NCBI RefSeq assembly: GCF_900114775.1
Contig: NZ_FOUE01000001.1
Coordinates: 186,001 to 250,000 of the forward strand
Origin: Marinobacter zhejiangensis
Lineage (GTDB): Bacteria; Pseudomonadota; Gammaproteobacteria; Pseudomonadales; Oleiphilaceae
DNA length: 64,000 nt
Direction: 5' to 3'
Shown here piece by piece: positions 1-64,000 of this stretch. A program made the position numbers and the translations under genes. The first letter of the stretch is position 1. The number at the start of each line of letters is the position of its first letter. The notes beneath the pieces are model-generated. The model saw nothing but the letters and a program-made list of their open reading frames with translations. It had not been told where the DNA came from and did no database searches.

Positions 1-1182
1 ACGGTTCCGGCCCATCACCCGGCTGCGCCCCTGGTTCTCAAATGACACCTGACCAACGGCAAAGCACCCCCGGCACTGCTCGTCGACCTGGTCGATGGTC
101 AGCCCAACGGTGGCAATCTGCGGATCTGTAAACGCCACCGCCAGTGGCGTCCGCCGCAACCCCGAACGAACATCTGGATAGCGCCCGGCATTGTCACCGG
201 CAATCCGCCCTTCATCCGCCGCCTCATGCAATAACGGCAGATCATTATTGGCGTCACCGGCAATGAAGATGGGGCTATCACCACACTGGAGGGTAAATCG
301 ATCGAACAGCGGCAGCCCGTGGTCGTCCAGAGCGATCCCGGCCTTATCCAGCGCGAGGCCATCTACATTTGGCCTGCGCCCGGTCGCCGCCAGCAGGTAG
401 TCGAAGGTTTCTGTCACTTCACCGCGATCACCGTTACGGAAACAAACCTCTACACCCTTCTCCGTTCGGCGGACCGAAGACACCTCGGCGGCCGGGTCAA
501 GGGCAAACTCCCGGTTGAAGGTCTCTAACGCGTACTGGCTGATCTGGGGATCACGAATCGGCCCCACCGCGCCACTGCGGCCGAACATCCGCACACGCAC
601 CCCCAACCGGCTCAGCGCCTGCCCCAGTTCAAGTCCGATCACGCCGGGCCCGAATACCGCCACCGACTCGGGCAAATCCTCCAGCTCAAACAGGTCGTCG
701 TTGACCATCAATCGATCACCGGCAGCCTGCAAAAAGGAAGGGATATGGGGGCGGGAGCCGGTCGCAATCACGATACGACGGGCTTCCAGTTCCAGGTCAT
801 CACCAATGGCCAGACGGTTGCGGTCGAGAAAACGGGCAGGCCCCATCAGTCGCTGGGTTTGCGGAAAGCTTTCTACCGTTTCCACCACCGAGGCCACAAA
901 CCGATCCCGTTCCTGACGCACCCGGGCCATCACGGCACGACCGTCCACCCGGACTTCGCCAGGCGAGACCCCAAACATGGGCGCTGTCTTCAGGCCATGG
1001 GCAGCCTCAGCCGCTGCAATCAGGAGCTTGCTGGGCATGCACCCAACCCGGGCACACATGGTCCCATAGCGGTCTGACTCGATGAGCGCAATCCGGTCCG
1101 TGTGCTTGCGGGCAGCGAAATAGGCGGTCATTCCGGCGGTGCCCGCACCAATAATCGCAATATCAACCTGCTGCTTGTTCAC
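1..1182 (-). CDS. Dihydrolipoyl dehydrogenase-like flavoprotein (partial, C-terminus beyond window)
   Basis: Class I pyridine nucleotide-disulfide oxidoreductase, expected to use FAD and NAD(P) to oxidise a dithiol such as dihydrolipoamide. I translated the minus strand from a GTG at 1182, preceded by an AAGGAG ribosome site. An FAD-binding GAGTAG motif lies at residues 12-17. The redox pair C43/C48 sits in GTMCARVGCMPSK, which keeps the CX4C spacing of dihydrolipoamide dehydrogenases but differs from the usual GGTCLNVGCIPSK. A second dinucleotide-binding stretch (VFGPGVIGLELGQ) and an ATGRRPN motif follow, and the GDANN segment is the second FAD contact. 394 codons are present; the family is about 470, so roughly 75 C-terminal residues, including the expected His-Glu pair, are missing. 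There is no adjacent 2-oxoacid dehydrogenase E1/E2, so a stand-alone or related role (mercuric- or glutathione-reductase-like) cannot be excluded. Confidence 0.85.
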   Translation of the reverse strand, partial: MNKQQVDIAIIGAGTAGMTAYFAARKHTDRIALIESDRYGTMCARVGCMPSKLLIAAAEAAHGLKTAPMFGVSPGEVRVDGRAVMARVRQERDRFVASVVETVESFPQTQRLMGPARFLDRNRLAIGDDLELEARRIVIATGSRPHIPSFLQAAGDRLMVNDDLFELEDLPESVAVFGPGVIGLELGQALSRLGVRVRMFGRSGAVGPIRDPQISQYALETFNREFALDPAAEVSSVRRTEKGVEVCFRNGDRGEVTETFDYLLAATGRRPNVDGLALDKAGIALDDHGLPLFDRFTLQCGDSPIFIAGDANNDLPLLHEAADEGRIAGDNAGRYPDVRSGLRRTPLAVAFTDPQIATVGLTIDQVDEQCRGCFAVGQVSFENQGRSRVMGRNR

Positions 1183-1371
1183 GTCAGTCACTCCTTAGCA
1201 AAGGCGAATCAATCCGAGGTCCCCCTGAATAGCACCGGGCAGACCGGGAACGCAACCGTACCGCTCAATAAAAGGTGTGGTAGCTAACCAATACCAAACA
1301 CACAGGACATTTTGGCCGGGGGCCATTATGCTAAGCGGCTATTAATTCCAGTAAGGGAGGCGCTGCCGTCC

Positions 1372-2025
1372 ATGCAAAGCTATTGGCCTGAATTTCTGAC
1401 GGTTGCGATTGTCCACCTGCTTGCCGTCGCCAGCCCCGGTCCCGACTTTGCGGTCATGATCCGCCAGGCACTGTGCCAGGCCCGTCGTAATGCCCTGCTG
1501 ACAGCCTTCGGCATTGGTGTTGGCATTCTGGTCCACGTCACCTATTCCCTGCTCGGCATTGGCCTGATCATTCAGCAGTCGCTCGTTCTGTTCAGCATTC
1601 TCAAGGTGGTTGGCGCGATTTACCTGACCTGGATTGCCATCCAGTGCCTGCGTTCCAAAGGTGGCAGCATTCACGTTGAAACCAACGGTGCCTCCCAACA
1701 GAGTGGCGCTGCGGCGTTTCGCCTGGGCTTCCTCACCAATGCCCTCAACCCGAAGGCGACCCTGTTCTTTGTGTCGCTGTTTTCCGTCCTGATCAGTCCG
1801 GACACGCCCATTGCCATCCAGACCGCTTACGGACTGTACATAGCCATTGCTACCGGGCTCTGGTTCACCCTGGTGGCAGTGTTCTTCGCCCAGCCCCGGG
1901 TGCGCAGGGCGTTCAGCCGCTTCGGCCACTGGCTGGACCGGATGATGGGGGGCATCCTGCTGTTACTGGCAGGGCAGTTGCTTTTCTCTACGGTAGCTGG
2001 GGCAACGGAACCCGCCACCCAGTAA
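1372..2025 (+). CDS. LysE/RhtB family amino acid exporter
   Basis: Inner-membrane translocator of the LysE/RhtB superfamily, which exports amino acids such as lysine, threonine or homoserine lactone. The start MQSYWPEFLTVAIVHLLAV was chosen because ATG 1372 follows AAGGGAGG at 1353-1360; reading further upstream gives a non-homologous extension. The N-terminal SPGPDFAVMIRQAL segment carries the family's conserved PGP motif, and five or six hydrophobic helices fill the 217 residues, the family's usual length. It stands alone between the divergent dehydrogenase gene and the convergent DAHP synthase. The substrate cannot be told from sequence. Confidence 0.88.
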   Translation: MQSYWPEFLTVAIVHLLAVASPGPDFAVMIRQALCQARRNALLTAFGIGVGILVHVTYSLLGIGLIIQQSLVLFSILKVVGAIYLTWIAIQCLRSKGGSIHVETNGASQQSGAAAFRLGFLTNALNPKATLFFVSLFSVLISPDTPIAIQTAYGLYIAIATGLWFTLVAVFFAQPRVRRAFSRFGHWLDRMMGGILLLLAGQLLFSTVAGATEPATQ

Positions 2026-2069
2026 GCCAGCCCGACAAGGCCGGCTCAAAGATACTGCGCCCTCACTCC

Positions 2070-3140
2070 TCAGAGTGAGCGCAGCAGTGTTTCAGTCTGT
2101 TCCCAACCGATGCACGGATCGGTAATCGAGCAGCCGTAGAGCAGATCGTCACTGTCGTCCTGGCGACCTGCTTCGAGGAAGCTCTCCAGCATCAGGCCAC
2201 GGATATGCCGGTTACCCGCCGCTTTCTGGGCCATAACCTCACGGGCGATATCCAGCTGCCGCTCTGCCTGTTTCTGGGCATTGTCATGGCTGCAGTCCAC
2301 CATCACCGCCGTTGACAAACCCGCCGCTTCGAGCGCATCCACGGCTTCGGCAATGCTGCCGGCGTCGTAGTTGGTGATGCCGCGACCACCCCGCAGGACG
2401 ATATGGGTATCTACATTGCCAGCCGTTGTAACCATGGCCGGTAGTCCCTGTTCGGTAATCCCCAGGCGATGATGGGAATGGGCTGCAGACTTCATCGCAT
2501 TGATGGCCACAGCCAGGCCGCCGTCTGTGCCATTCTTGAAACCAACCGGCATCGGCAAACCACTGACCAGTTCCCGATGAATCTGCGACTCTGTCGTCCG
2601 CGCGCCAATCGCCGTCCAGCTCACCAAGTCATCCAGGTAGTCCATGGCCAGCGGGCTCAGGGCTTCTGTGGCAATGGGCAGCCCCAGCCGTGCCAGGTTC
2701 AACAGCAGGCGACGGGAACGCTGCAAGCCCTGGTTGAGATCTCCGGCTCCGGTGCGCTCCGGGTCGTACAACAACCCTTTCCAGCCTACCGTGGTGCGGG
2801 GTTTTTCCAGGTACGCCCGAACCACGATCAGGAAGCGGTCGCTGACTTCATCCGCCAAGGCAGCCAGTTTCTCGCCATACTCCAGTGCGGCCACTTCGTC
2901 GTGAACCGAGCAGGGGCCGACAACCACCAGCGTCCGGCTGTCTTCCCCCCGCAACACCCGGCGGATAGCAGCACGGTGGCGCTCGATCTGGGCAGCCAAT
3001 TCCGTGGATACCGGCAGTTCGGTACGAAGCTGCACGGGTGTGGGCAGAATCATGGCATTGCTCTCCCTGGCCGGTATGGTTGTTGGCTGAGCAGCCCCTG
3101 TGGCGGACTCAAGGGTGTCAATGGTCAGCGGCATATTCAT
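2070..3140 (-). CDS. 3-deoxy-7-phosphoheptulonate (DAHP) synthase, class I (AroF/AroG/AroH type)
   Basis: Catalyses the first step of the shikimate pathway, condensing phosphoenolpyruvate with erythrose 4-phosphate, in the cytosol. The 356-residue product is a full-length class I enzyme: GPCSVHD near residue 76 is the substrate-binding start of the barrel, followed by RAYLEKPRTTVGWKGLL, the family signature VGFKNGTDG, and VDCSHDN with metal/PEP ligands. Which feedback class it belongs to (Tyr, Phe or Trp) cannot be assigned by eye. Expression is probably attenuated: the 265-base 5' leader holds an aromatic-rich leader peptide and an intrinsic terminator immediately before this start codon (see the separate entries). 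It is convergent with the LysE exporter. Confidence 0.95.
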   Translation of the reverse strand: MNMPLTIDTLESATGAAQPTTIPARESNAMILPTPVQLRTELPVSTELAAQIERHRAAIRRVLRGEDSRTLVVVGPCSVHDEVAALEYGEKLAALADEVSDRFLIVVRAYLEKPRTTVGWKGLLYDPERTGAGDLNQGLQRSRRLLLNLARLGLPIATEALSPLAMDYLDDLVSWTAIGARTTESQIHRELVSGLPMPVGFKNGTDGGLAVAINAMKSAAHSHHRLGITEQGLPAMVTTAGNVDTHIVLRGGRGITNYDAGSIAEAVDALEAAGLSTAVMVDCSHDNAQKQAERQLDIAREVMAQKAAGNRHIRGLMLESFLEAGRQDDSDDLLYGCSITDPCIGWEQTETLLRSL

Positions 3141-3170
3141 GTCAGTGTTCCCGTTCCCTGTATCAGAATC

Positions 3171-3204
3171 AAAAAAGCCCCGGCTGGGCTACCAGTCGGG
3201 GCTT
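3171..3204 (-). terminator. Intrinsic terminator in the DAHP synthase leader (probable attenuator)
   Basis: On the minus strand AAGCCCCGACTGG and CCAGCCGGGGCTT form a 13-bp stem with one A-C mismatch and the loop TAGC, followed directly by six T. It lies only 31 bases before the DAHP synthase ATG, and the nearest gene upstream reads the other way (secretin-like gene from 3484), so it cannot serve to end an upstream minus-strand gene. Its 5' arm/loop (TGGTAGCC, 3187-3194) can instead pair with GGCTGCCA (3216-3223), which in turn can pair with GGCAGCC (3238-3244). This is the layout expected of a terminator/antiterminator switch. Confidence 0.8.
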
Positions 3205-3271
3205 CTTGAGTCCGGTGGCAGCCTGGTTTTTTTGCCGGGCTGCCTTCCTCGTTGTTCGGTCGATGAAGATC

Positions 3272-3349
3272 TTATGGGCGGCCCGGGCTCTGGCTAAAAT
3301 AAAAGCCATAACCAAACCACCAGAAAAACACAGCAGCAACCGCAGCCAT
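3272..3349 (-). CDS. Leader peptide of the DAHP synthase attenuator, 25 aa, aromatic-rich
   Basis: A 26-codon frame (with TAA stop) inside the untranslated leader of the DAHP synthase gene. Residues 8-18 read FFWWFGYGFYF: five Phe, two Trp and two Tyr codons in eleven. Such density of the pathway's end products, sited between a promoter and a terminator, is the hallmark of ribosome-stalling leader peptides in attenuators of amino-acid genes. The ribosome site is weak (CCCTGAACGG before ATG) and an in-frame TTG at 3370 is an alternative start. An overlapping frame encoding MAFILARARAAHK and on to the terminator exists but lacks the aromatic run. Function is inferred from composition and position. 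Confidence 0.75.
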   Translation of the reverse strand: MAAVAAVFFWWFGYGFYFSQSPGRP

Positions 3350-3404
3350 CCGTTCAGGGATAACTGACAAAACATTCAATTGACAGGTCGCGTGTGTCGT
3401 CTTC

Positions 3405-3443
3405 ATGCTGAACACTATATAACCCGGGTTTCAACCAATGCAA
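3405..3443 (-). promoter_or_regulatory. Candidate promoter for the DAHP synthase leader transcript
   Basis: TTGCAT (3443-3438) and TATAGT (3419-3414) are spaced by 18 bases on the minus strand, predicting a start near 3405 and a leader of about 265 bases that would contain both the leader peptide and the terminator. The rest of 3141-3483 holds only this leader and the start region of the divergent secretin-like gene. Confidence 0.45.
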
Positions 3444-3483
3444 CCCGTTTGTACCAATTCCCTGAGAATGACCGATAATCGCC

Positions 3484-4266
3484 ATGGCCTGTCTACAACC
3501 CAAATTCGCCCTGCGCACCCTGTTACTGCTGGGCAGTCTGCTGCTGTCGCTACCTCTGCTGGCCGCCACCCAAAGCTGGCAACTGCATAACCGCCCCGCC
3601 AGTGACGTAGCCAGCCAGCTCCGCCAGCTCTACCCGACAGAACAGGCCGCCATCACCGCCCAGGGACAACAGCTGTTCGTTCGAGGCGAAGCGGCCATTC
3701 TTGAAGAAATCGATCAGCTTATTGAAACCATGGATGTTGCCCCGGTGCAGTTTCGCGTCACCGTCCGCAGCCTCGGCCAGGACAACGGTGTGCGCCAGGG
3801 CGCTGGCGTGAGCATTACCAACAATAATGTCAACGTCGGTGGTGAGCACCGGGTAACTTCGACCCAGCGGGTTCGCGAGCAGTCATTGATCATTCTCGAC
3901 GGCCAGTCCGCTCACATCCACTCCGGTCAGATTCGGGTAGTGCCGGTGGCCGTTCAGGGAGGATTCAATCCGGCGGCACTTTATCAACAAGTGCGCATAC
4001 GCAGCGGTTTTATCGTCAACCCCCGGCTGATTTCAGAGCGCCAGGTGGAGCTGAATGTGATGGCATTCGATAACATGCCGGACGAAGACCAGCCGGGGTT
4101 CGAAACCCAGGCTGTCATGACCTCACGTCGCATCACCCCAGGCTCCTGGGTTGAACTGGGCAGCACCAGTCAGACCCACCAGGGCAGTGAAACCGGCCTG
4201 GTGTACGAAGTGGGCCAGCATCGCCTGGAAAATCAGCGCTACGAAGTACAGGTCGACATCCTCTGA
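3484..4266 (+). CDS. Secretin-like short periplasmic protein (NolW/secretin N-domain type)
   Basis: A 260-residue exported protein with a signal peptide (ALRTLLLLGSLLLSLPLLAA, cleavage near residue 28). The region after it, SWQLHNRPASDVASQLRQLYPTE and on to IDQLIETMDVAP, resembles the short N-domains of secretins (type II/III secretion and type IV pilus outer-membrane channels), followed by a beta-rich part resembling the start of a secretin C-domain. At 260 residues it lacks the full channel, and no secretion or pilus genes lie nearby, so it is not a functional GspD or PilQ. It may be a periplasmic adaptor or a stand-alone secretin-fold lipoprotein relative. Function unknown. The start region is divergent from the DAHP synthase leader. 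Confidence 0.6.
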   Translation: MACLQPKFALRTLLLLGSLLLSLPLLAATQSWQLHNRPASDVASQLRQLYPTEQAAITAQGQQLFVRGEAAILEEIDQLIETMDVAPVQFRVTVRSLGQDNGVRQGAGVSITNNNVNVGGEHRVTSTQRVREQSLIILDGQSAHIHSGQIRVVPVAVQGGFNPAALYQQVRIRSGFIVNPRLISERQVELNVMAFDNMPDEDQPGFETQAVMTSRRITPGSWVELGSTSQTHQGSETGLVYEVGQHRLENQRYEVQVDIL

Positions 4267-4275
4267 AGCGCCCCG

Positions 4276-4758
4276 TCAGCCGACGCGTTCAAGTAACACG
4301 GCTTTTGCCTCATTGACCTTGGCGGCCAGGTAGTCACTGCCGCCGCGGTCCGGGTGAATTTTCTGCATCAGTTTCCGATGCGCAGCCACGACGTCATCGC
4401 GGCTGCAGTTCTCGTCAACACCCAGAATTTCACAGGCTTCCCTGACCGACATCCGACCGGACGATGGGCCACTCTGCTGTCCGCCCTCACCCGGCTGATG
4501 ATGTTGTTTCTGGCCGGTTAACCACGGCAGATACCGGAGCAGAGATGGCAACTTTTTCAGCAATGGCAACAACGCTGCAATACCGGCGGTGATCACGTGG
4601 ATCCGCCCGGTCAGCACCAAGACCAGCAGCACCCCTGCGAAGCCCGCCAGCACCAGTTTCCAGCCGTTGCGCTTGCGTTGCTCCGGCGACATCGCCCCCC
4701 AATACTTAAGCACCCAGAATACCAGCAGGGTGAGCGCAATTCCCAAAACCCAATGCAT
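4276..4758 (-). CDS. Membrane-anchored J-domain protein (TIM14/DjlC-like)
   Basis: 160-residue type III DnaJ protein: two N-terminal hydrophobic segments (about residues 3-20 and 33-52), a polar linker rich in Gly/Gln/Ser, then a C-terminal J-domain (about 103-158) with the diagnostic HPD in KIHPDRGGSDYLAAKVNEA. The topology, with the J-domain at the C-terminus and no Gly/Phe or zinc-finger part, matches the TIM14/Pam18-like class that stimulates Hsp70 ATPase at a membrane. The client is unknown. It is convergent with the secretin-like gene, 9 bases apart. Confidence 0.85.
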   Translation of the reverse strand: MHWVLGIALTLLVFWVLKYWGAMSPEQRKRNGWKLVLAGFAGVLLVLVLTGRIHVITAGIAALLPLLKKLPSLLRYLPWLTGQKQHHQPGEGGQQSGPSSGRMSVREACEILGVDENCSRDDVVAAHRKLMQKIHPDRGGSDYLAAKVNEAKAVLLERVG

Positions 4759-5083
4759 ACCTTCACTCGCCCTCTATCAACATTCGGTTACTCGCACCAC
4801 CTGGCTGGTGCCGAATATCTCACCTTTTATATACGTAAAAACCCTACCTCCCCCGTGACAACCATAAAGCCAAGTGTGTAGGATCCTATAGTTTGGGCAT
4901 GATGTCGGCAAATTATCGAGAGGAATCCGCACAGTACCAGATTTTCCCGGTACTTTTCCTACCGTTTAATGACGCCTGTATGGAGCCCGTTTCATAAAAA
5001 TGATAACCGGATAGAAGTAGCATTAGCGGCTCAGAAGCCCCGACGCTGCTAAACACATGGAAACGTAATCCAGGGTCCAGACC
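4759..5083. other. Divergent intergenic region of the J-domain gene and the RND efflux genes
   Basis: 325 bases without a convincing gene. It holds two dyads: GCACCA-N6-TGGTGC at 4794-4811, close to the J-domain start, and AGTACC-N10-GGTACT at 4933-4954, about 130 bases before the efflux adaptor. The second is a plausible repressor site for the pump, but no regulator gene adjoins it. TTTTATATACG at 4823-4833 is AT-rich in an otherwise GC-rich surround and may be promoter DNA. Confidence 0.4.
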
Positions 5084-6169
5084 ATGCGCACAGCCTCCCG
5101 ATTTTTGATTGTCCTCATCATTCTTGGTGTCGTACTCGGCGGCCTTTTTGGCTACAAGTTCTACCAGTTTGGCCAGATGAAAGCGATGTTCTCGCAGCCC
5201 CAGCCACCGGCGATTATTTCGGCGACAACTGCGCGGACCGACGCCTGGACGCCCTCCCAAAAAGCGGTGGGCAGCGTAACCGCGGTCAACGGTATAGACG
5301 TTGCCAATGAAGTGGCCGGTGTGGTCGAGAGTATTCACTTTGAGTCGGGTGACCAGGTTCAGAAAGGCGACATTCTCTTGCGCCTGAACGCCGCCATCGA
5401 CGAAGCCGCGCTGCGCACCCGCCGCGCCGAAGCCAGCCTCGCGGCACAGGAATTCAAGCGGGTCTCCGACCTGTTGCCACGACGGGCTGTGTCCCAGTCC
5501 CAGTTCGATGAAGCCAAGGCCAACTACGATGCCGCCCAGGCACGGGTTGTCGAAGCCGAGGCGATCCTCAGCAAAAAGGTCATCCGCGCTCCGTTCAGCG
5601 GCACCCTGGGTCTGCGGATGGTGGATCAGGGTCAGTACCTGGCGACCGGAACCTCCATTGTTGAAATTAACATGCTGGATCCGATCTATGTGGATTACAC
5701 CCTGTCGGAACAGGATCTGCCTCTGGTCGATATCGATTACGGAGTGACCGTGACCGTGGCCGCCCTGCCACAGGAAACTTTCAGCGGGAAGGTCAGCGCC
5801 ATCAACACCTCCGTTAACCCGGAAACCCGCACTGTGCGGATTCGGGCTACCCTGGCCAACCCGGACAACAGCCTCAAGCCGGGCATGTTCGCCACCATCC
5901 AGACCCGGCAGCCCGACGCGGTGGAAATGGTTACGGTTCCGCTGACCGCGGTCTCCTACAACACCTATGGCGATTTCGTGTTCGTCATAGAAAAGAACGA
6001 GAACGACCAGTTGGTGGTCAACCGCCGTACCGTTATGACCAGTGAGACTCGTGGCGAGCGGGTAGCCATCACCAGCGGCCTCAGCGAAGGCGAACAAATC
6101 GTATCCAAGGGATTGCTGCGCCTGCGGGCGGGCCAATCGGTGGCCATTCAGGAAGAGGCGGCTGAGTAA
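5084..6169 (+). CDS. RND efflux periplasmic adaptor subunit (membrane fusion protein)
   Basis: Adaptor that links an inner-membrane RND pump to an outer-membrane channel. The 361-residue protein has an uncleaved-looking N-terminal anchor (FLIVLIILGVVLGGLFGY) and no lipobox Cys. Next come a lipoyl half-motif (VANEVAGVVESIHFESGDQVQKGD), a helical hairpin (about 100-165), the second lipoyl half (VIRAPFSGTLGLRMVDQGQYL), and beta-barrel/membrane-proximal domains. It overlaps the pump gene by one base (TAATG), so the two are cotranslated. No outer-membrane factor gene follows, so a TolC-type channel must come from elsewhere. Confidence 0.94.
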   Translation: MRTASRFLIVLIILGVVLGGLFGYKFYQFGQMKAMFSQPQPPAIISATTARTDAWTPSQKAVGSVTAVNGIDVANEVAGVVESIHFESGDQVQKGDILLRLNAAIDEAALRTRRAEASLAAQEFKRVSDLLPRRAVSQSQFDEAKANYDAAQARVVEAEAILSKKVIRAPFSGTLGLRMVDQGQYLATGTSIVEINMLDPIYVDYTLSEQDLPLVDIDYGVTVTVAALPQETFSGKVSAINTSVNPETRTVRIRATLANPDNSLKPGMFATIQTRQPDAVEMVTVPLTAVSYNTYGDFVFVIEKNENDQLVVNRRTVMTSETRGERVAITSGLSEGEQIVSKGLLRLRAGQSVAIQEEAAE

Positions 6170-9100
6170 TGAAATTCACCGACATATTCGTACAGCGACC
6201 GGTGCTGGCGACCGTGGTCAGCTTGCTGATCCTGTTGCTGGGTACCCGGGCTGCCATGGACATGGAAATCCGACAGTACCCTAAGCTGGAAAACACCACG
6301 GTCACCGTCACCACGGTTTATCCGGGTGCCAGCTCCGATCTGGTTAAAGGCTTCATCACCAACCCGCTGCAGCAGGCAATCGCCGAAGCCAGCGGCATTG
6401 ACTACCTGACGTCCACCAGCTCCCAGGGCATGTCCACTATCCAGGCCAAGATGGTGCTGAACTATGACGCCAACGCGGCCCTGGCAGAAATACAGGCCAA
6501 GGTCGCCAGCCAGCGCAACGTGCTGCCCTCGGACGCTCAGGACCCGGTCATCACCTCCACTACCGGTGACTCCACGGCGCTGATGTACATCGCCTTTTAC
6601 AGCTCCGAGCTGGATGTTCCCCAGATCACCGACTACCTGGCCCGTGTCGTCCAACCCAAACTGCAAGCGCTGCCGGGCGTCGGCAAGGCCCAGCTTCTGG
6701 GACGTAAGTTTGCCCTGCGGGTATGGCTGGACCCTGAGCGGCTGTCTGCTGTCGATATGACGCCTCAGGAAGTGGTCGACATCCTCCGGCGCAACAACTA
6801 CCAGGCTGGTATCGGTAATACCGAAGGCCTCTACACCAAGATCAGCATGACCAGCGATACCGATGTCGCGGACCCTGAACAGTTCAAGGACCTGGTCATC
6901 CGGGAGTCCGGCGGCACCCTGATCCGCCTGCGGGATATCGCCCGGGTGGAGCTGGGCTCTGAGTCCTACGACAGTCTGGCCCTGTACAAAGGCCAGCCCG
7001 CGACCTACGTCGCCATTGAGCTGTCCCCGGGGGCCAACCCACTCACGGTCGCTAACCTGGTCAAGGACCTGCTGCCGGACATCGAACGCCAGCTGCCAGC
7101 CGGCCTGGACGTCCGCCTGGCCTATGACGCCTCAGACTTCATCGACGACTCCATCAACGAAGTCATCCAGACCCTGCTGGAAGCCCTGGTGATCGTACTG
7201 GTCATCGTGTTCCTCACCCTGGGCTCATTGCGGGCGGCGATCGTGCCTTCCGTGGCGGTTCCGCTGTCGCTGGTGGGCGGCGCCTTCGTCATGCTAACCC
7301 TGGGCTTCTCGCTCAACCTGCTCACGCTGCTGTCGATGGTTCTGGCCATCGGGCTGGTGGTGGACGACGCCATCATCATGGTGGAGAACGTTCACCGCCA
7401 CATCGAGGCAGGTGAGACCCGGTTTAACGCTGCCCTCAACGGTGCCCGGGAGATGGCGGTACCCATTATTGCCATGACCACCACCCTGGTGGCGGTGTAT
7501 GCCCCCATCGGGTTCATGGGTGGCCTGACCGGCGCACTGTTTACCGAGTTCGCCTTCACCCTCGCCGGCACCGTGGTGATCTCCGGCATCGTCGCCCTGA
7601 CTCTGTCACCGATGATGTCTGGCAAGGTGCTCAAGCCCCACGGCAACCCCGGCAAATTCGAGGTTGTGGTAGAGCGTACCTTCACCGGCCTGGCCAACGG
7701 CTACAAAAGAGCCCTGTCATCGGTTCTGGAAACCATTCCTGTGGTCATTTTCTTCGGTCTGGTGGTGGTAGCCTCCATCTACCTGATGGCCATGATGAGC
7801 CAGAGCGAACTGGCGCCAACCGAAGACCAGGGCATCCTGTTCTACCAGGGTCTTGGCCCACAGACTGCCAACCTGGACTACTTGCAGGAACACGGTGACG
7901 AAGTCCAGCAACGGATGTCCACGGTGGAAGGCTACAACGAAGACTTCATGATCATCGGCATCACCAGCCCCAATGCGGTGTTCGGTGGCTTCAAGATGGC
8001 ACCGTGGAGTGAGCGGGACATCACCCAGTTCGACGTGCAACCGGTTCTGCAGCGGGAGCTGAGCCAAGTGACTGGTCTGCAGACGGCGGTGTTCCCACGA
8101 CCTTCGCTGCCCGGCTCCGACGGTCTGCCGTTCCAGTTCGTGATCACCACCGGCGAGGATTACGACCGCCTGGATGACGTCGCCAACGAGCTGCTGGGGC
8201 GGGCAATGCAGAGCGGTAACTTCATGTTCCTGCAGAAGTCCATCAACTTCGATCGCCCGGTCACCAACATTCATGTGGACCGGGATCGGGTCGCCGACCT
8301 CGGGCTGTCGATGCAGGATGTCGGTCAGGCGCTATCCAGCATGCTGGGTGGCGGCTATATCAACTGGTTCAGCATGCAGGAACGCTCCTATCAGGTCATT
8401 CCTCAGGTCGACCGTGATTTCCGCGCCAGCGCCGAAGCCCTGGATTCCTATTACATCCGTGCCGATAACGGAGAGCTGGTTCCGCTGGGCAGCGTAATCA
8501 GTTTCAAGCGTAGCGTCGAGCCGTCACAGCGAACCCAGTTCAACCAGCTTAACTCCCTGACCCTCCAGGGTGTGGTCATGCCCGGCGTCACCTCTGGCGA
8601 TGCCATGGCATTCATGGAGCAGGCGGCGGGAGAAGTACTGCCCCAAGGCTTTGACTTCGACTACACCGGCGAAAGCCGGCAGCTGGCCACCGAAGGCAGC
8701 GCCCTCATGGTGACGCTGTTCCTGGCACTGTTGGTGATCTACCTGGTCCTCGCAGCCCAGTTTGAAAGCTGGCGCGACCCGCTGATCATTCTGGTGTCGG
8801 TCCCCATGTCGATTGCGGGAGCAATGGCGTTCATTTTCCTTGGCTTTACCACCATCAACATCTACACCCAGGTGGGCCTGATCACCCTGATCGGTGTGGT
8901 CGCCAAGAACGGCATCCTGATCGTGGAATTCGCCAACCAGCTTCAGCAGGAACGTGGGCTGGACAAGCGGCAGGCAGTGATCGAAGCGGCCTCCATTCGT
9001 CTGCGGCCGATCATCATGACGTCGCTGGCCCTGATTGTAGCGATGGTGCCATTGCTGATCGCCAGCGGCGCCGGCGCCCAAAGCCGCTTTGCGATTGGTA

Positions 9101-9243
9101 TCACCATCACCACCGGGCTCGGCATCGGCACCCTGTTTACGCTGTTTGTCCTGCCAGCGGTTTACATCCTGATGGCCCGGGAGCACCACGACGTGACCCC
9201 CGCCCAGATTGAACAGCCGCAGACGGCGACAGGAAGTCACTAA
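6169..9243 (+). CDS. RND multidrug efflux pump, HAE1 family permease
   Basis: Inner-membrane proton/drug antiporter of 1024 residues, the usual length for AcrB/MexB-type proteins. The start MKFTDIFVQRPVLATVVSLL is typical. Proton-relay aspartates lie in TM4 (LAIGLVVDDAIIMVENVHRH) and the matching Lys in TM10 (IGVVAKNGILIVEFANQ). Two large periplasmic loops follow TM1 and TM7. It is closest in style to the MexK/MexI/VexD group, by general appearance only. Substrates cannot be inferred. The transcript ends at a strong terminator 17 bases downstream. Confidence 0.96.
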   Translation: MKFTDIFVQRPVLATVVSLLILLLGTRAAMDMEIRQYPKLENTTVTVTTVYPGASSDLVKGFITNPLQQAIAEASGIDYLTSTSSQGMSTIQAKMVLNYDANAALAEIQAKVASQRNVLPSDAQDPVITSTTGDSTALMYIAFYSSELDVPQITDYLARVVQPKLQALPGVGKAQLLGRKFALRVWLDPERLSAVDMTPQEVVDILRRNNYQAGIGNTEGLYTKISMTSDTDVADPEQFKDLVIRESGGTLIRLRDIARVELGSESYDSLALYKGQPATYVAIELSPGANPLTVANLVKDLLPDIERQLPAGLDVRLAYDASDFIDDSINEVIQTLLEALVIVLVIVFLTLGSLRAAIVPSVAVPLSLVGGAFVMLTLGFSLNLLTLLSMVLAIGLVVDDAIIMVENVHRHIEAGETRFNAALNGAREMAVPIIAMTTTLVAVYAPIGFMGGLTGALFTEFAFTLAGTVVISGIVALTLSPMMSGKVLKPHGNPGKFEVVVERTFTGLANGYKRALSSVLETIPVVIFFGLVVVASIYLMAMMSQSELAPTEDQGILFYQGLGPQTANLDYLQEHGDEVQQRMSTVEGYNEDFMIIGITSPNAVFGGFKMAPWSERDITQFDVQPVLQRELSQVTGLQTAVFPRPSLPGSDGLPFQFVITTGEDYDRLDDVANELLGRAMQSGNFMFLQKSINFDRPVTNIHVDRDRVADLGLSMQDVGQALSSMLGGGYINWFSMQERSYQVIPQVDRDFRASAEALDSYYIRADNGELVPLGSVISFKRSVEPSQRTQFNQLNSLTLQGVVMPGVTSGDAMAFMEQAAGEVLPQGFDFDYTGESRQLATEGSALMVTLFLALLVIYLVLAAQFESWRDPLIILVSVPMSIAGAMAFIFLGFTTINIYTQVGLITLIGVVAKNGILIVEFANQLQQERGLDKRQAVIEAASIRLRPIIMTSLALIVAMVPLLIASGAGAQSRFAIGITITTGLGIGTLFTLFVLPAVYILMAREHHDVTPAQIEQPQTATGSH

Positions 9244-9260
9244 TAGAAGAGACGCAAACA

Positions 9261-9289
9261 AAAAGCCCGGTTCAACGCCGGGCTTTTTT
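9261..9289. terminator. Bidirectional intrinsic terminator between RND pump and AraC gene
   Basis: AAAAGCCCGG-TTCAACG-CCGGGCTTTTTT: a 10-bp stem flanked by A and T runs, lying between convergent genes, so it can end transcription in both directions. Confidence 0.9.
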
Positions 9290-9292
9290 GAT

Positions 9293-10255
9293 TCAGGCGC
9301 TGGCGGCAGAAACCTCAGACTCATCCGCCAGCACCGCTCGTCGCAGCTGTACGGTCTCTTTGGGCAGTTCGCCAAAGTGTTCACGATAGAGGGCCGCAAA
9401 CCGCCCCGTATGGGTAAAGCCCTCGTCACTGGCAAAACGGGAGATATTGACCTGCTCGCCTTGGCAGTCCACTAACCGCTCACGCACCCGGCTCAACCGA
9501 CAGCGTTGATGGAATCGGTAGGGGGTCATCCCAATGTGGCTGTTCATCAGGTAGTAAAGGTTACGCTCACTGACACCCGCACACCTTGCCAGCTCGGCAA
9601 GATCAAAGGTCCAGTCCACCTCGGACTGCATCTTGACAATGGCCCGCCCAATGCGGCGATCCAGGACCATGGACTGGGCAAAGGTGTTCGAATGCTGCCC
9701 CTTAAGCCAGCCGACTACGCAGGACTGCAAACGCCGGGTTTCAGCGATCGCATGAGCGTGATCGTAAAAGAACAGGCTACGCTGCAGATACCCAAGCACG
9801 GTATCCCGGATTCCATTGAGCACCTCAGACGTGAGTATCTCGCGACGGGAAAACACCTTCTTTGGGAAACGCAAAACCGTACTTTGAAAGCCAGCCGACA
9901 CCACCAGGTCGATCTTCTCGCCAGGGCTTAGCACGAAGACTCCAGAGTCCATCGGGTCATCATCGAGCCGCCCGATCAGCTCGATCGCGCCCTCGTGTAC
10001 CAGCCCAATGACAAAATAGGGGCCGTTATAACCGGTAAGACGAAAACCTGCCTCGGACCCGGTACAACTGATACTGCCTTTATCGGTCACCAGCTCGGAA
10101 ATAAAGCCCCGAGCAGAGTGGCTTCGATCAATGCGGAGTTCCAAGCGGGCATCGCCATTCAGATATCGCAACGCCGCCAGCCACTCGCAAGACTTCGCGC
10201 ACTGCAACCGCAGATAAGCCTGCAGCTCGCGATACTTCATGTTGTGGTCATCCAT
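9293..10255 (-). CDS. AraC-family transcriptional regulator (FNR/Anr-type promoter)
   Basis: 320-residue regulator. The last 100 residues carry the two helix-turn-helix units of the AraC/XylS DNA-binding domain (FDLAELARCAGVSERNLYYL and ISRFASDEGFTHTGRFAALY), with the usual GMTPYRF linker. The N-terminal 200 residues are a cupin-like sensory part without a ligand that I can name; AraC-binding-like/EutR-like proteins look similar. ATG 10255 was chosen over an upstream in-frame TTG at 10261. It is convergent with the RND pump and could regulate it, but neighbouring position is the only hint. Its own promoter has a perfect FNR-type box (separate entry), suggesting induction when oxygen falls. 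Confidence 0.9.
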   Translation of the reverse strand: MDDHNMKYRELQAYLRLQCAKSCEWLAALRYLNGDARLELRIDRSHSARGFISELVTDKGSISCTGSEAGFRLTGYNGPYFVIGLVHEGAIELIGRLDDDPMDSGVFVLSPGEKIDLVVSAGFQSTVLRFPKKVFSRREILTSEVLNGIRDTVLGYLQRSLFFYDHAHAIAETRRLQSCVVGWLKGQHSNTFAQSMVLDRRIGRAIVKMQSEVDWTFDLAELARCAGVSERNLYYLMNSHIGMTPYRFHQRCRLSRVRERLVDCQGEQVNISRFASDEGFTHTGRFAALYREHFGELPKETVQLRRAVLADESEVSAASA

Positions 10256-10333
10256 AATCAAGTACTGCTTATCTACCGCCAGATGACCCCACTATTCCAG
10301 CAGCCGATCTTTTTCGTCGATGTCCGATATTGC

Positions 10334-10382
10334 AGATCGTAATAATAAGTCACTTTTTGCCTGTTCTCTTGATCTAGATCAA
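10334..10382 (-). promoter_or_regulatory. FNR/Anr-type class II promoter of the AraC gene
   Basis: TTGATCTAGATCAA at 10369-10382 matches the FNR/Anr consensus TTGAT-N4-ATCAA exactly and is part of the 16-base palindrome CTTGATCTAGATCAAG. On the minus strand a TATTAT -10 element lies at 10347-10342, giving a start near 10334, about 41 bases from the box centre (10375.5). That is the spacing of class II FNR activation. The leader would be about 79 bases. The box overlaps the stop codon of the upstream PAS-GGDEF-EAL gene. Confidence 0.7.
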
Positions 10383-12044
10383 GAATACCTGACACAGGTC
10401 CGACCACTCCATTGGCTCTGCCAGCAGGTAGCCCTGCCCCTTGGTACAACCCAGTTCGATAAGTCGCTCACGCTGTCCGGGCGTTTCGATACCTTCCGCC
10501 AGTACGTTGAGGCCAAGCGCCCTCGCCATGCCAAGAATCGCCGATACAATCTGACAGTCCGCATCTGCATCGGTTAGCGAAGCGATGAACTGGCGATCAA
10601 TTTTCAGGGTGTGGATAGGAAGGGTGTGCAAGTACGCCAGAGAAGAATACCCGGTTCCAAAATCGTCCAGAGCTATGCGGACACCGCATTGTTCCAGGTG
10701 TTCCAGGTTTTTGAGGCAAGAGGAGGTCAGCCCCATCAGCTGGGTTTCGGTGATCTCCAGTTCCGGCACCCAGCCCAGCCGCCGGGTCTGCTCGAGCAGT
10801 GGTGTCAACAGCTGCTCCAACTGGCAATCGGCGAACTGACCTGCCGATACATTGAAGGCGAGCCCCAAGCCGGGACTGGCGGAGGGTGTCAGGTCCGACA
10901 GGTCGGCCGCCACCATATGGGTAACACGCTCGGTTAGCAGCGCCATCAAACCGCGCTGCTCCGCAATGGGGATGAACTCCGCCGGCGATACCGCTCCAAA
11001 CTCAGGGTGGTGCCAACGCACCAGCACCTCGATTCCGACCGGCTGCCCGGACAACAACTCAAACTGTGGCTGATAGACAACACTGAACTCATCCGCCATG
11101 GTCTTCAGCGACGCCACCAGGGCCTCGGCAATGCGTTGGTGCTGCAGGCCAGGTTCCGACTCCTCCTCCCGGTAGCGGCGGAAGCAGCCCCCACCCGTAG
11201 ACTTCGCGCTGTACATGGCGCAATCGGAATGTTTGAGCAGACTGTCCCCGTCCCGGCCATCGTCCGGAAACACTGCCGCACCCACCGACACCGACAGAAA
11301 AAACGCTTTGTCCGCCACCACCAAAGGGCCCTGAAACGCCTCGACGATCCGGGGGCCCAGCGCCTCCAGCCCCTCCCGCCCCGCACCAAGATCAATGATG
11401 GCCGCGAACTCATCGCCCGAAAGCCGCGCCAGTACGTCAGGCTCCTGGATGACCTGACGCAGGACCAACGATGCCTGTCGGAGCAGGGCATCGCCGACGT
11501 CATGGCCATGCAGGTCGTTGACCCCCTTAAAGAAGTCCAGGTCGACATAGACCACAGCAAAGACGCCCCCACCCTGATCGCCTTGGGATACCCTGGCGTC
11601 AAGAAACTCCCGGAACAGCCGTCGGTTTGGCAAGTCCGTCAGGTCATCGAAATAGGCCATCGATTCCAGGGCGCCCCCCTGGGGGCTGAGCTCACTTACA
11701 TCCAGGAAGGCACCGGCATACAGCTTTCGACCTTCCTGGTCTATCTGGAAGATGCGCAACCACTGAGGGTACAGCTGCCCGCATTTCCGGCGGTTCCAGA
11801 TCACCCCTTCCCAACGCCCCAGAGACGCCAGCGACTGCCACATCGCCCGGTAGAAGTCCTCGCTATGAAGCCCGGAACTGAGCACCGAGGGTTTACAGCC
11901 AATAATTTCGTCCCAGTCGTACCCTGTCACCCGACAGAACTGTTGATTGACGTAGAGAATCTGGGGGGCGTCGGTGGCCAGCAGGATTGCTCGCGGGTGC
12001 TGATCAACCAACTGTTTAAAACTCCGCTCTGAGAGTGCTTCCAT
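10374..12044 (-). CDS. PAS-GGDEF-EAL cyclic-di-GMP turnover protein
   Basis: 556 residues, no membrane segment, so a soluble protein. Order: PAS (about 10-125; ILYVNQQFCRVTGYDWDEIIG), GGDEF (about 135-290) with signature LSGDEFAAI, and EAL (about 305-550). SGDEF keeps the catalytic Asp/Glu and is found in active diguanylate cyclases. The EAL domain has EVLVRW in place of EALVRW and keeps FNVSAG, ELEITET, LDDFGTGYSS, KIDRQF and EGIET, so phosphodiesterase activity is likely. The PAS signal is unknown. ATG 12044 follows a weak AGGT. The gene is divergent from the PAS chemoreceptor, which also opens with a PAS domain. Confidence 0.93.
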   Translation of the reverse strand: MEALSERSFKQLVDQHPRAILLATDAPQILYVNQQFCRVTGYDWDEIIGCKPSVLSSGLHSEDFYRAMWQSLASLGRWEGVIWNRRKCGQLYPQWLRIFQIDQEGRKLYAGAFLDVSELSPQGGALESMAYFDDLTDLPNRRLFREFLDARVSQGDQGGGVFAVVYVDLDFFKGVNDLHGHDVGDALLRQASLVLRQVIQEPDVLARLSGDEFAAIIDLGAGREGLEALGPRIVEAFQGPLVVADKAFFLSVSVGAAVFPDDGRDGDSLLKHSDCAMYSAKSTGGGCFRRYREEESEPGLQHQRIAEALVASLKTMADEFSVVYQPQFELLSGQPVGIEVLVRWHHPEFGAVSPAEFIPIAEQRGLMALLTERVTHMVAADLSDLTPSASPGLGLAFNVSAGQFADCQLEQLLTPLLEQTRRLGWVPELEITETQLMGLTSSCLKNLEHLEQCGVRIALDDFGTGYSSLAYLHTLPIHTLKIDRQFIASLTDADADCQIVSAILGMARALGLNVLAEGIETPGQRERLIELGCTKGQGYLLAEPMEWSDLCQVFLI

Positions 12045-12251
12045 GGATTACCTGCGTTCTAGTTTTCACGTGGCTTACTGCACCTTGGAACACAGTCGAG
12101 AATAAGCCATTCTCGTTTTCACCCCAGCCTCATATTGCAAACTTTGCGGTTTTCGCTGCGAGTTGCGACCAACTCGGCGCATTAATCCGAAAATCTGCAA
12201 TATCCGGCTATCTTTCAGGACCTTAAGGGCGATAGTGCATACAGCGACTCG
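12045..12251. other. Divergent promoter region of the GGDEF-EAL and chemoreceptor genes
   Basis: Contains a dyad CGAGTT-GCGACC-AACTCG at 12159-12176. No clear sigma-70 pair was assigned. AT-rich pieces near 12131-12140 and 12196-12214 may be promoter DNA. Confidence 0.35.
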
Positions 12252-13874
12252 ATGTTTCAGGAAACTATAAAAACAATGCGACACAACGAACCCGTGACCC
12301 AGAAAGAAAGCCTGTACCCCGATTCCTACCACCTCATCACCACCACTGACCTGACCAGCCGAATCACGGCTGTTAATGACGACTTCTGTGAAGTGGCCGG
12401 CTTCTGCCCGGAAGAGCTGATCGGGGAATACCACAACATCATCCGTCACCCGGACATGCCACCTCAGGCGTTCGGCAATCTGTGGGAAACCCTCCGTTCG
12501 GGAGAATCCTGGAAAGGGCTGGTCAAAAACCGCTGCAAAAATGGCGACCACTATTGGGTCGATGCGTTTGTGACACCGATCCGCCGGAACGGCGAGGTGG
12601 TGGAGTACCAGTCGGTGCGCTCCAAACCCACACCAGAGCAGGTCAAGCGAGCGGAGAAGGTCTACCAGGCCTGGCGCCGGGGCAAGGTGCCGCGGCGCTA
12701 TCTGGCATCCAGGCTGTCGACAGTCCAGAAGACCGCTGTCCTGCTGGCTGTCGCCGCCCTGGCGGTACTGACCCTTGGGCTGGGCAAATGGCCCGCAGCC
12801 GAGATTGCCATGGCAGAGCTCCTGCTCCTGGTCATCGGAGCCACCACACTGGCCCTGACCGCGCCGATAGCGCGGGCTACCCGGGCCGCCAAACAGGGCA
12901 TTCACCCCGCCATGCCATACATTTACACCGGACGACGGGACGAAGCGGCCTGGATCGAGTTTGAGCGCCAGAAAAAGGACTCGACCTTGCGAGCCGTCTC
13001 CGCCCGTATGCACGCCAACGTCGGCGACATCCACAGTCGCAAGGATCAGGCCATAGCGTGGATTACCAGCTCCGCCAGCAGCATTCGCAACCAGCAGAGT
13101 GACATTCATGACATTGCCCGGGCCTTTGATGAGCTGTCCGAATGCGTCAATCGGGTCAGTGAACTAACCGATCAAACCCAGGAGTCAACGATCGACGCCG
13201 AGTCTTCGGCACAGGCCTGCCAGGATCAAATGAACAGCATGACCCGCTCCCTCCAGGCCCTGTCCCAGGAACTGAAAACCGCCAATGAGGAGGTGCTGAG
13301 CCTGTCGTCCCGGAGCCGCGATATCGGCATGGTGCTGGATGTGATCAACGACATTGCCGAACAGACCAACCTGCTGGCCCTGAATGCCGCCATTGAGGCG
13401 GCCCGGGCGGGTGATGCCGGGCGCGGCTTTGCGGTGGTTGCCGACCAGGTTCGCAGCCTGGCCCACCGGACCCACGACTCCACCCGGGAGATCGAAACCA
13501 TCATCCGCTCGCTGCAGACCGAGTCCAGTTCCGTTGCCGAAGTCATCAACCAGGGCACACAAACCTGTGACCACACCACCAGTATCGCCGACAAAACCGT
13601 TGCCGCCCTCGATTCCACCCGCCGTGACATCGGTGTCATCGCTGCCTGCTCCCATGAGGTCGCTGCCGCCACCGAACAGCAGGCTGCGCTGACCGTTCAG
13701 GTGAAGCAACAGGCAACCCGGTTACTGGAGCTGGGCACACAGTCGGTGGAAAGCAGCCATTGCGCCCAGCAGGAGTCCGAGCACCTGGCTGGCAACGTTG
13801 ACCAGGCCCACCTGCTCAGCAACCACTTCCTCGATATGCTGCGCCGAACCCCGGTTGTCCCGTCCAGCGACTAG
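12252..13874 (+). CDS. PAS-containing methyl-accepting chemotaxis protein (Aer-like)
   Basis: 540-residue energy-taxis-type receptor. An N-terminal PAS domain ([24 protein letters not shown] and [13 protein letters not shown], about residues 18-120) resembles E. coli Aer, which senses redox state through FAD. Two hydrophobic helices lie at about 160-200 with almost no periplasmic loop, then a signalling domain with the conserved hairpin tip [20 protein letters not shown]. There is no C-terminal pentapeptide tether, so methylation enzymes would act without docking here. A second in-frame ATG at 12276 is possible; neither start has a strong ribosome site. Aerotaxis is inferred from architecture. 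Confidence 0.93.
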
Positions 13875-13881
13875 CTCGATC

Positions 13882-13923
13882 ACTACACCGTGCCACTCGC
13901 ACTTCGGGTGCGCACGGTGTAGT
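13882..13923. terminator. Long hairpin after the chemoreceptor gene
   Basis: ACTACACCGTGC and GCACGGTGTAGT form a perfect 12-bp outer stem, and the loop itself folds (CGCAC-TTCGG-GTGCG). There is no T run, so it may be a Rho-assisted terminator or an RNA stabiliser rather than a classical intrinsic terminator. Confidence 0.5.
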
Positions 13924-13961
13924 CTGACCTCCTGATTCCCAACCCAAGGCAATACCTTCAC

Positions 13962-14285
13962 GTGACTCTAGGCACCCTGTTCTGGCTCTTTGTTCTGGGC
14001 TTTGTCATCTGGTATTGGTGGCGTGCCAAAGCCATCAAGGATTCCGTGCTTACCGCAGCCAAGAACTACTGCCGCACGATGGATGTGATGCTGCTGGACG
14101 ATGCGGTTTATCTCCGTGGCCTCTGGTTCAAACGAGACCAGCAGGGGCGGATTCGAGTCTGGCGACGGTTCCTGTTTGACTTTACTGCCACCGGCGAGGA
14201 GCGCTATACGGGCCGGGTGATTATGCTGGGGCAACGGATCGAACATATGGAACTTGAGCCCCACCGCTTTAACCACTTTCAGTAG
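13962..14285 (+). CDS. DUF3301 family small membrane protein
   Basis: 107 residues beginning with one membrane segment (LGTLFWLFVLGFVIWYWW), then a cytosolic basic part with YCRTMDVMLLDDAVYLRGLWF and a C-terminal MLGQRIEHMELEPHRF, features of the DUF3301 family. Start is a GTG at 13962. Function is unknown in all members I know of. It follows the chemoreceptor after the long hairpin and is probably expressed separately. Confidence 0.8.
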   Translation: MTLGTLFWLFVLGFVIWYWWRAKAIKDSVLTAAKNYCRTMDVMLLDDAVYLRGLWFKRDQQGRIRVWRRFLFDFTATGEERYTGRVIMLGQRIEHMELEPHRFNHFQ

Positions 14286-14340
14286 TCTCCTAACGGCCTG
14301 AGCCAGGTCCCACCCGGCTTCGCTACAATCCGTTACACAC

Positions 14341-14369
14341 CTGTCATGCAAATGTCATAAAACTGACGC
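14341..14369 (+). promoter_or_regulatory. Pho box (PhoB-binding repeats)
   Basis: CTGTCAT-GCAA-ATGTCAT-AAAA-CTGACGC: three 7-base units at an 11-base period; the first two match the PhoB consensus CTGTCAT almost perfectly. It lies 126-154 bases before the phosphate-binding/OmpA gene, and predicts activation when phosphate is scarce. Confidence 0.8.
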
Positions 14370-14494
14370 AATCTGGGCGCGCCCACTTTAGGGGCCGCCC
14401 GGCCAGCTCCCGGATCATACCCAGCGCTGCATCCAGAGCTGATCCTGAGTTAACCAGAGGCTCCCCCTGCTTTCACCCACTAAGGAGCGCCTTA

Positions 14495-15817
14495 ATGGCA
14501 CGCATGCTTCGTACATTGGCCCTGCTGGCCCTAGCCAGCGTTACCCTGCCAGCCTGGTCCCAGACCTACGATATCGATATCCACGGCTCCAACACGATTG
14601 GCGCCGCCCTCGGCCCAATGCTGATGACCGGTTTCCTTGAGCAGTACACTGGCGGCAATGTCACCAGCCAGAGCGGGAGTCAGGAAAACGAACAGGTACT
14701 GAGCGCCCAAAACAACGGCACCCCGATCAATATCCGCGTGGCGGCCCACGGCTCCAGCACCGGGTTCCGCGCACTCGCCGATGGCACCGCCGATATCTGG
14801 GCCTCCTCCCGCCCGGCCAAAGCCACAGAAATCGAAGCCATGGCGGGCACCGCCGACCTGACCAACCTGGACAGCGAGCACGTGATCGCTATTGACGGTC
14901 TGGCCATCCTGGTTCACAACAGCAACCCGCTGAATAGCATCAGCATTGATGACCTGGGCAAAGTGTTCTCCGGCCAGATCTCCAACTGGTCCCAGCTTGG
15001 CGGTGCCAACGAAGCGATTCGCCTGTACGCCCGTGACGACAAATCCGGTACCTGGGACACCTTCAAGTCACTGGTGCTCGGCCGCAGTTACACCCTGGCA
15101 CCAACCGCCTTCCGCTACGAGTCCAACGACCAGCTCTCCGACGATGTCTCCCGCGACCCCGCTGCCATTGGCTTCGCCGGCTTGGCCTCGGTACGTAATG
15201 CTAAGCTGCTGGCGGTTTCCGACGGCGATGCCCCGGCCCTCAAACCCAACCAGCTGACCGTGGCCAGCGAAGACTACCCCCTGGCCAGACGCCTGTTCCT
15301 GTATACCCGCGGCACTAACAACCCGGCCCTGGCCAACGAATTCCTGGAGTTCGTGCAAAGCCCCGCTGGCCAGGACATCGTGGCGGAGTCCGGGTTCATC
15401 TCCCAGAACCCCATTGCGATGGATCCGGAGTATGACGCCTCGGTCCCCGAGAGCTTCAAAACCCTGACCCAGCAGTATCGACGTCTCACCGTCAACTTCC
15501 GCTTTGCGGAGGGCCGTAGCCGGCTGGACAACAAGGCACAACGGGATCTGCAGCGCGTTGTCGACTATCTCAACCGCGAAAACCAGAATCCCAACGATGT
15601 CCTGCTGATTGGCTTTGCCGACCAACAGGTTGATGAACTCCGGGCCCAGATGATCTCCGAGCTGCGCGCCCTCGCCGTCAGCCGGGCGCTGCGCCAGGCT
15701 GGCAGTGACGTCCGCAGCTATACCGGATACGGGCATTACATGCCGGTCGGCTCGGCCGGCGGTCACACTGGCGAGCAGCGTAACGGCCGCGTGGAAGTCT
15801 GGATCCGCAACCACTAA
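14495..15817 (+). CDS. PstS-like phosphate-binding protein fused to an OmpA peptidoglycan-binding domain
   Basis: 440-residue exported protein. Signal peptide MARMLRTLALLALASVTLPAWSQ; a PBP-like (PstS-type) domain over about 24-300 with GSNTIGAALGPML, YARDDKSGTWDTFKSLVLG and EFLEFVQSPAGQ; then an OmpA-like C-terminal domain (about 325-440) with NFRFAEGRSRLDNKAQRD, VLLIGFAD and GEQRNGRVEVW. The second part would hold the protein to peptidoglycan in the periplasm. No pst permease or ATPase gene follows, so it may capture or scavenge phosphate or act in phosphate sensing. A Pho box upstream supports a phosphate role. Substrate binding is inferred from the fold. Confidence 0.88.
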   Translation: MARMLRTLALLALASVTLPAWSQTYDIDIHGSNTIGAALGPMLMTGFLEQYTGGNVTSQSGSQENEQVLSAQNNGTPINIRVAAHGSSTGFRALADGTADIWASSRPAKATEIEAMAGTADLTNLDSEHVIAIDGLAILVHNSNPLNSISIDDLGKVFSGQISNWSQLGGANEAIRLYARDDKSGTWDTFKSLVLGRSYTLAPTAFRYESNDQLSDDVSRDPAAIGFAGLASVRNAKLLAVSDGDAPALKPNQLTVASEDYPLARRLFLYTRGTNNPALANEFLEFVQSPAGQDIVAESGFISQNPIAMDPEYDASVPESFKTLTQQYRRLTVNFRFAEGRSRLDNKAQRDLQRVVDYLNRENQNPNDVLLIGFADQQVDELRAQMISELRALAVSRALRQAGSDVRSYTGYGHYMPVGSAGGHTGEQRNGRVEVWIRNH

Positions 15818-15827
15818 AAGCCCCTGA

Positions 15828-15860
15828 CGAAGGAGGATGGGTTCATCGCCCCCTCCTTCG
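15828..15860 (+). terminator. Hairpin after the phosphate-binding/OmpA gene
   Basis: CGAAGGAGG and CCTCCTTCG form a 9-bp perfect stem around a 15-base loop, 11 bases after the stop codon. No T run follows. Confidence 0.5.
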
Positions 15861-15946
15861 GCAAATGCCTATAGGCCACCCCTGCTGTCCCCGCCCAAGG
15901 TTTCCTATACTGCCGGTATATGTTCACTACCGCAGAACGGAAAACC

Positions 15947-17242
15947 ATGGACATCCAAACTGACCGCCACTACGCCATCAACCTCAACGTCCGGGGCATT
16001 CAGCCGTCGTCGACCCTGCGCATCAATGAGATCAGCAACCAGCTGCGCCAGGAAGGCAAAGACATCATCAAGCTGGGCCTGGGGCAGTCGCCGTTCCCGG
16101 TTCCCGACCGTGTGGTCAAGGCGCTGCAACAGCACGCCCATGAAAAAGACTACCTGCCGGTCAAGGGGCTGAAGGCCTTACGCGAATCCATCGCCGGCTA
16201 CATCAACCGCAGCGAGCGCATGCGGTGTACCTGGGAGGACGTGCTGATTGGCCCGGGCTCCAAAGAGCTGCTGTTCATTCTCCAGCTTGCCTATTACGGC
16301 GACCTGCTCATTCCCCGCCCAAGCTGGGTGTCCTATGCGCCCCAGGCGAGAATCATCGGTCGTTCGGTTCACTGGCTGCCAACCCATGCCGAGAACAACT
16401 GGCAGCTGACCGCGGAAGAACTGGACATTGTCTGCCGCGACGACGCCTCGCGCCCGCGCATCCTGATCCTCAACTACCCGTCCAACCCGACGGGCTGCAC
16501 CTACACCGACGATCAGTTGCTGGCCATTGCCAATGTTGCCCGCAAGTACAAGCTGATCGTGCTGTCGGACGAAATCTACGGCGAGGTTCAGTTTGATGGA
16601 AAACACAAATCCATTGCCCGTTACTACCCGGAAGGCACCATCATCAGTACCGGCCTGAGCAAATGGGCCGGTGCGGGTGGCTGGCGCCTCGGGACTTTCA
16701 TTTTCCCGGCAGAACTCCGCCCCCTGCAAGACGCCATGGCGATCATCGCCAGCGAGACCTACACCGCTACCAGTGCGCCTATCCAGTACGCCGCCATTGC
16801 CGCTTTTGATGGCGGTGACGACATGGACACCTACCTGCACCATTCCCGCCGGGTATTGCAGGTGGTCGGTGAATACCTGCACCGTCGCCTGACCGACATG
16901 GGGGCCTCCGTTCGCAAACCGGAAGGCGCGTTCTACCTGTTCCCGGACTTCTCCGACTTCCGTGACGCCCTCGCCCAGCGAGACCTCCTTACCAGCCAGG
17001 CCATGTGCCAGTCACTGCTTGAGGACACCGGCGTTGCCATCCTCCCAGCCAGCGATTTTGGCTTTGTGCCTGACCACCTCGGGGCCCGCATAGCCTTTGT
17101 CGATTTCGACGGTGCCCAGGCGCTGGCGCTGGCTCAGGAAGACTATGCCGAACGGGCGCTGGATGAAGAGTTCGTCAGGCTCGCCTGCCCCCGGCTGGTG
17201 CTGGCGATGGACAAGATGGAGAAGTGGCTGGGCAAACTGTAA
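15947..17242 (+). CDS. PLP-dependent aminotransferase class I/II
   Basis: Fold-type I aminotransferase of 431 residues. The Schiff-base lysine is K239 in STGLSKWAGAGGWRLG; YPSNPTGC binds the cofactor phosphate/Asn and LSDEIYGEV supplies the Asp-Tyr pair. It looks like the aspartate/aromatic-type subgroup, but the substrate is not evident. I chose ATG 15947 because a TATACT element at 15907-15912 would place the transcript start at about 15918, right at an alternative ATG (15920), leaving that start without a ribosome site. Downstream lies the inositol-phosphatase-family gene after 100 bases. Confidence 0.88.
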   Translation: MDIQTDRHYAINLNVRGIQPSSTLRINEISNQLRQEGKDIIKLGLGQSPFPVPDRVVKALQQHAHEKDYLPVKGLKALRESIAGYINRSERMRCTWEDVLIGPGSKELLFILQLAYYGDLLIPRPSWVSYAPQARIIGRSVHWLPTHAENNWQLTAEELDIVCRDDASRPRILILNYPSNPTGCTYTDDQLLAIANVARKYKLIVLSDEIYGEVQFDGKHKSIARYYPEGTIISTGLSKWAGAGGWRLGTFIFPAELRPLQDAMAIIASETYTATSAPIQYAAIAAFDGGDDMDTYLHHSRRVLQVVGEYLHRRLTDMGASVRKPEGAFYLFPDFSDFRDALAQRDLLTSQAMCQSLLEDTGVAILPASDFGFVPDHLGARIAFVDFDGAQALALAQEDYAERALDEEFVRLACPRLVLAMDKMEKWLGKL

Positions 17243-17342
17243 CGCAAGCCCCACGCCAGGGGCTTGCAGTCACTCACCGGACGGTGGTTCCATAGGGCAC
17301 GCCACAGATGAAACCCACACCCAAGCCCCAGAGGGAGCCACC

Positions 17343-18149
17343 GTGTCGCTGACTGACATTACCGACTTTGCCGAACAACTGGCCCGCGATGCCGGTGACC
17401 TGATCCGCCGCGAGCGGGAGCACAACACGCTCCGCACCGACTACAAGCAGCAAACCGAGCTGGTGACCCATGCAGACCTGATGGCGGACGAATTCATTAC
17501 CAACGCCATCCGCCAGCGCTTCCCCGACCACCGTATCCTGTCGGAAGAGTCGATGCCTGACCTTACCCAGGCGGAATCCCTGGACACCCCTCTATGGATC
17601 GTGGACCCCATTGATGGCACCGTGAACTACGCTTATGGCCACCCCCAGGTCGCCGTCTCCATCGCCTATGCCGAGCGGGGCCGGGTCAGGGCGGGCATCG
17701 TCCATGCCCCGTTTGCCAACGAGACCTTCCGCGCCATAGATGGCCAGGGCGCGACCCTCAACGGTGCCGCCATTAGCCACAGCCAATGCAGCGTACCCCG
17801 GGAAGCCTTGTTCGCTACCGGCTTTCCCTATACCAAAGACGCTCTGGAGCCACTGGTCCGTCGCCTCAACACGATGATCCACCATTGCCGTGACTTGCGA
17901 AGGATTGGCTCAGCGGCACTGGACATTTGCTGGGTGGCCTGCGGCCGACTGGATGTTTACTACGAAACCGTGAGCCCGTGGGACTTTGCCGCCGCGCGGC
18001 TGATTGCCATTGAAGCAGGAGCAAGCGCCGGCCATTTCAGCACGGTTCCCGACGGCTATCCGGAAGATTTGTGGGGGCAGGATATCCTGGTCAGCACACC
18101 GGCCCTGTTTGAGCCGGTTCAGACGCTGTTGCGACAGGCCAGCGAATAG
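17343..18149 (+). CDS. Inositol monophosphatase family protein
   Basis: 268-residue Mg-dependent phosphatase of the IMPase/FBPase/CysQ superfamily. Metal-binding motifs: ILSEES, WIVDPIDGTVNYAYG (the DPxDGT signature) and the C-terminal SPWDFAAARLI. Start is a GTG at 17343 five bases after GAGGGAG; a longer frame upstream is only the shadow of the preceding gene. Substrate may be inositol phosphate, 3'-phosphoadenosine 5'-phosphate or another; this is not E. coli SuhB-like enough to decide. A strong hairpin follows the stop. Confidence 0.9.
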   Translation: MSLTDITDFAEQLARDAGDLIRREREHNTLRTDYKQQTELVTHADLMADEFITNAIRQRFPDHRILSEESMPDLTQAESLDTPLWIVDPIDGTVNYAYGHPQVAVSIAYAERGRVRAGIVHAPFANETFRAIDGQGATLNGAAISHSQCSVPREALFATGFPYTKDALEPLVRRLNTMIHHCRDLRRIGSAALDICWVACGRLDVYYETVSPWDFAAARLIAIEAGASAGHFSTVPDGYPEDLWGQDILVSTPALFEPVQTLLRQASE

Positions 18150-18176
18150 CCCCCAGGAACGGTTCCTGGGGGTTAT
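18150..18176. terminator. Intrinsic terminator between convergent genes
   Basis: CCCCCAGGAAC/GTTCCTGGGGG stem with almost no loop, sitting between the inositol-phosphatase-family gene and the convergent lipoprotein gene. The T run is short (TTAT), while AAAAAA lies on the other side, so it may serve the minus-strand gene better. Confidence 0.7.
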
Positions 18177-18184
18177 CAAAAAAC

Positions 18185-19549
18185 CTACTGCAACGGCGTA
18201 ACCTTGCGCTCACCGTGCAGGAAGCCAAAGCGGTAGTCGTCTCCAGCCTCACTATAGGGAATCACCAGGGTAACGGTGTTCTTATTGATGGTGCCGCGAA
18301 TATCGGCACCTTTATCCATACCAAACACCCGGTTGCCAACAACCTGGCATCCCCAGATGCCCGCGCCACTGCGGATACTGCAGCTGTCCTCCGACACCAG
18401 CAGATCGCCGGAAAGCTCCTCGGTCTGCCAGCCAACGCCCACCTTGAAAACTGACAACACCCCTTCAAGGTGGTAGCTGCCAGGCGCCACCGGCGTAGCC
18501 GCGCAGTGAGTGTCGGCCACAGCGGTCAGGTAGCCATGGGGAATATCGTAGGCGGTGGTGCCTTCGTCCAGATCAGCCAGTGTCGTATAGCTGTGATCAG
18601 CGCTGGACTTACCGTCGTAGACATAGAGAGTGGCGCTGTTGGGTGCGACGGTACCGACCAGACGAATATCAGCATTCGCCAGGTTCCGGGGCTCGCCATC
18701 TACCACTTCGCAGGCGTCCCGATCCAGGCGGAAATCAGCCCCCACGTAGAGATCGCAGTCTCGCAGTTCGTTACGCACGGTATCCGGTGCCGGCCGAGAC
18801 TCGCCAACGACCATGGAGCCGGAAACCGCGTCCACCGCCAGGGTCTCGCTGTCGTCGTCCAGGTCTCGGGTAACGGTCACACCGTAGCCATTCACCACAT
18901 AATCACGGTCACCACCACAAGCCAGGGAGCTCGCCAGGTGTTGCCGTGCAGGCTCTGCATCGATCACGGCACCGACCGCATTGTCCTGACCACCGTTCTG
19001 GACCAGGGCAATGGCCGCACTGGCAAAAGAGGCAAAATCACTATCGAAGACCAAACCGGCAGCCGCGCCATTCTTGGCCTGATTGGTGACCACAATGCCA
19101 TTGCCGGCATTGCCGTCCTTATCCAGGCTCTGCAGCAGGCGCGCCATGTTCACCACCCCTTGCTGGGCCTGAAGCTGCTCCGGCGACAGGTTCGCCAGTT
19201 CGCCCACCAGTTCCGCAAGGTCGATTTCAGTGCCCAGCAGCTCCAGTGGGGTCACCACCGTTTGCGCCTTCGCCGAACCCAGGATCAGGTCACCAAGGGA
19301 CAGCGTGATGGTCTCGCCAAGCTCATACTGGAAGCTGCCGTCACTGCCAGTGACCCCCTGATGGGTTGCGGTCCGGTAGTCCACGTTCTGCACAGGGCTA
19401 TCAATAAAAAAGCCGGTCTGGGTACCTGCCACAGCCACATCCGGTGCAGCTGGTGGTTGGTATACGGCAGGTCCGTCACTGCTGTCGTCAAGGCAGCCGG
19501 TAAGGGATACCACCGCACACGCCAAGCCTAGCCACTTCAATGTGCCCAT
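18185..19549 (-). CDS. Predicted outer-membrane or periplasmic lipoprotein, function unknown
   Basis: 454 residues, with a lipobox (SLTGC, Cys19) after a short hydrophobic signal. The N-terminal part GFFIDSPVQNVDYRTATHQGVTG and DGSFQYELGETITLSLGDLILG resembles a repeat found in large surface proteins and lipoproteins of marine bacteria, and the following VTPLELL motif recurs there. Asp-rich patches (DLDDDSET) and several Cys in the second half suggest metal or disulfide bonds. I do not recognise a catalytic domain. It stands alone, convergent with the IMPase-family gene and upstream of slmA's 3' end. Confidence 0.75.
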   Translation of the reverse strand: MGTLKWLGLACAVVSLTGCLDDSSDGPAVYQPPAAPDVAVAGTQTGFFIDSPVQNVDYRTATHQGVTGSDGSFQYELGETITLSLGDLILGSAKAQTVVTPLELLGTEIDLAELVGELANLSPEQLQAQQGVVNMARLLQSLDKDGNAGNGIVVTNQAKNGAAAGLVFDSDFASFASAAIALVQNGGQDNAVGAVIDAEPARQHLASSLACGGDRDYVVNGYGVTVTRDLDDDSETLAVDAVSGSMVVGESRPAPDTVRNELRDCDLYVGADFRLDRDACEVVDGEPRNLANADIRLVGTVAPNSATLYVYDGKSSADHSYTTLADLDEGTTAYDIPHGYLTAVADTHCAATPVAPGSYHLEGVLSVFKVGVGWQTEELSGDLLVSEDSCSIRSGAGIWGCQVVGNRVFGMDKGADIRGTINKNTVTLVIPYSEAGDDYRFGFLHGERKVTPLQ

Positions 19550-19648
19550 GACTGATCTCCATATTTATGTGTTTTTTTGTGACGCCAAATAAAACACACT
19601 TTGGAGACCAGTACTGGGATGCCTGCCGCATTTAGTGACGAGAAACCG

Positions 19649-20251
19649 TCAGTTTGGAGAGTTGGCCCAGAGCCCCTCAGCCACCAGGCCCCAGGCTTCT
19701 TCAAAGTCGCTGGTGGGGGCGCGCTCAAAGGACGAACGTACAAAACGCTGCAAGCGTCCTTCCACATACACCATCAGCCAGTCGGCAGCCCGCGAGTGGG
19801 AGGTGCGTGGTCTCAGGCCCTGGCGGAATTCCCCTTCCTTGATGACCTGACGGACCTGGGTTTCCAGTCGTTCGAAGAACTGGGAAGCACGGCGGCGCAG
19901 GGCTTCGTCCTCACCCATCAGGGCGTCACCGGTCAGTACCCGGCACAGCCCCGGGTTGCGTTCGGCAAAGGCCAGCACCAGGTGGGCCAGCAAACGCAGG
20001 CGGGTTCGGGCATCATCCTGTTCCTGCAGAAGCGCCTGGCAGCGGGAAAACACCGCGTCCTCAGCGAACTCGATCAAGGCCTCAAACATCTTCCGCTTAC
20101 TGGGGAAGTGGCGGTAGAGGGCGGCCTCGGTGACACCGACGTTACGGGCAAGGCTAGCGGTGGTAATACGGGCACCGGGATCGGTTTCCAGCAGGCCTGC
20201 CAAGGCCTGCAGGATCACTTCCCGGCGACTGGGTTGTTGTTTTTCGGTCAT
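19649..20251 (-). CDS. slmA: Nucleoid occlusion factor SlmA
   Basis: TetR-fold DNA-binding protein of 200 residues that blocks FtsZ ring assembly over the nucleoid. The helix-turn-helix ITTASLARNVGVTEAALYRHFPSK is nearly identical in pattern to E. coli SlmA, and LVLAFAERNPGLCRVLTGDALMGEDEALRRR and the C-terminal FVRSSFERAPTSDFEEAW also match. The gene follows thiG by 58 bases on the same strand and may share its transcript. Confidence 0.95.
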   Translation of the reverse strand: MTEKQQPSRREVILQALAGLLETDPGARITTASLARNVGVTEAALYRHFPSKRKMFEALIEFAEDAVFSRCQALLQEQDDARTRLRLLAHLVLAFAERNPGLCRVLTGDALMGEDEALRRRASQFFERLETQVRQVIKEGEFRQGLRPRTSHSRAADWLMVYVEGRLQRFVRSSFERAPTSDFEEAWGLVAEGLWANSPN

Positions 20252-20309
20252 GGCGATACTACGTGTCCATCGTTATGGAAATCATCGCCCGGCCAAATTC
20301 ACCGGGAGG

Positions 20310-21119
20310 TCAGAAAAAGGTGCCGTCCAGCGGAGACGATGCGCTGGCGTAGAGCTTCTTGGGCATGCGGCCGGCCAGCCAGGCCTCACGGCCGGATTCG
20401 ATGGCCAGTTTCATCGCCCGGGCCATGCGGATCGGGTCCTGGGCCTGGGCAATCGCGGTGTTCATCAGCACGCCATCACAGCCCAGTTCCATAGCAATCG
20501 TCGCATCGGAGGCCGTGCCCACACCGGCATCCACCAGCACCGGCACCTGGGCGTTCTCAACGATCAGACGGATGTTGTAACGGTTCTGGATACCGAGACC
20601 CGAGCCGATCGGAGCCCCCAACGGCATAATGGCGATGCAGCCCATCTCTTCCAGGCGCTTGGCCAGCAAGGGATCGTCGGAACAATACACCATGATTTTG
20701 AAGCCGTCCTTGATCAACTCCTCAGCGGCCACCAGGGTTTCGGTCATGTTCGGGTACAGGGTCTTTTCCTCCCCCAGCACCTCCAGCTTGACCAGGTCGT
20801 GTCCGTCCAGCAACTCCCGCGCCAGTTTGCAGGTACGAACCGCATCCTTGGCGTTATAGCAGCCGGCGGTGTTCGGCAGGATGGTGTAACGCTCCGGCGA
20901 AATCACATCCAGCAGGTTCGGCTCGTCCGGGTTTTGCCCCAGGTTGGTCCGTCGCACCGCTACAGTCACGATTTCCGCGCCACTGGCCTCAATGGCCCGC
21001 CCGGTCTCCTCCATATCCCGATACTTACCTGTGCCAACCAGCAACCGGGAGTTGTAGGTACGGCCGGCGATTTCCAGCGGTTTGTTTTCAGGCAGGGAGC
21101 GCGAAGCGTCTTGGGTCAT
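20310..21119 (-). CDS. thiG: Thiazole synthase ThiG
   Basis: Makes the thiazole phosphate moiety of thiamine from deoxyxylulose 5-phosphate, dehydroglycine and ThiS-thiocarboxylate. The 269-residue TIM barrel has the family features LLVGTGKY, the Schiff-base lysine region [17 protein letters not shown], and [24 protein letters not shown]. It pairs with thiS just upstream; the other thi genes are not in this window. The long 79-base gap to thiS may still be one transcript. Confidence 0.96.
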
Positions 21120-21198
21120 TGGGCACCTTGTGGGTTGTCGAACTCAGATTATCAAGCTCAGGTTACTGAGCTCAGGGTCTTCAAAACGTCGGATGGTC

Positions 21199-21399
21199 TC
21201 AGCCACCACCGATGGCGTGTACCACTTCAACGCGGTCACCAGGGCTAAGCTGAAAGTCATTGTGCTGGCTACGAGGGACGATGTCCTCGTTGACCTCCAC
21301 CGCCAGCCGCTTGCCGGTCAGCGACATCGCCTCCAGCAACACCGCGATGGTTGCCGGCTCGGCGATCTCAAAGGCCTCGCCATTCAGCTGAATGTTCAT
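21199..21399 (-). CDS. thiS: Sulfur carrier protein ThiS
   Basis: 66-residue ubiquitin-fold protein ending in the diagnostic di-glycine tail (VVHAIGGG), which is adenylated and thiocarboxylated to deliver sulfur to ThiG. The opening MNIQLNGEAFEIAEPATIA and LAVEVNEDIVPRSQH are typical. Placed directly before thiG. No thiamine pyrophosphate riboswitch was seen upstream: only 21 bases separate it from the DUF423 gene. Confidence 0.95.
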   Translation of the reverse strand: MNIQLNGEAFEIAEPATIAVLLEAMSLTGKRLAVEVNEDIVPRSQHNDFQLSPGDRVEVVHAIGGG

Positions 21400-21420
21400 C
21401 GTGATTTCAGTTTCCTTCGG

Positions 21421-21855
21421 TTATTGGCGACGGAGACCGGCGATCACCACCAGCACCCAGCCCACCATAAAACAGAGGCCACCCATCGGGGTGACCGGGC
21501 CCAGCCAATGAGCCCCGCTCAACACCAGCAGATACAGGCTGCCGCTGAACATGACCGTGCCGGCAACAAAAAAACCGGCGGCGGCCCTGAGCAGACGCGG
21601 AGCGAGCCCAAAGCCCGCCAGCAGCGACACCAGGATCAGGGCCAGGCCATGGTAGACCTGGTAGGTCACCGCTGTATTGAACACCTCCAGGCCGCGGGCG
21701 TCGACCACATGCCGCAGACCATGGGCACCAAAGGCGCCAGCCATCACCGCCAGCAACGCAAAGATAGCGCCGGCAACCAGCGGGAAGCGCGGCAAGCCTG
21801 CCGCAACGGATATCGGGTGCTCAGCAGTCACAGTGTATACGTTCTCCGCCGTCAA
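21421..21855 (-). CDS. DUF423 family inner-membrane protein (YgdD-like)
   Basis: 144 residues with four hydrophobic helices; the conserved GAFGAHGLR and YHGLALI with a GVLCFMVG-like C-terminal GGLCFMVGWVLV belong to DUF423. Function unknown. The annotated start overlaps the end of apaH by 35 bases; GTG codons at 21840 or 21831 would shorten the overlap. Part of the apparent lptD-to-thiG minus-strand series. Confidence 0.88.
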   Translation of the reverse strand: MTAENVYTVTAEHPISVAAGLPRFPLVAGAIFALLAVMAGAFGAHGLRHVVDARGLEVFNTAVTYQVYHGLALILVSLLAGFGLAPRLLRAAAGFFVAGTVMFSGSLYLLVLSGAHWLGPVTPMGGLCFMVGWVLVVIAGLRRQ

Positions 21856-22621
21856 GATTCATGATGGTCAATGCTCCACCCCAGACACATCCGGTGTCCA
21901 GCCCGATAAAGCGCTCCCTGCCGGTCTTGCCTTCCAGCGCAGCCCAGTGCCCAAAGAGTACCGTGATGTCTTCGTCCCTTGGGAAATGGAACCACGGCGC
22001 AAACCCTCCCGGCGCTGCCCCAGCGGACTCTTTAGTGTCCAGCTCAAGAGTCCCGTCTTGGGCGATAAAACGCATGCGGGTGAAGTAGTTGGTGATTGAT
22101 CGCCAGCGCAACATTCCGGTCAGGCCATCATCCCAACGTTCCGGTTCATTGCCATACATGTACGTGAAATACTCTTCGGCGTCCGGTCCCTGGATCACAG
22201 CTTCCAGCTCCCGGGCCAAGGCGTTGGCCTGATTGACCGTCCAGATATGGGGCAAGCCGGCATGAGCCATGAACAGTCGCCGCTTGGCATCGTGGAGGCA
22301 CAGGTTCTGCTGCCGCAGCCATCCTATCAGGCGGTCATGATCAGGGGCATCGAGGATTTCCGCCAGGGTGTCTTTCTTTCGAGGCTTGTGCCCGCCCAGC
22401 GCCACCGCCAGCAGATGCAGATCATGGTTACCCAGTACCACCCGGGTGGCCCCACCCAGGCTTTCCAGGTAACGCAGCGTCTTGAGCGAGTCTGGGCCGC
22501 GGTTGATCAGGTCACCCGCCACCCAGAGACAGTCCCGCGATGGAGAGAATCCAACCTTGTCGAGAACCGCCAACAAGCGATCGTAACAGCCCTGGATATC
22601 TCCAATCGCAAAGTCGGTCAT
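21821..22621 (-). CDS. apaH: Symmetrical diadenosine tetraphosphatase ApaH
   Basis: Hydrolyses Ap4A to two ADP; also removes nucleoside-tetraphosphate RNA caps. 266-residue metallophosphatase with the metal-site series GDIQGCYD, GDLINRGPDS and GNHDLH, then the GHWAALEG motif near the C-terminus. ATG 22621 was chosen over an upstream TTG/GTG extension that overlaps rsmA; the start lies 4 bases after the rsmA stop. Gene order rsmA-apaH matches E. coli and Pseudomonas. Confidence 0.96.
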   Translation of the reverse strand: MTDFAIGDIQGCYDRLLAVLDKVGFSPSRDCLWVAGDLINRGPDSLKTLRYLESLGGATRVVLGNHDLHLLAVALGGHKPRKKDTLAEILDAPDHDRLIGWLRQQNLCLHDAKRRLFMAHAGLPHIWTVNQANALARELEAVIQGPDAEEYFTYMYGNEPERWDDGLTGMLRWRSITNYFTRMRFIAQDGTLELDTKESAGAAPGGFAPWFHFPRDEDITVLFGHWAALEGKTGRERFIGLDTGCVWGGALTIMNLDGGERIHCDC

Positions 22622-22625
22622 GATA

Positions 22626-23474
22626 CTACTCGCTGGCCTCGGCCGGATTACCGCTGGCAGCCTCGCCGCCGGACAAGCCTCCCGCCTCAACCACCGCATC
22701 GGCAATGGCCACGTACTGGGCCAGCGTGAGGTTTTCCGGGCGCAAGCCGTCGTCGATTCCCAGTGCTTGCAACTGTGCCACAGTCACCACCCCGGCCAGG
22801 GCCTTTCGCAGGGTTTTACGACGAGCATTGAAGGCACTGCGAACCACCGCCTGCAACACCCCGAGGTCGCGAGCCGGGCAAGGCAGCGTCTCATGCGGGA
22901 TCAGGCGAACAATGGCCGAATCCACCTTGGGAGCTGGACGGAACGCACCGGGGCCAACTTCGAACAGCGGCTGCACCTTGCAGAAGTACTGGGCCATGAT
23001 GCCCAGCCGGCCATAGTGGTTATCACCTGAAACTGCCCCCAGCCGCTGCACCACTTCTTTCTGCAGCATGAAGTGCATGTCTTTGACGACACCGGACTGG
23101 CTCAGCAGGTGGAAGATCAGCGGGGTGGAAATGTTGTACGGCAGGTTGCCAACAATTCGCAACGGCTTTTCAGTTGCCAACTGGCTGAAATCGAACTTCA
23201 GCGCATCGGCTTCGTGAATGCGGAAATTCGGGTAGTTGAAAAACTTGGTACGCAGCACCGGAATCAGATCCCGATCCAGCTCCACCACCTGCAGGTTGGG
23301 GTTAACCGCCAGGATCTCTTCGGTAAGGGCGCCCAGGCCCGGACCGATCTCCACCATGGCATCGTCCGGCTGGGGGTTGATCGAACGAACAATCCGCTCG
23401 ATCACACCGGGGTCGTGCAGGAAGTTCTGACCAAAACGCTTACGGGCCTTGTGTCCCGCGGGCTTACGGCTCAT
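22626..23474 (-). CDS. rsmA: 16S rRNA dimethyladenosine transferase RsmA (KsgA)
   Basis: Dimethylates A1518 and A1519 of 16S rRNA late in 30S assembly. 282 residues: the RKRFGQNFL start, SAM-binding VEIGPGLGALTE, the catalytic NLPYNIST (NLPY motif), and FRPAPKVDSAIVRL. Its start overlaps the pdxA stop by 4 bases, indicating translational coupling, and apaH follows after 4 bases. Confidence 0.97.
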   Translation of the reverse strand: MSRKPAGHKARKRFGQNFLHDPGVIERIVRSINPQPDDAMVEIGPGLGALTEEILAVNPNLQVVELDRDLIPVLRTKFFNYPNFRIHEADALKFDFSQLATEKPLRIVGNLPYNISTPLIFHLLSQSGVVKDMHFMLQKEVVQRLGAVSGDNHYGRLGIMAQYFCKVQPLFEVGPGAFRPAPKVDSAIVRLIPHETLPCPARDLGVLQAVVRSAFNARRKTLRKALAGVVTVAQLQALGIDDGLRPENLTLAQYVAIADAVVEAGGLSGGEAASGNPAEASE

Positions 23475-24484
23475 GCAGTATCTCCAGACCGGTGGGCACG
23501 AAGGCTACGCGCCATGTGCGCACCCACCCGGATAGCAGTATGTAGGCTGCCGGCATCAGCACGACCAGTACCGGCCAGATCCAGGGCGGTGCCATGATCA
23601 ACGGACGTCCGCACAATAGGCAGCCCCAAGGTAATGTTTACAGCGCGCCCAAAGCCCTGGAATTTCAGCACCGGCAGTCCCTGATCATGATACATCGCCA
23701 GGGCCGCATCAGCCTGGTCCAGCCAATGGGGCGTGAACAGCGTGTCCGCAGGCAAAGGTCCCACCAGGTCCAGGCCCTCTTCGCGCAGCGATGCCAGGGT
23801 CGGTTCGATCACGTCGAGTTCTTCCCGCCCCAGGTGGCCACCCTCACCGGCGTGGGGATTCAGCCCTGCAACCAGGATCCGCGGCTGGGCAATCGCGAAA
23901 AACTTCTTCAGATCGGCGGCCAGGATACGGGTCACCTGAGTCAGGCGCTCGGGCGTAATGGCGGCGGACACGTCTTTGAGAGGCAAGTGGGTGGTGACCA
24001 GGGCAACCCGCAACTCTTCCGTGGCCAGCATCATCACCACGCGCTCAACACCACAGAGTTCCTGCAGGAATTCGGTATGGCCACTGAAGGCAATACCCGC
24101 TTCGTTGATCACCCCTTTGTGTACCGGCGCCGTGACCATGCCATCGAAGGTGCCGTCCAGGCAGCCCTTGGCCGCCACCGTCAGGGTGTCCAGCACATAG
24201 CGGCTGTTCCCGGCGTCCAGTTGTCCGGGAAGGTCACTGGCCAGCCCCGCTACCGGGTACACCGACAGCTGGCCAGCGGCAGTGACGGCTTCCTGGCCGG
24301 GCTCCCAGGGCACCAGCTCCACGGTCAAGCCCAGATGCTTAGCGCGGGCCGCCAGCAGCTCCATACTCGCCACCACCACAATGCCCTCCTGGCGCGGCTC
24401 GGTCGCCAGCTGCAAACACAGCTCAGGCCCGATTCCGGCAGGCTCACCCGCCGTCAGCGCCAGCGTCACGGAATCAACCATCAA
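23471..24484 (-). CDS. pdxA: 4-hydroxythreonine-4-phosphate dehydrogenase PdxA
   Basis: NAD-dependent step of pyridoxal 5'-phosphate synthesis. The 337-residue product opens TLALTAGEPAGIGPEL, contains GHTEFLQELCGV and NPHAGEGGHLGREE, both PdxA signatures (His metal ligands), and YHDQGLPVLKF with IVRTSVDHGTALDLAG near the end. Overlaps surA and rsmA by 4 bases each, so it is one operon. Confidence 0.97.
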   Translation of the reverse strand: MMVDSVTLALTAGEPAGIGPELCLQLATEPRQEGIVVVASMELLAARAKHLGLTVELVPWEPGQEAVTAAGQLSVYPVAGLASDLPGQLDAGNSRYVLDTLTVAAKGCLDGTFDGMVTAPVHKGVINEAGIAFSGHTEFLQELCGVERVVMMLATEELRVALVTTHLPLKDVSAAITPERLTQVTRILAADLKKFFAIAQPRILVAGLNPHAGEGGHLGREELDVIEPTLASLREEGLDLVGPLPADTLFTPHWLDQADAALAMYHDQGLPVLKFQGFGRAVNITLGLPIVRTSVDHGTALDLAGTGRADAGSLHTAIRVGAHMARSLRAHRSGDTA

Positions 24485-25800
24485 CTGTCGGCACCCTCTT
24501 CATTGCCAACCTTCAGCTCAACAAAGGCCTCATCACGAATTTCCCGCAGCCAGGCCTGCAGCTCAACATCGAACTTGCGCATGTAGATGGCCTGGCGAGC
24601 CTGGTTGGCCTGGACTTCGTCACTGATGTCTTTCTGTCGCCGTTCCTGTACCTGCAGGATATGCCAGCCGAACTGGGAGCGGAACGGTCCTTTGAGTTCG
24701 CCGATACGGGCCTCCAGCATAGCCTGCTCGAACTCGGGTACCATCTGACCGCGACTGACCCAGCCGAGATCTCCGCCCGCTGAGCCAGAAACCGGGTCAT
24801 CCGAGAGGTCCTTGGCCAGCGCGGCAAAGTCCGCGCCGTCCTGCAACTGCTGGTAGATGTCCCGGGAATGGGCCTGGGCGTCTTCATTGGACACCGTTTC
24901 GGTCGGCCGGATCAGGATATGACGGACCTTGTGCTGTTCGACGAGCTGCTCGCCGCCGCCACGCTTGGCGAGCACCGTAATAATATGGAAGCCACTGCCG
25001 CTGCGGAGTACGTCGGACGGTTCCTGCAGGGCCATGCCCGGAACGATATCAGCCACCAGCGACGGCAACTGGTTTTCCGGACGCCAGCCCATGACGCCAC
25101 CCTCCAGGGCGTTACTGGCGTCAGACTCAGCTACGGCGACGGCACGAAAGTCCTTGCCGCCTTTGATCTCCGCCAGCAAACGCTGCGCCTTGGCTTCCGC
25201 CTGGGCAACCTCATCGGCATCGTTAAAATTATCCACCGCGACCAAGATGTGGGCGAGCTGATATTCGGCGCCGGAGGCACCCTGGCTGGCCGCCGCAGCA
25301 AGGTAGGTTTCCACTTCGCGGTCGGTGACACGAATACGGTTGCCCACACTGCGCTGCTGGATTCTTCCGAGCAGCATTTCCTGACGGATCTGCTCCCGGG
25401 CGGCCGCATACGTTAGCCCTTCCGCCGTCAGCTGCTGCTCGAACTGAGCCATAGTGAGGTTGTTATTGGTCGCGATGGAGCGGATGGTTTCGTTGAGCTC
25501 GTTATCGCTGATACGCATCCCCATGCGTTCCGCCAACTGGAACTGGATGGTATCGGTAATCATCTGGTCGAGCACCCGTTCCTCCAGTACATGCCGTGGC
25601 GGTAGCGCGGTGCCCTGGGCCGTCAGGCGGGAGGTGATGGTGCGAATCCGGGCATCCAGTTCGGTCTGCAGGATCACCCCGTCATCAACAATCGCGATGA
25701 CTCGCTCCAGCGGTTGCCGCGCGGCCTGGGCTGACGCCACCAACAACATCGCCATCACCACCATTACTGCCTGCACGCACGTGCGCAAGTTGACCTTCAT
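24481..25800 (-). CDS. surA: Periplasmic chaperone/peptidyl-prolyl isomerase SurA
   Basis: Carries unfolded outer-membrane proteins across the periplasm to the Bam complex. 439 residues from ATG 25800, which follows AGAGGTACC; the longer open frame up to 25983 runs into lptD and is discarded. A signal peptide (VMAMLLVASAQAA) precedes the N-domain (ERVIAIVDDGVILQTELDARI). Two parvulin domains follow (about 175-280 and 288-390), with QYQLAHILVAV-like and KVRHILIRP openings, and a C-terminal helix. It lies 40 bases after lptD, as in E. coli. Confidence 0.96.
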   Translation of the reverse strand: MKVNLRTCVQAVMVVMAMLLVASAQAARQPLERVIAIVDDGVILQTELDARIRTITSRLTAQGTALPPRHVLEERVLDQMITDTIQFQLAERMGMRISDNELNETIRSIATNNNLTMAQFEQQLTAEGLTYAAAREQIRQEMLLGRIQQRSVGNRIRVTDREVETYLAAAASQGASGAEYQLAHILVAVDNFNDADEVAQAEAKAQRLLAEIKGGKDFRAVAVAESDASNALEGGVMGWRPENQLPSLVADIVPGMALQEPSDVLRSGSGFHIITVLAKRGGGEQLVEQHKVRHILIRPTETVSNEDAQAHSRDIYQQLQDGADFAALAKDLSDDPVSGSAGGDLGWVSRGQMVPEFEQAMLEARIGELKGPFRSQFGWHILQVQERRQKDISDEVQANQARQAIYMRKFDVELQAWLREIRDEAFVELKVGNEEGADS

Positions 25801-25840
25801 AGGTACCTCTGTCTGTTGTCCGGCAATAGTCATAAAACCA

Positions 25841-28291
25841 TCACCGGTATTGGGTTCCATACCGACGCCGCTCTCTCTCGTCGAAACCATAGATGGCATC
25901 GGCGATGGCACTGGAGGAATCGCCGCTGCCACCCAGCCCCTTGAGCTGGATTTGGAACAGGACGCGACTTTCAAGTTCCTCATCGTCGGTCAGATAATTT
26001 TGGTGAACCAGCTGCAGGCTCCAGCAGCAGCTGTTGTATTCCAGGCCCGCCAGCGATCCCACGGTCCGGTCCAGCTGGGAGTCATATACCCAACGCCCGA
26101 TCAGACTGACGTTGTCGGTCACCGGCACCACACCACCGATATCCGATTGCTCAATCTCATCCCGGCTATAGGTGTAGCCAAGGCTCGCCAGGTAGCGGTA
26201 ATCCGCGGTATGGAACAGCAACTGGCTGCGACTTTCTTCGGTGACGTTGTCCCGCGGGTCCCACAACAACGAACTGCGCAGGTCCAGGGTATCCAGCGGC
26301 CGCAGCACAGCTTCACCGGCCAGGGACGACTCACTGCGTGTGCTGGCGCCCAGCCCGTCCAGGGTGACCTCACGGTCGTCAAAATAATAGATCTGCCCGA
26401 GGCTGAAACGGGCACGTTCAGCACCGCTGTTCAGGTCGTTGAAGCGACTGGTTAGCGCCAGTGTCATCTGGTTGGCATCCCCTACCCGGTCGCCACCACT
26501 GAAACGGTTGCGGCGGAACAGTTCATCAAAGCTGAAGGAGCGTAGCGCTGAGTCGAAATCGGGTAAGCCACCCTGATCATTGTCGGCGTCGGCCCAGGCG
26601 TAATAGAGCCGCGGCTCCAGGGTCTGGTTGAAGGGAATGTCAAACAACACCGTACGACGGTCGAAATACAACCCGGAATCCCACTCCACAACCGGCACGG
26701 CCCGATCCGGGCTGGCGCTGCCATTAACGTCATAGTCTTCCAGCTGGTAACGGGTGTAATCCAGCGTTACCGATGGCCGGGCGTAGCCCCACAGCCGCTG
26801 CATTGGCAGTGCCAGCTCAGGCAGCAGGCGCAGGCGTTGAGCGTTGGCCTTATCAACACCGGTCAGCAGTTCGTTGTCCCGGTAGAAATAGCTGTATTCG
26901 GCCTCCAGCGAGGTTTCCAGCCAACCCAGCCCGGTGCGGCCGCCGTAGAGGATCTCCGGTAACTGGGCATAGGGTTTATTGGCCTCGAGAATCCGGTCGG
27001 CAATGGTCTGATAACCGCTGACATAGGCATCGAAATACTGATTTGAATCCGCATAGCTAACGCCGCCCCGCCGCAACAGGTGGGTAGCGTTACTGATATC
27101 CAGTGAGCGGTTGAGGTCGCTCAGGTAGTCGTTATCCGACACCACCGAGTAGTCACCATAGCCCCGCCAGCCCGTACCAAAACTAGCCCGGGTCTCGAAG
27201 TCCAACGCCCAGCGTTCACCGTCTTCACCCGGATTCTCATCGGTGAATTCGCCGTCATTGCCGATATAACCCAACTGCAGGACCGACTCACCGAAGCGAC
27301 TCAGGTAACGCCCTTCAACCTCGGTAAACAGTCCCCGCCCATGGATGTACTGGGGGGTGACCGTGGCGTCGTAATGCGGCGCCAGGTTCAGGTAGTAGGG
27401 AACCGAGACGTACAGGCCGCTGCCGGCATTGGAGGTGCCAAAGGCCGGGTAAAGGAAGCCGGTCTTGCGCCGATCATCAATGGGGAAGCTGGCGTAGGGC
27501 CAGTAGAACACCGGGGTGTCCAGAACCTCCAGCCGCACGTGCTTGGCGGTGCCAAAGCCTTCGGCCTGGTCCAGCTCGATTTCCGACGCCACAATGGCCC
27601 AATCGTTCCGGTTAGGCGCGCAGGTGGTCAGGTAACCCTGGTCAATCCGGACCTGGTGTTCGGCAATTCGCGACAGCGAGCGTGCCGAGCCACGCATTTC
27701 CGAATCATGAAGCAGGAAGGTGGCGGTATTGAGCTGGAACTGGCCACTGGCGCTATCGTATTCCGCCTCATTGCCGGTCAGCAGGAAGCCCTCACCGCGA
27801 CTGACCAAGGCACCACTCAGCGCGACCATTCCAGTCTGCTGGTCGTAGTGAGCCTGATCACCGGTCATGGCAAACGCCCCCTGTTGCAGCCGAACATCCC
27901 CTTGCAGGAACAGGGCGCGATCAATTTCATAACGCGCCGACAGCCCGCTGGCGTAGATGGGCAGGTTGCTGACATCCCCGCCAGCGCCGGCACTGACCAA
28001 TGGCAGCCCGTTGCCCCCGGCGGTAGAGGGCAGGTAGCCCCCCTCACAGAACAACGGCAACCCGGCAACCACCTCGGGAGGCAATTCAGCTCGTGGCCGC
28101 CAATCGATTTCCGCCGCAGTGGGTGATGAGTCGGCCAACGCCGGGCTGACGGTAGACAGGATCAACAAGGCAGGCCCCAACACAGACGCCACCCGGGACT
28201 TCACGTCGTTCGCCGGCACAGGGCGAAAGCGTCGAAACTGGCTGGGTGGAACTGGCACGGTAGCAGTGATCCTGTCCTGAGTGGGTGACAA
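25841..28291 (-). CDS. lptD: LPS-assembly outer-membrane protein LptD
   Basis: Large beta-barrel with LptE that inserts lipopolysaccharide into the outer leaflet. An OstA-like N-terminal jellyroll (ALFLQGDVRLQQGAFAMTGDQAHYDQQTG) precedes the barrel, which contains CAPN...WAIVASEIELDQAEGFGTAKH and ends YGFDERERRRYGTQYR. CEGGYLP and SCCWSL hold cysteines that could form the interdomain disulfides. The start is uncertain: TTG 28291 follows CAGGT (816 residues), while GTG 28204 has no ribosome site but begins a tidy signal peptide (VKSRVASVLGPALLILSTVS). The gene is divergent from amgK, as in Pseudomonas. Confidence 0.94.
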   Translation of the reverse strand: MSPTQDRITATVPVPPSQFRRFRPVPANDVKSRVASVLGPALLILSTVSPALADSSPTAAEIDWRPRAELPPEVVAGLPLFCEGGYLPSTAGGNGLPLVSAGAGGDVSNLPIYASGLSARYEIDRALFLQGDVRLQQGAFAMTGDQAHYDQQTGMVALSGALVSRGEGFLLTGNEAEYDSASGQFQLNTATFLLHDSEMRGSARSLSRIAEHQVRIDQGYLTTCAPNRNDWAIVASEIELDQAEGFGTAKHVRLEVLDTPVFYWPYASFPIDDRRKTGFLYPAFGTSNAGSGLYVSVPYYLNLAPHYDATVTPQYIHGRGLFTEVEGRYLSRFGESVLQLGYIGNDGEFTDENPGEDGERWALDFETRASFGTGWRGYGDYSVVSDNDYLSDLNRSLDISNATHLLRRGGVSYADSNQYFDAYVSGYQTIADRILEANKPYAQLPEILYGGRTGLGWLETSLEAEYSYFYRDNELLTGVDKANAQRLRLLPELALPMQRLWGYARPSVTLDYTRYQLEDYDVNGSASPDRAVPVVEWDSGLYFDRRTVLFDIPFNQTLEPRLYYAWADADNDQGGLPDFDSALRSFSFDELFRRNRFSGGDRVGDANQMTLALTSRFNDLNSGAERARFSLGQIYYFDDREVTLDGLGASTRSESSLAGEAVLRPLDTLDLRSSLLWDPRDNVTEESRSQLLFHTADYRYLASLGYTYSRDEIEQSDIGGVVPVTDNVSLIGRWVYDSQLDRTVGSLAGLEYNSCCWSLQLVHQNYLTDDEELESRVLFQIQLKGLGGSGDSSSAIADAIYGFDERERRRYGTQYR

Positions 28292-28450
28292 ATGGAAACC
28301 TGCAATCCGGGCTTCCCTGGGTAGCCGCCTAGTTTACACGCACCATTCCACCTTGTTAACGGAAACCGTTTTACCCTCACCACTGCCTTCTGCTAACTTT
28401 CCTGTTTTACCCTCTTTAACCCCGACTCATCAGGATCACAACCGGTATCC

Positions 28451-29479
28451 ATGGACACCCGACTCGCACAGCTGACTGATTGGGTCAGGCAAATTCCCGG
28501 CCTGGAGCAGGCCACACCCGAACCCGTTTCCGGCGACGCCAGCTTCCGGCGCTATTTCCGCGTTGCGGATCACAACGCCACCTTCATTGTGATGGATGCA
28601 CCTCCGGAACATGAGGACTGCCGCCCCTTCGTTGCCATCGCCACACACTGGCATGATCATGGTGTGGCGGTACCCGCGGTTGTGCGGCAAGACCTGGATC
28701 AGGGCTTCCTGCTGCTGGAGGATTTTGGCGACCAGCTGCTGCTGGGCCAACTCAACGAAGAAAATGCCGACCGCATATACCAGGGCGCGATGGCAGAACT
28801 ACTGCGCATCCAGCAACTGCCGGCCAACCCGGACTTCCCACTTCCACCGTACAACACCGAGCTGCTGAACCGGGAGATGGCCCTGTTCCCGGACTGGTTG
28901 CTGACGCAACAGCTGGGGTTGACGCTGAGCGATGCCGAACACTGCCTGCTTGATACTGTTTTTACTTTCCTGCGGGAAAGCGCACTGGCACAACCCGATG
29001 TTGTCGTCCACCGCGATTACCACTCCCGTAACCTGCTGGCACGCCCTGCAACCGCCATCCCTGGCGTCATAGACTTTCAGGACGCCGTCCAGGGCCCCAT
29101 TACCTATGACCTGGTGTCACTACTGAAAGACTGTTACGTACGCTGGCCCGACGATGCGGTGGAGCGCTGGGTTGAGCACTACCGCACCCTCAGCCTGGAT
29201 GCGGGCCTGCATCATGCGGATGCGGCTACGTTCCGTCAGTGGTTCGAGCTGATGGGCATGCAGCGGCACCTCAAGGCCGCGGGCATCTTTGCCCGCCTCG
29301 CCATTCGGGACGGCAAAACTGGCTACCTCGGCGATATTCCACGTACTGTGCAGTACCTGGTGGACGCAAGTGCACGCCACGGCGCCCTGCGCCACTTCCA
29401 TGAGTGGCTGGAGAGCACCGTGATGCCCGCCATCAACGCCCAGCTGGTATCGCCGCTGCAGGAGAAAGCGGGCCAGTGA
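28451..29479 (+). CDS. amgK: N-acetylmuramate/N-acetylglucosamine anomeric kinase AmgK
   Basis: Phosphotransferase-fold kinase that phosphorylates the anomeric position of MurNAc/GlcNAc in the peptidoglycan recycling route that bypasses MurA and so fosfomycin. The 342 residues include PVSGDASFRRYFRV (nucleotide loop), LLLEDFGDQLLL, the catalytic VVVHRDYHSRNLLAR and the metal motif VIDFQDAVQGPITYDLVSLL. The function is known from the Pseudomonas putida enzyme, and the gene order amgK-murU beside lptD is the same as there. Overlaps murU by 4 bases. Confidence 0.93.
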   Translation: MDTRLAQLTDWVRQIPGLEQATPEPVSGDASFRRYFRVADHNATFIVMDAPPEHEDCRPFVAIATHWHDHGVAVPAVVRQDLDQGFLLLEDFGDQLLLGQLNEENADRIYQGAMAELLRIQQLPANPDFPLPPYNTELLNREMALFPDWLLTQQLGLTLSDAEHCLLDTVFTFLRESALAQPDVVVHRDYHSRNLLARPATAIPGVIDFQDAVQGPITYDLVSLLKDCYVRWPDDAVERWVEHYRTLSLDAGLHHADAATFRQWFELMGMQRHLKAAGIFARLAIRDGKTGYLGDIPRTVQYLVDASARHGALRHFHEWLESTVMPAINAQLVSPLQEKAGQ

Positions 29480-30171
29480 AAGCGATGATTCTCGCCGCCG
29501 GCAAGGGGGAGCGTATGCGTCCCCTGACTCTGACCACGCCAAAGCCGCTACTCCAGGCCGGGGGCAAACCCCTCATCGGCTACCATTTGCAGCGCCTGCA
29601 CGATGCCGGGCTTCAGGACATTGTCATCAACCATGCCTGGCTCGGTGACAAGATTGAGCAGGCGCTGGCAGACGGCAGTGACTACCACGTCCGCATCCGC
29701 TACTCGCGGGAGCAGGAACCGCTGGAAACCGCCGGGGGCATTCGTCAGGCGTTGCCGCTTTTGACAGACGGAGGCGACGATTGGTTCGTGGTCATCAACG
29801 GCGATATCTGGTGCGACTTTGATGTGTGCCAACTGACTCCGCCGACCGACAGCGACACCCGCGCCGTGCTGGTGCTGACCGACAACCCCGACCACAACCC
29901 GAACGGGGATTTCCACCTCGATGCCGCGGGGCAGGTCCATAGCGAGGGCGCCGGCAAACTGACCTTCGCCGGCATCAGCCTGCTGCACCGGTCGTTGTTT
30001 GAAACTCTGGAGCCGGGATTCCACCCGCTGGCACCGCTGCTGCGCCAGGCCATGAGCAATCATCAGGTCCGCGGTCTTCACCACCAGGGCCAGTGGCTGG
30101 ACATTGGCACCCCGGAGCGCCTCGCCGCCCTCGACCAGCACCTTCGCCAACGCCAGGCGCTGCAACCATGA
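29476..30171 (+). CDS. murU: N-acetylmuramate alpha-1-phosphate uridylyltransferase MurU
   Basis: Converts MurNAc-1-phosphate to UDP-MurNAc, the step after AmgK. 231 residues; starts VKAMILAAGKGERMRPLTLT, the nucleotidyltransferase signature, followed by KPLLQAGGKPLIGYHL and VVINGDIWCDFD (metal Asp). The GTG at 29476 overlaps the amgK stop (GTGA) and is preferred over an upstream frame extension. The stop overlaps the next start (ATGA). Confidence 0.94.
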   Translation: MKAMILAAGKGERMRPLTLTTPKPLLQAGGKPLIGYHLQRLHDAGLQDIVINHAWLGDKIEQALADGSDYHVRIRYSREQEPLETAGGIRQALPLLTDGGDDWFVVINGDIWCDFDVCQLTPPTDSDTRAVLVLTDNPDHNPNGDFHLDAAGQVHSEGAGKLTFAGISLLHRSLFETLEPGFHPLAPLLRQAMSNHQVRGLHHQGQWLDIGTPERLAALDQHLRQRQALQP

Positions 30172-30923
30172 CCCACGAACGGTATGTGCAACCGCTGCCG
30201 CCACGACTGGATGCCGCCCTTGGCAACGTGCTGGACACCCTGGCCGACTGCAACCACCAGGCCGACGAGCTCATTACCCGAACCGGCCTGCCAAGCTGGG
30301 GCCGGCCCAGCCTGTTTTTCTTTCTTGGTTACATCGCCAAGGCGGACGGACGGGTCACCGAAATGGACATTGCCTTTGCCGAGGCCCTGATCAAGGCTCT
30401 GTCGCTGTCACCACGACAGCGACGACGGGCCATCGGGCAGTTCCAGAAGGGGAAACAGGCACAGGCCCTGCCGGCCATGAAAGCACTGCGCTTACGACTC
30501 AGCCAACGCTGGTCACCGACCCCGGCGCTGATCGTCTCCACCTGCCTTTGTCATGCCGCCCAGCTCCACGGCAAACCGGCCAAGCCACGACGCCACCGCT
30601 GCGAAGACGCCGTGGATTACTTGGGGTTGGATATCCGCGTGGTTGAAGAGGTTCTGGACAGCTACGCCTGCAAGGCCTGGCCCTTCCAGCCAGAGTTTCT
30701 TCCCGAACCCAGCACTTACGAAGAAGCCTGTAAGGTTCTGGGCATTACCCGCCGTGATTCGCTGAAAGCCATCAAACAGACCTATCGCAAACGGGTCGCC
30801 ACCTGCCACCCGGACAAACTGCCCAGAAACATCAGCGCCAGCGAACTTGCCAAGGCAAAAGAACGGCTGCTGCGATACCAACAGTCCTGGGACATCGTAC
30901 GCAAGCGCCGCCAAACGGACTAG
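30168..30923 (+). CDS. DnaJ-domain protein, DjlA-like without membrane anchor
   Basis: 251 residues. The N-terminal half contains a TerB-like region (LFFFLGYIAKADGRVTEMDIAFAEALIKAL, like DjlA), and the C-terminal part is a J-domain with YEEACKVLGITRRDSLKAIKQTYRK and the HPD of ATCHPDKLP. E. coli DjlA has an N-terminal transmembrane segment; none is visible here. Third gene of the amgK-murU operon (start in the murU stop codon), the same order as in Pseudomonas. Hsp70 co-chaperone role is from family; its link to wall recycling is unknown. Confidence 0.88.
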   Translation: MTHERYVQPLPPRLDAALGNVLDTLADCNHQADELITRTGLPSWGRPSLFFFLGYIAKADGRVTEMDIAFAEALIKALSLSPRQRRRAIGQFQKGKQAQALPAMKALRLRLSQRWSPTPALIVSTCLCHAAQLHGKPAKPRRHRCEDAVDYLGLDIRVVEEVLDSYACKAWPFQPEFLPEPSTYEEACKVLGITRRDSLKAIKQTYRKRVATCHPDKLPRNISASELAKAKERLLRYQQSWDIVRKRRQTD

Positions 30924-31852
30924 GGCGCGTCAGTGCCATCGCCTGTCAACGCCAGCCAACCCAACAGACGATTGACCACCGCCGGCGCGTCACGGACAGA
31001 CACCGGTTCACTCATGACCAGCCGCTGCTGCCGGTAGCCGCTCAGACCATGGCGCAGGAACACCGCCGCCCGATCCCGGTAGCCCGGGCTGGTAACCAGA
31101 GGATTGGCCAGGTCCAGGATTAACCAGTCCTCGAGGCCATCAAGGCTGGCCGGCCAGGCCTCAGCCTCAGCGGCCGGAAATCGCGGAGCAATCCACACCA
31201 GTTCACCAGGCTCGCCTGTGTTACCCATCGCCGCTTCCATCACCGGCAGGGCGGCCAACCCGACACCCACAAACACAATGCGCTGATAGCCCCGGCGGCT
31301 CAACTCCGCTTCCCCTGCCGCCAATATCGAACGGACCCGTTCCCGGTGAGCCACGTGATGAGTGGCCGCCGCCGGTTCAGACATCACATCAATCATCACC
31401 GACGCTGGGTCAGCCGCACCGTCCGCGGCAGCGCCGCCCGCAGCACTTTCGTCCACCAGAGAGGGTTGCGGCAGCCCAACCACCAAGGTTGCCCAGCCAT
31501 GCTCGGCCAGCCGTGACGGCATCGCCCCCGGCAATCCGCTGGCGACCGGCTGCCCCTGATCCCCCATAAGCAGCACAGCACCACGGGCAACGGCCTGACG
31601 CTCCGGTTCCAGCAGCGCCAGCTCACTATCACTGCCTTCTACTTCCAGCCATACCGCCCGCTCCGGAAACCGGCGCGCCAGGTCACGGTCCCCCAGGCCT
31701 GTGGAGGTCGCCAGCCGCGTTACCTCCGCCGCTGGCTCGGCACCCGCTGATGGTTCCCCGGCGGGTTCCTCAGCAACCGCCACATTCATCCAGCACAGCA
31801 ACACCCAGAACAGCCCGCCGGCCATTCCGCTCATACCTGCTGCTCCCTTCAT
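30920..31852 (-). CDS. DUF3530 family exported protein
   Basis: 310 residues with a signal peptide (GLFWVLLCWMNVAVA) and an Ala/Gly/Glu-rich stretch, then a fold that resembles alpha/beta hydrolases: GAVLLMGDQGQP near the first strand, LAEHGWATLVVGLPQP, and RIVFVGVGLAALPVMEAA in place of a GxSxG nucleophile elbow, with Gly-Val-Gly and no serine. The lack of a catalytic Ser suggests a non-enzymatic role. ATG 31852 gives a proper signal peptide; a longer frame is open upstream. Convergent with the DnaJ-like gene, overlapping it by 4 bases. Confidence 0.75.
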   Translation of the reverse strand: MKGAAGMSGMAGGLFWVLLCWMNVAVAEEPAGEPSAGAEPAAEVTRLATSTGLGDRDLARRFPERAVWLEVEGSDSELALLEPERQAVARGAVLLMGDQGQPVASGLPGAMPSRLAEHGWATLVVGLPQPSLVDESAAGGAAADGAADPASVMIDVMSEPAAATHHVAHRERVRSILAAGEAELSRRGYQRIVFVGVGLAALPVMEAAMGNTGEPGELVWIAPRFPAAEAEAWPASLDGLEDWLILDLANPLVTSPGYRDRAAVFLRHGLSGYRQQRLVMSEPVSVRDAPAVVNRLLGWLALTGDGTDAP

Positions 31853-31999
31853 TCTTCCGCCTGCCACATGCCCCACCAATCTTTGACCAATACTGCAAAT
31901 GCCCAACAACAACCTGTTAGACTAGCACCTTCGCAGCGAGCCCTACGATTCCGGCCCGGCCTGCGAACGACTTAACTGCGCACATTGAAGAGAGCCGCC

Positions 32000-32674
32000 A
32001 TGAACCCGTTCCAGATCGCCCCGTCCATTCTGTCTGCCGATTTTGCCCGACTGGGGGAAGAAGTCGACAATGTCCTCGCCGCTGGCGCCGATATCGTTCA
32101 CTTTGACGTGATGGACAATCACTACGTGCCCAACCTGACCATCGGGCCGATGGTCTGCGAAGCTCTGCGCAAACACGGTGTAACCGCGCCCATTGATGCC
32201 CACCTGATGGTGAGCCCGGTGGACGACCTGATCCGCATGTTCATTGATGCTGGCGCCACCTACATCACCTTCCACCCGGAGGCCTCCCAGCATATCGACC
32301 GCTCGCTGCAACTGATCCGTGATGGCGGTTGCAAGGCCGGCCTGGTGTTCAACCCAGCCACCCCATTGCACTACCTGGACCACGTGATGGACCGGCTCGA
32401 CATGATCCTGCTGATGTCGGTGAACCCAGGCTTTGGCGGCCAGAAGTTCATCCCCGGAACCCTCGATAAGCTGCGCGAAACCCGCCAGCGGATTGATGCC
32501 AGCGGCCATAACATCCGGCTGGAAATTGACGGCGGCGTCAAGGTAGATAACATCCGTGAAATCGCCGAAGCTGGTGCTGACACCTTCGTGGCAGGCTCTG
32601 CCATCTTCAATACCGAAGACTACAAGGCCACCATCGACCAGATGCGTGCCGAGCTGGCCCAGGCAAAGCGGTAG
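32000..32674 (+). CDS. rpe: Ribulose-phosphate 3-epimerase
   Basis: Interconverts ribulose 5-phosphate and xylulose 5-phosphate in the pentose phosphate pathway. 224 residues: [33 protein letters not shown] (catalytic Asp and metal His), [19 protein letters not shown] and [12 protein letters not shown] (second Asp). ATG 32000 chosen over a TTG 15 bases upstream. Followed after 11 bases by gph and then trp genes, the rpe-gph-trp order common in gammaproteobacteria. Confidence 0.97.
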
Positions 32675-32685
32675 ACACAAACATC

Positions 32686-33375
32686 ATGAAGCTGACTGAA
32701 CTGTTTTCCGGCCAATGGCCGGGCACTATCCTGTTCGATCTGGACGGCACCCTGGTGGACAGTGCCCCGGATCTCGCCGTGGCCACCGACACCATGCTGC
32801 AGGCCCTGGGCAAAGCTTCCGCCGGGGAAGCACAGGTCAGAACCTGGGTCGGCAATGGCGCAGCGGTACTGGTACGCCGGGCGCTGGCCGGGCGCCATGA
32901 TTACGAGGACGACGGCCAACACGATGAGACCGTGTTCGAGCGCGCCATGGCGTTGTTCCTTGAAGCCTACCACAGCGTCAACGGTCACCATGCCACCCTG
33001 TTCGAGGGCATCGAAACCTTTCTGCAGGCCGCGCACAGTCAGGGCTGTAAACTCGGGGTGGTCACCAACAAACCGGCGGCCTTTACCGACGACCTGCTGG
33101 AGCGCATGGGCTTAGCCCACTGGTTCGACATCACCGTCAGCGGCGACACCCTGCCGGTGAAAAAGCCCGCGCCGGAGCCCCTGTTCCACGCCCTGGATGC
33201 CCTCGGAGGGTGCCGGGAAGATGCCCTGATGGTTGGCGACTCCATCACCGACATTAGCGCGGCCAAAAACGCCGGCCTGCCGGTGGTCGCAGTTCGCTAC
33301 GGCTACAACCACGGAGGCCCTGTGGACGGCCTGGGAGCCGAGATAGTGGTTGATTCGCTGACGGAGCTTTTGTAA
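32686..33375 (+). CDS. gph: Phosphoglycolate phosphatase
   Basis: HAD-superfamily phosphatase that removes 2-phosphoglycolate arising from DNA repair. 229 residues with motif I ILFDLDGTLVDSAPDLA (nucleophile Asp), motif II GVVTNKP, Lys in LPVKKPAPEPLFHA, and motif IV DALMVGDSITDISAAKNAG. Ends just before the trp leader; the trp promoter candidate (TTGTAA 33370-33375) begins in its last codons. Confidence 0.96.
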   Translation: MKLTELFSGQWPGTILFDLDGTLVDSAPDLAVATDTMLQALGKASAGEAQVRTWVGNGAAVLVRRALAGRHDYEDDGQHDETVFERAMALFLEAYHSVNGHHATLFEGIETFLQAAHSQGCKLGVVTNKPAAFTDDLLERMGLAHWFDITVSGDTLPVKKPAPEPLFHALDALGGCREDALMVGDSITDISAAKNAGLPVVAVRYGYNHGGPVDGLGAEIVVDSLTELL

Positions 33376-33398
33376 TCTCGTCGGCATCCTATCTATAT
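33370..33398 (+). promoter_or_regulatory. Candidate promoter of the trp operon
   Basis: TTGTAA (33370-33375) and CTATAT (33393-33398) are 17 bases apart, overlapping the gph stop codon. A start near 33405 would place the leader peptide's AGGGAG ribosome site at the transcript's 5' end. The -10 match is moderate. Confidence 0.4.
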
Positions 33399-33424
33399 CC
33401 GCCTGTTTTAGGGAGCAACCTGCA

Positions 33425-33505
33425 GTGCAGGGACTGAATTTGACTACCGCGCGCAGCGTTCTGACCTCGCGCGCAACACGATGGTGGCGATGGCGTACCG
33501 GCTGA
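33425..33505 (+). CDS. trpL: Trp operon leader peptide, 26 aa with WWRW
   Basis: A 26-codon frame starting GTG after AGGGAG (33410-33415, nine bases of spacing). Residues 20-24 read WWRWR: three Trp codons in four, the classic signal of ribosome stalling when charged tRNA-Trp is short. It precedes trpE by 115 bases. Segment GCGTTCTGAC inside the peptide (33456-33465) can pair with GTCTGAACGC (33523-33532), and the latter overlaps GCAGTGT (33518-33524), which can pair with ACACTGC (33543-33549). No T-run terminator was found in the leader, so the output may be Rho-dependent or translational. Confidence 0.7.
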   Translation: MQGLNLTTARSVLTSRATRWWRWRTG

Positions 33506-33517
33506 TCGCTCAGCTTT

Positions 33518-33549
33518 GCAGTGTCTGAACGCCCCGACGCGCACACTGC
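33518..33549 (+). promoter_or_regulatory. Competing stem in the trp leader
   Basis: GCAGTGT and ACACTGC make a perfect 7-bp stem around an 18-base loop. Its 5' arm shares bases with GTCTGAACGC, which can pair with a segment inside the leader peptide. A small GCTGA-TCGC-TCAGC hairpin at 33501-33514 lies between. These alternatives are typical of attenuator leaders, though no canonical terminator follows. Confidence 0.5.
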
Positions 33550-33620
33550 CTTCAGGATTCCTCCCGAATTTGAGGGATCAATACCCGATTTCGTGTTTCG
33601 TCAAATAACAGGATGACCCC

Positions 33621-35108
33621 ATGACTCCCGAGCAGTTCGCAGCCCTCGCTGAGACCGGCTACAACCGTATTCCCGTTTCCCGTGAAGTCCTCGCCGACCT
33701 GGACACGCCGCTGAGCACATACCTCAAGCTGGCAAGCGGCCCCTACTCGTACCTGTTTGAATCCGTCCAGGGCGGAGAAAAGTGGGGGCGTTATTCCATC
33801 ATTGGCCTGCCCAGCCGGGAAATCCTTAAAGTCTGCGACCACCGCATCACCATTACCCGTGACGGCAAGGTCATTGAAGACACCGAAAGCGACGACCCGC
33901 TGGCGTTTGTCGAATCCTACCAGCAGCGCTTCAACGCTCCGGACCTGGACGACCTGCCGCGATTCAACGGCGGCCTGGTCGGCTATTTCGGCTACGACAC
34001 GGTGCGCTACATCGAGAAGCGCCTCCAAAAGACATGCCCGCCGGACAAGATCGGCACCCCGGACATTCTGCTGATGGTGTCTGACGAAGTGGTGGTGTTC
34101 GACAACCTGCGCGGCAAGCTGCACCTGATCGTCCATGTTAACCCCAGCGTCGCAGGCGCTTTCGATCAGGCTCAGGCACGTCTGGACGAACTGGAACTCC
34201 AGCTCCACCGCCAAACCGCCGACGCCCCTCGCACCCCCGAACACCTGAGCGGTACACCGGTGAGTGAGGATGATTTCATCTCCGGATTCACTCAGGAAAA
34301 ATTTGAAGCGGCGGTCGATAAGATCAAGGAATACGTTCTGGATGGCGACGTCATGCAGACGGTGATCTCCCAGCGTATGTCGATCCCGTTCGAAGCGCCA
34401 CCGCTGAACCTGTACCGGTCGTTGCGGGTACTGAACCCGTCGCCCTATATGTATTTCCTCGACCTGGATGACTTCCAGATCGTCGGTTCCTCGCCTGAAA
34501 TCCTGGCCCGGGTTGAAGACCAGGAAGTCACCGTCCGGCCGATTGCCGGCACCCGCAAGCGCGGTGCCACCGATGCCGAGGACCGGGCTCTGGAAGCGGA
34601 ACTGCTGGCCGATCCCAAGGAAATCGCGGAACACCTGATGCTGATCGACCTGGGCCGCAACGACGCCGGCCGGGTATCGGAAACCGGCACGGTGAAACTG
34701 ACGGACAAGATGATCGTGGAACGCTACTCCCACGTCATGCACATTGTGTCGAACGTGACCGGCCGCCTGAAAGACGGCATGTCCTGCCTCGACGTGCTGA
34801 GGGCTACCCTGCCCGCAGGCACTCTCAGTGGCGCCCCCAAGATCCGCGCCATGGAAATCATCGATGAACTGGAACCTGTCAAACGCGGCATATACGGCGG
34901 CGCGGTGGGTTATCTGTCGTGGAACGGCAACATGGATACCGCCATTGCCATCCGTACCGCGGTGATCCAGGACAACACCCTGCACATCCAGGCCGGCGCC
35001 GGCGTGGTGGCGGACTCCATTCCACGGCTGGAGTGGAAGGAAACCATGAACAAGGGCCGGGCGATTTTCCGCGCCGTTGCCATGACCCTGAACGATTTTG
35101 ACCACTGA
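33621..35108 (+). CDS. trpE: Anthranilate synthase component I
   Basis: Large subunit that converts chorismate to anthranilate with ammonia from TrpG. The 495-residue product keeps the conserved C-terminal catalytic blocks: [66 protein letters not shown] and [22 protein letters not shown]. The N-terminal half carries the Trp feedback site; [22 protein letters not shown] contains the ESV motif at its expected place. Followed by trpG after 11 bases. Confidence 0.97.
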
Positions 35109-35119
35109 GGAGCCGTGCC

Positions 35120-35698
35120 ATGCTACTGATGATCGATAACTACGACTCCTTCACCTACAACGTGGTTCAGTACCTGGCCGAGCTGGGTGCCGACGTTCAG
35201 GTGCACCGTAACGACGAAATCACCATCGAACAAATTGAAGCCCTGAAGCCGGAGCGGCTGGTCGTGTCACCAGGCCCCTGCACTCCGAACGAAGCGGGCA
35301 TTTCCATGGCGGCCATCCGCCACTTTGCCGGCAAGCTGCCGATTTTGGGCATCTGCCTGGGCCACCAGTCCATTGGCCAGGTGTTCGGTGGCGACATCAT
35401 CCGTGCCGGACAGGTCATGCACGGCAAAGTGTCTCCGGTGTATCACAAGGATCAGGGCGTATTCCGTGGGCTCAACAACCCGCTACAGGCCACCCGTTAC
35501 CACAGCCTGGTGATCGACAAGAACACCTTGCCGGATTGCCTCGAAGTGACCGCCTGGACTCGCAACGACGACGGTTCGGTGGAAGAAATCATGGGCGTTC
35601 GCCATAAGACCCTGCCCATTGAGGGCGTACAGTTCCACCCCGAGTCGATCATGACCGAGCAGGGCCATGAGCTGTTACGGAACTTTTTGCGGAGTTGA
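35120..35698 (+). CDS. trpG: Anthranilate synthase component II (glutamine amidotransferase)
   Basis: Class I glutaminase subunit, 192 residues: [19 protein letters not shown], the nucleophile Cys79 in [15 protein letters not shown], and the His/Glu pair in [12 protein letters not shown]. In gammaproteobacteria the same protein may also serve as PabA for folate synthesis. Gene order trpE-trpG-trpD matches Pseudomonas-type operons; trpG is separate and not fused to trpD as in E. coli. Confidence 0.96.
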
Positions 35699-35750
35699 TT
35701 GCTAAGCTCTCTAAAGGCACCGACACGAACCGACCAGAAGAGGCCACCGA

Positions 35751-36782
35751 ATGGATATCAAAGAAGCGCTCAACCGAATTGCCGCCAACCTCGACCTCAG
35801 CCGCGAAGAAATGAAGGATGTGATGCGCATCGTCATGAATGGCGAGGCCACCGACGCCCAGATCGGGGCCCTGCTGATGGGCCTGCGCATCAAGAGCGAA
35901 ACCATCGAGGAAATCACCGGGGCCACCGAAGTGATGCGTGAGCTGGCCACGCCAGTCGCCATCAGCGCCGAGCCGCTGGTCGATATTGTCGGTACCGGTG
36001 GAGATGGTGCCAACCTGTTCAACGTTTCTTCCGCCGCCACGTTTGTGGTGGCTGCCGCAGGTGGCTATGTTGCCAAGCACGGCAACCGCGCCGTGTCCTC
36101 CAAGAGTGGCAGTGCCGACCTGCTGGAAAAGGCCGGCGTCAACCTCAACCTCAGCCCGGAACAGGTAGCCCGCTGCGTCGAACAGATCGGCGTTGGCTTT
36201 ATGTTCGCCCCTGCCCACCACGGCGCCATGAAACACGCCATCGGCCCACGCCGGGAATTGGGCATGCGCACGGTGTTCAACATCCTTGGCCCGATGACCA
36301 ACCCGGCAGGCGTCAAGCGTCAGCTGATCGGCGTGTTCACCCGGGAGCTGTGCCGTCCGATGGCCGAAGTGCTGAAGAACCTGGGCAGTGAGCACATCCT
36401 GGTGGTGCACTCCAAGGATGGCCTTGATGAGATCAGCCTGGCCAGCGAAACCTACGTTGCCGAACTCAAAAACGGCGAGATCAGTGAGTACACCATCCGC
36501 CCCGAAGACCTTGGCATCCCGAGCCAGACCCTGACCGGCCTCGACGTCACCACAGCAGAAGACTCGTTGACGCTGATCCGCGCCGCCTTTGGCCGCGGCC
36601 ACGACGACATCGCTGAAAAGGCCCGTGATATGATCGCCCTCAACGCCGGCGCCGCCATCTACGTCGCCGGGCTGGCCGACACCATGAAGCACGGTGTTGA
36701 TATGGCCCTGGATGCGATTGGCAGTGGCCTGGCAGCCGGAAAACTGTCTGAACTGGCCGACTTTTCACACTGTTACGACTGA
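35751..36782 (+). CDS. trpD: Anthranilate phosphoribosyltransferase
   Basis: Transfers the phosphoribosyl group of PRPP to anthranilate. 343 residues with the PRPP/metal signature [46 protein letters not shown], and the anthranilate-binding [23 protein letters not shown]. It starts 52 bases after trpG and ends 9 bases before trpC. Confidence 0.97.
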
Positions 36783-36791
36783 AGACTGACA

Positions 36792-37604
36792 ATGAGCAAC
36801 CGACACAACGACCGCACCCCGACCATCCTGCGCAAGATTGTTGAGCGCAAATGGCAGGAGATCGACGAACGCAAGCCCAAGGCGCCTCTGGCGGACCTCA
36901 AGGCCCGTGCCGTCGACCAGCCAGCTGCCCGAGGCTTTGCGGCAGCCATGCGGTCACGCATTGAAGCCCGGCAAGCGGCGGTGATCGCCGAGATCAAGAA
37001 GGCCTCCCCCAGCAAGGGTATCCTGCGGGACCCCTTCAACCCACCCGCCATTGCCGAAAGCTATGCCAAGGCCGGAGCGGCTTGTCTGTCAGTGCTCACT
37101 GACCGGGACTTCTTTCAGGGCCACGAAGACTATCTGGTGGCCGCGCGTAACGCCTGTGACCTGCCAGTGATCCGCAAGGATTTCATGGTGGCGCCCTACC
37201 AGGTGTATGAAAGCCGTGCACTGGGGGCTGACTGCATCCTGCTGATTGCCGCGTGCCTGACCAAGGATCAGATGCAGGAATTGGAGGGCATCGCCCACGA
37301 AATCGGGCTTGATGTGCTGGTGGAAGTGCATGACGGTGAGGAGATGGACGACGCCCTGACCCTGACGACACCACTGGTCGGCATCAACAACCGCAACCTG
37401 CACACCTTTGACGTGTCCCTGAACACCACCTTCGACCTTCACGGCCGAATTCCCAGTGACCGCATGGCCATTACCGAGAGTGGCATCCTGACCCGTGAAG
37501 ACGTGACCGCGATGACGGAACGGGGCATTTACGGATTCCTGGTGGGCGAATCCTTTATGCGGGCACCAGATCCCGGCGCCAAGCTTGAGGAACTGTTTTT
37601 CTAA
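36792..37604 (+). CDS. trpC: Indole-3-glycerol-phosphate synthase
   Basis: Closes the indole ring of tryptophan. 270-residue TIM barrel with [20 protein letters not shown] (catalytic Glu/Lys), [40 protein letters not shown] and [13 protein letters not shown]. It is monofunctional, without the fused TrpF of E. coli. trpF and trpBA are not in this window. A strong terminator follows. Confidence 0.97.
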
Positions 37605-37635
37605 GGGTAAGCCCCAGCGAAAAACGACCAAAAAG

Positions 37636-37664
37636 AAACGCCAGGCATCACGCCTGGCGTTTTT
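37636..37664 (+). terminator. Intrinsic terminator of the trpEGDC operon
   Basis: ACGCCAGGC-ATCAC-GCCTGGCGT, a 9-bp perfect stem followed by TTTTT, 32 bases after trpC. It also sits before the convergent DUF3365 gene. Confidence 0.92.
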
Positions 37665-37680
37665 GTTTCTGGAGGGTCCG

Positions 37681-38256
37681 TTACTGCCCGACCACCGGCC
37701 AATAACGCACGACAAAGGCCCCCCGCAAGTCGCCAAGCCCAAATCCCGTGGCCTGGTCGTCCGGATACAGCTCAGCCAGTGACTGCTGCACATCGTCAGA
37801 CAGCGACTGACCATGGCACTTCAGGCACACCTCACCGGTTGGGATTGCCTGCATATACTCAAACATGGGCTGGCCTTCCCGCTCAGTCATTCGCCAGACC
37901 GAGGCGGGGCGGCCATCCTGCATGGGTGCAGCCACCATTTGCTCAAGCTGCTCAGTCTGCCAGGCATCTGCCACATTGCCAGGATTGCGCACCCGTAATG
38001 CGGTTCGGCCGATACTCCAGCCTTCGACGCTGTGCTGATCGGCCAGGGCCGGAGCCGCGCTTTTGCAGACTTCTATGCCCTGGGTGAGCCCGCCAGCCTG
38101 GATGGCCCCTTTCAGAGTGGCCTGAAGGTCTGAGGCGAAGCCGCTGGCGCGGCTGCGGGCCTCCGCCACCAGCTCCGCTTCGCCCGCTGCAGCCGCATCG
38201 GCCGCCAACATTGTCAAGCCAGCCGTCACCGCAAGCCAAGTTTGCCGAGTCATCAT
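37681..38256 (-). CDS. DUF3365 family protein with haem-c motif
   Basis: 191-residue exported protein. Signal peptide LAVTAGLTMLAADAAAA; then a helix-rich sensor-like domain (DUF3365) ending with one CXXCH motif (EVCLKCHGQ, near residues 143-147) that would bind haem c, and C-terminal GLGDLRGAFVVRYW. Family members occur alone or in front of sensor kinases and chemoreceptors; here it is single. It may be a redox sensor or a periplasmic electron carrier. The promoter carries a striking 29-base dyad over its -10 element. Confidence 0.78.
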   Translation of the reverse strand: MMTRQTWLAVTAGLTMLAADAAAAGEAELVAEARSRASGFASDLQATLKGAIQAGGLTQGIEVCKSAAPALADQHSVEGWSIGRTALRVRNPGNVADAWQTEQLEQMVAAPMQDGRPASVWRMTEREGQPMFEYMQAIPTGEVCLKCHGQSLSDDVQQSLAELYPDDQATGFGLGDLRGAFVVRYWPVVGQ

Positions 38257-38280
38257 AACCACCCCCAATAATCACAAAAA

Positions 38281-38323
38281 AATATAAGCTTATTCTATTA
38301 GCTTATATTGCATCACTTTGCAA
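38281..38323 (-). promoter_or_regulatory. Promoter with operator-like dyad upstream of the DUF3365 gene
   Basis: AATATAAGCT-N9-AGCTTATATT (38281-38309) is a perfect 10-bp inverted repeat in a local AT-rich island. On the minus strand TTGCAA (38323-38318) and TAATAG (38300-38295) are 17 bases apart, so the dyad covers the -10 element. AGCTTAT is also repeated directly 13 bases apart. This is the layout of a repressor site; no regulator gene adjoins it. Confidence 0.6.
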
Positions 38324-38343
38324 ATCTGGAGGCTTGACGCCGG

Positions 38344-39009
38344 TCAGCTGGTGACCATTTTCTGTGCCGCCTTGATGAACTCCTCGGCTTCACCTGGCCG
38401 CGGTGGTTTTTTTACGCCAACCTGACAGCCGGGCCGTTCCGCCAGCTCGTCCAGCCAGCGCCGGAGGTGCTCCAGACCCTCCACCGACACGCCTGACCAG
38501 GTATGCGTACGCACCCAGCACCAGTTGGCGAAATCAGCAATGGTAAGCTCGTCGCCCGCCAGATACCGCGACTCACCCAGACGGAGATTGAGCACCTCAA
38601 ACAGCCGTCGGCATTCGTGCTGGTAACGATCGATCGCTGGCTGAATCTTTTCCGGGAAATAGCGATAGAACACATTGGCCTGCCCCATCATCGGGCCAAT
38701 CCCGCCCATCTGGAACATCAGCCATTGCAGCGCCTGCGAGCGCCCCTTCGGGTCTTCCGGCAGAAAGCGTCCGTACTTTTCAGCCAGATAAATCATGATG
38801 GCGCCAGACTCAAACACGACAAAGTCATCGTTATCGCGATCGACAATGACCGGGATACGACCGTTCGGGTTCAACGCGAGGAACTCCGGGGTTTTCTGCT
38901 CCGCAGCCGACAGGTTGACCGGAATCAGGTTGTAGTCCACACCGAGCTCTTCAAGCATTACGGTAATTTTGTGGCCATTGGGGGTTGGCGCTGTGTACAG
39001 GTCAATCAT
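38344..39009 (-). CDS. Glutathione S-transferase family protein (YfcG/Ure2p-like)
   Basis: 221 residues: an N-terminal thioredoxin fold ([50 protein letters not shown]), the glutathione-binding [14 protein letters not shown], and a helical C-domain with [20 protein letters not shown]. The TPNG entry resembles the Ure2p/YfcG class that has disulfide-bond reductase activity. ATG 39009 gives the usual length. Followed upstream by a second GST gene in the same direction, 27 bases apart. Confidence 0.9.
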
Positions 39010-39036
39010 GGTAAAACTCCACTCTCTGCTTCCCAA

Positions 39037-39654
39037 TTAGACCGACGCGGATGGGCGGGCCTTGATACGTTCAAACCAGGCCTGAAGGTGGGTCTGCTCG
39101 GGTTTGATGGAAATGCGGTTCACCCGGTTGAAGGCAACGGTGGTAAAGGCGTTGATATCCGCAGCGGTAAGGCTGTCGCCATAGATGTAGTCACGGCCTT
39201 CCAGGTGCTTGTTGAGGAAATCGAGAAACTTCTCCACCAGGGTTCGGCACTCTTCTCCCCATTCAGCAATGGGATTCATGCGATCTTTGAAGTAGCCACT
39301 GGTGTGCTGGAAGCACATGCCGGTGGGCATAAAGAAATAGAAATCGATCCAGCGCAGCCACTGTTCAATCTCGGCTTTTTCCAGCGGCGTACGACCAAGG
39401 AGCGGTGGTGTTTCGGGATGGGCCTCTTCGGCATAGCGGCAGATCGCCATGGTTTCTGCCAGGTAGGTACCATCATCAAGTTCGGCCACCGGTACCTTTT
39501 TCATCGGGTTCATCGCGGTGAACTCCGGGGTCAGGTTGGCGCCTTTCTCGATATCCACCTCCACGAACTCCACCTGCTCTAGCAGGCCTTTCTCAGCCAG
39601 AAACATCCGAACGCGGCGGGGATTGGGGGCCGTTTTGGTTTCGTAAATTTTCAT
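39037..39654 (-). CDS. Glutathione S-transferase family protein
   Basis: 205 residues. MKIYETKTAPNPRRVRMFLAEKG, the cis-Pro strand KVPVAELDDG, TMAICRYAEEAHP for glutathione contact, and C-domain YIYGDSLTAADINAFTTV. ATG 39654 follows AAAAGGAG; the longer open frame upstream crosses a terminator and overlaps the hydrolase gene. With the neighbouring GST it may be a detoxification pair; substrates unknown. Confidence 0.9.
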   Translation of the reverse strand: MKIYETKTAPNPRRVRMFLAEKGLLEQVEFVEVDIEKGANLTPEFTAMNPMKKVPVAELDDGTYLAETMAICRYAEEAHPETPPLLGRTPLEKAEIEQWLRWIDFYFFMPTGMCFQHTSGYFKDRMNPIAEWGEECRTLVEKFLDFLNKHLEGRDYIYGDSLTAADINAFTTVAFNRVNRISIKPEQTHLQAWFERIKARPSASV

Positions 39655-39698
39655 ACCAGGCAGTCTCCTTTTTGGATTCATGCACCAGAGACTGCCTA

Positions 39699-39722
39699 TA
39701 AAAAAGAGTTGCGTCAAGCAAC
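39699..39722 (-). terminator. Weak intrinsic terminator after the alpha/beta hydrolase gene
   Basis: On the minus strand GTTGC-TTGAC-GCAAC (5-bp stem) is followed by TCTTTTTTA, two bases after the hydrolase stop codon. Confidence 0.6.
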
Positions 39723-39724
39723 CA

Positions 39725-40462
39725 TTATTCGCCATCCAGATAACTGCGCAGTTGCCGGATGATCCACGCGGTATCATCCAGCGGCAGGTCATGCCCCGCA
39801 TCGGGGTGCCGCTTCAGGGTCCACTGCCAGCGGGATTCCAGCGCCTGACTGCATCGCCAGTCCACCAGGCGGTCACCGGCACTGGTCAGCAACAGGGCAT
39901 TGGTGAGTGGGCGCTTACTGCCTGGCCGGAACCTGGCTGCCGCAGCGATCTGGCGCAAGGCATTGGTTGCCGTCACCGGTCGCTGGCGCTGGATACTGTA
40001 CCACTGCTTGGCGACCGTCTGACTGATCGGCAGGTTGGACGACAGCGACAGGATGTCCCGCTCGCGGCGGAACAGGTCCCGGCGACCGGCGATACGCAGC
40101 AACCTGGGCCAGGCGCCCGGTTTCATTCGCTGCCAGGGTGGGCTGAAACCGGAGCTGGTATTGATCAGGACCAGCTGCTGGATTTCACCTTCCAGTACAT
40201 GCTGCGCCCAATCAAGGGCCACCATCCCGCCGAGGGACAACGCCAGCACGCTATAGGGTTTGGGAATATGCGCCACCTGGGCCTGCACGTGGCGACGGAT
40301 GTCGGCGATGGTGGTTGGGCTGGCTTCCTTGAAATGAACGCCCGTTCCCGGCAAGTCCACCGGGAAAAACTGGTGGTCGGGAAAAGCCTCCCGAATCTGT
40401 GGCAGGAACGAGCCCCAATGGGCCTGTTCCCGCGCCAACCCTCTCAGCAAAATCCATCTCAT
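39725..40462 (-). CDS. Alpha/beta hydrolase
   Basis: 245 residues; fold signals are LLRGLAREQAHWGSFL (oxyanion region), VDLPGTG, nucleophile elbow ALSLGGM (Ser in SLGG), and the C-terminal HPDAGHDLPLDD with the catalytic His. LLTSAGDRLVDW supplies the acidic residue. The nearest relatives by look are BioH-like esterases, but no specific substrate is evident. It is adjacent to an M14 peptidase (1-base gap), so the two likely form a transcription unit. Confidence 0.85.
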   Translation of the reverse strand: MRWILLRGLAREQAHWGSFLPQIREAFPDHQFFPVDLPGTGVHFKEASPTTIADIRRHVQAQVAHIPKPYSVLALSLGGMVALDWAQHVLEGEIQQLVLINTSSGFSPPWQRMKPGAWPRLLRIAGRRDLFRRERDILSLSSNLPISQTVAKQWYSIQRQRPVTATNALRQIAAAARFRPGSKRPLTNALLLTSAGDRLVDWRCSQALESRWQWTLKRHPDAGHDLPLDDTAWIIRQLRSYLDGE

Positions 40463-40463
40463 A

Positions 40464-41564
40464 TCAGCCGTGTTCCCGATACCAATGCATGATTGCCGCT
40501 TCCCTGAGCATGCTCTCCTCTTCCCTCACTGGCAACCAGCCATCGTAGCTGGCCGCGGCATTGACCAGGAAGTCTATGAACGGCAGGTGACTCCGCAGCA
40601 CTCGCTGATGGCGATGGGGTACCAGGGGGTTGAACAATCCATCCAGTCGCAGCAGCTGGCGGGGGCGCTTGCGCACCCAACGCCAGGAGCCCATCTCCAG
40701 GGTCAGGGGAATAAAGGCGCCCTCCCCGGTACGGTTCACCTGCTTGTAGAAGTGGTCCCACAAGTCGCCGTGGGTCAGGTAGTGGCGGGACTGGGGCTCA
40801 AAACGATAGTTGTGATTGGGGTAGGCCTGCTCCCAGATCAGCTTCAACGCCATCACTGAGGCAATTCGTCGCATTGGACGGCGGCGGTAGGCGTAGGGGA
40901 ACCAGATCTGATCCTCCCAGCCAAAGCCCGAGTGACAGTCCAATGCCAGACTGAACGGGCGCCCGACCATCAACTCGTCGATCACTGAAGCCAGCGCCCG
41001 GTTCTCCCGTTCCATACCCTGCTCAGGATCGCCGGTGTACCAGGGCAACCGGGGCGACAGCCGCTGCCCCCCCAGCAGGAAGGCACTGCGGTCCTGCGCG
41101 GTAATGGGCGCATTACGCATCAGGTCCACGCCGTTCGGATTGCTGCGCTGGTTGAGGTACATACCGCCCGGGTTAAGGATGGGCAGTACGGTGATGTGCA
41201 CCTTGTCGAGCAACTCCTGCAGGTGCCGGTCCCAGCGCAGCCGCGCCAGCAGGTTCTGCAGCCAGGCCAGCACTACCTGGGTTCCGATCCGTTCCAGCCC
41301 GTGAACGCCGCCCACCAGCAGGAAGGCCGGCACATCAGGTGATTTGCTGCCGATGTCGGCGCGGTAGATTGGCACGGTCACGTCCTTCAACGCCACTCGC
41401 TCCAATACCTGAGTCGAGACCCACTCTGGTGCTTCCGCCAGGATCCGCTCAGTCTTGATCAACTCAGGAAGGAAGGTTCTCAGCAAGCGACGCTGACGGC
41501 TGTCCCGGGTCGCCTGTTCGGTCGGAATGGCAGCGTGAGGGGTCAAGGCGCGCAGCTCAGTCAT
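40464..41564 (-). CDS. M14-family zinc carboxypeptidase-like protein
   Basis: 366 residues with the M14 metal motif HGLERIG (HxxE) in VGGVHGLERIGTQVVL, NPGGMYLNQRSNPNGVDLMRNAP (the substrate/Arg loop), and ALDCHSGFGWEDQ with the third zinc His. A C-terminal Glu base (LTLEMGSW) is present at about residue 285. The architecture fits the MpaA/DUF2817-type M14 group rather than digestive carboxypeptidases; a wall-peptide or amino-acyl substrate is possible. No signal peptide is visible, so it is probably cytosolic. Confidence 0.85.
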   Translation of the reverse strand: MTELRALTPHAAIPTEQATRDSRQRRLLRTFLPELIKTERILAEAPEWVSTQVLERVALKDVTVPIYRADIGSKSPDVPAFLLVGGVHGLERIGTQVVLAWLQNLLARLRWDRHLQELLDKVHITVLPILNPGGMYLNQRSNPNGVDLMRNAPITAQDRSAFLLGGQRLSPRLPWYTGDPEQGMERENRALASVIDELMVGRPFSLALDCHSGFGWEDQIWFPYAYRRRPMRRIASVMALKLIWEQAYPNHNYRFEPQSRHYLTHGDLWDHFYKQVNRTGEGAFIPLTLEMGSWRWVRKRPRQLLRLDGLFNPLVPHRHQRVLRSHLPFIDFLVNAAASYDGWLPVREEESMLREAAIMHWYREHG

Positions 41565-41680
41565 GGTGGGTCTCCAGAGAGGTAACGACCTTCCAACGTA
41601 ACCGCGGTTTACTACAGTTTAGTGACCCGAACGCCATTGGCGCCCGGGTATGTACTCTGGTTTGGGTTTTGGGTTCTGCG

Positions 41681-42646
41681 TTATGGCTTCAGCGACTGGG
41701 CACCATAGGCTCGCAGCGTGCGGCCATCTCCGGTCTGCAGAATCAGCGCACCGGTACGGCTGATGTCAAAGCGCTGCACGTTGCCAAGCACCTCGAGGAA
41801 TTTCCGTTCCTGGTTCATCAGCGCTGGCGCACACGCCATCATGGTGGTGGCGGCCTGGCCAAAGGTCAGCCCTTCGCCGGTCAGCTGGTAGCCCCCCATG
41901 AAGCTATTACAGGAGGCACGACCGGCCACTCGGTTCTCGGGCAGGAAATTGATCGTTACCCGGGAGCGGTCGATGATGCCGCCGTTATCTATATCCTCAA
42001 CCACCCACTCCACACCCTGCAGCAACAGCGCGGGATCACCCGCACAGCCTGCCAGTTTCTCACCGTCAATCGACAGCCGCGCCTGGTGCGGGTAGGCCAT
42101 ACCGGACATGGAATCCCGGCACAGTTGGGGGGCGGTCTCGAGGATCACGGCTTGGCCATTGAGCGTGGCTTTCAGGGTCTGCCCGGTGACGTTGCTGCTT
42201 GCCACCTCATAACCTGCAGGTCCGACCTCGTCGGCCCCCATCCGTTTCAGGCTGAGCTGACCGCCATCAACAGCAACATGCCAGAACGGCTCATTTCCCC
42301 TGGCCGTGAATGGCTCCGCAATGGTGCCCTGGGGGACACACTGAGGCCAGCTCTGGTTGCCCACTGAAAGCATGGTGACATTACCCTTGTTCCACAGCTG
42401 GATCTCGGGGTCCTCGTCACCCTGGTATTTGGCACCGGATGCCGCCGGCACCTGTACCAGGGAATACTGCTCGTCCCCGACCGCCAGTGTTGCGCCATCA
42501 CCGCGATAGTTCACGGTGATGTCTAGTTGGCCACACGCCAATGCGGCGGTTGCCGGCGCAGTTCCGCTCCCGCCCAGATAGGCACACCCCGATAGACCTG
42601 CCATCGTTGTCAGTGCAACGCCTGCGCACCATGCTGCTGTTTTCAT
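41681..42646 (-). CDS. Lipoprotein with MliC-like, COG3650-like and META domains
   Basis: 321 residues, lipobox GLSGC (Cys21). Three modules in order: a small MliC-like region (ACGQLDITVNYRGDGATLAVGDEQYSLVQVPAASG, about 37-80), which in MliC inhibits C-type lysozyme; a COG3650-like part with ARGNEPFWHVAVDG (about 110-200); and a C-terminal META domain (about 215-320; VTINFLPENRVAGRASCNSFMGGY and FGQAATTMMACAP) as in HslJ. ATG 42646 follows AAGGAGAG. Envelope stress or lysozyme defence is a reasonable but untested guess. Divergent from the next GST gene. Confidence 0.82.
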   Translation of the reverse strand: MKTAAWCAGVALTTMAGLSGCAYLGGSGTAPATAALACGQLDITVNYRGDGATLAVGDEQYSLVQVPAASGAKYQGDEDPEIQLWNKGNVTMLSVGNQSWPQCVPQGTIAEPFTARGNEPFWHVAVDGGQLSLKRMGADEVGPAGYEVASSNVTGQTLKATLNGQAVILETAPQLCRDSMSGMAYPHQARLSIDGEKLAGCAGDPALLLQGVEWVVEDIDNGGIIDRSRVTINFLPENRVAGRASCNSFMGGYQLTGEGLTFGQAATTMMACAPALMNQERKFLEVLGNVQRFDISRTGALILQTGDGRTLRAYGAQSLKP

Positions 42647-42755
42647 GGACACTCTCCTTGCTTTAGGTTTTCCGCATTTTAGGCGGGTTTCCTTAACCCT
42701 TGGATGAAAAAACAGTAGGCTTGACGCCTTTGCTGACCCAACAAGGATGCCACCG

Positions 42756-43496
42756 ATGGCCATCAAGCTCTACCAGTTCGCCATATCCCACTACTGCGAG
42801 AAAATTCGCTGGGCGCTCGACTTTAAGGGCCTGAACTACGAAACAATCAGTCTGTTGCCAGGCAGCCACATCAAGCAGATCAAAAGCCTGACCGGCAAAA
42901 CCTCTGTTCCGGTACTGGTCCATGACGACCGGGTGATTCAGAATTCCGCCGATATCATTGATTATCTAGACAAGACCTTTGCCGACCGCCCGCTCACCCC
43001 TCTGGACCCTCAGACCCGGCAACTGGCCAGGGAATGGGAACGGCGTCTGGATACCGTGGCCGGCCCTGCCATACGCTGCTACTGCTACCACTACCTGTTG
43101 CAACGTCCGAAACAGGTGGTACCCATGCTGGCTGCGCAAACCCCGTTCTACAACCGCTACCTGCTGCGCCTGGGCTTTAGCCGGATTGAGGAAATCATGC
43201 GGAACTGGATGAAAATCAACGAGCGCACTGCGCAGAAAGCCCAACAGAGCATGGAAGACATACTCGCAGAGCTGGCAGCCGCTTACCAACGCTCGGAATT
43301 TCTGGTGGGGAACACATTCACGCGAGCAGACCTGACCGCTGCGGCACTGTTTGCGCCACTGTTCCAGCCCGAAGCCTACCCGGTACCGTGGCCTTCGGAG
43401 AATCGGCTGCCAAAGCCCATGCAGCAATGGCTGGAAAGCAACCAGGGACAACTTGCGCCCCTGGCTGACCTCTACACTCGTTACCGGCAGGGCTAA
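42756..43496 (+). CDS. Glutathione S-transferase family protein
   Basis: 246 residues, third GST-like gene of this region. AIKLYQFAISHYCEKIRWALDFKGL carries Ser/His/Tyr/Cys at the active position, followed by KTSVPVLVHDDRVIQNSADIIDYL, with a C-domain TFTRADLTAAALFAPLF. The Cys in SHYCEK could be catalytic, as in omega-class or glutaredoxin-like members. ATG 42756 fits the AAGGA ribosome site better than ATG 42747. Convergent with the YbaY-like gene. Confidence 0.88.
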   Translation: MAIKLYQFAISHYCEKIRWALDFKGLNYETISLLPGSHIKQIKSLTGKTSVPVLVHDDRVIQNSADIIDYLDKTFADRPLTPLDPQTRQLAREWERRLDTVAGPAIRCYCYHYLLQRPKQVVPMLAAQTPFYNRYLLRLGFSRIEEIMRNWMKINERTAQKAQQSMEDILAELAAAYQRSEFLVGNTFTRADLTAAALFAPLFQPEAYPVPWPSENRLPKPMQQWLESNQGQLAPLADLYTRYRQG

Positions 43497-43511
43497 GCAG
43501 GCCGGACCGGC

Positions 43512-43967
43512 TCAGCTGCCGCTAACGCGGACCAGTACCAGGGAGCCCATTTCAGCACTGCCCTGCTGGGGATCGATACTGTGAGTTGTGTCGGTTGTCC
43601 ACAGCAGGTTGCCCCGAACATCGCGGATGGTTGCCCGAACGCCATAACGGTGGTTGTCCTGCAGACGCGCCGGGTCAACATAGAGTGCGAACTTGATCGG
43701 CACCTGATGACGTCCAGCCTGAATCGTTTCTTCGGCGAGCCGCTCCGCTGGGCGGTCTGCAATGGAGATATCCTCCAGGGTCACCGTAACCACGCTTTTC
43801 GGAGGCAGCGGGATGCGCTCACGGTAGGTAACTGACCCGGTAATCCGGTAGGTTTCAGCAGTTGCAGACTCCCCCTTACCGCCGCTGTCCCCGCTTTGAA
43901 GACTGGCACAGCCGGCCAGCATCAGCACTCCCCATAGGACCACCACAAGCGTCTTTGCATATCTCAC
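43512..43967 (-). CDS. YbaY-family lipoprotein
   Basis: 151 residues with lipobox LAGC (Cys20). The mature part (ITGSVTYRERIPLPPKSVVTVTLEDISIADRPAERLAEETI and VRATIRDVRGNLLWTTDT) is a YbaY/YscW beta-sandwich domain. In type III systems the related YscW pilots the secretin to the outer membrane; no such system is present here. A secretin-like gene is present at 3484 but about 40 kb away. Function otherwise unknown. Confidence 0.85.
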   Translation of the reverse strand: MRYAKTLVVVLWGVLMLAGCASLQSGDSGGKGESATAETYRITGSVTYRERIPLPPKSVVTVTLEDISIADRPAERLAEETIQAGRHQVPIKFALYVDPARLQDNHRYGVRATIRDVRGNLLWTTDTTHSIDPQQGSAEMGSLVLVRVSGS

Positions 43968-44038
43968 GATTCCAGGTTCCTCTCATTGGCAATGAATTGT
44001 TGGCAACAGCTGTTAGCAAGAAGCCCATTTCTTGTACC

Positions 44039-45055
44039 TTAGCGAGCCGGGGAACGCAACGGTCTCACCGACTGCCGAAAACGTCCGGGCGATGTTGCTG
44101 TCCAGCGCCGGAACGCACGGGTAAAGGCGCTCTGCTCGGAAAACCCCAGCAACAGCGCCACGTCCGAAAGGCTCAATGCCGGGTCCTGCAGGTACTGGCT
44201 GGCCAACTGTTCCCGGCTGCGGTCAAGCCACTGCTGCCAACTCAAGCCATGGCCGGCCAGACGCCGCTGCAAGGTCCGCGGCGACATGTGCATGGCCGCT
44301 GACGCCCGCGCCAGGGTTGGCTCCCCCTCCGCCAGTAATCTCAGCAGAACTTGCTGCAACTGACGGTCCATCGCCGAGTCCGATGGCAACGCCCGCACCA
44401 GTGCCTGGGCCTGGCGGTCAAGCAACACCCGCAAAGCCGGGTCACGGCTTAGCATCGGCTGGGTCAGATAGGAGACCGGGAAGCGCACTCGGACATGACT
44501 GTCGTGCCAACGCACCGGGCATTCAAAGAACTGTTCGTAGGCCATTGCAGCCCCCGGGGCCACACCCTCCATAAAACTGATTGAGGAGGGCGGCGGCGGG
44601 TTGTCCAGCTGACGACGCATGAACGTCACCAAAGCCGCGATCCCAACACCATCCGCACGCTGCCCCAGCTCATTGCCTTCCCGCGGCCAGCGGATTTCCA
44701 CCTCGCTTCCCTCCACCGACACCTGAGCCAGGTTGACGCCGTAAAACAGGTTCTCATAGCGCTGATACGCCAGCATGGCTTCGCCCAAGGTATCGGAGGC
44801 CAGCGCCAGATAACCCAAGGCCCCCACGTGACCGGGCATCACACCCCTGCCGATGGCCAGTTCCGGGGCCAGGTGACCAGGCGCCAGTTCAACCGCCTGA
44901 TCCAACAGGTTCCGCCATACTGGCACCGGCACCGTTTCCTCGCTGCTCCAGCGCTCTACCGCTACCCGTAGCGCTTTCGCTTCCAAGCCCTCGCGGTCCA
45001 GCCAGTCCATCAACAACCCGACCCAGGCACCGGTTACCCGTATTACTGCGGCCAT
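44039..45055 (-). CDS. AraC-family regulator (arabinose-binding-domain type, OruR/ArgR-like)
   Basis: 338 residues. The N-terminal half is the Arabinose_bd-type domain (VPVPVWRNLLDQAVELAPGHLAPELAIGRGVMPGHVGALGYLALASDTLGEAM), the C-terminal half a two-HTH AraC domain with LARASAAMHMSPRTLQRRLAGHG and LSDVALLLGFSEQSAFTRAFRRW. Regulators of this build act in lipid, ornithine or virulence control. ATG 45055 is preferred for its GGAGG. It is divergent from a membrane hydroxylase, and two palindromes in the shared gap look like its targets. Confidence 0.9.
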   Translation of the reverse strand: MAAVIRVTGAWVGLLMDWLDREGLEAKALRVAVERWSSEETVPVPVWRNLLDQAVELAPGHLAPELAIGRGVMPGHVGALGYLALASDTLGEAMLAYQRYENLFYGVNLAQVSVEGSEVEIRWPREGNELGQRADGVGIAALVTFMRRQLDNPPPPSSISFMEGVAPGAAMAYEQFFECPVRWHDSHVRVRFPVSYLTQPMLSRDPALRVLLDRQAQALVRALPSDSAMDRQLQQVLLRLLAEGEPTLARASAAMHMSPRTLQRRLAGHGLSWQQWLDRSREQLASQYLQDPALSLSDVALLLGFSEQSAFTRAFRRWTATSPGRFRQSVRPLRSPAR

Positions 45056-45073
45056 GCGCATCCTCCGACAAAT

Positions 45074-45111
45074 TTGACTTAAATAGTCAATTTCTTGACC
45101 TGATATGTCAA
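45074..45111. promoter_or_regulatory. Tandem palindromes between AraC regulator and hydroxylase
   Basis: TTGACT-TAAAT-AGTCAA (45074-45090) and TTGAC-CTGATAT-GTCAA (45095-45111), with centres 21 bases apart, two turns of the helix. They lie between the regulator's start and the hydroxylase. They may be operators, and TTGAC is also the -35 core sequence, so one arm may be promoter rather than operator. Confidence 0.55.
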
Positions 45112-45195
45112 TCCAAAGCCCGAAATTGGCGAGAAAATGTACACACTCCTGATATTCAGCACGACCACACACAACGACAATACGGGGAGCCCATA

Positions 45196-46167
45196 ATGAG
45201 CATCACCGAGATGATGATGAACGTCCTTGAACAGAGCGGCCTGATGCCCCTGTGGCAGGCAGTTGCCCCTTGGCTGGCACTGGACGAACGGCAGCTCATC
45301 TTTGTCATCGCCACGCCAGTCTTCGTCGCCGTAGCGCTTTGGGAATACCGCAAGATTCGCAACAACCCGCAACTCATGGACACCCGCGAAGCCATACGCA
45401 ACTTTGCCCTGGGTGCTGGCTACCAGATCACCGAGCTGCTGTTTGCCGGCCTCATCGCGTTCCCGGTGTTCGCCTTTGCCTATCAGCACCGCCTGTTCGA
45501 CCTGGAGCTGAACGCGTTCACCGTGCTCCTCACCTTCTTCGGAGTGGAAATCTGTTTCTACTGGATGCACCGTTGCAGTCATCGCATGCGCTGGTTCTGG
45601 GCAGCCCATGTGGTCCACCACTCCTCTCAACGTATGAATTACTCGACAGCCATGCGCCAGAATGCGACCAACATTTTTAATGGCAACTGGTTGTTCTATG
45701 TGCCGCTGGCCCTGCTTGGCCTCAACCCCGTCTGGATCGGCGTCATCTTTGCGCTCTCCCTGGTGTATCAGTTTTTTATCCACACCACCCTGGTGGGTCG
45801 ACTACCCAAATGGATCGAGCTGGTGTTCAACACCCCAAGTCACCACCGGGTACACCATGGCCGCAACCCGGGTTACATCGACCGTAACTACGGTGGCATC
45901 CTGATCATCTGGGACCGCCTCTTCGGCACTTTTATCGACGAAGATCTTCAGGATCCACCACAATATGGCATCACCACAGCGATCCCGAACAACCGGCTGA
46001 TCACCCTGTGGACCCATGAATACGTCGACCTGTTCCGGGACATGGCACGCTCAGCAAACTGGCGCGAGCGCCTGCAGCGACTGTGGCAGCCACCGGAATG
46101 GCGACGGCCTGCGCCCCGGCAGGAAGACATGGCCGGAGACCGCTCCAGCCTGCCACGCCAGGGGTAA
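45196..46167 (+). CDS. Fatty acid hydroxylase/sterol desaturase family membrane protein
   Basis: 323-residue di-iron membrane enzyme. Histidine clusters: HRCSHR, HVVHHSSQ and the C-terminal HHRVHHGRN; the order and spacing match the family pattern. Membrane helices (FVIATPVFVAVALW, LLFAGLIAFPVFAFAY, LNAFTVLLTFFGVEICFYW, WLFYVPLALLGLNPVWIGVIFALSLVYQFFI) surround them. Substrate (fatty acid, sterol, carotenoid or alkylglycerol) cannot be read off. It is divergent from an AraC-family regulator, the likely controller. RBS before ATG 45196 is weak (GGGGAGCCC). Confidence 0.9.
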   Translation: MSITEMMMNVLEQSGLMPLWQAVAPWLALDERQLIFVIATPVFVAVALWEYRKIRNNPQLMDTREAIRNFALGAGYQITELLFAGLIAFPVFAFAYQHRLFDLELNAFTVLLTFFGVEICFYWMHRCSHRMRWFWAAHVVHHSSQRMNYSTAMRQNATNIFNGNWLFYVPLALLGLNPVWIGVIFALSLVYQFFIHTTLVGRLPKWIELVFNTPSHHRVHHGRNPGYIDRNYGGILIIWDRLFGTFIDEDLQDPPQYGITTAIPNNRLITLWTHEYVDLFRDMARSANWRERLQRLWQPPEWRRPAPRQEDMAGDRSSLPRQG

Positions 46168-46292
46168 GCCAGGAAGAGCGAGTCCGAACGCCGGTTGGCC
46201 CAGTCACAGGAACTCCAACCGGTGTCTCAGACAACCGCAAGGTTTCAGCCTAAACTGGTGACACTGTTCATACGACACACAGACCGACCACA

Positions 46293-47228
46293 ATGACCTA
46301 CAGCGAAAGCTTCCTTAACGCGCCCGATGGCCACCAAATCCCCGTCAAAACCTGGCATGTCAGCGCGCCCCAGGCAGTCCTGGTGATTTCCCACGGCATG
46401 GCGGAACATGCCGGTCGTTACGGTGCGCTGGCCAACTGGCTGGTTGAGCGTAACGTCCAGGTGATTGCGGTCGAGCACCGGGGCCACGGTCCGAGCTGCC
46501 CGGAACAGGATCGGGGACACTACAGCGACCAGAACGGCTGGCAGAAGGTGGTCAGCGACCTGCACGCCGTGGTGCAACACAGCCGCGCGCAATATCCCCA
46601 GCTGCCGCTGACCCTGTTTGGCCACAGCATGGGCTCCTTTATCGCCCAGGCTTGCGCCCAAGCCCATGGCGAAGACCTGGACAACCTGATTCTCTGCGCC
46701 ACCAACCGCATTGATCATATTCACCTGCGTACGTCTCAGCTGCTGATCAACGCCATCGCTCGCTTGCGCGGAGGCCGACACCGAAGCCACCTGGTCGACC
46801 GTATGACCTTTGGCGCATTCAACAAACGATTCAGCCCCACCCGGACCAGTCATGACTGGTTGAGCCGGGATGCCAAACAGGTTGACCGCTACCTGGACGA
46901 CCCGCTGTGCGGCACATCCTGTACGGTCCAGCTGTGGTGTGACTTTATCGGTGGCATGCTGGCCATCTCTCCGCGCAAGTGGCGCAAGGACCTTCCGGTG
47001 CACCTGATGGCCGGAACCGATGACCCGGTCGGGGAGATGGGACAAGGGGTCAGTCGCCATTGTGATGCCATCCACCAGGCTGGCATCAAGGTCGCCAGTT
47101 TCCGGCTGTTCCCGGGAGCCCGCCACGAGCTGGTTAACGAAACCAACGCCGGCGAAGTCTGGCAGCATTTGCTGGACTGCCTGCCGCTGGACGCGCCCCT
47201 GGAGCCAGCCGGACTCAGCCAGCCCTGA
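46293..47228 (+). CDS. Alpha/beta hydrolase, monoacylglycerol lipase/lysophospholipase-like
   Basis: 311 residues of the serine-aminopeptidase S33 (Hydrolase_4) group. VLVISHGMAEHAGRYGALANWL and EHRGHGPS are the conserved N-terminal blocks, GHSMGSFIAQ the nucleophile elbow, LMAGTDDPVGE the Asp region and PGARHELVNE the catalytic His. PldB and monoglyceride lipases share this pattern. It sits between the hydroxylase (125 bases) and the modE-like gene; a lipid role would suit the first neighbour. Confidence 0.88.
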   Translation: MTYSESFLNAPDGHQIPVKTWHVSAPQAVLVISHGMAEHAGRYGALANWLVERNVQVIAVEHRGHGPSCPEQDRGHYSDQNGWQKVVSDLHAVVQHSRAQYPQLPLTLFGHSMGSFIAQACAQAHGEDLDNLILCATNRIDHIHLRTSQLLINAIARLRGGRHRSHLVDRMTFGAFNKRFSPTRTSHDWLSRDAKQVDRYLDDPLCGTSCTVQLWCDFIGGMLAISPRKWRKDLPVHLMAGTDDPVGEMGQGVSRHCDAIHQAGIKVASFRLFPGARHELVNETNAGEVWQHLLDCLPLDAPLEPAGLSQP

Positions 47229-47300
47229 GAATGGATTGCACCGGCCTTCGGCGCGGTATAGGCTGAGGAACCAATATCCACGACCAACACCAGACCGCCG

Positions 47301-47672
47301 ATGCCGGACCACCCCCACCTCGTTCCCAGGTTACGACTGAAGCTTGGCCAGGACATTGCCCTTGGGCCAGGCAAGGCCCAGCTGCTGGACGCCATTGCCC
47401 AAGGCCATTCGATATCCGCAGCCGCCAAAAGCCTGGGCATGAGCTACCGCCGCGCTTGGCTGCTGGTCGACACCATGAACCGGTGCTTCAAGGCGCCGCT
47501 GGTCACCACCGCCACCGGCGGTCGTCACGGCGGCGGAGCTCAGCTGTCCGAGCTTGGCCGTCAGGTTCTCGACCTGTACCAGCAATACCAGCAAACGGTT
47601 CAGGCCTGCGCCGAGCTGAGGGCCCTGGAACAATTGCTAGCCCCTCCCACCGAGACCAACGAGCAACCCTGA
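47301..47672 (+). CDS. Short ModE-type molybdenum regulator (DNA-binding domain only)
   Basis: 123-residue winged-helix protein of the ModE N-terminal/LysR-like type: LLDAIAQGHSISAAAKSLGMSYRRAWLLVDTMNRCF is the helix-turn-helix, followed by the GGRHGGGAQLSELGRQVLDLY wing. E. coli ModE has a C-terminal tandem molybdate-binding (Mop/TOBE) part that is absent here, so metal sensing must differ or rely on a partner such as the ModC Mop domain. Lies 91 bases before modA with a ModE-like box between. Alone, its role as a repressor of modABC is an inference. Confidence 0.85.
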   Translation: MPDHPHLVPRLRLKLGQDIALGPGKAQLLDAIAQGHSISAAAKSLGMSYRRAWLLVDTMNRCFKAPLVTTATGGRHGGGAQLSELGRQVLDLYQQYQQTVQACAELRALEQLLAPPTETNEQP

Positions 47673-47715
47673 ACGACCCTATAAGCGCTGGCCAAGGCGA
47701 GGCGTTTTGGTCTAG

Positions 47716-47739
47716 CATTATATCCATACGAATATAACG
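47716..47739 (+). promoter_or_regulatory. ModE-like operator upstream of modA
   Basis: CATTATAT-N8-ATATAACG, an interrupted inverted repeat resembling the ModE consensus (CGTTATATA arms). It lies 25-48 bases before the modA start, where a promoter would be expected, so occupancy would repress modABC. Confidence 0.6.
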
Positions 47740-47763
47740 AGTAACCGAGAGCGTCGCCGATCC

Positions 47764-48516
47764 ATGATACCGCGCCCTTTTTTTTGGCTGTTTCCATTAC
47801 TGGCCCTGATCCCCGCCGTTACCCAGGCAGAGCTGGTACGGGTGGCAGTCGCCGCAAACTTCACCGATGCCAGCCGCCAGCTGGCTGAGCGTTTCCAGCA
47901 AGACACCGGCCACCAGGCCATCATCAGTTACGGCTCGACGGGTAAGCTGTATGCCCAGATTCTCAATGGCGCCCCCTTCGACGTGTTTCTGGCCGCCGAC
48001 GAGGCGCGACCAAGCCTGCTGGAGCAGCAAGGCCAGGCCGTTTCTGGCAGCCGCTTCACCTACGCCAGGGGGAAACTGGTGCTATGGAGCCGTGATGCAA
48101 ACCATTTCGACAACGGCCCGGACTACCTCGCCGGTGGGCAATTCCAGCGACTGGCGGTCGCCAACCCGCGAACCGCACCCTATGGCCTGGCCGCGCAACA
48201 GGTGCTGGAAGGCTTAGACCTGTGGCAGCCGCTGCAAGCCAGGCTGGTGCGGGGCGAGTCGATTGCCCAGACCTTCCAGTTCGTGGCCACCGGCAACGCC
48301 GAAACCGGCTTCGTCGCCCTGGCCCAGGTTCAAGCCTGGCCCCAGTCTCCCGGCAGCCTCTGGGACATTCCCCAGTCCCTCTACGACCCGATCAACCAGC
48401 AGGCCGTGCTGTTGTCCCGCGGTCAGGACAACCCGGCCGCCCAGGCATGGCTCACTTTCCTGGCAAGCGACGCTGCCAGGGCGATGATTCAGCAGGCGGG
48501 TTACGATACCGATTAA
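47764..48516 (+). CDS. modA: Molybdate ABC transporter substrate-binding protein
   Basis: 250-residue periplasmic protein with signal peptide (FFWLFPLLALIPAVTQA) and mature start ELVRVAVAANFTDASRQLAERF. Conserved ISYGSTGKLYAQI binds the oxyanion; AQQVLEGLDLWQ and ATGNAETGFVALAQV are also ModA patterns. First gene of modABC; ATG follows the ModE-like box. Tungstate could also be bound. Confidence 0.95.
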   Translation: MIPRPFFWLFPLLALIPAVTQAELVRVAVAANFTDASRQLAERFQQDTGHQAIISYGSTGKLYAQILNGAPFDVFLAADEARPSLLEQQGQAVSGSRFTYARGKLVLWSRDANHFDNGPDYLAGGQFQRLAVANPRTAPYGLAAQQVLEGLDLWQPLQARLVRGESIAQTFQFVATGNAETGFVALAQVQAWPQSPGSLWDIPQSLYDPINQQAVLLSRGQDNPAAQAWLTFLASDAARAMIQQAGYDTD

Positions 48517-48537
48517 CGGGCTTCCGAGACCAACGGG

Positions 48538-49218
48538 ATGAATGAACACTGGCAGGCCATCTGGCTCACCCTCAAACTGGCAGGCACCACAACCGCACTG
48601 TTACTGTTGCTGGCCACACCACTCGCCTGGTGGCTTGCCCGCAGCCGGCATTGGTTGAGCCAGCCGGTGGCAGCGATTGTCTCCATGCCACTGGTCCTAC
48701 CTCCAACGGTCCTTGGGTTTTACCTGCTGTTGTTGCTTGGCCCAGACGGCCCCGTGGGCGCACTCACCCAGACCCTCGGCCTCGGCACCCTGCCGTTTAC
48801 CTTTGGCGGCCTGGTTGTGGCATCAGTGATCTACTCGCTGCCATTTGCGGTCCAGCCGCTGCAGAATGCCTTTGCCGCAGTACCCAGCCGTATGCTGGAG
48901 GTAGCCGCTACCCTTCGCGCCTCCCCGCGGGATCGCTTTCTCAGCATTGCCCTACCCCTCGCCCGACCAGGATTCCTGACCGCCGCGGTGCTGAGTTTCG
49001 CCCACACGGTGGGAGAGTTTGGTGTGGTACTGATGATTGGCGGCAATATTCCCGGTGAAACCAAGGTCCTGTCGGTGGCTATTTACGACCATGTGGAAAC
49101 CCTGGAATACGCCAACGCACACTGGCTCTCGGCGGGATTGGTCGGATTCTCGTTTGCGGTTCTGCTCAGCCTCTACCTGATCAACGGCCGGGTGAACGGC
49201 AGCGCGGTGCGGCCATGA
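48538..49218 (+). CDS. modB: Molybdate ABC transporter permease
   Basis: 226 residues with five to six membrane helices; the EAA-loop region [36 protein letters not shown] couples to ModC, and [29 protein letters not shown] is a ModB signature. Starts 21 bases after modA; the stop overlaps the modC start by 4 bases. Confidence 0.96.
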
Positions 49219-50291
49219 CGCAAGCTATCCGCATATCCCTGAACGCCCAGCGTGACCAGTTTACGCTGGAAGCCGACCTGACCCTGCCCGCTCGCGGCAT
49301 TACCGTCATCTTCGGACCTTCAGGCTGCGGCAAAACAACACTGTTGCGCTGTGTGGCCGGACTCCAGCCAGCGACTGGCGAGCTTGACGTTAACGGCGAT
49401 TGCTGGCAATCCGATCACCAGGTGCTGGCGGTTCATGAGCGGCCACTGGCCTATGTGTTTCAGGAAGCCAGCCTGTTTCCGCACCTGTCGGTACAGAAAA
49501 ACCTGCTGTACGGCTTTGTCCGCATTGCCCCTGAACACCGGCAGATCCAGCCGGATCAAGCCATTCAATGGCTAGGCCTTGAGCACCTCCTCAACCGCAA
49601 ACCGGACCAGCTGTCCGGCGGCGAACGGCAACGGGTGGCCATTGCCCGCGCTCTGCTGACCAGCCCCCGCCTGTTGCTGATGGACGAACCGCTCTCCGCC
49701 CTCGACCAGGCCAGCAAACGGGACATCCTCCCTTACCTGCAGCGGCTTCACGATGAACTGGCGATTCCGGTGATCTACGTCACCCATTCTCTGGATGAAC
49801 TGGCACGGCTGGCGGACTACCTGGTGCTGATGGACGCCGGCCGGGTACTGGCCCAGGGGCCTCTGCAAGAGGTAATGCCGAGGCTGGACCTGCCGTTGTC
49901 GCGGGACGAAGACGCCAGCGTCATTGTGACGGCGGTGATCCGTGAGCACGATACCCGGTGGCACCTGAGCCGGAGCGAGTTCGACAGTGGCAGCCTGTGG
50001 GTTCGCACCCCACCGGCAACTCCGCCAGGGTCGACCATTCGCCTCAGGATTCTGGCCAGGGACGTCAGCATCGCACTGGCCCATCACCCGGACCAGAGTA
50101 TTCAGAACCTGCTACCGGCAACCATCAGCGAACTGTCTGGCAACGACCACTCCGGCATGGCCATGGTCCGCTTGCAACTTAATGAAACACCCTTGCTCGC
50201 CCGCCTCACCAATCGTGCCGTAGATCTGCTGGGACTTGAGGTCGGGCAATCGGTGTGGGTACAGATCAAAGCCGTGGCCATTGTGGAATAG
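49215..50291 (+). CDS. modC: Molybdate ABC transporter ATP-binding protein
   Basis: 358 residues. Walker [10 protein letters not shown], signature [16 protein letters not shown], Walker [13 protein letters not shown] and the switch His in [15 protein letters not shown]-terminal Mop/TOBE domain (about 285-355; [21 protein letters not shown] and [17 protein letters not shown]) binds oxyanion and could feed back on transport. Completes modABC. It carries the only Mop-type domain visible in this locus. Confidence 0.96.
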
Positions 50292-50387
50292 CACCCCAGA
50301 TAGCGGGATTGGCCCGACACCCCGTGGTCAGTGCCGGCCGTGCGCCTTACCATGGTCAATTGCCCCCACCAGACCCTGGAGCTTTCA

Positions 50388-51299
50388 ATGACACGCATTA
50401 CTACCCTCGATCAACAGCCCCTGTACGTTCGGGAGCTTGGCCAGGGGCCAGTCGTCATCCTGCTACACGGGTTCGGCATGGACAGTCGCCACTGGCTCCC
50501 GCTGACACTGCCGCTGGCGCATCGCTTCCGTTTTGTGCTGCCTGACCTGCGAGGCTTTGGCCGCTCCTCGCGACTTAACTGCAGTGAGGACTGCGTGGTC
50601 ACCAGCCATGCCCAGGACCTGCATGCCGTGATCCGTCATTACAGCGGTGGCGTGCCCGTTTACCTGGGGGGCATCTCACTGGGAGCAACTACATCACTGC
50701 GTTACATGGAGCTGTTTGGCACCGGGGCACTGCGTCATTATCTGCATATTGATCAAGCTCCCAAGGTGTCCCATGACGAAAACTGGGCCTGGGGGCTGTT
50801 TGGCCAGCAGGGGCCAGAGTACATTCAAAGCTGGCAAACCACCCTCGACTTTCTCGCCAAATCTGACCCACAGACGCCGTTTGACCAATTCCCCAGAGAC
50901 ATCAAAGACCGGTTCTACAACCACCTGAGTGATTTCATGTCGCTGGCGCTGAGCAAGCCCTGGATGAAATGGGGTATCCGCCGGCTGATCCGCATTCCAA
51001 CCCTGGCCCATCAACTGGTTCCGGTTGAAAACTGGTACGTGCTCTACCAACATCTTCGGGCCTACGCCGAGCGCGACTACGACTTCCTGTCCCTGCTGCC
51101 GTCCATCGAGGTTCCCACCACCCTCATCACCGGGCGAAAATCCGAGCTCTACCCTTGGCAGGGCCAAGCAAGAATGCATGAACTGCTGCCAAACTCCCGC
51201 CAGATATTTTTTGAGAACAGCGGACACGTTCCTATACTGGATCAGCCTGTGCAGTTCATCCGCGAAATGCAGCGGGCCTTTACTGACGCACCACGCTAA
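50388..51299 (+). CDS. Alpha/beta hydrolase
   Basis: 303 residues. PVVILLHGFGMDSRHWLPL is the oxyanion strand, PDLRGFGRSSR the following turn, YLGGISLGATTSLRYM the nucleophile elbow (Ser in GGISLGA), and SGHVPILDQP holds the catalytic His. The cap domain (about 140-220) is rich in Trp and Phe. ATG 50388 with GGAG is chosen over a longer frame. The substrate is unknown; it follows modC by 96 bases and may be a separate unit. Confidence 0.85.
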   Translation: MTRITTLDQQPLYVRELGQGPVVILLHGFGMDSRHWLPLTLPLAHRFRFVLPDLRGFGRSSRLNCSEDCVVTSHAQDLHAVIRHYSGGVPVYLGGISLGATTSLRYMELFGTGALRHYLHIDQAPKVSHDENWAWGLFGQQGPEYIQSWQTTLDFLAKSDPQTPFDQFPRDIKDRFYNHLSDFMSLALSKPWMKWGIRRLIRIPTLAHQLVPVENWYVLYQHLRAYAERDYDFLSLLPSIEVPTTLITGRKSELYPWQGQARMHELLPNSRQIFFENSGHVPILDQPVQFIREMQRAFTDAPR

Positions 51300-51313
51300 A
51301 GGAATTCTTTGCC

Positions 51314-51913
51314 ATGGTTGAAAAGCCGTTTTCACAGGCTTGCGAAAACAACAAACGCCCGATTCTTGAGCAGCTTCAACGCTTCCTGCCCAGCCACGGC
51401 CTGGTGCTGGAAATCGGTACCGGTACCGGGCAGCACGCGATTTACTTCGCCACGGCCTTGCCAGCACTGCACTGGCAACCCAGCGATCAACCAGACGTTG
51501 TGGGCTACTGCCAGCCCTGGCTGGCGGAATTCACCGGCACCAACCTTCTGGCGCCGCTGAGCCTCAACGTTGCCGCGTCACCGTGGCCACTGGCTCACGC
51601 CGACGCGGTGTTCTCCGCCAATACCTCGCACATCATGTCGTGGCCGGAGGTAGAAGCCATGTTCGCCGGCGTCGCCAACCTGCTGCCGGCGCATGGTGTG
51701 TTCTGCCTGTATGGCCCGTTCAACTACCAGGGCCGCTACACCAGCGACAGCAACCGGGCGTTTGACGAGCATCTGAAAGCACAAAAGTCCACCATGGGAC
51801 TAAGGGATATGGACGACCTGTCTGCGCTGGGAGCCCAGGTTGGCCTCGAGCTGGAAGACGACGTGGAGATGCCGGCGAACAACCGCTTCCTGGTCTGGCG
51901 CAGGCATCGCTAG
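51314..51913 (+). CDS. DUF938 SAM-dependent methyltransferase-like protein
   Basis: 199 residues with PFSQACENNKRPILEQLQRFLP, a SAM-binding VLEIGTGTGQHAIYFA and the family blocks SANTSHIMSW and YGPFNYQGRYTSDSNRAFDEHLK. These are the DUF938 (METTL26-like) signatures. Substrate unknown. Starts 14 bases after the hydrolase, so they probably share a transcript. Confidence 0.88.
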   Translation: MVEKPFSQACENNKRPILEQLQRFLPSHGLVLEIGTGTGQHAIYFATALPALHWQPSDQPDVVGYCQPWLAEFTGTNLLAPLSLNVAASPWPLAHADAVFSANTSHIMSWPEVEAMFAGVANLLPAHGVFCLYGPFNYQGRYTSDSNRAFDEHLKAQKSTMGLRDMDDLSALGAQVGLELEDDVEMPANNRFLVWRRHR

Positions 51914-51959
51914 CCCATCATCCTTACCAGGAGCGGTTCGGCGTATTGTGCGAGAGGGA

Positions 51960-52454
51960 TCAGGCGGCGGGTGACCAGAGCCCGCCCAGACTCGACAGCA
52001 ACTCGGAGCCTACGCCCTGCTGCTCAAGAAACCCCAGCACCAGCGGAACGAACTGCTGGACCATGCCACTGTCCAGTCCCAAGGCACTGAAGGCCTGCTG
52101 GACACCGTCCATGGATGAGATTCCGGACAACAGCGAGCTGGCCATGCCACCACCTCCCATCAAACTGTCCAGCCCAGGCACCTGTTGGCCAAGGCCAGCC
52201 ATCGCTTCGTCACCCAGCTGATTCTGGGCCAGCTGCAACAAAGCACTGGTACCGCCAACGGCCTGACTGTCCGTAACCCCCAACTGCTCCTGCAGCGCCC
52301 CGACAAGGACCTGGGCCTGACCACTGGTTTCAGCAGTCGGGGTCAGCGCCTCGGCACCGGCAGACAGGGTATTCGTCAGATCGAACGCATTCGCAGCCGG
52401 GGCCAGCAGATAGAAACTCGAAACAAGGAGGAAACGCTTCAGGATGGTACTCAT
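51960..52454 (-). CDS. DUF2780 (VcgC/VcgE-like) exported protein
   Basis: 164 residues, signal peptide ILKRFLLVSSFYLLAPAANA, then a Gly/Leu/Gln-rich body (LLQLAQNQLGDEAMAGLGQQ, LSGISSMDGVQQAFSALG) of the DUF2780 family. Periplasmic or secreted; function unknown. ATG 52454 was chosen for its signal peptide. It is convergent with the DUF938 gene and lies downstream of vfr, separated by a terminator. Confidence 0.75.
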   Translation of the reverse strand: MSTILKRFLLVSSFYLLAPAANAFDLTNTLSAGAEALTPTAETSGQAQVLVGALQEQLGVTDSQAVGGTSALLQLAQNQLGDEAMAGLGQQVPGLDSLMGGGGMASSLLSGISSMDGVQQAFSALGLDSGMVQQFVPLVLGFLEQQGVGSELLSSLGGLWSPAA

Positions 52455-52498
52455 GGCAACTCCAGTAAGTAGCGGGGGAAGACGGACTACAAACAATA

Positions 52499-52520
52499 TG
52501 GGGCTCCCGAAGGAGCCCCA
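52499..52520 (-). terminator. Intrinsic-type hairpin after vfr
   Basis: TGGGGCTCC-TTCG-GGAGCCCCA on the minus strand, a 9-bp stem closed by a stable UUCG tetraloop, 40 bases after vfr. T content downstream is moderate (ATATTGTTTG). Confidence 0.7.
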
Positions 52521-52559
52521 CAAGATGAGCTGCATTAATAATGCGCAAGAATCGGCCGT

Positions 52560-53201
52560 TTAGCGGGTACCGTACACCACCATGGTTTTGCCTTTGACCT
52601 GCACCAGCCCCTGATCTTCCAGGGTTTTCAGTACCCGTCCGACCATTTCCCGGGAACAGCCAACAATCCGGCCGATTTCCTGGCGGGTAATCTTGATCTG
52701 CATGCCATCCGGGTGGGTCATGGCATCAGGCTCTTTACACAGGTCCAGCAAGGTACGGGCGACCCGTCCGGTCACATCCAGGAAGGCCAGGTCGCCAACC
52801 TTACGGGTGGTCTGGCGCAGCCGCGTCGCCATCTGCTCGCCGATGAAATACAGAACTCTTGGGTCCTGCTGGGCGATTTCACGGAACTTGGTGTAGCTGA
52901 TTTCAGCCACTTCGCACTCGCTCTTGGCTTTTACCCAGGCGCTGCGGGAATCCATGTTGTCGAACAACCCCATCTCACCGAAGAAATCTCCGGCATTCAG
53001 ATAGGCCATGATCATTTCACGACCATCATCATCTTCAATGATGACGGTTACTGACCCCTTGACGATATAAAACAGTGAATCACTCTTGTCGCCAGCGTAG
53101 ATGATTGTGCTCTTGGCGGGGTAGCGCCGGCGATGGCACTGTGAAAGGAAATAATCCAAGTGTTTGGTCTTTTGCTCAACCGGCTTGACGATAGTGGCCA
53201 T
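52560..53201 (-). CDS. vfr: cAMP receptor protein, Vfr/Crp type
   Basis: Global transcription regulator with an N-terminal cyclic-nucleotide-binding domain (about 15-125; [32 protein letters not shown] and [16 protein letters not shown] with the cAMP-contacting Arg/Ser) and a C-terminal winged helix with [28 protein letters not shown]. The C-terminal half is nearly identical in pattern to P. aeruginosa Vfr. ATG 53201 follows AAGGAGG at 13 bases; GTG 53213 is too close to it. The adjacent osmC-like gene matches the crp-yhfA arrangement. Confidence 0.95.
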
Positions 53202-53527
53202 AGTGTGAGTCACGCCTCCTTAATACTGGCTAGTCCCGGTGTTATTTTATCTGCCCTGCTTTCCATGCGGGTTTGCTACTGCGAGCTGTTGTTCGGTCCT
53301 GGCTCGGCCGAATCGTTATTATGTGCCCATGATGCGGTTCATTTTTAGCATCTTAGCGACGAACTTATAACAAGATGCCCTCTATTCGGCAACATGAACA
53401 CGTATAAAACATGTTGCCCTCTGTTATGCAGCGTATACGCGGCAGCGACGGCCAGTGCCGGTCATCTCCTGGTTGTGGTAGCATCCGCGCTTCCATTCAG
53501 CGCGCCAACCTTGCGGAGAGCTACGCC
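53202..53527. promoter_or_regulatory. Divergent vfr/osmC intergenic region with a 31-base dyad
   Basis: The notable element is GGCAACATG-N13-CATGTTGCC at 53388-53418, a perfect 9-bp inverted repeat whose spacer contains TATAAA, a possible -10 on the plus strand. TGCCCTCT appears in both flanks (53376 and 53415). It sits about 110 bases before the osmC-like start and 190 bases before vfr. No other gene was recognised in this stretch. Confidence 0.55.
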
Positions 53528-53950
53528 ATGAAAGCAACCATCGACTGGTCCGGTAACGCCAGCTTCAAGGCCACCAGCGGCAGTGGTCACACCATCCAGA
53601 TGGATGGACCGCCGGATCATGGCGGCAACAATCTGGGCCCCCGGCCCATGGAATTGCTGCTGATGGGACTGGGCGGTTGCTCCTCTTTCGATGTCATGAG
53701 CATTCTGCAGAAGAGCCGGCAGGACGTCACCGACTGCCGCGCCGAACTTGAGGCCGAACGAGCCGACGCCGTGCCTGCCGTTTTCACCAGGATTCACCTG
53801 CATTTCATCGTGACCGGCAACAACCTGAAAGAGAACCAAGTCAAGCGGGCGGTCAGCCTGTCGGCGGAGAAGTACTGCTCGGCATCCATCATGCTGGAAA
53901 AGGCCGGTGTCGAGATCACCCACAGCTACGAAATCCGCACGCCTGCCTGA
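53528..53950 (+). CDS. OsmC/YhfA-family protein
   Basis: 140 residues. MKATIDWSGNASFKATSGSGH and GPRPMELLLMGLGGCSSFDVMSIL carry the first redox Cys, KYCSASIMLEKAG the second. This two-Cys pattern is that of OsmC/Ohr-like peroxiredoxins; the sequence is YhfA-like, and yhfA neighbours crp in E. coli. Peroxide or hydroperoxide reduction is the family's role. ATG 53528 gives the family's usual length; a longer frame upstream is not supported. Confidence 0.88.
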   Translation: MKATIDWSGNASFKATSGSGHTIQMDGPPDHGGNNLGPRPMELLLMGLGGCSSFDVMSILQKSRQDVTDCRAELEAERADAVPAVFTRIHLHFIVTGNNLKENQVKRAVSLSAEKYCSASIMLEKAGVEITHSYEIRTPA

Positions 53951-53969
53951 GCCTCTGGCCACAGCTACG

Positions 53970-54000
53970 GAGCCGCTCCGGAAGCCCTCACGGGCGGCTC
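53970..54000 (+). terminator. Hairpin after the osmC-like gene
   Basis: GAGCCGC and GCGGCTC form a perfect 7-bp stem 19 bases after the stop. A second small stem, CGACC-TGCT-GGTCG (54018-54031), is followed by CACGTTTTC. Neither has a long T run. Confidence 0.45.
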
Positions 54001-54225
54001 TGACAAGCCTTCCTTAACGACCTGCTGGTCGCACGTTTTCAGGCACCGAAAATGTTGTTTGCAAACCCTATCCAAAGACATGTCCGGTGTGCATAATACG
54101 CACCCTTCTCCGCCGGATCTGCACAAAAGGTAATCAACTCGGTCAGTGTTCGGTGGCGGCCTTGTGTGAGGTGTACTAACACACCATCATTGTCTTTTAT
54201 CTCCAAACTGTTGGGGGGGCTGAAT

Positions 54226-55017
54226 ATGGAAACCAAACTGCAGTTGCATGGTTTCAACAACCTGACCAAATCTCTGAGCTTCAATATCTACGATATCTGT
54301 TACGCACAGACCGAAGAACAGCGCGAAGCGTACATCGATTACATTGACGAGATGTACAACGCCGAACGTCTGACCCAGATCCTGTCGGATGTGGTCAAGA
54401 TCATTGGCGCAAACATCCTCAATATCGCTCGTCAGGACTACGAGCCCCACGGTGCGTCCGTCACCATGCTGATTGCCGAGCATGAAGTGACCGGTCCCGA
54501 GGCCAACAACGAGGAATCTCCTGGCCCGCTGCCGGATACCATCGTTGCACACCTGGACAAGAGCCACGTTACTGTTCACACCTACCCGGAAAGCCACCCC
54601 CACGAGGGCATCAGCACTTTCCGCGCCGACATCGACGTGTCCACCTGTGGCCTGATTTCGCCGCTGAAAGTACTGAACTACCTGATCCACAGCTTCGATT
54701 CCGATGTGGTGACGGTCGATTACCGGGTGCGCGGCTTCACCCGTGATGTCGATGGCACCAAGCACTACATCGACCATGACATCAACTCGATCCAGAACTA
54801 TCTGACCGAGGACACCCAGAACGCCTATCAGATGATCGACGTCAACGTGTATCAGGAAAACCTGTTCCACACCAAGATGATGCTGAAGGAGTTCAACCTC
54901 GATAACTATGTGTTCGGGGTCAATGCCAGCGATCTGGATCCGGTGGAAGCCAAGTCCATTGAGGATCGGCTGAAGCAGGAAATGCTGGAGATCTTCTACT
55001 CCCGCAACATGGCCTGA
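54226..55017 (+). CDS. speD: S-adenosylmethionine decarboxylase proenzyme
   Basis: Makes the aminopropyl donor for spermidine. The 263-residue proenzyme of the E. coli type is expected to self-cleave before Ser113 ([18 protein letters not shown]), giving the pyruvoyl group; E. coli cleaves at the corresponding Lys111-Ser112. [28 protein letters not shown] is the conserved core with the catalytic Cys. ATG 54226 follows a GGGGGG ribosome site. The 208 bases before it contain a short dyad GGTGT-N6-ACACC (54170-54185). Confidence 0.96.
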
Positions 55018-55025
55018 GCCATCCG

Positions 55026-55070
55026 CAAGCGGTGAGGACAACCCTCACCGCTTGTTCAGTTTTTCTGAAC
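55026..55070 (+). terminator. Terminator pair after speD
   Basis: CAAGCGGTGAGG and CCTCACCGCTTG form a perfect 12-bp stem with a 5-base loop, followed directly by a second hairpin GTTCAG-TTTTT-CTGAAC. Together they should end the speD transcript. Confidence 0.85.
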
Positions 55071-55162
55071 AAGCCTTCCAAATCTCTCCGATTTCTTCCC
55101 TCCTCTGTTCCCTGTCTAATAGCTCCATCGCCTAGAGCTACACAAACGGGAGCAAACCTGTC

Positions 55163-55765
55163 ATGCAAAATATCCTCGTCATCACCGCCAGTATTTTTGG
55201 TCAAAATGGTCAATCGTCACAACTGGTCACCAAGACCCTGAACAAGCTGACCCGACAGCACCCGGACGCACAGGTTACCGTGCGCGACCTGGCCAAAGAG
55301 CCGGTGCCACACCTTGATGCCGAACGCTTTGGCGCCTTCCTGTCAGCCCAGGGCGAACCTACGGCTGAACAAGCGGCAGTACTGACCTATTCCGATGAGT
55401 TGATCGCTGAGCTGAAGCGAGCCGATGCCGTGGTACTCGGCGTGCCCATGTACAACTTCGGCGTGCCCTCAGTGCTGAAGGCTTACTTCGACCATATTGC
55501 CCGGGCAGGCGTGACCTTCCGCTACACTGAAAATGGCCCGCAAGGTTTGCTGGAAGACAAGCCGGTGTATGTACTGGCCGCCCGTGGCGGCATCTACTCT
55601 GGCACACCGAATGACAGCCAGACGCCATTCCTGCGAAGTTTCCTGGGTTTCCTTGGGCTCACCAGTGTCGAGTTTGTCTACGCCGAAGGCCTGAACATGG
55701 GCGACGACCAGAAAGCCCAGGCCCTGGACAAAGCCGATACCCATATTGACGCGCTGACCGCCTGA
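55163..55765 (+). CDS. azoR: FMN-dependent NADH-azoreductase
   Basis: 200-residue flavodoxin-fold oxidoreductase that reduces azo compounds and quinones. The start ILVITASIFGQNGQSSQLV is the FMN phosphate loop, VLGVPMYNFGVPSVLKAYFDHIARAGVTFRYTENGPQGLL is the family core and LAARGGIYSG the second FMN contact. The upstream region has a TAGCTC-N9-GAGCTA dyad (55120-55140). Followed 39 bases later by pirin. Confidence 0.92.
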   Translation: MQNILVITASIFGQNGQSSQLVTKTLNKLTRQHPDAQVTVRDLAKEPVPHLDAERFGAFLSAQGEPTAEQAAVLTYSDELIAELKRADAVVLGVPMYNFGVPSVLKAYFDHIARAGVTFRYTENGPQGLLEDKPVYVLAARGGIYSGTPNDSQTPFLRSFLGFLGLTSVEFVYAEGLNMGDDQKAQALDKADTHIDALTA

Positions 55766-55804
55766 CGGTCAGTTCCGCCAACCCGAACAAACAGGAGGTG
55801 TCAT

Positions 55805-56650
55805 ATGACAGCACGTACCATCAGGCAAGTTATTCCAGCCATGGAAACCTCCGACGGTGCCGGTGTGCGCATCAAACGCTCGCTCGGCCAAAGCCAGGCA
55901 GCCCGCATGGACCCGTACCTGATGCTGGATGAGTTCGGCTCGGATCAGGCCGCCGACTACATTGCCGGTTTTCCGGCCCACCCTCACCGGGGCTTCGAGA
56001 CGGTGACCTACATGATCGAAGGTCACATGCTCCACGAAGACCACCTGGGGAATCGCGGCAACCTGAAAAACGGCGGTGTGCAGTGGATGACGGCCGGCCG
56101 AGGCATTATTCATTCGGAAATGCCGCAGCAGGAAGAAGGCATGATGCGGGGCTTCCAGCTCTGGCTCAACCTGCCCGCCGCGGAGAAGATGAAAGCCGCG
56201 GGCTACCGGGACATCCAGCCCGGAGACATTCCCGAACTGGAGCTCAATGGCAGCACCATCAAGCTGATTGCCGGCAGCCTTGAGATTGATGGCCAGCAGC
56301 ACCAGGGTGCGGTCAGCGGTGGCACCACCAAGCCGCTCTATCTGGACATAGAACTGGCCGCCAACGGTGAACTGTCCCTGCCAGTAGCCAGCGAGCTGAA
56401 TGCGATGGTGTATGTGTACGAGGGCAGCGCTGCGGTTGCAGGCAGTGACCTGCGCAAGAGTGCCGCTACCGTGCTCGACGATGGCGACAGCGTGACCCTG
56501 CAGGGTGGCCCCGGCGGTGCCCGCCTGCTGCTCATCGCCGGTAAACCCATCAACGAGCCGATCGTGCAGTACGGCCCGTTCGTGATGAACAGCCGCGAAG
56601 AAATCGAGCAGGCGCTTCAGGACTACCGGGACGGCCGTCTGACGGCATGA
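55805..56650 (+). CDS. Pirin-family protein
   Basis: 281-residue bicupin. N-terminal metal ligands in FPAHPHRGFETVTYMIEG and HEDHLGNRG, with RGIIHSEMPQQEEGMMRGFQLWLNL. Bacterial pirins include quercetinases and redox-related regulators of carbon flux; which type this is cannot be said. A strong AGGAGGTG ribosome site is present. With the azoreductase it forms a frequent pirin/azoreductase pairing of oxidative-stress genes. Confidence 0.92.
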   Translation: MTARTIRQVIPAMETSDGAGVRIKRSLGQSQAARMDPYLMLDEFGSDQAADYIAGFPAHPHRGFETVTYMIEGHMLHEDHLGNRGNLKNGGVQWMTAGRGIIHSEMPQQEEGMMRGFQLWLNLPAAEKMKAAGYRDIQPGDIPELELNGSTIKLIAGSLEIDGQQHQGAVSGGTTKPLYLDIELAANGELSLPVASELNAMVYVYEGSAAVAGSDLRKSAATVLDDGDSVTLQGGPGGARLLLIAGKPINEPIVQYGPFVMNSREEIEQALQDYRDGRLTA

Positions 56651-56710
56651 ACCTGACTCCCTCGAGCCGCTGCCTGGAAGAACCGGGCAGCGGTTTTCCG
56701 CGGAACTGGC

Positions 56711-57010
56711 TCAGGAGCCCAGCCGGCTGCATATCTCGCGGTACTTTTCCTGCTCACTCAGGCATTGATCACTCAGTATATCCGCCAGCCAGTCACAACG
56801 AATATCCCGGATAAACTCATCGTATCGCGCCATGGCCTTCAGACCGTCCATGGTAAACATCCCTTCCCCGCCCCCGGCAGCAACACCTTTGCCGATCACT
56901 TCACCCGCCCTGAAGGCATAGCCGTCGCCGGTTTCAACCAGATACAGGTAGTGAACCTCAGGAGGGTTTCTATCGGGATAGCAAGCTTCCGCAATCAAGT
57001 GCGACGTCAT
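56711..57010 (-). CDS. Small protein of unknown function next to phosphoribulokinase
   Basis: 99 residues from ATG 57010 (a TTG at 57037 would extend it into the prk-like gene). The sequence HYLYLVETGDGYAFRAGEVIGKGVAAGGGEGMFTMDGLKAMARY lacks a domain I can name; it is acidic and soluble. A shared strand and 19-base gap to the kinase suggest one transcript. Codon use looks normal for the region. Confidence 0.55.
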   Translation of the reverse strand: MTSHLIAEACYPDRNPPEVHYLYLVETGDGYAFRAGEVIGKGVAAGGGEGMFTMDGLKAMARYDEFIRDIRCDWLADILSDQCLSEQEKYREICSRLGS

Positions 57011-57029
57011 CTCAGTTTCTGCATCCTGT

Positions 57030-57896
57030 TCAGGCAAATGGCTTCTGTGCCATCAGGTGCAACACCATGGGGCGCAGGATCAGGTCCATGGCCAGCGACA
57101 GCTTGGGACCGGGAATGACCAGAGTATCTCGGCGGGAAACCGAGCTGCCGGCAATCATCTGCAGCAGGTAGGGGAAGTCCACCTCACTGGGATCACGGAA
57201 ACGAATCACCACCATGCTTTCCTCTTCCGTCGGCACGTCCCGGGCCACGAAGGGGTTGGAGGTATCCACCAGCGGGATGCGCTGGAAGTTGACGTGGGTA
57301 TGGGAAAACTGGGGCACGATGTCGTGCACGTAGTCGTCCATACGGTTGATGATGGTTTTCACCACCGCATCCTGGGAGTAGCCGCGCTTGAACGTATCGC
57401 GGTGGATCTTCTGGATCCATTCCAGGTTGACGATGGGCACCACGCCGATCAACAGATCCACGTATTGGGACGTGTTGTAGATATCGCTGACGACCCCACC
57501 ATGCAGGCCTTCATAGAACAGCAGGTCGGTATTGGCGGGTAACTGTGCCCAGGGGGTGAAGGTGCCAGGCTTGTGGCCGGCCTGGATCAAAGCCTGGTCG
57601 TCGTCATGAACATAGTGGCGACACTGGCCGTTGCCGGTGTGGCCGTAGTCGTAGAACAACGCTTCCAACTTATCGATATGGTTGGCCGCAAGGGCGAAGT
57701 GGTTACGTTCACCAAACTGGCCCTTGGCCGCCAGCCGCGCCATTTGCTCACGGGTATAGCGGTGAAAGCTGTCACCGCTGACCATCGCCGCAACCAGCCC
57801 TTCACTGGCGAACAGCCGACCGAACACCTGGCCGGTGGTCGTGGTACCTGCGCCGGAGGAACCGGTAACCGCAATAATGGGATGACGTTTTGACAT
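57030..57896 (-). CDS. Phosphoribulokinase (orphan, PrkB type)
   Basis: 288 residues. P-loop GSSGAGTTTTGQVF (the prokaryotic Prk variant), VSGDSFHRYTREQM (catalytic Asp and His), FYEGLHGG, and DLLIGVVPIVNLEWIQKIHRD. The family phosphorylates ribulose 5-phosphate in the Calvin cycle, but no RubisCO gene is in the window and the gene sits near crp and osmC-like genes, as E. coli prkB does. The role in such non-autotrophs is not settled. ATG 57896 starts a normal-length protein. Confidence 0.92.
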   Translation of the reverse strand: MSKRHPIIAVTGSSGAGTTTTGQVFGRLFASEGLVAAMVSGDSFHRYTREQMARLAAKGQFGERNHFALAANHIDKLEALFYDYGHTGNGQCRHYVHDDDQALIQAGHKPGTFTPWAQLPANTDLLFYEGLHGGVVSDIYNTSQYVDLLIGVVPIVNLEWIQKIHRDTFKRGYSQDAVVKTIINRMDDYVHDIVPQFSHTHVNFQRIPLVDTSNPFVARDVPTEEESMVVIRFRDPSEVDFPYLLQMIAGSSVSRRDTLVIPGPKLSLAMDLILRPMVLHLMAQKPFA

Positions 57897-57912
57897 AGCG
57901 GCGGGCTCGATC

Positions 57913-60900
57913 TCAGTTGACACTATCCAGCAGGCGGGGCTTCTCAACCACGTAGCCCTGGGCGTAATCCACGCCCAGCTGGCGTAGGGTATCCAGCACA
58001 TCCCGGGTTTCGACGTGGGAAGCAATCACTTCACGGTTCATGTAGTGGGCCAGTTCGACAATGGATGCGACCATGGCGCGGTCGGCCTGATTGCTGGCGA
58101 TCTGCGCGGTAAAGGAACCGTCCAGTTTGATCAGGTCCACCGGCAGCCGGCGCATGAACTGATAGGATGACGCCCCGGTGCCGTAGCTGCCCAGACAGAA
58201 GCGGCAACCCAGTTCCTTCATCTCTTCGATGAACTCCACCACACTTTCAATATCGTTGATTGAAGCGGCCTCGGTGATCTCAAACCACAGACGCTCGATC
58301 GGCGCGTTCTTTTCGCTCAGCTTGTCGTAGATAAACTCCAGCAGCGACTCGTCGTTGAGTGAGTAACCCGACAGGTTGATGCACACACCTCCCAGCTGCT
58401 CCGCCCGGAGCTCGGACTCCCGCAGCCAGTCAAGCAGGTGCCCAACCACCCAACGATCCACCGCCTGCATCTGGTTGTAGCGCTCCGCAGTGCGGACAAA
58501 ATCACTGCCGGTAATCAGGTTCCCCTGATCGTCATACATACTGATCAGGATTTCATGCTGGGTTGCCATGCGGGTTCTCGCATGCAGCGGGATGATCTTC
58601 TGGCAACGCAGCAGCATCCGCTCCTCATCAAGATCTCCGAGGCTTGCCAGCTTGGCGGCGATTTGTTCCTGGCGATTGCGGTCACCTTCTGCCGCAGTGT
58701 AGGTTGCGACCCGAGCGTTGCCCAGCTGTTTGGCTTGCTTGCAGGCTTCATCAGCAGCCCTCAACCAGCGTTCCGGCGTGGACAACACCGGCAATGCCGG
58801 TGCCAGCCCTGCATTGGCCGACAAGTGGTAAACCCGGTCGTCATGTTTAATGACCATGGCTTCAACAGCCGCAATAATCGCCCGGGCATCAGCTTCCGCC
58901 GTTTCTGTCGGCAGCAGGAAGCCGAACTCATTCCCCGCCAGGCGTGCCAACGGCATACCGTCGCCAACCCGCTGCTCCAGTACCTTGGCGGCGTCTTTCA
59001 AGGCCTCATCCCCGGCTTGATAGCCAGCGGTATCATTGAGCAAACGGAACTGACGCAGGTCGAGAATCACCAGGGTACGTTCATCTTCATGGCGGGCCAG
59101 CTGCTGCTCCAGCATCCGTTCAAATTCCCGCCGCGCCAGCAACCCGGTCAGTTCGTCATGTGTAGAGGCCCAGGACAATTGATCGTAGACCTTGCGTACC
59201 ATCCGGTCGATGCTCTCGTCCACCAGCGGCCGGTCGTACTGGCTGTCCGGGACGATCACCCCCCGCTTCATCTGCCGCGCCAGATCCGCCAGCTCCAACT
59301 CCACCACTCTCATGCCTTGATGGTTGACGAATACAAAGCGACTGAAGCCCCGGGCAATCCACACCAGGCGAATGTACTGAACCGAGTCCGGATTGTCCTG
59401 ATCCCGCAGCCAGTCACCGGTGCGCAGTTGCTGAGCCCGGCTGATCCAGCGCTGAAGGCTGCGCTGCTCCCGCTCCGAGGCGTCGCCCACCGCCGGCTTC
59501 GGGGTGCGCTCTGGTGCCACATCAACAAATTCCGCCGTCACCGCCCCCGGTGCCCGCACCAGGAACTGCTTGAGCTGCTCACGGATCTGTGACGGCGGCA
59601 TATGGTTGCTGGATATCGATGCCAAACCGTCCTGAATGACCCGCAACAACTCCGGCAAATTGATGGCGCTGTCCGGGTCTTCCCCAAACGCCAGCAGCGA
59701 GTCAATGACGGACAGGTAGTCCTGCCACAGCTGGCTGTCCTCACCCTGGCGAATCCAGGTCAGGGACAGCAAATCCCGCCAGCCACCGTTCAACAGGCTA
59801 AGTACAACTTTAGGTACCTGACGTCCACTCAGCCGTTGATCAAGGGCCGCTGCGACGGCGGTTTTGGAATCTGCAACTTTCTGGCCACCTTCCGCCGCTG
59901 CGGTAACCCGCTCCACGTTGCGCCGGTACACCAGATTCTGACGTTCAATCAGGCCGTCCAGCTCCTGCACCGCCTGCTCGAATATGCCGGTATCCTGCTC
60001 GAATTCGTTGACAATCCGCTGCACCAGCTCCGAGACCCGCCGCTGGGTGACCGGGTTGACCCGCCCGCCCTTCACACTCAGCTGCGCGAGACGATCAATG
60101 ACGCCACGGACGGGGCTGCTGGTGTCTTCAAAGAAGGAAGGGTCCCGCATCACGACCTTCAGGACTGGCACTTCCAACTGGCGTAACTGCTGCTGGGCTG
60201 ACTGGCTCAACCGCGGGCTTTCCACGACGGAACCGAAGAACCGATCAACAACGTCCAGCACTTCCTGCTGGTCGTTATCCAGGCGGGTGTCCCCAGACTC
60301 ACGGACGTGGCCGATCACCCGTTCCCGCAAGGAAGCCGCTGCCTCACCAGCCACCGGTTCGGCGACCTGCAACTGCTGGAGCTGGCGCTGATATTCACCG
60401 GCCGACAGCGGTCGGGCATTGGGCGCAAACCTCACCGGTTCCAGATCACCATAAGCGAGGCGGCTGGTACTCAGGGTAGAGAGCAGGTTCCGCACCGTGG
60501 CAAAGGCAGACTGGGCCGCCTGGGTATGCGCCTGAAACCCACGAATACCCTCTGAACGACTGGCGCCGCCCACCATGGCACCAACCGGCTCCTTCTGAGC
60601 AGGTTCTGCGGATTTTGCCTGCGGGGGTTCAGCGACGGGTGGCGCCGGCTCTGCAATGGCTTTCGCAGGCTTACGGGGGTCTGGCTCAGAACGGGTGGAG
60701 CGGCGTTCGCTCAGGTATTTGCTGAGATCCAGGTCCGGCAAGACCCCATGGCGGATCAGGATCTGGTTAAGCTCCTCGTACAGAGGAGCCAGGTGATTGA
60801 GCACAGTGGCCTCGAACGCCTTCAGACAAACCTTCTCGACCGCACGGCTGGCTTTCATCAACGCCAGCCCTGCGTGGAAGGCCTCGCAGATCAGTGCGGG

Positions 60901-61692
60901 GCCGAGCGGGTTCTGGTGCCCGGTATCGTTGCTTACGGACAGTCGGTCCAGGCGGAGCTTGAGCTGCAACAACTCCCCCCGATACAGGGTATCCGCCTTG
61001 GTCACCATCACCCGCAAGGTTAGCCAGTCCTCAAACTCGCCCTTGTCCACCAGCGACAGTTCTGCCCCTGGCGGCCCCTGGGGCACCGGTTTCAGGGGTG
61101 ACTGCAAAGACTGCTGCATGTGATGCCAGATGATCTTTCTACGCGCCGCCAAGACGCCGGTGGCATCCATATAATCATTGGCCTGCCGGTCACTGGAGGC
61201 ATGCTGGGCAGCTTTCTCAAGCGCCGACAGCATACTCGGGAAACAGGCATCCATCAGGGGTTCGATGTACTGCACCACCGCCCTGGCGCACTGGTGCAAG
61301 ATAAACTGTACTCGCTCGTTGGGCGGTCTCAGCAGCGACCGTTCCATCGATTGACCGCCCCCACAAAGCTGCAGCATCGCCGCCACCGCCTCGGGGTTGG
61401 AGCGGGCGAAGACCACCCCCATGGCACCGGCCATGCGCCGAATTACGCTAACCGTGATTTCATGGCGGGAACGGCCGTCTGCCTCCCTGAACCGAAGGGT
61501 AATCAGGTTGTTGCTGGAAAGCCCCAGGGCCTGCTGCAGTTTGCGCTCGGTATCTCCGGAATACCGGACAAACAGGCCTTCGGCACAGAAATCGGCAATC
61601 TGGCACGGTAAACTAATGCCATCTTCCAGAACTAACTGGGCGGCGAGTTTAATGGCTTTACGGGGACTGGAGCGTCGTTCCTTCGATACCAT
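57913..61692 (-). CDS. PilZ-DUF1631-GGDEF-EAL protein with degenerate catalytic sites
   Basis: 1259 residues, soluble. An N-terminal PilZ-like part (about 1-105) has RSSPR (RxxxR) and ADFCAEG, where the usual D-x-S-x-x-G has Cys for Ser. A long DUF1631 region (about 110-800) follows, then GGDEF (about 830-985) and EAL (about 1000-1255). The GGDEF signature is AGNEF (first Gly and catalytic Asp changed), and EAL reads EIL with LDDFGTG replaced by LGSYGTG, removing both metal-site Asp; IKLDG is retained. It is therefore probably a c-di-GMP receptor or scaffold rather than an enzyme. The stop lies 17 bases before the prk-like gene. Confidence 0.9.
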   Translation of the reverse strand: MVSKERRSSPRKAIKLAAQLVLEDGISLPCQIADFCAEGLFVRYSGDTERKLQQALGLSSNNLITLRFREADGRSRHEITVSVIRRMAGAMGVVFARSNPEAVAAMLQLCGGGQSMERSLLRPPNERVQFILHQCARAVVQYIEPLMDACFPSMLSALEKAAQHASSDRQANDYMDATGVLAARRKIIWHHMQQSLQSPLKPVPQGPPGAELSLVDKGEFEDWLTLRVMVTKADTLYRGELLQLKLRLDRLSVSNDTGHQNPLGPALICEAFHAGLALMKASRAVEKVCLKAFEATVLNHLAPLYEELNQILIRHGVLPDLDLSKYLSERRSTRSEPDPRKPAKAIAEPAPPVAEPPQAKSAEPAQKEPVGAMVGGASRSEGIRGFQAHTQAAQSAFATVRNLLSTLSTSRLAYGDLEPVRFAPNARPLSAGEYQRQLQQLQVAEPVAGEAAASLRERVIGHVRESGDTRLDNDQQEVLDVVDRFFGSVVESPRLSQSAQQQLRQLEVPVLKVVMRDPSFFEDTSSPVRGVIDRLAQLSVKGGRVNPVTQRRVSELVQRIVNEFEQDTGIFEQAVQELDGLIERQNLVYRRNVERVTAAAEGGQKVADSKTAVAAALDQRLSGRQVPKVVLSLLNGGWRDLLSLTWIRQGEDSQLWQDYLSVIDSLLAFGEDPDSAINLPELLRVIQDGLASISSNHMPPSQIREQLKQFLVRAPGAVTAEFVDVAPERTPKPAVGDASEREQRSLQRWISRAQQLRTGDWLRDQDNPDSVQYIRLVWIARGFSRFVFVNHQGMRVVELELADLARQMKRGVIVPDSQYDRPLVDESIDRMVRKVYDQLSWASTHDELTGLLARREFERMLEQQLARHEDERTLVILDLRQFRLLNDTAGYQAGDEALKDAAKVLEQRVGDGMPLARLAGNEFGFLLPTETAEADARAIIAAVEAMVIKHDDRVYHLSANAGLAPALPVLSTPERWLRAADEACKQAKQLGNARVATYTAAEGDRNRQEQIAAKLASLGDLDEERMLLRCQKIIPLHARTRMATQHEILISMYDDQGNLITGSDFVRTAERYNQMQAVDRWVVGHLLDWLRESELRAEQLGGVCINLSGYSLNDESLLEFIYDKLSEKNAPIERLWFEITEAASINDIESVVEFIEEMKELGCRFCLGSYGTGASSYQFMRRLPVDLIKLDGSFTAQIASNQADRAMVASIVELAHYMNREVIASHVETRDVLDTLRQLGVDYAQGYVVEKPRLLDSVN

Positions 61693-61866
61693 GGATTACC
61701 TGAAATCTGGCGATGCCGACAACGAATCCGGGAGCATGATGAAAACCCTGGCAAGCTGCCAATGGCCCTGTCGGGTCTCAGGTTCCGATTGCCACTCCGG
61801 CGAGTGATGGCTGTAGTATAGCCATTACCATAACTTAATAAAAAACCTTTGGAATCCGGGAGCCTC

Positions 61867-62955
61867 ATGCCGTTCCGTCATCCCATGACTCAGCTTAGCC
61901 ATGCCAGCCTGATTTTACTAATGATTGCTGCGCTTGCAGGTTGTACATCAGTCCAATACTACAGCCAGGCAATTTCTGGTCAGGCCGCCCTGATGTGGTC
62001 AGCCCAGCCCGTGGCAGCGGTACTGAATGACCCGGAACCCCCCCCGGAGCTGAAAGCAAAACTTGCGACCGCCACCACAGCCCTGGCGTTTGCCAGCGAC
62101 CGCTTGGCGCTGCCAGTCGGTGATGCCTATTCCGACTATGTCGCGTTCGAGCGGCCGTTCGTGGTCGTTAATCTGATGGCGGTTCCAGAGTTCTCACTAA
62201 CGCCGCACCAGTGGTGCTACCCCATCGTTGGCTGCCAATCCTACCGGGGCTATTTCGACCCGGACGACGCACGCGATGAGCAGGCAGAGTTCGACCAGCG
62301 GCAATTCGATACGTTTATCGGCGGGGTGACAGCTTACTCCACCCTGGGCTGGTTTGATGACCCCCTGCACAGCGGCTTCACCCGCCTGCCGGACGACCGG
62401 ATGGTAGCGCTGATTTTCCACGAACTCAGCCACCGGGTGGTCTATATGAACGGGGACACAGCGTTCAATGAAAGCTTTGCAACCGCCGTGGAACTGGAGG
62501 GCCTACGGCTCTGGCTGGAGCAGATGAGTCAGCCGGAACGGTTTCAGCAGGCGCTGACGCGGCTGCAGCAGCGTAATCAGACACTGGCCCTGGTCGCCGA
62601 TGCCAGCGTCCGGCTGGAGGCTATCTACCAGCGCCAGCAGGAGATAAGCCCAGAGCAGTTACGGGCCGAAAAAGCCCGCCAGATGAGCCAGCTGCGTGAG
62701 GACTACCTGGCGCTCTCCGCTGATTGGGAACTCCCCGGCCCCTTTGGCCGCCAGCCACCCGCGTTCAACAATGCCCACCTGGCGCTGTTTCGGCAGTATA
62801 ACCAGCACGTACCGGCGTTCCGCCAGCTATTGCGGGAGCTGAACTATCACTTCGATGATTTCTATCGTGCGGTTGAGGCCCTGTCAGAGCTGACCGAGGA
62901 GCAGCGCAGCAAACAGCTGGCCACACTAGCACAGCGGTTTGACGAACACCTTTGA
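61867..62955 (+). CDS. Lipoprotein aminopeptidase-like protein (HExxH)
   Basis: 362 residues with lipobox LAGC (Cys26) after a hydrophobic signal. LIFHELSHRVVYMNGDTAFNESFATAVE has the zinc-protease HELSH signature with the downstream Glu, matching the putative aminopeptidase family PF10023. Substrate is unknown; the lipid anchor places it in the periplasm or outer membrane. ATG 61867 follows GGGAGCC. Its 3' end overlaps the convergent argA by 30 bases. Confidence 0.85.
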   Translation: MPFRHPMTQLSHASLILLMIAALAGCTSVQYYSQAISGQAALMWSAQPVAAVLNDPEPPPELKAKLATATTALAFASDRLALPVGDAYSDYVAFERPFVVVNLMAVPEFSLTPHQWCYPIVGCQSYRGYFDPDDARDEQAEFDQRQFDTFIGGVTAYSTLGWFDDPLHSGFTRLPDDRMVALIFHELSHRVVYMNGDTAFNESFATAVELEGLRLWLEQMSQPERFQQALTRLQQRNQTLALVADASVRLEAIYQRQQEISPEQLRAEKARQMSQLREDYLALSADWELPGPFGRQPPAFNNAHLALFRQYNQHVPAFRQLLRELNYHFDDFYRAVEALSELTEEQRSKQLATLAQRFDEHL

Positions 62956-64000
62956 GTTCCGCTGGGTGTTGTAGGATGCCAGCTTCGGGCCAGGCAGGGC
63001 CTGTACTGTCGAAGGCTGGAACCCGCGTTCACGGAACCAGTGCTCGGTCTGGGTGGTGAGGACAAACAGGCGCTGAATACCCTGGCGCCGTGCCAACTGC
63101 TCAATCGTCGCCAGCAGTTCATCACCCCGTCCAGCCCGGCGATAGCTGGCATCCACCGCAAAACAGGACAATTCCCCGGCCTTCTCATCCGGGTAATGGT
63201 ACAACGCGGCACAGCCGACCACCGTGCCGTCCCGCTCTGCCACCACAAAGCGATCCAGCTCGGTTTCAAGCATCTCCCTAGAGCGACGTACCAGTATGCC
63301 CTGCTCCTCCAGAGGCCGGATCAATTCCATGATCCCGCCAACATCTTCTACCCCGGCAGCCCGGATCTGTTCGTAGGTATCGCCGCTGACCAAGGTGCCG
63401 GAACCATCCCGGGTAAACAGTTCCTCCAGCAAGGCGCCGTCTGCCGCATAACTGATGATATGTGCCCGCTTCACCCCTTTTACGCAGGCCTCACAGGCGG
63501 CACGCAGCAGATCAGCGTCGTCACCGCTGGCCCTGGCCGCTGCCAGGCGATCAGAGGCCTGACCGGCCGACAGTTCACGAATCAGTTCCCCACCTTCATC
63601 CAGCACCCCCTGGTGACGGGTGAAGATAATCAGCTTCTCCGCCTGCAATGCCGCAGCGACCTGGCTACCGACATCCTCATAGGACAGGTTGAAAATATCA
63701 CCGGTCGGCGAATAACCCTGGGGCGGTACCAGCACAATGTGTCCAAGCTCCAGCAGGCTCTCGATGCCCGCCACGTCAATACGACGAACCCGCCCGGTAT
63801 GACCAAAATCGACACCGTCGAGCACGCCTACTGGCTTGGCGGTGACAAAGTTGCCACTGCTGACGCGGATTCGGGCGTTATGCATGGGCGAGTTCACCAG
63901 CCCCATGGAAAGCTGACTTTCAAGATAGGTCCTCAGCCCTCCAATCGCTTGTAAAACCTGGGACAAGTGCGCTTCCGGGGTCACCCGCAAACCGCGGTGG
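62926..64000 (-). CDS. argA: N-acetylglutamate synthase (partial, N-terminus beyond window)
   Basis: First step of arginine synthesis (acetyl-CoA + glutamate). The visible 357 codons include most of the amino-acid-kinase-like domain (NSPMHNARIRVSSGNFVTAKPVG, HIVLVPPQGYSPTGDIFNLSYEDV) and the whole C-terminal GNAT domain (DRFVVAERDGTVVGCAALYHYPDEKAGELSCFAVDASYRRAGRGDELL and WFRERGFQPS). About 75-80 N-terminal residues lie beyond the right edge; the frame is open to base 64000. It is the classic ArgA type, not the ArgJ/ArgO type. The 3' end overlaps the convergent lipoprotein gene. Confidence 0.95.
   Translation of the reverse strand, partial: HRGLRVTPEAHLSQVLQAIGGLRTYLESQLSMGLVNSPMHNARIRVSSGNFVTAKPVGVLDGVDFGHTGRVRRIDVAGIESLLELGHIVLVPPQGYSPTGDIFNLSYEDVGSQVAAALQAEKLIIFTRHQGVLDEGGELIRELSAGQASDRLAAARASGDDADLLRAACEACVKGVKRAHIISYAADGALLEELFTRDGSGTLVSGDTYEQIRAAGVEDVGGIMELIRPLEEQGILVRRSREMLETELDRFVVAERDGTVVGCAALYHYPDEKAGELSCFAVDASYRRAGRGDELLATIEQLARRQGIQRLFVLTTQTEHWFRERGFQPSTVQALPGPKLASYNTQRNSKVFVKPLC

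Follow-up and report, generated by a model that had tools for sequence, protein, structure and literature searches.

A Phe/Trp/Tyr leader peptide and a probable transcription attenuator upstream of a DAHP synthase gene of Marinobacter zhejiangensis

In the 64 kb stretch of Marinobacter zhejiangensis DNA analyzed herein (hereafter, the window), a DAHP synthase gene is preceded by a small open reading frame (ORF) encoding the residues FFWWFGYGFYF and by a terminator. The locus thus raises the question of whether the entry enzyme of the pathway is controlled by a leader that reads Phe, Trp, and Tyr together, and in which direction such a switch would operate. A preliminary description of this DNA had proposed an aromatic-sensing attenuator, and had made this reading depend on an alignment of relatives with conserved aromatic codons and covarying stems. 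In our alignment, the aromatic run was kept in all of the 79 Marinobacter relatives with upstream DNA and the stems carried compensatory changes, and Phe, Trp, and Tyr codons were found together in every leader collected (121/121), all of which supported the proposal.

Layout of the locus and the leader peptide

On the minus strand, the leader ORF, two repeat-like segments, a U-tract terminator, and the DAHP synthase gene starting at ATG 3140 follow one another in this order (Table 1). Among solved structures, the best matches of the DAHP synthase are called Tyr-sensitive and further matches Phe-sensitive, and, judged by this protein, M. mobilis was the closest of the named relatives (87% identity). 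The terminator stem CCCCGACTGG/CCAGCCGGGG (3201-3192/3187-3178), which is lengthened at its outer end by G-C and A-U pairs and has a single A.C mismatch, and the U tract TTTTTT (3176-3171), ending 30 nt upstream of the DAHP synthase ATG, confirmed that a terminator with six T precedes this gene. The ORF at 3484 lies on the plus strand and points away from the leader, and therefore, as had also been claimed, no upstream minus-strand gene ends at the terminator. Its assignment to a plus-strand gene was rejected because the U tract was found on the minus strand only and no gene ends on the other side. The terminator pattern was matched in 107 of 108 loci, the remaining one (L039) having a TTTCTT tail.

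Table 1. Positions of the features of the leader and its DAHP synthase gene in the window.
Feature	Positions	Strand	Basis
DAHP synthase, class I AroF/G/H type, 356 aa (putative regulated gene)	2070-3140	minus	NF009395 and TIGR00034 above cut-off; PF00793
Segment E, terminator 3' arm and U tract, CCAGCCGGGGCTTTTTT	3171-3187	minus	covariation, terminator pattern
Segment D, 5' side of the terminator including its loop, GCCCCGACTGGTAGCC; pairs with C as antiterminator	3187-3202	minus	folding, covariation
Segment C, GGCTGCCACCGG; partner of B or D	3212-3223	minus	folding, covariation
Segment B, GGCAGCCCGGC; partner of A or C	3234-3244	minus	folding, covariation
Segment A, within the peptide tail codons, GCCCGGGCCGCC	3277-3288	minus	masked-ribosome folds (pairs with B), covariation
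Aromatic control codons (putative), FFWWFGYGFYF	3296-3328	minus	F, W, and Y all kept in 121/121 leaders
Leader peptide ORF (probable start), 44 codons and stop, MKTTHATCQLNVLSVIPERMAAVAAVFFWWFGYGFYFSQSPGRP	3272-3406	minus	ATG and open frame in 80/80 loci
Predicted promoter, -35 TTGCAT (3443-3438), 18-nt spacer, -10 TATAGT (3419-3414)	3414-3443	minus	position conserved

Nine of the eleven codons of the run are aromatic (5 F, 2 W, and 2 Y), and in the 64 kb window, read in all six frames, there was no other 11-codon stretch with at least nine F, W, or Y. When 300 sequences of 64 kb were simulated by a second-order Markov chain of the window, none contained a stretch with nine aromatic codons, and stretches with eight occurred at 0.003 per sequence.

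The preliminary description had assigned the run to a 25-residue peptide. Its frame and the run are indeed present; the start at ATG 3346, however, is probably wrong. A Met equivalent to ATG 3406 followed by a frame open into the run was conserved in all 80 Marinobacter loci (window included), whereas the codon at 3346 was Met in 23% of them. The 25-codon version was rejected because of this poor conservation, and the leader peptide probably starts at ATG 3406 and comprises 44 codons, with the stop codon at 3274-3272. Neither Pfam nor NCBIfam gave a family above the curated cut-off for this ORF. Its codons C-Q-L-N (CTGTCAATTGAATG, 3386-3373, minus strand) hardly varied in Marinobacter, even at most third codon positions, which might be due to the way translation starts on a leaderless mRNA or to an RNA or DNA site not yet recognised. 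Among 19 leaders from several families, the N-terminal half of the peptide was not conserved.

With box patterns that were picked after the alignment had been viewed, a -10-like box ending exactly 7 nt upstream of the equivalent of ATG 3406 was found in 74 of the 80 Marinobacter loci, and a TTG-type -35 box at a spacing of 18 nt in 68 loci and 16 nt in 6 loci; a strict consensus promoter scan matched no promoter. No Shine-Dalgarno sequence was visible by eye before ATG 3406. Because the conserved box lies 7 nt from the ATG and the usual spacing between a -10 box and the start site was used to place the 5' end, the leader RNA is predicted to begin at or just before ATG 3406, giving a nearly leaderless mRNA.

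As for the rest of the genome, the region 600 nt upstream of its second DAHP synthase gene (L002) contained at most three aromatic residues per 11 codons, and a leader profile search gave a single match in M. zhejiangensis. In another Marinobacter genome (G015, 99% complete), the only DAHP synthase match scored like the other paralogue, and the leader-linked gene seems to have been lost or missed. Elsewhere in the window, a GTG-started small ORF, VQGLNLTTARSVLTSRATRWWRWRTG (33425-33505, plus strand), precedes trpE (match from 33696) and is perhaps a Trp leader peptide; no obvious U-tract terminator was seen beside it by eye.

Conservation of the leader and its relation to P15

The Marinobacter set consisted of the best 80 of 323 relatives, chosen by DAHP synthase sequence alone, from which L008 with its 25 bases of upstream DNA was dropped; in L061, the leader was seen with a longer upstream stretch. 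In the order searched, which we take to be Pseudomonadales, a leader profile search of 390 genomes was carried out, and 34 matches outside Marinobacter, mostly the best ones, were inspected. A leader with a downstream DAHP synthase was identified in 29 of them, belonging to families f1, f7, f20, f38, and f43 (one, L179, was left out of later counts because a different frame had been picked), and no DAHP synthase lay within the fetched stretch of the other five (E 0.0066 or worse). In a further family, f36, an aromatic leader (e.g., FGFSYWYWFSPGVPGG) with a DAHP synthase occurred in 10/10 loci fetched from the 15 genomes with a match to the small RNA P15 discussed below. In f20 and several f43 loci, among those listed, a GGAG-like motif stands shortly 5' of the leader ATG.

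The three kinds of aromatic codon were all present within the last 20 codons of the 121 leaders (80 from Marinobacter and 28 + 13 others, six families), of which the 41 non-Marinobacter ones had been picked via the leader or P15, so that the unbiased set is Marinobacter only. The run itself was rewritten between families, for instance as YFFYGYWF, FGFSYWYWF, and YWYFGYGYF.

The idea that such a leader precedes every DAHP synthase gene of the order was rejected, since it was found in two of 20 upstream regions from other families (L112 and L114). The enzymes of these two loci were closest to that of the window (57-59%), and the 18 enzymes whose upstream regions lack the leader were at 46-54%. 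One of these 18, L120, showed seven aromatic residues in ten, and was rejected as a leader because the frame lacks an ATG upstream of the run and shares sequence with the end of a longer ORF. A class-level search matched nine of 369 genomes, i.e., G000 (the M. zhejiangensis genome), G055, and seven weak ones, none of these seven with a DAHP synthase in the locus, and no true leader case was found beyond the order in the genomes sampled. A covariance model (R1), which was built without the f20, f43, and f36 leaders and was not used as evidence, matched, over the full length and on the correct strand, all of 12 f20/f43 loci (14-35 bits), 7 of 10 f36 loci, and none of 18 upstream regions without a leader, with a noise of up to 27.6 bits for terminator matches on the other strand and 31.1 bits for L205, a locus without DAHP synthase.

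Between the terminator and the DAHP synthase gene, a second small aromatic-rich ORF was noticed in 25 of 30 loci inspected, 23 of them with a Shine-Dalgarno-like motif, under a picking rule that favoured both aromatic content and such a motif. The loci were L150-L162, L164, L165, L168, L171, L174-L178, and L181, together with L054 and L061 in Marinobacter; MNRYYRNYRYDWRFSSVTTALTPLPRTLS is an example, and TGGCGATTTAGC (WRFS) often occurs. Five of these ORFs had no Pfam or NCBIfam match above the cut-off. Room for the second ORF exists in only 2/79 Marinobacter loci, and the window lacks this ORF. Where present, it might act as an additional leader at the translational level.

A search of the window with 4227 Rfam families, including the amino acid leader families (Trp, Phe, His, and others), gave no match at the gathering threshold. 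Family RF00627, "Pseudomonas sRNA P15", matched 5 of 13 loci given, all from f20, at 96-112 bits, and was above the cut-off in 20 of the 390 order genomes (15 in f20 and 5 in f43), the f43 genomes scoring 57-95 bits and those of f36 giving intermediates of 26-53 bits. None of the Marinobacter genomes included was among the hits. The window scored 18.6 bits at 3308-3177 (minus strand) against the gathering threshold of 70 bits, and is not a member by score; terminator-only matches, namely P15 on the other strand (19.9) and sar RNA (22.4), scored better. The link between the window and P15 is therefore suggested by gene context, leader peptide, and segment order, and not by score. Both stand before a DAHP synthase gene and share the segment order, the P15 model starting in aromatic codons (GYWFS...) and ending with a terminator; they differ in that Rfam files P15 as a gene-type RNA. 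The RF00627 model covers the coding sequence of an aromatic leader peptide plus the attenuator, and the label may need change.

According to excerpts of the sources, P15 is one of 17 small RNAs of P. aeruginosa (Livny et al., 2006, as cited in PMC2375449), and was guessed from synteny to be a possible riboswitch (PMC2527527). We read it as the terminated product of the DAHP leader attenuator, of which a small RNA detectable in P. aeruginosa is what would be expected. Our literature search returned no report of P15 as a terminated attenuator and no stated function for it; with the present reading, P15 would gain a function that can be tested.

Competing helices and the sign of the switch

The five segments A to E can form two chains of helices, A:B + C:D and B:C + D:E, which are mutually exclusive. 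The pairs given in the preliminary description, C (3223-3216) with D (3194-3187) and B (3244-3238) with C, were recovered as described, and so was the pairing of CCGGGC (3286-3281) with GCCCGG (3240-3235), except that the A:B helix turned out to be longer than stated, namely GCC-c-GGGC-c-GCC (3288-3277) with GGC-a-GCCC-GGC (3244-3234).

Compensatory changes were found in both chains. In an alignment of 93 distinct leader rows out of 100, from which one antiterminator pair split by an alignment gap was omitted, 91.0% of the cells of chain A:B + C:D were paired, with 24 double-changed cells versus 5.9 after shuffling, and 96.5% of those of chain B:C + D:E, with 53 versus 8.6; neither count was reached in any of 500 shuffles. 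Each chain had eight pairs with a double change, a number reached by 2/500 and 1/500 shuffles, respectively, and the count of pair types was reached by 30/500 and 76/500. When the partners were slid against each other, the paired cells fell to 10-61% and the covariation score did not exceed 0.057 for the first chain (0.093 in register) and 0.050 for the second (0.121 in register). For chain A:B + C:D, slides of -1 and +3 columns gave 25 and 28 double-changed cells versus 24, so that this count alone is not decisive, and the slides gave 6-11 double-changed pairs versus 8, with paired cells at 10-44% versus 91%. By eye, C/D reads GGCTGCC/GGTAGCC in the window, GACTGCC/GGTAGTC in L156, and GACTGCC/GGCAGTC in L161; one alignment position is U-A in f20 and A-U or C-G in f43, and GCCAAGCTGCC/GGCAGTTTGGC in L171 is a compensatory case for A/B.

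The sign of the switch, which the preliminary description had left undecided by eye, was addressed by masked-ribosome folding. Only the RNA up to D was folded, with the part covered by the ribosome removed (edge P+14, codons counted from 0) and ribosome footprint sizes taken as known. In the window, a ribosome with its A-site on codons 28-36 left 8.3-8.8 A:B and 10.3-10.8 C:D pairs, and a ribosome at the stop codon 7.0 B:C and 3.3 C:D pairs. The first two Phe codons gave a weaker antiterminator (A:B 6.4-6.8 and C:D 8.6-9.0 pairs), the last Phe codon fell on the wrong side with the edge at P+16 (A:B 1.3 and B:C 5.8), and folds were mixed for the Ser and Gln codons 3' of the run. In this model, the Ser-Gln-Ser spacer would roughly set the border between stall and stop. 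The folding thus points to read-through upon stalling: a ribosome on the aromatic codons is predicted to favour the antiterminator (the last codon being borderline), and one at the stop codon to free the terminator.

This behavior extended beyond the window. In 101 of 108 loci, stalling increased the pairing of D with upstream RNA by more than one pair relative to the stop state; over all loci, the means were 10.9 versus 6.0 D pairs in the 80 Marinobacter loci and 10.5 versus 6.9 in the 28 others; the seven with a difference of at most one pair were the near relative L003 together with L149, L158, L160, L162, L163, and L164. Shuffling of the spacers reduced the mean difference from 4.9 to 1.8 in Marinobacter and from 3.6 to 0.5 in the others, with only 30/108 loci singly beyond their shuffled spacers by 2 sd.

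The complete transcript at equilibrium always folded the terminator, and therefore the switch must be kinetic, i.e., decided before E is transcribed; in known attenuators, too, the decision falls before the terminator is completed. In the absence of a ribosome, segment A of the window paired with the codons of the run (about 11 pairs) and B:C formed on emergence, the RNA up to D being a mixture. The D pairs were then 10.7 versus 10.9 in the stalled state in Marinobacter and 10.0 versus 10.7 elsewhere. The computed fold of the growing ribosome-free RNA (A with the run, then B:C) points towards termination; a his-like rule, by which an untranslated leader terminates, was left unsupported because of the mixed folds of the RNA up to D.

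Proposed mechanism, rival readings, and known attenuators

The leader has the parts of a leader-peptide attenuator, namely a short aromatic-rich ORF, an intrinsic terminator, and mutually exclusive helices that, as computed, are linked to the position of the ribosome. We consider it highly probable that the DAHP synthase gene is under ribosome-mediated transcription attenuation by this leader, with charged tRNA-Phe, tRNA-Trp, and tRNA-Tyr being read jointly. In the mechanism proposed here, promoter use, ribosome stalling, and the regulatory response are predicted. Transcription would start at or a few bases from ATG 3406, and the first ribosome would load on the nearly leaderless 5' end. With Phe, Trp, and Tyr all plentiful, the ribosome would translate the whole run, reach the stop codon, and cover A, upon which B:C would pair, D would be free, and the D:E terminator would form, so that transcription would end after a leader RNA of about 235 nt. 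If any one of the three is scarce, the ribosome would stall on the run, and the Ser-Gln-Ser spacer would leave A outside the ribosome. The exposed A would then pair with B, C would hold D, the terminator would be pre-empted, and the DAHP synthase gene would be transcribed. Such a leader would explain how three end products set one entry enzyme, which leaders reading a single amino acid do not do, and a probably leaderless attenuator in a gammaproteobacterium would mean tight coupling between the first ribosome and the polymerase.

More tentatively, and with considerable doubt, an order-wide "any aromatic" gate on the shikimate pathway may be envisaged, in which transcription of a DAHP synthase gene would be governed by a single mixed leader throughout Pseudomonadales, with P15 as its terminated product. 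The ancestral form would have carried, downstream of the terminator, a further aromatic-rich uORF (...WRFS...) as a translational tier; nearly all Marinobacter would since have lost this uORF, and the leader left to them would have become leaderless.

The aromatic run might instead sense mainly one or two amino acids (e.g., Trp and Phe), with the Tyr codons, or a large part of the run, being retained for RNA pairing or for the peptide. The near-fixed third bases, i.e., GGC before FYF in Marinobacter and GGG TAT TGG in nine f20/f43 rows, are consistent with this reading, as is the GGGUA of these f20/f43 rows, whose possible partner is UACCC downstream of the stop codon, a pairing also present in the P15 model; single stall sites are also enough in the folding model. 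However, F, W, and Y were all kept in the 121 leaders despite the rewriting of the run between families, and stalls at most run codons led to the same fold, so that we regard the narrower sensor as rather unlikely. The conserved ORF and aromatic codons, the place before the DAHP synthase gene, and the terminator and antiterminator chains argue against a P15-like trans-acting small RNA on other mRNAs with an incidental peptide frame, which is quite improbable in spite of the gene-type entry of the P15 counterpart in Rfam and of the trans role published for peTrpL, an attenuator-encoded leader peptide (PMC7298713, in excerpt). A trans role may, however, exist in addition to attenuation.

Two further readings place the function in the peptide. 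TnaC is a peptide that arrests its own translation when a free amino acid is available, and an arrest of this type by a free aromatic amino acid would account for the near-invariance of C-Q-L-N in Marinobacter, for which a pure codon sensor has no need. Nevertheless, the N-terminal half varied across the 19 leaders compared and stalling in excess amino acid has the wrong sign in the folding model, making nascent-chain arrest very unlikely. Least credible of all is a functional hydrophobic micropeptide followed by the terminator as a constitutive brake: the run is hydrophobic and 44 codons are long for a leader peptide, but the competing stems covary, the tail codons double as segment A, and the small ORF lacks a Pfam or NCBIfam family above the curated cut-off.

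The attenuator reading places the locus beside several known systems. The trp, pheA, and his attenuators of E. coli combine product-specific leader codons, alternative helices, and a U-tract terminator; each reads one amino acid, whereas the Marinobacter leader would read three at the pathway entry. For the aroF gene of E. coli, a gammaproteobacterial DAHP synthase gene with a proposed leader RNA, attenuation has been hypothesised in a source seen in excerpt. In Shewanella, RNA motifs are predicted for aroF and aroH, with aroF listed as "attenuator sensing tyr-tRNA" citing Camakaris 1980 (PMC2659441); in the portion of the source available, this entry, likened here by description alone, concerns Tyr only and has no mixed leader peptide. 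These motifs are also named in an excerpt of PMC8632094, which describes the uORFC-13-1 motif of Acholeplasma before aroF as a uORF that contains Phe codon(s) and lies next to a terminator; it differs from the present leader in having Phe only and a ribosome binding site, and comprises 24 sequences from Acholeplasma and environmental DNA. Mixed aromatic codons (Phe-Tyr-Phe) before a DAHP synthase gene are found in the aroF leader of C. glutamicum, a proposed attenuator (PMC4046766), which is likened by description alone, belongs to another phylum, and has FYF with no Trp codon named in the excerpt of that source. The reference list of the same paper includes a title reporting, for C. glutamicum ilvBNC, a leader peptide that lacks a ribosome binding site. 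No prior report of a three-aromatic leader was retrieved by the literature search; Panina 2001 and Vitreschak 2004, cited works that by their titles deal with aromatic regulation and attenuation in proteobacteria, may list sites of this kind. Compared with these systems, the leader described herein would be a classical attenuator in kind, and what is new is the run for three amino acids, a start that is probably leaderless, and the interpretation given to P15.
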